33,592 nt of DNA from contig JAHFKB010000008.1 of NCBI GenBank assembly GCA_023245565.1, forward strand, positions 1 to 33,592, read 5' to 3'. This stretch comes from an archaeon. GTDB taxonomy: Archaea > Nanobdellota > Nanobdellia > SCGC-AAA011-G17 > GW2011-AR18. Positions within the stretch are counted from its first letter, which is position 1; each line of letters starts with the position of its first letter. Below are positions 1 through 33,592 of the stretch, in pieces. The notes beneath the pieces were generated by a model. It saw nothing but the letters and a program-made list of their open reading frames with translations, did no database searches and was not told the origin of the DNA. The translations under genes and the position numbers were made by a program.

Positions 1-701
1 GAAATTCTATCTGAACCATTAAAATTTCCCTTAGGAACTCCATCAATTAATAATTTAGTATGGGGGACAGCACCTATGAATCCTAAAAATTTTCTAGTGG
101 GGTCATCATCTAAAATATAAGATGAAAAATTCAACCAATGTCTTTTAGCTTTTAATTCTTGAATAGTTTTCCCATAAACTTCACGATCCAATGGTCTTGA
201 TTTTGGCTGATTATATTCATGTTGAGTTCTTGCATTAGCTTGATCTACAAGAGTTATTAGTTTCTGAGAAGAAGGTTTGCCTGTTTTTAATTCTTTCCAA
301 GCAGATTTCCATTCATTTGATTCATATGGATGCAATTCAATTAATTCATTCCAAAGCAACTCAGAATAAAATTTCTTTGGGTCTTTTATATAGGGTTTAT
401 AATTCACTAAATTTTTATCTAATGCACTAACAAAGCAAATTTTATTTTTTCTTTTTTCATAAAATTTATTCCAATTTGGTAATTCATCAATACAAGGAAG
501 GCACCATTCTGACCAAACATGAACTAAGGTAATTCCATTTAAATCATCTAGATAAAACTTCCAAAATTGTTCTGGTTCTTTTTGAGGATCAACATAATCT
601 TCTATACTAAAGAGAAATGGTCTTTGCTTTGAAGTTGCTGAACCACTAAGTAAGGTTAATGCAGAAAACCCCAATAATAAATCTCTTCTTGTTAATGTCA
701 T
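1..701 (-). CDS. Thioredoxin/TlpA-like thiol-disulfide protein with Tat-like N-terminal signal (3' end truncated by window edge)
   Basis: Minus-strand ATG at 701 (not in the ORF track) translates MTLTRRDLLLGFSALTLLSGSATSKQRPFLFSIEDY...GITLVHVWSEWCLPCIDELPNWNKFYEKR...; WCxPC-type motif, twin-Arg plus hydrophobic N-terminus; open to position 1. Confidence 0.7.
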   Translation of the reverse strand, partial: MTLTRRDLLLGFSALTLLSGSATSKQRPFLFSIEDYVDPQKEPEQFWKFYLDDLNGITLVHVWSEWCLPCIDELPNWNKFYEKRKNKICFVSALDKNLVNYKPYIKDPKKFYSELLWNELIELHPYESNEWKSAWKELKTGKPSSQKLITLVDQANARTQHEYNQPKSRPLDREVYGKTIQELKAKRHWLNFSSYILDDDPTRKFLGFIGAVPHTKLLIDGVPKGNFNGSDRI

Positions 702-744
702 AAAATTATAAATTCAAAAAGACTTAAAAAGTTAACTCTGAAAA

Positions 745-1836
745 TTAATCTAAAAATTCTTTATTCCTAATTTTATCAGGTAAGTATTTTTCAGATACAA
801 AACTTATTCCTCTAGAACTCAAAGCCTGAATTTCAACTTTAGCTTTAAAATCCTTCATCATTTTAAATTGTCTCTGCCAAGCTTTATTATCTTTAAACCA
901 ATCATACTCACTTACTTGTTTAATTCTAGCATAATCTTTCTCATCTAATTTAATAAAATGTTTTTTTAAATCATATTTCTCAATATCATCCATAGTAATT
1001 CCAATATATTTTACACCTGGAATTGTTAATCTTTCAGAAGCATGAGCTAAAGCAATACTTCCATATTTAATTACAGAATAAATATATGCTCCATAAATAT
1101 CACCGTCGCATAAAACATAAATTGGTAATTCATATTCTTCATACAATCTTTGTAATAATCTTCTAATTCCTCTAGTAGTTTGTCCTTGTGATGAAACAAT
1201 TATAGCATCATTCTTTAACCAATATTTATCTTCATTCAAACGTTCCCAAACAGCAGCCTTCTCCATGTATAAAACATATTTAGCACTAACTTTCTTAAAA
1301 GTAATTTCTTCAACATTAGAAGGAATAGCCCAGCCCCCACTTCCTAATTTACTCCAGTCAATTGTATCTCCCTTATCTTCAATAACAACTTTACCAGCAA
1401 CACTTCCATTTTTATTTGCATTAACATGTAATTGTTCTCTAGATAAACCAGTAATAACTTCTAAATCTTCAATAGCTTTATCAGATTCAGGCTGATCATC
1501 AACTAAATTTATATTAGTTCCCGGAATAGTTTTCTTAACCATATAAAATACATCTCTAAGACTAGAATGTTTTCCACTATCTAACAATTTATCTTTAATT
1601 GTAGAAGCAACTTCAATAGTTTGTAAGAATTTTTTAGCATGAGCAACATTAAAAAAAGCTCTAGTACCTTTTTTATCACCTAATTTTAAAGTTTTACTTT
1701 TAGTATCATAAATAATATTGCTTAAATTTCTTAATGGAAATACTATTTCTGGATTTCTGCCTTTTTTAATTTGTTCAATTAATTTCATTCCTAATTCTTT
1801 CAATGAATTTTTTGCATTACCTTGTTTAGCTGGCAT
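745..1836 (-). CDS. top6A: DNA topoisomerase VI subunit A (Spo11/Top6A family)
   Basis: Translation contains [46 protein letters not shown] (TOPRIM-type DGD) and follows top6B with an 11-nt overlap. Confidence 0.95.
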
Positions 1837-3472
1837 CTGTATCTCCTAACGTAGTTTGTTTTTCACCAAACGCAACATTCTTACCTTTAATTTCAGTTTG
1901 TTCGGCTTCTTTAACATCAGATAATAAATCTTTCATATTTTTCTTTAAAATTTTTTCAAGTTCTTCTTGTATTTTTTCTTTTTTCTCTCCAGTTAAATTA
2001 GATAAAGAATTTGCTAATTCGGGAATATATTTTTCAAATAAATTAATTCTTTCTTGTTGTTCTCTTGCTCTAACATTTTTCCTTATATAAGAAGCCATTT
2101 GTCTTCCAACTTCTTGTAAAGCTAATTTCATTTCTTTAATTATTTCAGGATAATGAGCAATAGCTTCTTTAGCTTCAGAAGTAAATGGAACCCAAACACT
2201 AGCCATATGAACAACAACTATAACAGGACCAACAGGAATACTATCTTTACTCTGGCTTATTCCATAACTTTTCCAAGCAGTATCCATTATACTTTCAGTA
2301 GTAGCACAAGCACCTTGTTGATATAATAAAGGAACTCTATTTGCAAATCTCATAATTTTAATATGTTCTTCTTTTTCTAAGCTTCCACCATAAGCTAAAC
2401 CTACTTCAATTAAAAAAGGATTTCCTCTATAAACAGAAGGAGGTCTAGTAACTGCACAATAGAATTCAGCATTAATTTCTTTTTTCAAACCTTTAATCAA
2501 AGCTTCTTCTTTTAATGGAGATAAACAATCTGTTGGAGGAGCAATAATTTTTGTATTTTGTATTGAACCAAATAAAGATTCAGCTTCATCCCTTGCAATA
2601 GTACTTGGTCTTGCTCTAGGATTTAATTTAGCTTTCTCACAAATCTCATGAGCTAATTGTTGACTTATTCTTGAAAAATCACCTTGTAAAAAAGCAGATA
2701 ATGTTCCAGCACTGCTAGATTGCATCATTCTAATTAATACTCCAAGTTCTACACCATAGGGATGTGGCTTAATTTCTTTAGCTTCCTTTGGTAATTCATT
2801 CATAACTCTTGCATAAGTTAAAGTTTCTTTTTCAGGAGTTCTATAAGTAATTTGAGCATGAGGATTAATTAATGCAATTTCTTTTATATATTCATCAACA
2901 CTTTGTTTTCCTTTTTGATATGTTCCTTGTAATTCAACTTCTATTCTAACTCCATGTTCTTTTTTCCATTCAACAGTTTTATCTTCTTTAATTATTGGAT
3001 CATTTTTTTGTGTATCTAAATGAATTTCAAAATAATGTGCTTGATGTTTAGGACTAATTCTAGAAGTAACATGCATTCCTTTACCTGTTGTTAATTGTCC
3101 ATATAATAATACTGCACTAATTCCTATTCCTTGCTGCCCCCGTGACTGACGTAATCTATGAAATTTACTTCCATATAATAATTTACCAAAAATTTTAGGA
3201 ATCTGTTCTTTAACAATTCCAGGACCATTATCTTCAACTATTACTTTAAATCTGTCTTCTTTAATTTGTTGTAATTCAACATAAATATCTGGTAAAATTC
3301 CAGCTTCTTGAGTTGCATCTAAAGAATTATCTACAGCTTCTTTAACTGCCATCAATAATGCTTTTCTAGGATTATCAAAACCAAGTAGATGTCTATTTTT
3401 TGCAAAGAACTCAGAAACAGAAATTTCTCTCTGTTTTTCAGCCATCTCATGTGCTTTAGTTCTTTCAGCCAT
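1826..3472 (-). CDS. top6B: DNA topoisomerase VI subunit B
   Basis: GHKL ATPase motifs: [31 protein letters not shown]; immediately upstream of top6A. Confidence 0.96.
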
Positions 3473-3544
3473 CTCTTTTCAAAGATGCATCGCAAGAACT
3501 TACTTATAAATTTTGCTCTAAAAAATTATATATATTTTAATAAA

Positions 3545-4204
3545 TTATTTATCTAAATCAAAAATATTTCTAATAGTTAAATCATTTAAAGAATTAACAA
3601 TCCTATCTGCAGATTCAAAATCTTTCTTTTTTTGAAATTTATTAGTTAAACCAATTGTTTTCATACCAATAGATCTAGCAATAGATAAACCACCATTATC
3701 ATCACTAATATAAAGACATTCATTTAAATTTACTTTTAATTTTCCAGCTTCATTTAATAAAAATTCTGGATCTGGTCTATATTTTTTAATATCTTCTAAA
3801 GCAGTAATTGCATCAAATTTTCTTAAAGAAATACCTAAAATTTCTAAATCTTCAATAAGATATTTTTTGGGGAAAAAACTTACAATCCCAATTTTAAAAT
3901 TATTTTGTTTTAAATTATTTATTAATTTTACAACACCATAATTTGGTTTTATTTTAAACTTTGTCATTAGCTCTTTAGCTAATTTTCTAGTCTCTTTACT
4001 AAAATTTTCATAATCTAAATTTAACTCATATTTTTTGTTCCAAAAATTTATTTGATCTTTCAAAGCCCAGCCTAAAGTTTCATTTAGTTCTTTTTTAGAT
4101 CTTTTAATATTAAATTGTTTAAAATATAAATCTCTAGCTTTTTGCATATAGGGTGTCGAATTATATAAAACCCCATTAAATCCAAAAATTACAGCTTTTA
4201 TCAT
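3545..4204 (-). CDS. HAD-superfamily protein with degenerate motif I (likely pseudoenzyme)
   Basis: HAD-like MIKAVIFGFNGVLYNST... with YISDDNGGLSIARSIGMKTIGLTNK; canonical DxDGV replaced by GFNGV. Confidence 0.75.
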   Translation of the reverse strand: MIKAVIFGFNGVLYNSTPYMQKARDLYFKQFNIKRSKKELNETLGWALKDQINFWNKKYELNLDYENFSKETRKLAKELMTKFKIKPNYGVVKLINNLKQNNFKIGIVSFFPKKYLIEDLEILGISLRKFDAITALEDIKKYRPDPEFLLNEAGKLKVNLNECLYISDDNGGLSIARSIGMKTIGLTNKFQKKKDFESADRIVNSLNDLTIRNIFDLDK

Positions 4205-4205
4205 T

Positions 4206-4418
4206 TTAACCTTTTGAATATTTATCTAAATTATAAGTTCCATTATCTTCATTATTTCTAATAATATAAACATAAGTAGTACCTGAACTTTGTCTTTGAA
4301 GATTAATAGTCAAAATTTCTCTAAGAGTATTTAAATCTGGAAGCCTTGATCCTCCAGAATAAGATAAACCTGATTTTCTTACTGCATCATCAATTGTTTT
4401 AATTATATTTTTAGCCAT
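4206..4418 (-). CDS. Small hypothetical protein
   Basis: 70-aa ORF in same-strand run between cupin and HAD genes. Confidence 0.5.
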   Translation of the reverse strand: MAKNIIKTIDDAVRKSGLSYSGGSRLPDLNTLREILTINLQRQSSGTTYVYIIRNNEDNGTYNLDKYSKG

Positions 4419-4430
4419 TTTATATAAAAA

Positions 4431-4775
4431 TTATAAATAATTAGCTCCTTTTTCCAAAATAATTTTATCATCTTCATTAAATTCTTGTCTTACAACAATG
4501 ACATTACTATCTTCTAATGTTTCAATAACTCTATGAATTTCTCCTGGATAAACTTGTACAACATCACCATTAGAAAAAATAATTTTTTCACTATTAATTT
4601 CTATTATTATCTTTCCTGTCAGAATTATATAAAATTCGTGACCTTTGGGATGATAATGTAAATCATCAGAAACTCCTTTTATATTTTTTAAACTATTAAT
4701 TCTTATTGGTGAACCTGTATGAATCCCGCATACTTTTTTCATTTGTTTTTCAAAAGCTAAATTGTATTTTTTCAT
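4431..4775 (-). CDS. Cupin-domain protein
   Basis: GVSDDLHYHPKGHEFYIILTGKIIIEINSEKIIFSNGDVVQVYPGEIHRV: cupin HxH...E...H pattern. Confidence 0.85.
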   Translation of the reverse strand: MKKYNLAFEKQMKKVCGIHTGSPIRINSLKNIKGVSDDLHYHPKGHEFYIILTGKIIIEINSEKIIFSNGDVVQVYPGEIHRVIETLEDSNVIVVRQEFNEDDKIILEKGANYL

Positions 4776-4795
4776 AAGAAATGATAGATTTAATT

Positions 4796-4804
4796 AAATA
4801 TAAA
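4796..4804 (-). promoter_or_regulatory. Candidate TATA box of the cupin gene
   Basis: Minus-strand TTTATATTT centred about 25 nt upstream of ATG (4775); leaderless archaeal promoter spacing. Confidence 0.6.
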
Positions 4805-4811
4805 CTTTTAG

Positions 4812-4833
4812 CTTAAAAACTTAAGTTTTTTAG
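4812..4833. promoter_or_regulatory. Near-perfect palindrome, candidate operator between divergent promoters
   Basis: CTTAAAAACTT|AAGTTTTTTAG: 10 of 11 positions per arm are symmetric; the inner 16 bp AAAAACTTAAGTTTTT is perfect. Confidence 0.6.
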
Positions 4834-4839
4834 AAAACC

Positions 4840-4847
4840 TTATAAAA
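4840..4847 (+). promoter_or_regulatory. Candidate TATA box of the AbrB/PhoU-like gene
   Basis: TTATAAAA centred about 25 nt upstream of ATG (4868). Confidence 0.65.
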
Positions 4848-4867
4848 CAGTTAATTAAGCTTATTTT

Positions 4868-5743
4868 ATGAAAAGAAAACTAGTTCAAATGGGTAAACAT
4901 ACATTAATGACTGCAATTCCAAGTAAGTGGATAAATAAACACAATTTAAAAAAAGGAGATTTTATTGAATTCACAGAAATAGACAATAAACTAATAGCAA
5001 CTTCTACAGTTGAAATATTTGAGAAAAAAACAGAGATAAATTTAATTTCTTCAACAACAATGGTTGTATGGCGTAGTATTCAACCAACTTATACTTCAGG
5101 TTATGATGAGGTTAAAATAAAGTTCAAAGATGAAAAAGCACTTCAGTTAATTGAGAATGATATAAATAATTTAATCGGTTTTGAAATTGTAGAGACTAGA
5201 AAAGATTTTGTAATAGTTAAATCAGTTTCCAAACAATTAGATGAAGAATTTCCAACAATATTAAGAAGAGTTTTTTTTATTTTAAAAAATATGATGGAAA
5301 CCACAGAACAATCTTTAAAAAATAGGAGTAAATTTAAAGAAATAAAATCTTTAGAGAATACAATTAATAGATATACTATGTTTCTAAAAAGAATAATAAA
5401 CAGAAGAGGATATAAATATCCACACTACATGTATCTTTTAGTTACATTTTTGGAATTAACAGCAAATCATTTAGATTATATAAGAAGAGATTTTAAAAAC
5501 AACCCTAAAAAGAAAATTATTGAACAAGAAATAAAAGATTTTAATAAAATTTTAGAATTCAATAATAAAATATATGATCTTTATTATAATTACAATGATG
5601 AAAAATTTAATAATATTGCAGAAGAACTTCCCCATTTCAAATGGTTTGATAAAATAAAAGATCCAGAAATTAAATTTAATTTTAAAGCAATAACAGAATA
5701 TTTAGTACAAATTTCAAGACAGATAAAAGCATTAAATACTTAA
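4868..5743 (+). CDS. AbrB/SpoVT-like DNA-binding plus PhoU-like helical domain regulator
   Basis: N-term MKRKLVQMGKHTLMTAIPSKWINKHNLKKGDFIEFTEIDNKLIATS resembles AbrB swapped-hairpin; long helical C-terminus as in archaeal PhoU-like regulators. Confidence 0.75.
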   Translation: MKRKLVQMGKHTLMTAIPSKWINKHNLKKGDFIEFTEIDNKLIATSTVEIFEKKTEINLISSTTMVVWRSIQPTYTSGYDEVKIKFKDEKALQLIENDINNLIGFEIVETRKDFVIVKSVSKQLDEEFPTILRRVFFILKNMMETTEQSLKNRSKFKEIKSLENTINRYTMFLKRIINRRGYKYPHYMYLLVTFLELTANHLDYIRRDFKNNPKKKIIEQEIKDFNKILEFNNKIYDLYYNYNDEKFNNIAEELPHFKWFDKIKDPEIKFNFKAITEYLVQISRQIKALNT

Positions 5744-5744
5744 A

Positions 5745-6308
5745 TTAAGAATAAATTATTTTTAACTTAGGCCATTTCTTTTTCCAGTTCTTAGTTTTCA
5801 ATCTTTTAATATAAATTTCTTTATGATTAATAGATAAAGGATTAATTTTAATAATTAAATTAATAAGATCTTTAATTCCATGTGGTGCAATTAAAACTAA
5901 ATTATTATTTCTATTTAATTTTACACCAACACAAGTTGCAGTTTCATTAAACCTAGCTAAACCATCTTTAGAAAATTTGTAAGGTTTATCTCCTTTCCAT
6001 AAAGCAATTCTAGCTTGATTAGTTACAGACCAATTAATAGAACTATTAATTTCACTTAATTTCTTTTGTATTTTTTCTTCAGTCTTCTCAGATAAATCTT
6101 TTTTATCAAAATAAATTATATCAACATCATTCATTTTAGTTCTTTTTTTATATCCATGTAAATAATCAAATACTTTATTTCTAACAAATCCAGCACCAAT
6201 CCACCAATCAGGTAAATTAAGATAATTAACAATTCTAAGAATATTCATCATCCATTTATCTTTTTTAATTAAATTCAAAATATCTTTTTTAGTTTTTAAT
6301 TTTTTCAT
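5745..6308 (-). CDS. Nucleotidyltransferase family protein (DUF925-like)
   Basis: WWIGAGFVRNKVFDYLHGYKKRTKMNDVDIIYFD matches the nucleotidyltransferase GAGxxR/N...DVDxxYFD pattern. Confidence 0.75.
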   Translation of the reverse strand: MKKLKTKKDILNLIKKDKWMMNILRIVNYLNLPDWWIGAGFVRNKVFDYLHGYKKRTKMNDVDIIYFDKKDLSEKTEEKIQKKLSEINSSINWSVTNQARIALWKGDKPYKFSKDGLARFNETATCVGVKLNRNNNLVLIAPHGIKDLINLIIKINPLSINHKEIYIKRLKTKNWKKKWPKLKIIYS

Positions 6309-6314
6309 TATTAA

Positions 6315-6956
6315 TCATTTATCAATTTCATTAATTGCTAAAAGAATATCTTCTGGTTTATTAACTCCTACCTTTTGTACATGTTCTGGAATGTCATTCT
6401 TATTATAACCCCAACCATACTCAACTAAAATTATATTTTCTATTCCTGCTCCTTTAGCATCATGATAATCATTTACTCTATCTCCAATAATTATTACTTC
6501 TTTAGGATTTAGTTTTTCCTCTTTTAATAAATTAATTATTTCAACAGTTTTTTTCATAGGACCTAATTTTCCAGCAACAATTTTATTAAAAAATTTGAAA
6601 ATACCAATTTTTCCTAATTTATTTTTAACTTCATCAAAAAGATTAGAGGAAACTAAAAATAATTTATATTTTTTAGATAAATTAATTATTACCTTATCTA
6701 TATTGAGAAAAAAGTTAGGGTCTTGTTTGTGTATTTCATTTTTGTAAATAACATCTGCTTTTTTTATTTCTTCTTGACTAAAACCCAAATTCCTCAAAAA
6801 AATTCGTGAATTTAATCCATATGCAATTTGAAAATCAAGAAATTCTTTTGGACAATTTTTATTAAGTTTATCACAAATTATCTGATAAACATTGTGAATG
6901 GTAGGAAATGAATCTACAATTACTCCATCATAATCAAATATTATTGCCTTTATCAT
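6315..6956 (-). CDS. HAD-superfamily hydrolase (phosphoglycolate phosphatase-like)
   Basis: IFDYDGVIVDS motif I, VSSNL motif II, IIGDRVNDYHDAKGAG motif IV. Confidence 0.9.
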   Translation of the reverse strand: MIKAIIFDYDGVIVDSFPTIHNVYQIICDKLNKNCPKEFLDFQIAYGLNSRIFLRNLGFSQEEIKKADVIYKNEIHKQDPNFFLNIDKVIINLSKKYKLFLVSSNLFDEVKNKLGKIGIFKFFNKIVAGKLGPMKKTVEIINLLKEEKLNPKEVIIIGDRVNDYHDAKGAGIENIILVEYGWGYNKNDIPEHVQKVGVNKPEDILLAINEIDK

Positions 6957-6957
6957 T

Positions 6958-7491
6958 TCAATACATTCTCTTTATCATTTCTTTTTTTTGTTTTTCTAAC
7001 CAAGCATAAACAGTAGAATGTCTGTTTCCAGCAAGTAAACTTTCAAAAGCTTTCCTAGCTAAACTAACTCCTTCATGTTCTCCAATTATAGAAATAGTTT
7101 TTCCATAAACAACAATTTTAGTATCTGTTAATTCCTCAATAGTTTTTCTAGCTTTACCTTCAGTTCCAATTATTCTAGATCTAACTCTAATTAAATTATT
7201 TTTAGAATTTCCAACATAATAAGTTAACTCAATCATCTCAAAATAATTATGTTCATCTAATAATTCCAAAGCAATTTCAGGATTAAATCCTCTTCCAATA
7301 GCTTTAACTATATTTTGACCAATTAATAAATTTAAACCATCATCTCCTTCTAAATTAACATCAGCTTCATTTGAATCAACAGTTATTTTTATACCTAAAG
7401 CTTTCTCTATTTTTTTCTTAACAGCGCCTTTTACTCCAAGTAAAACAGCTACTCTTTCTTTAGGTATTTTAACTTCATAATTAAATTCCAT
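6958..7491 (-). CDS. KH-domain RNA-binding protein (Dim2/Pno1-like rRNA processing factor)
   Basis: Two KH-like segments (LLGVKGAVKKKIEKALGIKI; IIGTEGKARKTIEELTDTKIVV) adjacent to a RIO kinase. Confidence 0.9.
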   Translation of the reverse strand: MEFNYEVKIPKERVAVLLGVKGAVKKKIEKALGIKITVDSNEADVNLEGDDGLNLLIGQNIVKAIGRGFNPEIALELLDEHNYFEMIELTYYVGNSKNNLIRVRSRIIGTEGKARKTIEELTDTKIVVYGKTISIIGEHEGVSLARKAFESLLAGNRHSTVYAWLEKQKKEMIKRMY

Positions 7492-8191
7492 TTTTTATTA
7501 TTCCCTTCATTACAGTATTAACATCAATTTTTAAACTTAATTTATTAAAGTATCTCTCTAAGTTTTTAATATCTCTTTCTAATAACTCATCAACATTTGG
7601 ATAATCTAATCTAACTCCATGACTTAAATCTATAATATATGGTTTTTCATTATAATTTAAAATATTAAATTCACTTAAATCACCATGAATAAATCCTGCT
7701 TTGTAAAATAATTTTAAATTTTTAATTAATTCTTTACTAAACTTCTTTAAATCTTTAGGTCTACAATCTTTTAATCTAGGAGCAGCTTCTCCGCCATCAC
7801 CTATTAATTCCATAACTAAAACATTTTCACTTACAGCATAAGGAACAGGAACTTTAGCTCCAATTTTATTAGCTACTAATAAATTTCTATATTCCCTCTG
7901 TGCCCAAGCACTTATTACTTTTCTTCTCTGATTACTTAAACCTTTAAATCTTGCATCAGGTCCAATATATCTATACATTCTTTTAAAATCTGCATTATTA
8001 ACTCTATAAATTTTAATAATAACATAAGTTCCATCTTTTTTAATAGCTGTAAAAACATTGCTCTCTTTACCAATACTAACAGGACTTCTTAATTCATCAA
8101 AATAACCTTCACTTTCTAACTTAAAGATGGTTCTTAATGTTCTTTCATCAAAGACTCCTTTATATGTTCTAAATTTCTCCTTACCTTCCAT
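7481..8191 (-). CDS. rio1: RIO1-type serine protein kinase
   Basis: SPVSIGKESNVFTAIKKDGTYVIIKIYRV...FIHGDLSEFNIL...YIIDLSHGV. Confidence 0.95.
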   Translation of the reverse strand: MEGKEKFRTYKGVFDERTLRTIFKLESEGYFDELRSPVSIGKESNVFTAIKKDGTYVIIKIYRVNNADFKRMYRYIGPDARFKGLSNQRRKVISAWAQREYRNLLVANKIGAKVPVPYAVSENVLVMELIGDGGEAAPRLKDCRPKDLKKFSKELIKNLKLFYKAGFIHGDLSEFNILNYNEKPYIIDLSHGVRLDYPNVDELLERDIKNLERYFNKLSLKIDVNTVMKGIIKNGI

Positions 8192-8241
8192 AACAATAAT
8201 TGACTAGAAATCTATATAAATATTAGTAAATCAAAAAACTT

Positions 8242-8559
8242 ATGTCAGAAGAGGCAATAGAATTCTTAAGAAAATTAGATTTTAAAGAATTAAATTCAGA
8301 TTGTTCAAAAAATAATTTAAACTTAAGAATAGATGATCATACAAAAGAAAAATTCCAAGCAGCATTAAGAACAGCTTATCTTTTAATTACTCAACCAATA
8401 GAAATTGCAATTCCAAGGCAAACAAAAATGGATTCAATGCAATCAATAAGAGAAGTTAAAAAAGTCTTAGATTCTCTTTACTTAAAAACAAAAGATCAAA
8501 AATATAAAAATAATATTAATCATATAAATGATTTAATGGGTAATGGAAAATTAAGATGA
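8242..8559 (+). CDS. Hypothetical protein
   Basis: 105-aa ORF starting about 50 nt from divergent rio1; stop overlaps the next start (ATGA). Confidence 0.65.
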   Translation: MSEEAIEFLRKLDFKELNSDCSKNNLNLRIDDHTKEKFQAALRTAYLLITQPIEIAIPRQTKMDSMQSIREVKKVLDSLYLKTKDQKYKNNINHINDLMGNGKLR

Positions 8560-9251
8560 AAAAACAATTTGATATTAATAAATTACCAAATGATGGATAT
8601 ATTATATTTCCATTATCAATGAGTAGATTAAGTAATACTCAAAATGCAGAAGAATGTTATAAAACAATAGAATATTTTGAGAGAAAAATATCAAGTATAG
8701 GAATAGACGGAATATTTCTTTATACAAATGGTTTATATTATAACAATAATGAACCTGCACTAGAAGTAAGAAAAAGAACTAATGGACAAATGCTTGCACA
8801 TAAAAATGCAATTATGAAATTAATTCTAAAAGACAAAAAATATGTACCACAAGCAATGCATTTTTTACCATGGGATTACATTATATTAAATTCTCCAGAT
8901 TATCAAAATTTTATTCAAAAGTTAAATGAATTAAAAGATAGAGATAAAGAATTTTATAAATTATTAAAAGAGGGTCTGGGAAATAGAGAAGAAAATGAAG
9001 CTAATATAAGTTTCTTAATAGAAGAAATAGTGGTAAGTCATATAGTGAGACAGAGATTAATAGAATTTCCAAAAACATTAGTTAAACAAGATAATTTTAG
9101 ATTAATAATTTATCCAGGACCTTATTTCAAAGCAGATTTATATCAATGGAAAAAGAAAATACTTCCTCAAAAAGAGAATAAAAATCCTTATTATGCATCG
9201 CACTATGATATTAGCAAAAAAATTTTATATAATTTTGATGATTTAGATTAA
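8556..9251 (+). CDS. Hypothetical protein; possible divergent tRNA-dependent cyclodipeptide synthase-like fold
   Basis: 231 aa; N-terminal beta segment with Ser cluster (FPLSMSRLSN), later FLIEEI...IIYPGPYFKADLYQ resembling the CDPS (Y/F)xxxE...YP...LY ordering. ORF solid, family uncertain. Confidence 0.4.
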   Translation: MKKQFDINKLPNDGYIIFPLSMSRLSNTQNAEECYKTIEYFERKISSIGIDGIFLYTNGLYYNNNEPALEVRKRTNGQMLAHKNAIMKLILKDKKYVPQAMHFLPWDYIILNSPDYQNFIQKLNELKDRDKEFYKLLKEGLGNREENEANISFLIEEIVVSHIVRQRLIEFPKTLVKQDNFRLIIYPGPYFKADLYQWKKKILPQKENKNPYYASHYDISKKILYNFDDLD

Positions 9252-9253
9252 AG

Positions 9254-9766
9254 ATGAACAATATCACATTCTCAAGCGACACTAAAATAATAACTTTAAA
9301 AGAAATATTAGAAACCAAAAGATTAGGAGAATCATATTTTAAAACTAAAATAGATCCAGATCAATTTCCAGCAACAAACAAAAGTGCAGAATGGACATAC
9401 AAGAAAATACAGAATTTTATAAATATTATAAAATATAAGAATAAAATTATAGGGTTTACATTTATCATACCTTCAAATAAAAAATTAATGAAGTATTTTA
9501 TATCAAATAAAATAACTGAAAGAGAATTGTATGAGAAAAGCAAAAAATTAAAATTAAATTTTGAAACATTATACTTATGTGCTGCATTCATTAATAAAGA
9601 ATTTAGGAGAGAAAGTCTAGCTCTTAAAGCGTTTATCAAAACAATAAAAAATAACTCAAATAAAAACACATTTTTATTCTACTGGGCTTATTCTAAAGAA
9701 GGTGAAAAACTAGCAAAGAAAATTGGAAAAATAACAAAATTAAAAATATTAAAAAGAAAAAGTTAG
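9254..9766 (+). CDS. Hypothetical protein, possibly GNAT-like acyltransferase
   Basis: KNKIIGFTFIIPSNK ... FETLYLCAAFINKEFRRESLALKAFIKTI is GNAT-like in order; weak. Confidence 0.4.
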   Translation: MNNITFSSDTKIITLKEILETKRLGESYFKTKIDPDQFPATNKSAEWTYKKIQNFINIIKYKNKIIGFTFIIPSNKKLMKYFISNKITERELYEKSKKLKLNFETLYLCAAFINKEFRRESLALKAFIKTIKNNSNKNTFLFYWAYSKEGEKLAKKIGKITKLKILKRKS

Positions 9767-10134
9767 AATTCTTCAAATTGTTCCATCTCTTTTAAGAAAC
9801 CTTTCTTCCTTAACCAATCAACTTGACCATGTTTATATTTGAAAATTACATCACCCTTTTCATCTCCACCTAATTCCCAGGGCTCTATTAATAATAAATC
9901 TCCTTCTCTAACCCATAATTTTTTCTTTAATCTTCCAGGAACTCTGCATATTCTAGTTTTTCCATCTAAGCATCTAACTCTCATCCTGCTTCCACCCAAT
10001 CTCTGTTCTAGAATACCAAATGTTTGTTTTCCTCTAGGAATCTTAACTCTTCCAACATCTTGTTGTTCTTCACCATCAGAACTATCTGAAGTCTCAACAA
10101 AATCCTTATCTAATTTATCTTGCATCAAAAACAA
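9763..10134 (-). CDS. eif1A: Translation initiation factor aIF1A
   Basis: GILEQRLGGSRMRVRCLDGKTRICRVPGRLKKKLWVREGDLLLIEPWELGGDEKGDVIFKY. Confidence 0.96.
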   Translation of the reverse strand: MFLMQDKLDKDFVETSDSSDGEEQQDVGRVKIPRGKQTFGILEQRLGGSRMRVRCLDGKTRICRVPGRLKKKLWVREGDLLLIEPWELGGDEKGDVIFKYKHGQVDWLRKKGFLKEMEQFEEF

Positions 10135-10164
10135 AATAAAACAGAATATTTAAAGCTATTGAAA

Positions 10165-10482
10165 TTATTCCAATCTAAATAAAATAGTAGCCCTATAAAC
10201 TAATTTACTAGTCATTTTATGCTGCCCATATAAAGCCTTACTAATAATAACTTTAGAATTTTTATATTTCTTTTTCAATTGTTTAGCTAAAGTCCCTCTA
10301 GCAAATTTTTGATTACTTAAATAAATATCACATCCAGTTTTTAATTCTTCAATTTTAGAAACAGTAACATCATTCCTAGCACTAATTAATTCAAAAATAA
10401 AATCTAAAACTTCTTTTTTAGCAGGCCTTATTTGAACTATTGCTTCATAATATTCAGCATGCCTATCATTATTTTTTTTCAT
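10165..10482 (-). CDS. NMD3-related short protein (partial NMD3-like domain)
   Basis: MKKNNDRHAEYYEAIVQIRPAKKEVLDFIF...; ORF track start at 10518 is upstream, but ATG at 10482 forms an ATGA overlap with the aIF2-beta stop. Confidence 0.7.
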   Translation of the reverse strand: MKKNNDRHAEYYEAIVQIRPAKKEVLDFIFELISARNDVTVSKIEELKTGCDIYLSNQKFARGTLAKQLKKKYKNSKVIISKALYGQHKMTSKLVYRATILFRLE

Positions 10483-10883
10483 AATTTTATTGCTTTTTGT
10501 GTACCACAAGCAGTACATTTAAGATAAGTTAAATTATCTTTAGTAATAATTTGAGTATCTGGTTTTCCGCAATTACTACAAAGAACATATACCTGAGCAT
10601 ATTGTTGTATTTTTTGATTTATCATGCTACCACTAACTTTTCTTCCTAAAACTAATCTTGGTCCATCAAATACACCAGGAGTTGCTAATTCTTTTAATAA
10701 AAATTTTAAGAAATGATCTTTATCTCTTCTAATATCACTAAGAATTTGATTAAAATTAGTTACAACAGTTTTATTACCTTGAATATGTCCTTTAGCTTTT
10801 GGAATCTCAAATCTCTGAGTAACTAATATTTCTTGAGGTAAAGCCTTAATTGCTTCATCCAGCATTTCTTCATAACTTTTCAT
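10479..10883 (-). CDS. eif2b: Translation initiation factor aIF2 subunit beta
   Basis: C-terminal zinc ribbon YVLCSNCGKPDTQIITKDNLTYLKCTACGTQKAI and preceding KFLLKELATPGVFDGPRLVLGRK. Confidence 0.95.
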   Translation of the reverse strand: MKSYEEMLDEAIKALPQEILVTQRFEIPKAKGHIQGNKTVVTNFNQILSDIRRDKDHFLKFLLKELATPGVFDGPRLVLGRKVSGSMINQKIQQYAQVYVLCSNCGKPDTQIITKDNLTYLKCTACGTQKAIKL

Positions 10884-10935
10884 AATAAGTAAAATAAAGT
10901 AAGTTATATAAAGGTTATTAAATTAAGAAAAATTA

Positions 10936-11451
10936 ATGAGTAAAATATTACTTCAAGAAGAGTACGAAAAAGAAATCCAAGAAAAAATAGCAGATATAAA
11001 AAATATATCTGAATTAATAACTAAATTATTTAAAGAGAAAGGCAGTTCATTTTTAAAAAATATCAGAATACATATAATTGAAGATGTATCTTTTATTCCA
11101 GAAGAATTTAAAGAAGCAAATGAAAGGCCTTTTAGGTTTAATAAAGGATTATTTTATAACATCAATATTAGTAAATCCCTTGGGTTTGGCATTTTAAAAA
11201 AAACAATACTTATAATACAAATTAATTTAAACTTTAATATCATTATTAAGGAAGATTCTTTAGAATTAGAATTTACTAAGGGAGGAACAAGACTTATTGG
11301 AGGAACAGATTATTTTAATATAAAAGATTATAATGAAAAAATGAGAAACTATAAAGAAATTTTATCTAAATTTCAAGATATGAGTGAGGCAATTCGTGAA
11401 CATTTCACAATAGCAAAGAAAAATTTTGAAGTTAAAGTTGAAGAAAATTAA
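10936..11451 (+). CDS. Hypothetical protein
   Basis: 171-aa ORF, no recognised domain. Confidence 0.6.
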   Translation: MSKILLQEEYEKEIQEKIADIKNISELITKLFKEKGSSFLKNIRIHIIEDVSFIPEEFKEANERPFRFNKGLFYNINISKSLGFGILKKTILIIQINLNFNIIIKEDSLELEFTKGGTRLIGGTDYFNIKDYNEKMRNYKEILSKFQDMSEAIREHFTIAKKNFEVKVEEN

Positions 11452-11524
11452 ATTTGAAGTAATAACTATAACCTAAATAATAAAAACTAAGAATATTTAT
11501 AAATTAAAAATTTAATAAAAATAT

Positions 11525-11968
11525 ATGAACATAGTAGATCCTGCTTTAGATTTAATAAATGCAACATTAAGAAGGCAAATTGCAAGATATACAATTCTAG
11601 CAACTGAAGTTTATATAACAGAAAAAAGTTTAACAGATAATGAAAGACCACTAGATAAATCTAAATTAGAACGTGGAATGTGTGGAGACTATTTTTTTAG
11701 TTCAAGATATTTTCAAATTAAAGACCATTTATCTCCAGAAGAGTATATTCCTTGTTCAAACATAGAAGAAGTAAGAAGAGAATTTATTAATAGAAAAGTA
11801 AAAGTAAGTACAATAAACTTACTTAATCAAGCTTATCAAGATCAAGATGATGGAGAAACACTTTACATTAATAAACCATTAACTGAAAAAGAATTATCAG
11901 AATTATCAAAACCTTTTACAAATGAACAAAAAATTCAAATTTTATATCAACAATATATGTCACTCTAA
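11525..11968 (+). CDS. Hypothetical protein
   Basis: 147-aa ORF, TATA-like atttataaat upstream at leaderless spacing. Confidence 0.6.
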   Translation: MNIVDPALDLINATLRRQIARYTILATEVYITEKSLTDNERPLDKSKLERGMCGDYFFSSRYFQIKDHLSPEEYIPCSNIEEVRREFINRKVKVSTINLLNQAYQDQDDGETLYINKPLTEKELSELSKPFTNEQKIQILYQQYMSL

Positions 11969-12636
11969 CCCATAACTCTTAATTTTCCTTTATGTAATTC
12001 AAATACTTCTCCATCTAACAATAATTCAGTAACTAATTTATTTGCACCACTAAATCCACTCTTCTTAACAACTTCATCTAAATCAGCTCCATCTCCAAAA
12101 TCAAGTTTTTCTATTAAACTTAAAACAACTTCTCTATAATTTTCTCCACTACTAATTTTCTCCTCAACAACATTCATAGTCATCTCTTCTTCCTGAACAC
12201 CAATATTATTAGTAACAACTTCAACTCTTTTAACTTCTCCATATAATTTAACTAATTCTAATTTTCTAATTTTCAACCATAAAGGATTATCTAATTTTCT
12301 TATAATTTCAGGAGCAACATAAATAATACCATTATATTGTTTTACTTTTCCAACTAAAATAACTAAATCCCCAATTTCAACATCAGAGAATAAATTACTG
12401 CCATCATTCCAAGATCTTAATTTTAAAATTCCAGAACCATCATCTAAATTAAAAGAAATATTTCCTTCACCTTCAAACCTATCAATAATACTTCCCATAA
12501 TATTTACTCTAGAAACTTTAATACCTCTAACATTAACAACACCAGCATCAAATTGATCTAAACCTTTAGAATATTCCCCGCTAATTAAATCTGCAATCCA
12601 AACTTTACATGCTGTATTTCTTTTTACACTTTCCAT
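11965..12636 (-). CDS. RPA32-like OB-fold single-stranded DNA-binding protein
   Basis: OB-fold region VNIMGSIIDRFEGEGNISFNLDDGSGILKLRSWND...DLVILVGKVKQYNGIIYVAPEIIRKL; C-terminal winged-helix-like; 1 nt after the mcm stop. Confidence 0.8.
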   Translation of the reverse strand: MESVKRNTACKVWIADLISGEYSKGLDQFDAGVVNVRGIKVSRVNIMGSIIDRFEGEGNISFNLDDGSGILKLRSWNDGSNLFSDVEIGDLVILVGKVKQYNGIIYVAPEIIRKLDNPLWLKIRKLELVKLYGEVKRVEVVTNNIGVQEEEMTMNVVEEKISSGENYREVVLSLIEKLDFGDGADLDEVVKKSGFSGANKLVTELLLDGEVFELHKGKLRVMG

Positions 12637-12637
12637 T

Positions 12638-15600
12638 TTATCTAACCCTCGCTATAAAATTTCTCTTAGGCTCAAATATATCACCATTTTTTTTAAGTTG
12701 ATCAATAGCTTCTTCAACTTTACTTTCTTCTATGCCTTTAGAAGCTGCCTGAGATATTATTTCTTCAATAGGTATTTCTTTTAAACCTTTTCCTTCTAAA
12801 TCCATAATTATTTCTTTAACTGAAATTATTTTACTTCTAGTAGAAGCACTAATTCCAGAACTAACTCTATCAATATCAATTTGTCCAGTTTCAGGATCAA
12901 ATCCAACTTGCATTAAACAATGTCTTAATAAATCAATTGCTCTTTTAGCATCTTCCTTAGAAACTTTATCATCTAATCTAACTCTAGCAGAAGCTTCTGA
13001 TAATCTTAATACTCCTTCTAATTGTCTAGCAGAAATTGGAATTGGTTTAACTCCAGCATCATCTGCTTTACCAGAATTTCTTAATTGAACATAAAATTCT
13101 TTTATCTCATGAATTGCAGATTTAGTTAAACTAGGTTTTAAATTTCTTTTAGCATATGAAATATATTTTCTTAAAAACTCAACACTAATTTCAGTATTAT
13201 AAATATCATCACTAGTAGAAGATTCTAAAACATGCAAAGCAATTTTTTCATCTCTTTCCCTACTAGGAATATCTCTAACTGGAAATATTAAATCAAATCT
13301 ATTAATTAAAGTACTTGGTAAATCAATTTGTGAAGCAATTGGAGTATAAGGATCAAACCTTCCTAACTTTGGATTTGCAGCTGCTAGTAAAGTAGTTTGA
13401 CAAGTTAAGGTATTACCTTGTATAGTAACTTTACCATTTCTTCTAGTAATGAAAAATCCAGTATTTGTAGCAAAGCAAAATACTTTACCTTTATACTTTA
13501 TTTTTTTAATAGATTTGTTGCTAATAAAAAGTTTGGTTCTATCAGACAAAGAAACCCTATAACTTCTTTTTCTTCCTCTATAGCCTTCTTCATATTGAAT
13601 ATGCATACTAGCAGATTTTCCAATAATAGAAGCAACAGCTTGAAATAAATTAATAAGACTTAATGATGTAGAACTATAAGATTTTTTATCTTTAGATCCA
13701 TCACCTAAAAGCATTGCATTGTAAAGAACCTCTAATTGTTCTTTAGAATATAAAGATAAATTTAAAGAACAACTTTTTTTATCGTCTTTCCCTGAAGCAT
13801 TATTTTTTAAAAAAGTGCAAAGCTGTGTACTAGTAATCTTAAACCAATAGTATTTATCATCTGAAATTTCAGTTAATTTAGAACCTATCAAATTAGAAAA
13901 TTTAAGTAAACATTTTTTAATTTTATCAGCATTTTTACCTTTCTTTTGACTTATAGAAATTGTAGGTTCAGTTTCTATTCCACCTTCAGTTAAATAATAA
14001 CCCAAAAATTCTAACCATAAATCAATAGGGATTTTTTTATCTTTATGTTGATGAGTATATTTTGGATGAATTCTATTCTGTTTATGTTTGATCGCTGGTA
14101 AAATAAAGTATTTCATACTTCTATTATCTAAATTAGCAGCATTTAAAAAATTAAAACAACTATATTTTATATCCTGCGCTTCAACTACTGAATAATTTTT
14201 ATGATTTCTCTCTTTGACTAACATACGATGATTAGGTGTAACTAAAATATCATTTCTTTTGTCTTTAAAGTTATACATTAAATTATCATAATTATAAACA
14301 TAAAGTCCATTATGTTTTAAAAATCTAATTTTATTTATTTTTATATCATAATTAGCTATTTTTAAATCTTTAACTTCAAAATATTTTTTCCAGCCGAATT
14401 CTGTTAATACTTCAGTGTCTTCAGAATAGCAAGCCTGAATATTAGCTTTACTTATTGGAATAATTTGTTGTTCCATTGCAGAATGCAAAGCAGCAGTATC
14501 TTCCTTATCAATTTTATCTAATTCATCAACAGCACATAATCCTTTATTTGCTAAAACTAAAGCTCCAGCTTCTAAACTCCAACCTTTTAAAAATTCATCT
14601 TTAACAACTGATGCAGTCATTCCTGCTCCAGAATTATGACAAACAACGCCGCCAAATCCCCCAATAAAATTTTCATTTCCAGGAACAGAAACATCATAAA
14701 CATAAGGAGAACTTGAATCTACTTCTTCTATTTTTTTAATTCTAACAAATCCTAAATCTCCATTCATCAAAATTTTAAATTCAATTAATTCTTCCATCAA
14801 TTGTTTACCAAACTCAGATAATGAAATCATTACTTGTCTTCCAACCTTAATTTTTGTAAATACTTGTTCATTATCTTTAAAATATTCAAGCACTGATTCA
14901 CCAAAAATGTTTTTTAATTCTGCACCTTCAACAATAATATTTTCATTAATAAAATTTAATCTTTGAAAAAAATGTTTATTTCCTATTCTAGAATAATTTG
15001 CTCTTAAATAATCATTAGAAATTTTAGCTTTAAAGAAATAATCATTCAACAATCTACCTAAACTTTCAAATGGGGGGTTAGTATATCTATTTTTAAATTT
15101 CTTTTTTGGATGAGGCGCCTTTAAATCATATCTAAAACCATTCATTTGTATTTTTCTTCCCTTTATCTCAGATTCTCCATCTTCTAATCTTAAATTACAA
15201 GAAGCAATAATAGATTCTTCCAAATATAAATATAATAAATCAGACATAAGTTCTCTAGATTTAGTAACTCCTGCATCTCCAGCAATATATCCTTTAATAA
15301 ATTCTCTTTTTATTTCAGAATTAGAATTTAAAATCAGAACTGGAATCCTTTTAGTTAATGCATATTTACCAACTATTTCAGGAAATAAATATGTAAATTT
15401 TTTATAAGCTTCTCTTCCATAAATTATAACTCTTACACCATTATCTCCGTGAGAATAAGAACGAGCCTCACTACCAAGATATTCTTTTGATATAGTTTTA
15501 ATATCATTAATAATCTTATCTTCTGATTTATTAAGTGTAAATTCTATTTTATAAGAACCATCTTTATTTACAATATGACCTTCAGCAATATAATAACCAA

Positions 15601-18229
15601 TCAACCTAGCTAAATGAGATGATAAACTAGATTCAAAATTAAAACTTGGAATTTTAGAAGGAATAATCACACAATCCTTTAATTTTAATTCTGCAGCATC
15701 TTTAGTTATAACATTCCCATTTTCCAAAATAAAAATACTATGGTCTTTAGTAACAGTTATTTGTCTTCCTGATTCTAAAGTAAATTTAATTAATTTCTCA
15801 TTAATTTTATGTCTATAAACAGATCTAATTGTTTTCCATTCTAATTTTTTATTACCAAAATTAAGAGATAAAGCTTCAAAATTTTCATTTAAATTAACAA
15901 ATTCTCCATCAAGATTACTACAATTTAAATTAACAAATTCTCCAATTTTAATAATTTGCAAAATTCCATTTTTTCTAACCAATAAAGGCTCATTAAAATC
16001 TAAAGAAGCCCCCTTACCAGAAACAAATCTTGCTTTTGGTGCAGCTTTAGAAATAAATTGTAATAATTGAGATTTTCCAGAGTTATGGCAAACAATACCA
16101 TTTGCTATAAAACTATGACTAACTGGAACTTCAAAATCAAAGACATCAATAACTCCAGAAGGTTCAACCTTAACAACTTTCTCCCATCTCTGAAATTTTT
16201 TCCTCTTTTGTATTTCACTTCTATTTTTTACAACTTCTAAAACTTTTTCTATTGCTTTTTTCTTTTTCTCACAATTAAATCCTATGTGTTGTGCAAACAT
16301 TTCAATATCATAAGATCTTCTTATACACAAATTATCTTCAACAATTCTTGAGTGAATTCCAAAATAAAGAAGTAATAATTGAACATCTCTTAAAAGTCCT
16401 GGAGTATGTGATTTTAATTGAATAGAAGTTCTTCCTCTCCCATTACCAAAAGCACACCCATCAGCGTCAAATAACCAGCTAATAAATTTAGCTATAACAT
16501 GTTTAGGACTTTTAAATATTTGTTGAGGAACTCTCTTACTTGATAAAAAAGAAAGTGATTGTGCTACTTGTCTACTATTAATTTCCATAATATGCATAGT
16601 TTGTTTAGAAACAAACTCTCTTATCAAACCATTTCCATCATCTATAGTTTTAATTTTTCCATCACTTTCAACAGAAAGAATGCTTGGTTCAATACTAAAT
16701 ACACTTCTCCATAAATTAGAAATTTTCAAAATTAAATCTGTTTCTTCATCATTAATATAACAAGTAACTCTATAACCCTTTGGATGAATATTTCCATCAC
16801 CAATTATATATCCACACAAAGAAGCTAATTCAGGAGTAAAATTTTCTGGTATATTAATTTCTTTTAATGGTCCTGATTTTTTTTCAACAGGTAAAAAATC
16901 AGTTGGCACAAGTTTCTCAATGTGATTTGGTATTTTAGGCATAACCCTTATTTTAGTATCTAACAAAATTTCATCTGCTCTTTTCCAACCTTCTTTAGTT
17001 AAAAATGGTTGATTATAAGTACAAACAACTTCTTTTCCACTTTCAGTAATTATTTTAAGAACTGGTTGTTTTTTATATTTCTGAAAAACTGTAGCAAAAT
17101 CATAAGCCTTATCTTTACTATCTCTTCTAATTTTAGTAACTACTTCTTTAATTGGTTGTAAATGTTTTTGACCTAAATTTTGAATTTCCTCCATTCCTTT
17201 ATAAAATAAAGCAACTTGTGAATCCCCTGCAATACAACCTGGATCTCCAACTAAAAGTACATGTATATCTCCTCTAGTTGTAGTTCCATCTGGTTTTTCT
17301 CTTCTCACACCGCCAAATAATTGTAATACTAATGCATCTTTAATTCTATCATGTCCATAAATACCTGGAGCAATTGCTTTTGTAAATTTTTCAAAAATTC
17401 TAGAATCTTTAGAAAAAGTAATTATTTTTTCCTCATCTTCCTTAGTTAAAATTAAATCACTATAGTCTTCTTGAACAGGTTCTATATTATTTGCTTCTAA
17501 AATTAAATCATATCTAATAGATTGTGCTCCGCTTTTCAATTGTATAGGAATTTCTTTTACTATTCCATAAACTCTAACTTTACTTCCAGGAGTTGTTCTC
17601 CTTTCCATTTTTGGTTCAACTAAATCTTCTTCAAGAAGTACACTTAATCTTTTAGGTTGTTCTCCACCATACAAACTTTCAGGAGATTCTTCTAATTTCA
17701 AATGTTGAACATCTATTAATTCTTTAGATAATAATCTAAATTTTCCTCTCCAACCGCAACTACATCTAGTTGGCTCTTTAAATTTCTGATCTATTTGTAA
17801 AATTGTAATAGAATTCCCACAACCAGCACATTCAAATTTTGCACTTGTTACTTGGGGTCTTACATCAGATGCTTGTCTAACAATTCCTTCTATAAATAAA
17901 AAACTTCCAAGATGTACACTTCTTACATCACTAATCTTCATTTTTTGAGTTTCAGGTAAATCTTTGAATCTAACTGATATACCTTTAACATCTTGAGGTA
18001 AGTCAAATTGCTCTAAAGCTAATTCTGCAGATTTAATTGTATCTTCTGGATTATCTAATAAATCATCTGCTACTTCATGATTAAAATTTACTAAATCTGA
18101 AAAAGAAATAATTAAAGATTTAGTACCTGATTTAAGAATATCATAAAACTGGCTTTTATAATGTAACTCTATAAATTCTTTAAACACCCCTATTTGATCA
18201 TTAACATCCATATTACCTCTATAACTCAC
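12638..18229 (-). CDS. mcm: MCM replicative helicase precursor containing three inteins (extein about 680 aa)
   Basis: Exteins splice to ...HVLLVGDPG/SGKSQLLQFISKAAPKARFVSGKGA/SGAGMTASVVKDEFLKGWSLEAGALVLANKGLCAVDELDKIDKEDTAALHSAMEQQIIPISKANIQA/TLTCQTTLLAAANPKLGRF. Annotated GTG start; in-frame ATG at 18211 also possible. Confidence 0.96.
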   Translation of the reverse strand: MSYRGNMDVNDQIGVFKEFIELHYKSQFYDILKSGTKSLIISFSDLVNFNHEVADDLLDNPEDTIKSAELALEQFDLPQDVKGISVRFKDLPETQKMKISDVRSVHLGSFLFIEGIVRQASDVRPQVTSAKFECAGCGNSITILQIDQKFKEPTRCSCGWRGKFRLLSKELIDVQHLKLEESPESLYGGEQPKRLSVLLEEDLVEPKMERRTTPGSKVRVYGIVKEIPIQLKSGAQSIRYDLILEANNIEPVQEDYSDLILTKEDEEKIITFSKDSRIFEKFTKAIAPGIYGHDRIKDALVLQLFGGVRREKPDGTTTRGDIHVLLVGDPGCIAGDSQVALFYKGMEEIQNLGQKHLQPIKEVVTKIRRDSKDKAYDFATVFQKYKKQPVLKIITESGKEVVCTYNQPFLTKEGWKRADEILLDTKIRVMPKIPNHIEKLVPTDFLPVEKKSGPLKEINIPENFTPELASLCGYIIGDGNIHPKGYRVTCYINDEETDLILKISNLWRSVFSIEPSILSVESDGKIKTIDDGNGLIREFVSKQTMHIMEINSRQVAQSLSFLSSKRVPQQIFKSPKHVIAKFISWLFDADGCAFGNGRGRTSIQLKSHTPGLLRDVQLLLLYFGIHSRIVEDNLCIRRSYDIEMFAQHIGFNCEKKKKAIEKVLEVVKNRSEIQKRKKFQRWEKVVKVEPSGVIDVFDFEVPVSHSFIANGIVCHNSGKSQLLQFISKAAPKARFVSGKGASLDFNEPLLVRKNGILQIIKIGEFVNLNCSNLDGEFVNLNENFEALSLNFGNKKLEWKTIRSVYRHKINEKLIKFTLESGRQITVTKDHSIFILENGNVITKDAAELKLKDCVIIPSKIPSFNFESSLSSHLARLIGYYIAEGHIVNKDGSYKIEFTLNKSEDKIINDIKTISKEYLGSEARSYSHGDNGVRVIIYGREAYKKFTYLFPEIVGKYALTKRIPVLILNSNSEIKREFIKGYIAGDAGVTKSRELMSDLLYLYLEESIIASCNLRLEDGESEIKGRKIQMNGFRYDLKAPHPKKKFKNRYTNPPFESLGRLLNDYFFKAKISNDYLRANYSRIGNKHFFQRLNFINENIIVEGAELKNIFGESVLEYFKDNEQVFTKIKVGRQVMISLSEFGKQLMEELIEFKILMNGDLGFVRIKKIEEVDSSSPYVYDVSVPGNENFIGGFGGVVCHNSGAGMTASVVKDEFLKGWSLEAGALVLANKGLCAVDELDKIDKEDTAALHSAMEQQIIPISKANIQACYSEDTEVLTEFGWKKYFEVKDLKIANYDIKINKIRFLKHNGLYVYNYDNLMYNFKDKRNDILVTPNHRMLVKERNHKNYSVVEAQDIKYSCFNFLNAANLDNRSMKYFILPAIKHKQNRIHPKYTHQHKDKKIPIDLWLEFLGYYLTEGGIETEPTISISQKKGKNADKIKKCLLKFSNLIGSKLTEISDDKYYWFKITSTQLCTFLKNNASGKDDKKSCSLNLSLYSKEQLEVLYNAMLLGDGSKDKKSYSSTSLSLINLFQAVASIIGKSASMHIQYEEGYRGRKRSYRVSLSDRTKLFISNKSIKKIKYKGKVFCFATNTGFFITRRNGKVTIQGNTLTCQTTLLAAANPKLGRFDPYTPIASQIDLPSTLINRFDLIFPVRDIPSRERDEKIALHVLESSTSDDIYNTEISVEFLRKYISYAKRNLKPSLTKSAIHEIKEFYVQLRNSGKADDAGVKPIPISARQLEGVLRLSEASARVRLDDKVSKEDAKRAIDLLRHCLMQVGFDPETGQIDIDRVSSGISASTRSKIISVKEIIMDLEGKGLKEIPIEEIISQAASKGIEESKVEEAIDQLKKNGDIFEPKRNFIARVR
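13412..14431 (-). mobile_element. MCM intein 3 (340 aa, LAGLIDADG-type) ending Gly-Asn
   Basis: Starts Cys (CYSEDTEVLTEFGW) after KANIQA, ends FFITRRNGKVTIQGN before TLTCQTTLLAAANPK; LAGLIDADG-like FLGYYLTEGGIE and YNAMLLGDGSK. Confidence 0.92.
14633..16006 (-). mobile_element. MCM intein 2 (458 aa, LAGLIDADG-type) with Ser1
   Basis: Starts Ser (SLDFNEPLLVRKNG) after SGKGA, ends GGVVCHN before SGAGMTAS; LAGLIDADG-like LIGYYIAEGHIV and IKGYIAGDAGV. Confidence 0.92.
16082..17236 (-). mobile_element. MCM intein 1 (385 aa, LAGLIDADG endonuclease) inserted in Walker A
   Basis: Starts Cys (CIAGDSQV), ends GIVCHN, +1 Ser; LAGLIDADG-like LCGYIIGDGNIH and FISWLFDADGCAF. Confidence 0.95.
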
Positions 18230-18361
18230 ACTTGTTTAAAAAATATACGCTATTTTAAAATATATAATCATTTTAGAATTTATAAAACTTTATAACTGAT
18301 AAGTGAAAGATTTTCAGATAAATTTCCAAAGTTTAAAATATTTAATTAATTCAAACATAAT

Positions 18362-18679
18362 ATGAGTAAAACTCAACCAGGCAGTTTATGGCGTTTAAGA
18401 TCAGGGAAATCTCAGCTTGAAAATTTAGTAATTCTAGAATTAACTCAAGAAAGCATAGCAAGATGGAAAGAAGAATTAGAAGAAAAGAGAAATAATTGTA
18501 AACATGAAAATGCATTAAGATTTGGCCCAACATATACAATAAGATTTGATGGTTCAATGAAAAAAACAAATGGTTATTATTGCCCAGATTGTTTAAAAGA
18601 TAGTAATAACCCAATTGGAAAATACAAAAGAATATTACAAGTTCCAGATGAAGAAATTTTTAAAAGAGTATTATATTAA
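18362..18679 (+). CDS. Small hypothetical zinc-binding-like protein
   Basis: NNCKHEN...GYYCPDCLKDS: Cys/His ligands; leaderless spacing upstream. Confidence 0.6.
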   Translation: MSKTQPGSLWRLRSGKSQLENLVILELTQESIARWKEELEEKRNNCKHENALRFGPTYTIRFDGSMKKTNGYYCPDCLKDSNNPIGKYKRILQVPDEEIFKRVLY

Positions 18680-18987
18680 ATCCCAACTAAAACTTTTTCT
18701 CCATCAATTTTAACTTTATAAGTTCTAAGACTATATCCAGGATGATTTAAACAAACCCCAGTTTTAATATTAAACATATATTGATGACCAGGACATATAA
18801 CTTCTTGATCATCTAATTCTCCTTGACTTAAATCTCCACTAGAATGAGGACAAATAGAATTCATTGCATAAACTTTCCCATTTAAGTAAAATAAAACAAT
18901 TTGATTTTTATCTAAAGTAACTAATTTTCTTTTATTATCTCTAAGCTCATCTAAATTAGCAACTTCAAAAAAATCCAAAAAAATCAC
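18676..18987 (-). CDS. Rieske-type [2Fe-2S] ferredoxin
   Basis: SICPHSSGDLSQGELDDQEVICPGHQYMFNIKTG: CxH...CxxH ligands; GTG start abuts the TBP stop. Confidence 0.9.
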   Translation of the reverse strand: MIFLDFFEVANLDELRDNKRKLVTLDKNQIVLFYLNGKVYAMNSICPHSSGDLSQGELDDQEVICPGHQYMFNIKTGVCLNHPGYSLRTYKVKIDGEKVLVGI

Positions 18988-19536
18988 CTAAGCTTTTTTC
19001 TTTAATTCTAATAAATTTTTCACAAGTAAATCTAAAGCTTCTTTTAATTTACTTTCACTTCTTGTCCCAGTACATACAATTTTTCCATTGCTAAATAATA
19101 AAAATGTAGCCCTAGTTCCACTTAATTTGTAAACTAAACCTGGAAATTGTTCTGGTTCATATTCAGTATTATCTAACTGCATTGCTAGCATATTTAAATT
19201 TAAATCCATTCCAATACCACCAGATGCAACCATGTTTTGTACAGTTACTCTTGGTTGAGCAGTAATTTTAATTCCAATTTTCTCAACATTTTTAATAATT
19301 TGTTTAATAGCTTCTCTTAATTTTGACATAACTCTCGCACCAGTGCAAACAACATTTCCACTTCCAAAAATTAATGCAGAAGTTTTAGGTTCTCTAATTC
19401 TCATAACTAAACCTGGAAATTGTTCTGGATTATATTCTGTATTTGGTAATTTTTCAGCTAATTTTATTAAAGGAATGTCATGTTCTAAACTTGTAGAAGC
19501 AACAATATTAACAATTTTTAATTCTTTCTTAACCAT
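18988..19536 (-). CDS. tbp: TATA-box-binding protein (TBP)
   Basis: Two imperfect repeats: NTEYNPEQFPGLVMRIREPKTSALIFGSGNVVCTGA and NTEYEPEQFPGLVYKLSGTRATFLLFSNGKIVCTGT. Confidence 0.97.
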   Translation of the reverse strand: MVKKELKIVNIVASTSLEHDIPLIKLAEKLPNTEYNPEQFPGLVMRIREPKTSALIFGSGNVVCTGARVMSKLREAIKQIIKNVEKIGIKITAQPRVTVQNMVASGGIGMDLNLNMLAMQLDNTEYEPEQFPGLVYKLSGTRATFLLFSNGKIVCTGTRSESKLKEALDLLVKNLLELKKKA

Positions 19537-19616
19537 ATAATTCTCCCCCTATATTTAAACTTTATAAGTAATATGCAGAAAGGTTTATAAATATTATATA
19601 AAGTGAAATACAACTT

Positions 19617-19967
19617 ATGAGTAATGAATGTTTAGATAAAATAAGTGATGTTTGGCACACTACATATGATTTTACTTGTTTTCACCTAGATACTAAAAAA
19701 GGTTTTTATGTAATTGTAGAAAAAATTCCTTTAGCAGTAAATAACAAAGTAAAAGTCATAGGTCTAGAATTAATAATTAATGATATAGATGAGCCAAAAG
19801 AAAGATATAATGAACCACTAATTATAATGGTTGAAGAAATGATTGTTTATGGTTCAACAATTTATAAAATTGAAAACTATAGATTAAAAAGTTCAAACCC
19901 AAATTTAAAATATCAGCTAGGATTTTTATTAGGACAAAAACCTAAATTATTTAGGATAGCAAATTAA
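19617..19967 (+). CDS. Hypothetical protein
   Basis: 116-aa ORF with ttataaatat TATA-like element upstream. Confidence 0.55.
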   Translation: MSNECLDKISDVWHTTYDFTCFHLDTKKGFYVIVEKIPLAVNNKVKVIGLELIINDIDEPKERYNEPLIIMVEEMIVYGSTIYKIENYRLKSSNPNLKYQLGFLLGQKPKLFRIAN

Positions 19968-22818
19968 ATCCAACTTCAAACTTTTTTCCTCTTACTTCAG
20001 AATCAGCTTTATATTTAACATTTTCAACTTTCCCAAATAATAATTTTTTAGCTCCAACTTTTTCTTGGATTTGTTTTTTCCAATTTTTTAAATCAACTTC
20101 AGTATCAATAAACAATTCAATTTGATTTTCTTTTTTAAGCGCAGCTTCTTTTCTTAAAGCTTGAACTCTCCTCATAACTTCTCTAGAAAATCCTTCTTGT
20201 TCTAATTCTTTAGTTAATTTTGTATCTAATTCTATTTCACCAAAGTCTCCAATAGCAACACCTAAAATTTTATCATCAATTGATTTTTTCTTAATTTTAA
20301 AATTAACTTTCTTAACATTTAATTGCATAGAAATTAATTCAGATAATTTTTCTAATTTCTTAACTAATTTTTTAGTATCTTCTTTTTCATATAAATTTAC
20401 AAAAGCTTCAGCTAAAGGCCACCTAACATTTATTTTTTCTCTATCTCTAAAAGCCATTCCTGCTTCTATAACTTTGTTTAAAACAACAAATGATCCTTCT
20501 AAATCTTTATCTATTAATTTTTTATCAGCTTTAGGCCAAGATTGTAAATGTATAGAATCTTTTTTATAAACATCCAAGTTTACTTTTTCTGTAAAAAATG
20601 GTAAAAATGGAGCCATTAAAATCATAGCATCAAAGTAAGAATCATAAAGTACCTTCTGAATTTTACCATCATCTAAATAATCCCTAATAAAATGAACATA
20701 AGTTTTAGACAAATCAAATAATAAGAAATTTTTAATTTCTTCTATAGCTTTATGATAATCTAAATTATCTAAATGTTCTGTAACTTTATTTTTTAAACCT
20801 TCTCTCCTAGATAAAATCCATAAACTAGCAGGATCTTTACTATTTTCTTTAGAAATTTTCACACAATTTTGTTTAACATAATTAGCTAAGTTTTGTATAA
20901 CTAATAAATAACGTTGTATTTCTTTACCAGGACCATAACCAAAATTTAAATTAAATTGTGGATTTTGGCTGCAGTATTGCCACCTCATAACATCAGCACC
21001 CATTTTCTGAACTGCTTCATCAAACCAAATAGCATTTCCTTTACTCTTATGCATTCCTTCACCTTTCTCATCTCTAACTTCTTCATAACAAAGAATTCTT
21101 TTATAAGGTGCTTTTCCAACTAAAGCAACTGACATAAATAATTGAGCATAAAACCATAATCTAATTTGTGCTCTCATTTCTATTTCTAAATCAATAGGGA
21201 ACCATTTTTCCCAATATTTTTTATCATCAAAATATTTTAAAGTTGAAAAAGGAACAATACCAGCATCTAACCAACAATCACCAACATCAGTTATTCTAGA
21301 AATTTTCTCTCCGCATTTACATTTAATTTGTATTTCATCAATCCAAGGTCTATGTAATTCTGGTAAAGAATCAACAAGTTTTGGATTAACAGCTTTTTCT
21401 TTTAATTCTTTTATAGAACCAATAATTTCTAAATTATTGCATTTATCACATTCATAAAACATTAATGGTAAACCCCAATATCTTCTTCTAGAAATATTCC
21501 AATCTTCCATATTGTCTAACCAATCTTGCATTAATTTTCCAATATGTTCAGGATGCCACTCAACTTCACTAGATGCTTTCTTCATTAAAGGTCTAATTTC
21601 TTCACAAGAAATAAACCAGCTAGAATCTAATCTAAATATTAATTCTTCTTTACATCTCCAACAAACAGGATATCTGTGTTTATAATTTTCAACTTTATAT
21701 AATAATTTCCTATTATCTAAATCTTTGATTATTTCTTTTTTTACACTCTTAACATTTTTACCAGTTAACCATCCAAAACCAGGATTATAATTTCCATATT
21801 CATCAACAGCACAAGGTAATAAAACTAATTTTAATTTCTTACCCAATTCATTATCTTCTGCACCACAATTTGGAGCAATATGTACAATTCCAGTTCCATC
21901 GCTAGCACTAACTTGATCCCAAGCAACAACATGATGTTTTAATCCTTTTTGAATTTCTAAATCTGGATAAAAAGATTCATACTCCCACCCAAGCATATCA
22001 GCACCTTTTAAATATTTTAAAACTAAAGAATTTCCACCAAGTTTATTTAAAGCAGCTTCTGATAAATAATAAATTTCTCCATCTTTACTAGCTTGAACAT
22101 ATGACAATTCAGGATTAACAGCAGCAACAAGATTACTAGACAAAGTCCACTCAGTTGTTGTCCATATTAATAAATATTCATTTTTCTTTCCTTTAATCTT
22201 AGCTTTAACAAAAACAGAAGGATGAACTAGATCAGCATAACCATCATCACTCATTTCATGTTTAGAACTAGAAGTTCCGCACCTTATACACCAAGGAAGA
22301 ATTCTAAATCCTTTGTAAAGCCACCCTTTCTCATGACATTTTTTAAGAAAATACCAAATAGAAGTAATATTATCATCACTCATTGTAAAATAATCATTAC
22401 CCCAATCCATCCATTGGCCTAAAAATTTAGATTGTTCTATCTGAACTTTAGAAAATTTTTCAACTCTTTGTTTACAAGCTTTAGAAAAACTAGCTAAACC
22501 AAAATTTTCAATATCTTTTTTAGAATTAAATCCTAAATCTTTCTCAGTTTCAACTTCCAGCCACAAACCTTGGCAATCAAAACCATTTTGAAATCTTTCA
22601 TCATATCCTTGCATTGCTTTATATCTTTGATAAAGATCTTTCAATGTTCTGCCCCAAGCATGATGTACTCCCATAGGATTATTAGCAGTTATAGGGCCAT
22701 CCATAAAAGAAAAAGATTCCTTGCCTTTGATATTTTTCCTTAATTTATCAAATATTTTTTTAGAATCCCAATAAGATAAAATCTCTTTCTGAGTTTCAAA
22801 ATCACTATAATTTGACAT
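19951..22818 (-). CDS. ileS: Isoleucyl-tRNA synthetase
   Basis: DGPITANNPMGVHHAWGRTLKDLYQRY (HIGH-type), GEGMHKSKGNAIWF (KMSKS-type), CP1 editing region. Confidence 0.95.
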   Translation of the reverse strand: MSNYSDFETQKEILSYWDSKKIFDKLRKNIKGKESFSFMDGPITANNPMGVHHAWGRTLKDLYQRYKAMQGYDERFQNGFDCQGLWLEVETEKDLGFNSKKDIENFGLASFSKACKQRVEKFSKVQIEQSKFLGQWMDWGNDYFTMSDDNITSIWYFLKKCHEKGWLYKGFRILPWCIRCGTSSSKHEMSDDGYADLVHPSVFVKAKIKGKKNEYLLIWTTTEWTLSSNLVAAVNPELSYVQASKDGEIYYLSEAALNKLGGNSLVLKYLKGADMLGWEYESFYPDLEIQKGLKHHVVAWDQVSASDGTGIVHIAPNCGAEDNELGKKLKLVLLPCAVDEYGNYNPGFGWLTGKNVKSVKKEIIKDLDNRKLLYKVENYKHRYPVCWRCKEELIFRLDSSWFISCEEIRPLMKKASSEVEWHPEHIGKLMQDWLDNMEDWNISRRRYWGLPLMFYECDKCNNLEIIGSIKELKEKAVNPKLVDSLPELHRPWIDEIQIKCKCGEKISRITDVGDCWLDAGIVPFSTLKYFDDKKYWEKWFPIDLEIEMRAQIRLWFYAQLFMSVALVGKAPYKRILCYEEVRDEKGEGMHKSKGNAIWFDEAVQKMGADVMRWQYCSQNPQFNLNFGYGPGKEIQRYLLVIQNLANYVKQNCVKISKENSKDPASLWILSRREGLKNKVTEHLDNLDYHKAIEEIKNFLLFDLSKTYVHFIRDYLDDGKIQKVLYDSYFDAMILMAPFLPFFTEKVNLDVYKKDSIHLQSWPKADKKLIDKDLEGSFVVLNKVIEAGMAFRDREKINVRWPLAEAFVNLYEKEDTKKLVKKLEKLSELISMQLNVKKVNFKIKKKSIDDKILGVAIGDFGEIELDTKLTKELEQEGFSREVMRRVQALRKEAALKKENQIELFIDTEVDLKNWKKQIQEKVGAKKLLFGKVENVKYKADSEVRGKKFEVGFNLLS

Positions 22819-22974
22819 AAATTGGTTCCTTCACCTGAATTTATAAATATTACCAAAAGAAATAATAGTATAATATCACTTAAAATAAAAACAAAAATTT
22901 AATATATTATTAAATTAATTTTAAATTACAAGAATTAGTTAAATTCTATTTCTTGAATATAGGGAGTGGATATA

Positions 22975-23247
22975 ATGGAAAGAACATTTCAAAGAAGAAG
23001 TTTTGCACCAATAAGAGTTGGTGATGAAGTAGACGTAAAAATAGAAGCAGTTGGCGCAAAAGGTGATGGAATTGCTAAAATAAAAGGTTTCGTAATTTTT
23101 GTACCTGGTGCAAAAGAAGGTGAAACATTAAAAGTAAAGATATTAAAAGTTCTTAAAAAAATGAGCTTCGCTGAAGTTGTAGGACAATCAACTGGCCCTG
23201 TAGAAGAATCAAGTAGTGAAGAACAAGAAGAATCTGAAGAATATTAA
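22975..23247 (+). CDS. TRAM-domain RNA-binding protein
   Basis: VGDEVDVKIEAVGAKGDGIAKIKGFVIFVPGAKEGETLKVKILKVLKKMSFAEVV; GGGAG Shine-Dalgarno-like sequence precedes the ATG at 22975 (ORF track uses GTG at 22966). Confidence 0.93.
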   Translation: MERTFQRRSFAPIRVGDEVDVKIEAVGAKGDGIAKIKGFVIFVPGAKEGETLKVKILKVLKKMSFAEVVGQSTGPVEESSSEEQEESEEY

Positions 23248-23332
23248 TTTCTTCTTTTTTATTTATTTTAAAATAATTATCAATCTACCACAGTCCAATT
23301 AAATTTATAAAGAAACTTAACATTCTTAGATT

Positions 23333-24280
23333 ATGGATTCACAATTATTTACAGAAAAATACAGGCCTTCTACATTTGATGAAATAAAAGGCCAAAAAGA
23401 AATAATAAAAAGAGTAAAAGCATTAGTAGAAAGTAAGAATATTCCACACATGTTATTCTCAGGACCAGCAGGTATTGGTAAAACAACAACTGCTTTAGTA
23501 ATTGCAAAACAGCTTCACAAAAATAATTGGAGAAATAATTTTCTAGAAATGAATGCATCAAGTGAAAGAGGAATAGATGTAATAAGAAATCAAGTAAAAG
23601 ACTATGCAAAAACAATGGCTATTGAAACTGATTCACCAAAAATAATTCTTCTAGATGAAGCAGATGCTTTAACAAAAGAAGCTCAGCAAGCACTAAGAAG
23701 AACTATGGAAACTTATTCAAATTCATGCAGGTTTATTTTATCTTGCAATTTAGTAAATAAAATAATAGATCCAATAAAAAGTAGATGTGCAATATTTAAA
23801 TTTAAACCTCTAGAAAAAGAAGAAATAACTCAAATAATAAAAGAAATTGGGAAAAATGAAAATATCTCAATTGATAGTGAAACAGTTCAATTATTATTTA
23901 ATCATTGTGGTGGAGATGTAAGACAATTGCAAAATATTTTACAATCATGCAGTGCAATGTCTAAGTCAATTACAAAAGAAGATATTAAACATTTCTTAAC
24001 TTCAATAGAATCTGAAGATATAAAAGAAATAATAAAATTAGCATTAAATCAGAATTTTATAGAAGCAAGAAAAAGATTATTAGATACAATGTTAAATCAT
24101 GGTTTATCTGGTTTAGATGTAGTAAAACAAATACAAAAAGAAGTTTTAAACCTACCAATGGATGATGAGAAAAAATTAAATATAATAGAAAGGTGTGGAG
24201 AAATAGAGTTTAGATTAGTAGAAGGTTCAGATGACTTTATACAAGTAGAAGCATTATTAGCATTTATAGCAAAAAAATGA
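23333..24280 (+). CDS. rfcS: Replication factor C small subunit
   Basis: FTEKYRPSTFDEIKGQ, FSGPAGIGKTTTA, LLDEADALT, MNASSERGIDVIR, CRFILSCN. Confidence 0.97.
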   Translation: MDSQLFTEKYRPSTFDEIKGQKEIIKRVKALVESKNIPHMLFSGPAGIGKTTTALVIAKQLHKNNWRNNFLEMNASSERGIDVIRNQVKDYAKTMAIETDSPKIILLDEADALTKEAQQALRRTMETYSNSCRFILSCNLVNKIIDPIKSRCAIFKFKPLEKEEITQIIKEIGKNENISIDSETVQLLFNHCGGDVRQLQNILQSCSAMSKSITKEDIKHFLTSIESEDIKEIIKLALNQNFIEARKRLLDTMLNHGLSGLDVVKQIQKEVLNLPMDDEKKLNIIERCGEIEFRLVEGSDDFIQVEALLAFIAKK

Positions 24281-24855
24281 AAATACAATTTATTTATTCA
24301 TCAATATATGATAATTTACTTACAGACATGTCTAAGAAAGAATTTATAATAGAACAAATGAAAGAGATGGAATTATATAAAGATGAATTAGAAGCATCTT
24401 GGAAAAAAGAAGAAAATAAAATAATGAAAGAAATAGAAAATATTTCAAAATTAAAGTTCAAAGGAAATAAAAATTGTTACCTCGTATATCATATGAAATA
24501 TACAGCAATTTCAGCACCATTAACAATAAAAAAAAATCAGCATTTAGAAAGAGCAAAAACAATCCTTATTCATGAATTAATCCATATTTTATTAGAAGAT
24601 AACAGAGAAAAAATAATAAAATTAATAGAAAAAACATATCCAGAAGAAGAAATAGAATTTAAAATACATGTACCTGTTTTATTAATTACTAGAAGAGTTG
24701 TAGAGAAAATATATGGAGAAACAATATACGAAGAAATTTTAAGAGAAGAAATGAAAATAAATATTTTAAATTCAGTATGGCCCGAAGTAAACTCAATTTA
24801 TCCTAAATTCAAAAATGACATTATAAAATTTTTAAAAAATGAAAAGCTTCGTTGA
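24277..24855 (+). CDS. Hypothetical protein with HExxH motif between rfcS and rfcL
   Basis: 192 aa with ILIHELIHILLEDNREK; overlaps rfcS by 4 nt (ATGA) and rfcL by 17 nt. Confidence 0.7.
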   Translation: MKIQFIYSSIYDNLLTDMSKKEFIIEQMKEMELYKDELEASWKKEENKIMKEIENISKLKFKGNKNCYLVYHMKYTAISAPLTIKKNQHLERAKTILIHELIHILLEDNREKIIKLIEKTYPEEEIEFKIHVPVLLITRRVVEKIYGETIYEEILREEMKINILNSVWPEVNSIYPKFKNDIIKFLKNEKLR

Positions 24856-25990
24856 TAAATACAAACCAAACTTATCTAAAGATATTCCTCAAAAGTTAGA
24901 AATAATTAAAGATTTAATAAAAAATAAAAACCATATTTTAATTTATGGTCCAACAGGAAGTTGTAAAACTTCTTCTTTATACACAATAGCAAAGGAATTA
25001 GACTATGAAATAATTGAAGTTAATGCTTCTGATTTTAGAAATAAAGATCAAATAGAAAGTATAATAGGATCTGCATCAAAACAAAAAAGTCTGTTTCAAA
25101 AAGAAAAATTATTAATAATTGATGAAGTAGATTGCTTGTCTGGAACAGAAGATAGAGGGGGAGCACAAGCAATATCTAGTTTATTAAAAGAATCTAGTTT
25201 TCCAATTGCCTTAACAGCTAATGATCACCATAATGATAAATTAAAAGATATAAGAAAACAAGTAGAATTAATAGAATTTAAACCAATTCCTAGTAGAGAA
25301 ATTATAAACATAGTAAAAAATATCTGCATAAGTGAAAAAATAAAATTTACAGATGAAGCACTAAAAAATATTGCAGTAAATTCTAACGGTGACTTAAGAG
25401 CAGCACTAAATGATTTACAAAGTAGCATAATAAATCAAGAATTAATTATATTAAATGAAGAAAGAGAATATGAATTAGGAATTATGCATATTATTAACAA
25501 TGTTCTAAAATCAAAAAGCTTTGAAGCAAATAGATTATTAGAAAAATCAAATATTGACTTAAATGAATATTCTTTATGGTTAGATGAAAATATTCCTTTA
25601 GAATACAAGAATGAAAATGATTTGTTTAAAGCATATGAAATACTTTCAAAGGCAGACATTTTCAAAGGTAGAATTCGTAGATGGCAGCAATGGCGTTTAA
25701 TGTATTATCAAAGTTTATTATTATCTTCAGGAATTTCTATAGTTAAAAAAAATATAAACAACAATCTCACAAATTTCAAAAGATCTATGCGTCCTCTAAG
25801 AATATGGCAATTTAATATGAAAAATGCAAAGAAAAAATCAATTGCAAAGAAAATTTCTTCATACACACACACTTCAGTAAAAGAAGTTATAAATAATTTT
25901 AATAATTATAAATTTTTAATTAATTCAAATGTTCAAAAAGAATTAAAATTAGATGAAGAAGAAATAAATTATATAAAAAATATAAATTAA
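24839..25990 (+). CDS. rfcL: Replication factor C large subunit, short and with altered Walker A
   Basis: FVDKYKPNLSKDIPQ, YGPTGSCKTSSLY, LLIIDEVDCLSGTEDRGGAQAISSLLK, FKPIPSREI. Confidence 0.92.
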   Translation: MKSFVDKYKPNLSKDIPQKLEIIKDLIKNKNHILIYGPTGSCKTSSLYTIAKELDYEIIEVNASDFRNKDQIESIIGSASKQKSLFQKEKLLIIDEVDCLSGTEDRGGAQAISSLLKESSFPIALTANDHHNDKLKDIRKQVELIEFKPIPSREIINIVKNICISEKIKFTDEALKNIAVNSNGDLRAALNDLQSSIINQELIILNEEREYELGIMHIINNVLKSKSFEANRLLEKSNIDLNEYSLWLDENIPLEYKNENDLFKAYEILSKADIFKGRIRRWQQWRLMYYQSLLLSSGISIVKKNINNNLTNFKRSMRPLRIWQFNMKNAKKKSIAKKISSYTHTSVKEVINNFNNYKFLINSNVQKELKLDEEEINYIKNIN

Positions 25991-26181
25991 TTAGAAAAAG
26001 CTTCATCTCCACTTCTTAAGTTTTTCTTAGATTTAATTTCGCTTGCCATTTCAACTCTAGCTGATTTAATCAAAGCAACCATAGTATCACATCTTTCCAA
26101 AAAATCTTCTGGTTTCATTTCCTCATTTGGTAAATTAGTTCTAACACCCCTCATTATTTTTAAAGCCTGTTCAGCACTCAT
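25987..26181 (-). CDS. Small hypothetical protein
   Basis: 64-aa ORF with strong SD (AGGAGG on minus strand) directly downstream of the FKBP gene. Confidence 0.65.
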   Translation of the reverse strand: MSAEQALKIMRGVRTNLPNEEMKPEDFLERCDTMVALIKSARVEMASEIKSKKNLRSGDEAFSN

Positions 26182-26196
26182 AATTTCATCCTCCTA

Positions 26197-27048
26197 TTAT
26201 TTCTTTTGTACATTTTTAACATTAACTTCAAAAATTAAATCTTTACCAGCTAAAGGGTGATTACCATCAACATCAAAACTAGTTTCATTAAAAGCAATAA
26301 CTTTTCCAACTAATGTTCCAATAGGTGTAGGTAAAGCCATGCCCTGTCCTAATTGAGGATCTTGTCTTATAATAATAAATTCATCTCCAACACTTGTAAC
26401 TACAGAGCTCCAATCAACACTATTAAGTTTTACTTTATCCCCAACATTCAACAAATTTTCAATCTTTACAGTACTACTATTAACTTCTACAATTTTTAAA
26501 TTCCAAGGTAATAAATCATATTTTAGAATCTTTCCAACTTGAGGTTCACCTTCAAATAAACCATTATAAGAAGTCTTATTAATAATAGAATATTTTGTTA
26601 CATTTAAATCTCTTTTTAATCCTCTAAAAAATAATTCTTGTCTTACAGGACCATATGCTTTATCAAAACTTAAACTAAATTTTTTATTTTCACCTTTATT
26701 CATGCCAATAACTTGTTCTTCAAAACCAGGAATTAATTTACCATCACCTAAAATAAATGTTAATGGAGAATAAGTTTGTTTTTGTAAACCTACTTTAACA
26801 CCAACATCTTGTAAACTTGTATCAAAAACTTTACCATCGACATATAAAGTATAATCTAAAGTAACAGTATCACCTTGAGAAATTTTTGTTTTAGTAAATT
26901 GAGTAATTAATAAAAATAATAATACAGCAAGAACTACAACCCCAATTACAAGAGGAATAAAATTCTTCTTTTTTTGTAAAGGTTTATTTTCAACTTTATT
27001 CTTTTTAAAATTCTTACTTTGAGTTTTCCCCTTTTTCTTTGCAACCAT
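26197..27048 (-). CDS. Membrane-anchored FKBP-type (SlyD-like) peptidyl-prolyl isomerase
   Basis: N-terminal TM (FIPLVIGVVVLAVLLFLLI) then GDTVTLDYTLYVDGKVFDTSL...FILGDGKLIPGFEEQVIGMNKGENKKF...HPLAGKDLIFEVNV. Confidence 0.92.
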   Translation of the reverse strand: MVAKKKGKTQSKNFKKNKVENKPLQKKKNFIPLVIGVVVLAVLLFLLITQFTKTKISQGDTVTLDYTLYVDGKVFDTSLQDVGVKVGLQKQTYSPLTFILGDGKLIPGFEEQVIGMNKGENKKFSLSFDKAYGPVRQELFFRGLKRDLNVTKYSIINKTSYNGLFEGEPQVGKILKYDLLPWNLKIVEVNSSTVKIENLLNVGDKVKLNSVDWSSVVTSVGDEFIIIRQDPQLGQGMALPTPIGTLVGKVIAFNETSFDVDGNHPLAGKDLIFEVNVKNVQKK

Positions 27049-27155
27049 AGAATATTCGAATAACTTTAATATTTAAAACTTTTGAAACTGTTGTAAAAGT
27101 AAAACAATATAATTTTAAACTATAAAACTTCTAAAATAACATAAAGAGGTTAAAA

Positions 27156-29594
27156 ATGTATGAAATAGTTGTTGGAAGATCTGATTCTGATAGAAAAGCA
27201 TTAGGAATACAAGGATCTGTATTTTTAGGAAAACATTATGTTAGAATGGGAAATACTACTTCTTTATCAAATAAAATATATTTAGATGTTGCAAAAACAC
27301 ATGTTGTATTAGTTTCTGGAAAAAGAGGTTGTTTAACAGAAGAGAGTATGATATTTACAGATAAAGGTTATAAGAAAATAAATGAATTTGATATTATAAA
27401 AGACAAAATATATTCTTTCAATAAAGAAAAAATGAATTTTATATTAGAAAAGGCCAAACTTCTAAAATACAAAGTAAATGAAGAATTATATAATATTAAA
27501 TTAGATGATGGTCAAGAAATAGTAGCAACTGCAGAACATCCATTTTTAGTAAAGGCTAATAAAAAATATTCATGGAAAATTGCAAGTGAATTAAATACAG
27601 AAGACAAAATTGTATCCCTATTAAAGCTACCAAATAAAAAAGTAAATGAACGCATTAGTGAAAGTTTAGCAAGATTATTAGGATTTACACTAGCAGATGG
27701 GACACTATTTGTAAGGAAAGGGAGATTTAAAGATGGAAGGGGGTATTGGTATAATGGAACAATAAAAAGATTAAGAATTTTTAATGCAGAAAATGAAGTT
27801 TTAGAAAGTGCTAAGGAGGATATAGAAAAGGAATTTGGAGTAACTGCTAGAAGATATAAAAGAAAAGATTGTAATTGTGAAGTGATAGAAGCAAGACATC
27901 AAAAAATAATTAACAAATTAATAGAATTGGGAGTACCTACAGGCGAAAAATCAAAAATAATAAGAGTTCCAAAAAAGATTTTCCTATCATCAAAAAAGAT
28001 TAAATCACAATTTTTAAAGGCAGCATTTTCTTGTGATGGATTTGTAAGTAAAAATGGAGCAAATATTATTTACTATTCTAATTCAGAATTATTTTTAAAA
28101 GATTTAGGGTTGTTGTTAGAAGATTTCGGGATACATAGTAAAATAAGACCTAAAAAAACAAAATGCAATGGAAAATATTTTTTAAGTTATTGTTTATCAA
28201 TTTGGGATTATAATTCAATAAAAAATTTTCAGAATGAAATAAGTTTTTTCTCTAAAGAAAAAAGAAATCGTGTAGAAAATAAGAAATTCTGGAGAATGAC
28301 AAGAAGGAAAAAAACAGAATATCTGTCAGAAAATCTATTTTTCCAAAAGATTTTAAAAATAAATAAAGAAAAACGAGATACATATGTCTATGATTTAAGA
28401 GTACCAAAAAATCATTCCTTTATTGTTAATGGAATTATATCACATAATAGTGGAAAGTCGTACACATTAGGTGTAGTAGCAGAAGAAATGGCACATCTTC
28501 CACCAGAAGTAAAAAATAAAATTGCAGTTTTAATGTTAGATACAATGGGAATTTTTTGGACAATGAGGTTTCCAAATGCAAAAGATGAAGATTTATTAGA
28601 TGAATGGAATTTACCAAAAAAATCATTAGATATAAATATTTATGTTCCAAAAGGAAAATTTCAAAGTTATAAAGATAAAGGAATACCAGCAGATTTCCCA
28701 TTCACAATTAATCCTTCAGAATTAAGTGCTCTAGATTGGTGCAATTCTTTTAATGTAAAAACAATAGATCCAATAGGTGTTGCAATTGAATCAACATTAT
28801 CAAAATTAAAAGAAGAAAAAGAAAATTATTCTGTAGAAGAAATAATATTAGCTATAGAAAAAAATATAAAATTAGATCAAAATATAAAATTAGCAACAAT
28901 AAATAGATTTTTAGCAGCAAAATCTTGGGGAATATTTAGTGAAGAAAGTACACCAATAAAAGAAATAGTATCAGCAGGAAAAGTTTCAGTTTTAGATTTA
29001 AGCGCTTACACAGAATGGAATATTAAAAACCTAGTAACTGGAATTATTTGTCAAAAATTAATGGAAGAAAGAGTAATAGCAAGAAAAAAAGAAGAAATGG
29101 AAGATGTAAAAAAAGGACATTCTTATTTTCAAACAACAATAGAAGGTACTGGAGGGGAATTACCTTTGGTGTGGATTTTATTAGATGAAGCTCATGAAAT
29201 GTTAAAAAAAGATGAAACTACACCAGCAACAGATGCATTAGTAACAATTTTAAGAGAAGGTCGTCAACCTGGAATAAGTTTAATTCTAGCAACACAGCAG
29301 CCTGGAGAAATTCATAGAGATGTAATTACACAAACAGATATTGTTCTTAGTCATAGAATAACTGCTAAAAGAGATATTGAAGCATTAAATAGTATGATGC
29401 AAAGTTATTTACCTGGTGCAATACAAAAATATTTTAATTTACTTCCAAAAGATAGAGGATCAGCAATAATTTTAGATGATAATTCTGAAAGAATTTATCC
29501 ATTACAAGTTCGTCCAAGATTTACATGGCATGGTGGAGAAGCCCCAACTGCTCTAAAATCAAAAGGTAAAGCTGCTAAAGAATTAGGATTATAA
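27156..29594 (+). CDS. herA: HerA-family DNA translocase/helicase precursor with intein (extein about 439 aa)
   Basis: Extein: IVVGRSDSDRKALGIQG...HVVLVSGKRG/SGKSYTLGVVAEEMA...WILLDEAHEML...LILATQQPGEIHRDVITQTDIVLSHRIT. Confidence 0.95.
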   Translation: MYEIVVGRSDSDRKALGIQGSVFLGKHYVRMGNTTSLSNKIYLDVAKTHVVLVSGKRGCLTEESMIFTDKGYKKINEFDIIKDKIYSFNKEKMNFILEKAKLLKYKVNEELYNIKLDDGQEIVATAEHPFLVKANKKYSWKIASELNTEDKIVSLLKLPNKKVNERISESLARLLGFTLADGTLFVRKGRFKDGRGYWYNGTIKRLRIFNAENEVLESAKEDIEKEFGVTARRYKRKDCNCEVIEARHQKIINKLIELGVPTGEKSKIIRVPKKIFLSSKKIKSQFLKAAFSCDGFVSKNGANIIYYSNSELFLKDLGLLLEDFGIHSKIRPKKTKCNGKYFLSYCLSIWDYNSIKNFQNEISFFSKEKRNRVENKKFWRMTRRKKTEYLSENLFFQKILKINKEKRDTYVYDLRVPKNHSFIVNGIISHNSGKSYTLGVVAEEMAHLPPEVKNKIAVLMLDTMGIFWTMRFPNAKDEDLLDEWNLPKKSLDINIYVPKGKFQSYKDKGIPADFPFTINPSELSALDWCNSFNVKTIDPIGVAIESTLSKLKEEKENYSVEEIILAIEKNIKLDQNIKLATINRFLAAKSWGIFSEESTPIKEIVSAGKVSVLDLSAYTEWNIKNLVTGIICQKLMEERVIARKKEEMEDVKKGHSYFQTTIEGTGGELPLVWILLDEAHEMLKKDETTPATDALVTILREGRQPGISLILATQQPGEIHRDVITQTDIVLSHRITAKRDIEALNSMMQSYLPGAIQKYFNLLPKDRGSAIILDDNSERIYPLQVRPRFTWHGGEAPTALKSKGKAAKELGL
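27330..28448 (+). mobile_element. HerA intein (373 aa, LAGLIDADG-type) inserted in Walker A
   Basis: Starts Cys (CLTEESMIFTDKGYKKINEF), ends HSFIVNGIISHN, +1 Ser of SGKS; LAGLIDADG-like LLGFTLADGTLF and LKAAFSCDGFVSK. Confidence 0.95.
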
Positions 29595-29996
29595 TTAGTT
29601 TTTATACTCTGTACCGTCTTTAGGCAATCTATTTCTAAATTTTCTCATATGTAAAAGAGCATCTTTCAAAATATTTAAATCATGTCTCTTAGAAAGATCA
29701 TAACCTATAAATAAACTATAAATATCTTTAATAATATGATATTCCTTATTAACAAAATGTTTTAAATTTCCTTTTGGTAAAAGTCCATTTAATAAACCAT
29801 AAGTTCTATCAATAGGATCTCTAAATGACATTAAATCTAACATGACTTCTTGAATAGAATCATTATCTCTATGAAAAACTAATAATAAAATTTGTTCATC
29901 TAATAAATTTAAAAATTTATCCCACTGTTCTAATAGTGAATTAACATCTAATGCTGGAGCTCTTACAGTTAATAGACCTCTTATTATTTTACTCAT
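29595..29996 (-). CDS. Hypothetical protein
   Basis: 133-aa ORF overlapping the upstream membrane-protein gene by 4 nt. Confidence 0.6.
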   Translation of the reverse strand: MSKIIRGLLTVRAPALDVNSLLEQWDKFLNLLDEQILLLVFHRDNDSIQEVMLDLMSFRDPIDRTYGLLNGLLPKGNLKHFVNKEYHIIKDIYSLFIGYDLSKRHDLNILKDALLHMRKFRNRLPKDGTEYKN

Positions 29997-30616
29997 TCTC
30001 CACCTATTAAATCAGCAGCACAGGCCCCTATTATTGCAGGCAAACTTAAAACAGCAACTTGCCTATAAAGGAATTCTGTTTCAAAATGTGCACCACCAAA
30101 AACAAATAATGCAATCAATGTTGAAATTATAGTTACAGTATAAACAATAATTAATCTTAAAGGTAATATTGCAAATAATCTTGGATCATTAACTTTTCTA
30201 AAACCAGTATAATAAATCATAATTAAACCAACAGAAAAAGAAATTATAAAAAATAAGTTTGCTCTAAATGTAGTAATATTTTCTGCAAAATGTGCACCTT
30301 CTAAAATTGCAAAATGACTTACTAATCCAACAAATGCACCAATCATAGATTTACCTATATCCTTGTAAGTAACTTTTCTTAATGGATGAACTCCAACTTT
30401 TTCTCTAATTTTTAATTCTAAATTTTTTAAATCTTCAAATTCTTCTAATTGTTTTTTCTCTAAGTTAGAAAGTAAATGCTCTTCAGAATCTAATTTATCA
30501 ACCCTATTTATTTCTTTTTTTTCTAATTCCTCTATTCTTTTTTGTCCTTTAATTTGTTTTCTTTCTAAATCTAGAATTAAATCTAATTTATTTTTCTCAC
30601 TACTCTTTTTTTTCAT
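29993..30616 (-). CDS. Multi-pass membrane protein with coiled-coil N-terminus (DUF2391-like?)
   Basis: Charged N-term then about four TM segments (MIGAFVGLVSHFAILEG; LFFIISFSVGLIMIYY; LRLIIVYTVTIISTLIALFVFGG; VAVLSLPAIIGACAADLI). Confidence 0.65.
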   Translation of the reverse strand: MKKKSSEKNKLDLILDLERKQIKGQKRIEELEKKEINRVDKLDSEEHLLSNLEKKQLEEFEDLKNLELKIREKVGVHPLRKVTYKDIGKSMIGAFVGLVSHFAILEGAHFAENITTFRANLFFIISFSVGLIMIYYTGFRKVNDPRLFAILPLRLIIVYTVTIISTLIALFVFGGAHFETEFLYRQVAVLSLPAIIGACAADLIGGE

Positions 30617-30657
30617 CTAGATATTAGATTAGATATATCCTATATAAAATTATTGAA

Positions 30658-30722
30658 ATTGCTCAGAAGCTACTACCATCAATCATCCTTTCGTCTTCGG
30701 GTGTTCACCTCATCATTGCAAA
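30658..30722 (-). ncRNA. Candidate archaeal C/D-box sRNA
   Basis: Minus strand TTTGCA-ATGATGA-GGTGAACACCCGAAGACGAAAGG-ATGATTG-ATGGTAGTAGCTT-CTGA-GCAATTT: C box, degenerate C' box, D box, short terminal stem (UUGC/GCAA); intergenic. Confidence 0.6.
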
Positions 30723-30740
30723 TAAAAATAAAGTCTAAAA

Positions 30741-30750
30741 GTTTAAAAAC
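30741..30750 (-). promoter_or_regulatory. Candidate TATA element of the C/D-box sRNA
   Basis: Minus-strand GTTTTTAAAC about 25 nt upstream of the predicted sRNA 5' end. Confidence 0.4.
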
Positions 30751-30756
30751 ATTCTC

Positions 30757-31062
30757 TTATTTAATACCAGATTTACCTGTAGTTATATCAATTTCCAAAT
30801 TTATTCTCTTGGGATCTACTGAAACTGTTGTTCCATCTGATTGAACATACAAAGTATTAGAACTTGTTTTACCAGACGCAGTTTTTGTTATTACAATTCT
30901 ATGATTTCCAGGAACTACATAAGATGTAACAACAGGACCATCATCTATAATTTTGTAAGTATTAGAAAGATCATGACGAGCAGTATACCAATTATAAACT
31001 CCAGCAGCTGCAACTAAACCAACCAATCCTTCTGTTACAACTCTCGCAACTCTCCAATTCAT
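30757..31062 (-). CDS. Hypothetical protein with N-terminal hydrophobic segment
   Basis: ARVVTEGLVGLVAAAGVYNWYT then beta-rich extracytoplasmic-like segment. Confidence 0.6.
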   Translation of the reverse strand: MNWRVARVVTEGLVGLVAAAGVYNWYTARHDLSNTYKIIDDGPVVTSYVVPGNHRIVITKTASGKTSSNTLYVQSDGTTVSVDPKRINLEIDITTGKSGIK

Positions 31063-31106
31063 TTTTATTCCTCAATATATAACTACTTAAGAATAGTAAC
31101 CAATAT

Positions 31107-32114
31107 TTAAACCTTTCTAGAAGAGCCATAATGCCTTAAATCAAGGCAATAACGGTAAATTCTAGGGCTTTGCTGCCCTGCCTTAACAATATTTATAGCT
31201 TTAAAATCATATTTTATTTTAATATTTTGAACTAATTTATCTATTTCTTCCTCGCTTGAAAAACAATAAAGATGTATAATTCCATTTTTATTTAAAAATT
31301 TCAAAGCTAAATCTAAAAATTTAAAACTATTTCCAGGCAAAGGCATTAATATTCTATCAAATTTAACCTTCAATTTAGGAATAACTTTAATAACATCACC
31401 GCAAAATAATTTTATATTTTTAATTTTATTTAATTTTAAATTTTCCTCTGCATATTTGCAAGCATCAGGATTTATTTCAACACCATAAATCTCCTTAGCT
31501 TTACTATTTTTAGATATAACTAAAGGATAAACTCCTATTCCTGAAAACATAACTAAAACTACTTCTCCATCTTTAATTAATTTAGAAATCCTTAATCTTT
31601 CATTGCTAGATCTAATAGAATAATAAGTTTTACTTATATTTAATTTTAAACTTATTCCATTTTCTTTATGTAAAGTCTCTAAATTATTATCTCCAGCTAA
31701 AAATTCATAATTTTGAATCCTATATTCTCCTTCATGACCCCCAACTTTTCTAACAACAGTTTTTATATTATTATTAGATTCTAATAATACTTCCCCAATT
31801 AGTTTTTTCTTACTTAATAATTTATCATCAATTTCAATTATCGCAATTTTTCCAACAACATCATAAGCTTTAGTTAATAATCCAAATTCTTCTTTATTTA
31901 ATTTAGTTTTTAACAAATCTTCAAATTCAATTTTATTATACTTTTTCTTTATTTTTCTATCAATAATTTTAAAACCTTTAACATTTTTATTAACTGGAAA
32001 ATAAATATAATTTTTATTTTTAGTAATTTCATAATTTTTATCAAAAATACCTAAATCTAAAAGTTCTCTTTTGACTTTTTCTGCCTGTTTTAAGTCAATT
32101 TTAACGCATTTCAT
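31107..32114 (-). CDS. trm5: tRNA (guanine37-N1)-methyltransferase, Trm5 family
   Basis: VVLVMFSGIGVYPLVISKNSKAKEIYGVEINPDACKYAEENLKLNKI...DRILMPLPGNSFKFL. Confidence 0.88.
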   Translation of the reverse strand: MKCVKIDLKQAEKVKRELLDLGIFDKNYEITKNKNYIYFPVNKNVKGFKIIDRKIKKKYNKIEFEDLLKTKLNKEEFGLLTKAYDVVGKIAIIEIDDKLLSKKKLIGEVLLESNNNIKTVVRKVGGHEGEYRIQNYEFLAGDNNLETLHKENGISLKLNISKTYYSIRSSNERLRISKLIKDGEVVLVMFSGIGVYPLVISKNSKAKEIYGVEINPDACKYAEENLKLNKIKNIKLFCGDVIKVIPKLKVKFDRILMPLPGNSFKFLDLALKFLNKNGIIHLYCFSSEEEIDKLVQNIKIKYDFKAINIVKAGQQSPRIYRYCLDLRHYGSSRKV

Positions 32115-32167
32115 GAAAATAAATATATGAAAAGATTTATATAAGTATTTTAGTAATATTTTCTTTA

Positions 32168-33592
32168 ATGTTGAGTAAAAAAAGAGTAGGTTTTGTTCTA
32201 TTTAGTACTATATTCTTAATATTATTAATGCCTCATGTATTTGCTTTGCTAGAAGACCTTTATTTTGCAGTTTATTCAGGTTCAGACTTAGTTATGATTT
32301 ATCAGCAATGGAGTTCTTGGATCGATTTTATTTTTATTTTCTTAATAATTTCTAGTGCAGCAAGAGCTGGCTTAGGAAAAATGTACAAAGAAGGTAATGA
32401 AGAAAATCCTGCATTAAAAGGTTTGTATATTGGTCTTGGTTTATTTGGTGCAATTAGTTTAGTAGTTTATTCCCGTATTACAGGTTATTGGGCTGGCGGT
32501 TTAGTTTTAGCATTTGCTCCTTTCTGGATGATAATTTTAATTTTAATTAGTATAATTTGGGCTTATAGATTTATAAAATCAGATGATGAAAAAAATGTTT
32601 GGACTTTAGGAAATATTATTCTTATAATGTTATTAGCAATGGTAATTGGTTTATTGGCTTTTCGTGAAATATTTGAACCAATCTTAAATACAATTTTAGG
32701 TAATCCACTTTTCATTGCAATATTATTTTTCTTAATACTTTGGGCTTTACTTTCTTTTGTTAAAATTCATAAAAGAGATCCTAGTAGTGAAAGTAATTCT
32801 TCAAGTAGTAGAAGCAGAGGATCTGATGGAGAACATCCTGAACAAAGACAAAGAGAAGCAGCAATAGCAGAAGAAAAAAAGAAAAGTAAAAATTTTAGTT
32901 TAAAGATAAAAATATATCCTGATTTAAAAGTTTATACTGTAGGGCAAGAAATAACTTTAGAAGCAGTAACTACAAGATTCTTTAGTGAATATTCTGGAAA
33001 TTTCGAATATGATTGGCAAATTGCTGGAAGAGAGCATGAAAAACACAGCAAAACTATTTCACTTAAAATAGAAAAAGATCTTACACCTTATCCTAGACAA
33101 AAAGTTCAGATAGTAGTTTTAGTTAAAGATAAGAATGATAATAAAAATAAAGAAATTGCTACAAAAGAAATAATTATAGAACAATCAGCATCAGGTCCAG
33201 AAGAAGTTAATCCTAAAACAAAAAAAGATTTTAAAGACAAAGGTAAAAAAGAAGAAACACTTCCAGAAAATTTAGGATTTTCAGTAGATTTTTTAACACT
33301 TGGCAAAGATCCACAAACTTTTGTAAAAGATGATAATTTTAATTTAGAAATAAATCAAAGATGCAATTTTAAACCAAAATTTGATAGTAGAAATTATACA
33401 ATTAAAGTTGATATTAAAAAAAATAGAAAAGATATTGGAGAATATTATTTAAATAGAAGTTGGGGATTTATTAATCCAAAAGTAGATGGTAGAAAAGAAA
33501 TAATATTTGTATTAAAAAAGAAAAATAAATGGTACCAAAAAAATACAGAAGAAAGCACAATAAAAATTACAGTTAATGTAGTTGATCCAAAT
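32168..33592 (+). CDS. Multi-pass membrane protein with C-terminal beta-rich (PKD/Ig-like) region, truncated by window edge
   Basis: ATG at 32168 opens MLSKKRVGFVLFSTIFLILLMPHVFALLEDLYFAVYSG... with several TM segments then KIYPDLKVYTVGQEITLEAVTTRF...; no stop before 33592 (not in the ORF track). Confidence 0.75.
   Translation, partial: MLSKKRVGFVLFSTIFLILLMPHVFALLEDLYFAVYSGSDLVMIYQQWSSWIDFIFIFLIISSAARAGLGKMYKEGNEENPALKGLYIGLGLFGAISLVVYSRITGYWAGGLVLAFAPFWMIILILISIIWAYRFIKSDDEKNVWTLGNIILIMLLAMVIGLLAFREIFEPILNTILGNPLFIAILFFLILWALLSFVKIHKRDPSSESNSSSSRSRGSDGEHPEQRQREAAIAEEKKKSKNFSLKIKIYPDLKVYTVGQEITLEAVTTRFFSEYSGNFEYDWQIAGREHEKHSKTISLKIEKDLTPYPRQKVQIVVLVKDKNDNKNKEIATKEIIIEQSASGPEEVNPKTKKDFKDKGKKEETLPENLGFSVDFLTLGKDPQTFVKDDNFNLEINQRCNFKPKFDSRNYTIKVDIKKNRKDIGEYYLNRSWGFINPKVDGRKEIIFVLKKKNKWYQKNTEESTIKITVNVVDPN

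Follow-up and report, generated by a model that had tools for sequence, protein, structure and literature searches.

A probable divergent family of cyclodipeptide synthase-type proteins in DPANN archaea

DPANN archaea have small genomes and few biosynthetic pathways. Among cyclodipeptide synthases (CDPSs, PF16715), position 40 is an Asn in enzymes of the NYH subfamily and can be any residue (X) in those of the XYP subfamily. XYP enzymes typically also have basic beta2 and beta7 strands, which grip the tRNA acceptor stem. RCDPS, a third subfamily, has been described without sequence homology to NYH or XYP enzymes (PMC13062777). In archaea, a survey of 2017 contained a single CDPS sequence (PMC5816076). 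N-acetyltransferase genes rank with the most frequent biosynthetic neighbours of CDPSs (PMC5767969), and a GNAT-fold ligase adjoining the CDPS of R. grylli was noted earlier (PMC2922099). As to catalysis, AlbC forms its aminoacyl-enzyme much less well when it carries the Y178F substitution (PMC5935735), and the Tyr equivalent to Y178 in Nbra-CDPS stacks on A76 of the RNA in the complex (PMC13062777).

We analysed a stretch of archaeal DNA of 33,592 nucleotides (hereafter the window) from a small genome (0.9 Mb, 54 contigs) in which no Pfam CDPS (PF16715) scores above cut-off. A preliminary description, made from the sequence alone, had proposed that the window encodes a highly divergent CDPS-like protein (hereafter the window protein). 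The gene and its immediate surroundings are as follows:

8242..8559, + strand: small resident gene, upstream of the CDPS-like gene
8556..9251, + strand: CDPS-like enzyme, 231 aa; its start codon and the stop codon of the gene before it overlap (ATGA)
9254..9766, + strand: divergent acetyltransferase with a GNAT fold (170 aa), separated by 2 bp from the CDPS-like gene

The ATGA overlap on one side of the CDPS-like gene and the 2-bp gap between its stop and the start of the GNAT gene on the other suggest that all three genes form a single operon. Since relatives are encoded at 17 other loci, the ORF at 8556-9251 is a true gene and not a chance one. The stretches quoted in the preliminary description, IIFPLSMSRLSN, IDGIFLYTN, DYQNFIQKLNELKDRDKEFYKLL, FLIEEI and IIYPGPYFKADLYQ, are all present exactly in this ORF (+), and they lie where the CDPS-like family is conserved (S21, E156, E157, Y186 and G188 in 17/17 members).

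The neighbouring genes have housekeeping roles in archaea (RIO kinase, KH protein, aIF1A and aIF2-beta-type). Two congeners keep the gene order RIO kinase, 8242-type gene, aIF1A without the CDPS-like and GNAT genes, and the region 8556-9766 therefore behaves as a two-gene cassette that is gained or lost as a unit. The orthologues of the 8242-8559 gene in these congeners are 67-71% identical and occupy the same place, hence this gene does not belong to the module. It contains a LNLRIDDHTKEKF stretch and a weak RelB/DinJ match (E 0.007); a toxin-antitoxin reading based on that match was dropped, because the gene occurs at the same place in congeners without the downstream pair. Composition gave no sign of recent transfer, the GC content of the CDPS-like gene (23%) being like that of the neighbouring resident gene. 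Elsewhere in the window lies an unusually long ORF of 1863 aa (12638-18229, -), which might encode an MCM-type helicase carrying inserted elements; in congeners it is matched by shorter, cut ORFs at about 81% identity over ~264 aa.

Whole-genome searches revealed clear family members in 16 genomes belonging to the window's phylum/class, one of which carries two, and in a 'Nanoarchaeota archaeon' MAG; genomes were drawn as samples, and frequencies here and below are approximate. The family comprises 18 loci when the window and a single partial copy are counted, with 17 full-length members, and it occurs in scattered DPANN-type archaea. Relatives are 28-65% identical to the window protein where aligned and form two groups, the first at about 45-65% and the second at about 28-34% identity. 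No family member was found in either of the other two genomes of the window's genus, and occurrence is therefore patchy. A viral origin is unsupported, since the viral contigs, phages and plasmids searched gave no relatives. When the single protein and the family profile were used as queries, Pfam, NCBIfam, PHROGs and PDB sequences returned nothing significant, and the PF16715 cut-off was reached neither by the window protein nor by any other family member. Thus the strong match to another family that would have spoken against the preliminary description was found in none of Pfam, NCBIfam and PHROGs; matches to iodotyrosine deiodinase (E 0.47) and to a serine/threonine kinase were due to chance. 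The CDPS-like family is undescribed, strongly divergent and beyond recognition by current databases. In the Nanoarchaeota MAG, a gene for a PCMT-type methyltransferase comes 2 bp after the CDPS-like gene (L002:5702-6328, +).

An AlphaFold2 model of the window protein, computed with a 15-sequence alignment as input, reached a pLDDT of 89.9 and a pTM of 0.88. When this model was used for a fold search of the PDB, the 42 best matches were all CDPSs, including AlbC (E 2.3e-7), Rv2275, YvmC and the enzymes of S. haemolyticus, F. dumoffii, N. brasiliensis and R. grylli. By TM-score, a putative CDPS of P. gingivalis (9gun) matched best (0.61/0.67). Searching BFVD yielded two significant matches, both of them viral CDPSs. 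The model shows a Rossmann fold like that of class Ic aaRSs, as the preliminary description had implied, and TM-scores of 0.5-0.6 indicate that the predicted structure is related to CDPSs yet clearly diverged. Judging from the model, a fold relationship between the window protein and CDPSs is nearly certain. The next matches after the CDPSs were class Ic TyrRS structures (E 3e-4), and the Rossmann core is common to CDPSs and class Ic synthetases, as would be expected if the protein were a degenerate paralogue of a class Ic aminoacyl-tRNA synthetase (TyrRS/TrpRS) or some other protein of the HUP fold. We consider this highly improbable: the CDPS fold matches better by three orders of magnitude, the HIGH and KMSKS motifs are found in none of the 17 members, Ser, Glu and Tyr-Pro agree with CDPSs, and the length of the protein suits a complete CDPS.

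Profile-profile comparison with hhalign provided evidence for the CDPS relationship that is independent of the structure model. Within the same phylum, 343 genomes were sampled and 13 of them encode Pfam-positive CDPSs (PF16715 above cut-off). We aligned ten Pfam-positive CDPSs of this phylum with AlbC, whose sequence was verified letter for letter against PDB 3oqv/4q24, and the new family matched this alignment at an E-value of 4e-7. With larger sets on both sides, the CDPS side including weaker archaeal CDPS-like sequences and four plasmid-borne bacterial CDPSs, the comparison gave an E-value of 1.8e-6 and a score of 48.2. As controls, the best of 300 column- or block-shuffled decoys scored 26.1, while a GNAT profile scored 13 and reversed profiles reached 17. 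When CDPS subgroups were compared separately, the DPANN Tyr-Pro (XYP-like) CDPSs scored best (47.8), and the bacterial NYH enzymes scored 26.6. Comparison with only four DPANN CDPSs (set A2) gave an hhalign probability of 15%, whereas the larger sets scored clearly.

Catalytic positions were read from the unconstrained profile alignment to CDPSs, with AlbC numbering:

8616..8618, + strand: S21 codon, counterpart of the catalytic Ser of AlbC (S37), in 17/17 members
8625..8627, + strand: R24 codon, position 40; K/L/Q/R/S in the family, never N
9012..9014, + strand: F153 codon, equivalent of AlbC Y178; 16 Phe and 1 Tyr among 17 members
9021..9026, + strand: E156-E157 codons, E157 equivalent to E182 of AlbC; both in 17/17
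9111..9119, + strand: Y186-P187-G188 codons, Y186 equivalent to Y202 and P187 to the XYP Pro (position 203); Y in 17/17, P in 14/17, G in 17/17

This alignment bears out the motif assignments first proposed for the protein. The Ser cluster had been listed among the CDPS-like elements, and S21, present throughout the family, falls on AlbC S37; FLIEEI, taken as a YxxxE motif with a Tyr-to-Phe change, puts F153 on Y178 and E157 on E182; and the YP recalling the XYP subfamily is Y186 on Y202 followed by P187 on the XYP proline. The spacing between the Glu and Tyr-Pro blocks is longer, as had been remarked, with 29 residues from E157 to Y186 versus 20 from E182 to Y202 in AlbC. By sequence, the protein thus has two marks of an XYP enzyme, a Pro after the catalytic Tyr (P187, 14/17) and a residue other than Asn at position 40 (R24). 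Tyr at position 178, a defining CDPS residue, is replaced by Phe in the window protein (F153) and in 16/17 members overall, and two Pfam-positive DPANN CDPSs (L053 and L058) have Phe there too. By analogy with the Nbra-CDPS complex, Phe could replace Tyr178 in stacking on A76. In view of the Tyr178-to-Phe change, we file the window protein as belonging to a CDPS-type family that probably works like a CDPS, and not as a proven CDPS.

Phe at 178, together with the patchy occurrence among genomes, is what one might see in a catalytically dead CDPS relic or in a regulator that binds charged tRNA. We give this possibility very little credence, since Ser21, Glu157 and Tyr186 are invariant down to 28% identity to the window protein, and such invariance across distant members argues for retained catalysis. 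Alternatively, the CDPS fold might support an altered chemistry, in which a single aminoacyl-tRNA would be used and its amino acid passed, without cyclisation, to another acceptor (a linear dipeptide, a small amine, a lipid or a protein), with the GNAT acting on the same product. The Phe in 16/17 members would fit such a change, as would the longer Glu-to-Tyr segment and the family's own invariants, which are not found in CDPSs (K44, Y56, Y61, H82, E156, Y196 and Y217-D218). On the other hand, all 17 members have Y186, which corresponds to the residue required for cyclisation, and Phe at 178 also occurs in the Pfam-positive CDPSs mentioned above. We regard an altered chemistry as rather unlikely.

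The GNAT gene bears on the same question. The AF2 model of its product (9254-9766) has a pLDDT of 85.5 and matches N-acetyltransferases in the PDB, and a homologue (L099:3741-4253) exceeds the Pfam Acetyltransf_1 cut-off. In four members of the second group (L030, L031, L034 and L048), a GNAT gene is located just upstream of the CDPS-like gene. The L030 GNAT shares 41% identity with the GNAT of L055, encoded by a gene that overlaps the one for the Pfam-positive CDPS there. Ten GNATs of this L030/L055 type were found in 310 genomes; five of these directly adjoin a gene for a CDPS or CDPS-like protein, which belongs to the new family in three cases and lies at L104 (the L055 CDPS again) and L106 in the other two. 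This pairing of a similar GNAT type with ordinary CDPSs also speaks against an altered chemistry. The window GNAT belongs to a different group from the one adjoining the relatives, and was therefore not counted as the same partner. At L106, a CDPS-like domain is fused to a C-terminal SET domain (438-1487, +; own profile E 1e-21, Tyr-Pro type, YFLEE motif), and the fusion is followed by a GNAT of the group adjoining the new family (1495-1932, +).

Other CDPS loci of DPANN archaea showed further associations. At L050, L052, L053 and L056, Tyr-His-type CDPS genes lie beside and opposite a conserved regulator of ~340 aa with an AsnC/Lrp-type HTH, identified by a Pfam run on the L050 copy and by sequence likeness in the others; this regulator is possibly dedicated to the adjoining CDPS. 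Weak or Pfam-positive DPANN CDPSs at L062, L064 and L069 adjoin genes that look, by eye, radical-SAM or B12/radical-SAM-like (L062:3476-4861, L064:1608-2690 and 3516-4673, L069:700-2052; CxxxCxxC in L064), and whose products are possible CDPS tailoring enzymes. In a genome of the window's family, a Pfam-positive CDPS (L065:2413-3552, -) has a C-terminal extension of about 140 aa.

The predicted fold and the catalytic positions in the profile alignment agree, and assignment to a CDPS-like enzyme class, as first proposed, is very probably right. We conclude that the window protein probably represents an undescribed, divergent CDPS-type family of DPANN archaea, closest to XYP, and that its product would be a (cyclo)dipeptide acylated by the GNAT. 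By analogy with CDPSs, we infer that it uses aminoacyl-tRNA, and the order of steps, cyclisation, product and acylation would be as follows. The acceptor arm of a charged tRNA would dock on the enzyme, pocket P1, with F153 and E157, would hold the aminoacyl group, and transfer to S21 would form an aminoacyl-enzyme. A second aminoacyl-tRNA would then give a dipeptidyl-enzyme, with E157 as the base, and Y186 would serve as proton relay for cyclisation and release. Finally, the GNAT encoded 2 bp downstream may acylate either the (cyclo)dipeptide itself or a side-chain amine. More tentatively, this could be a fourth CDPS-type family (seen to date in DPANN alone, and counting RCDPS by description only), which does without the Tyr178 hydroxyl and makes acylated (cyclo)dipeptides with the GNAT, as a tRNA-fed small-molecule pathway of genome-reduced symbiotic archaea.

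Set against the single archaeal sequence of the 2017 survey, DPANN archaea here show both a Pfam-invisible family and many Pfam-positive CDPSs. If the family is active, these archaea would channel charged tRNA into making small molecules, perhaps directed at hosts, and the enzyme would dispense with a residue thought to be near-essential, thus offering a direct test of the CDPS mechanism.

Comparison with known systems places the family as follows. With the class Ic aaRSs (TyrRS, TrpRS) it shares the Rossmann (HUP) core, but it lacks HIGH and KMSKS and the structural match is weaker. RCDPS, taken here by description only, is likewise a CDPS group missed by NYH/XYP homology. The NYH CDPSs (AlbC, Rv2275, YvmC) have the same fold and the Ser37, Glu182 and Tyr202 equivalents, but the window family has neither Asn40 nor His203, and its profile score is 26.6 against them versus 47.8 for the DPANN Tyr-Pro CDPSs. 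From the XYP CDPSs (PF16715; Nbra-CDPS, Rgry-CDPS, Cglo-CDPS) it differs in going undetected by PF16715, in an identity of 15-19% in the profile alignment, in the Phe at Y178, the longer Glu-to-Tyr segment, its own invariants and a C-terminal YD element. It shares with them the Rossmann core (by fold search), the Ser, the Glu, the Tyr followed by Pro, a position 40 open to any residue, a similar length and, in some operons, a GNAT neighbour.
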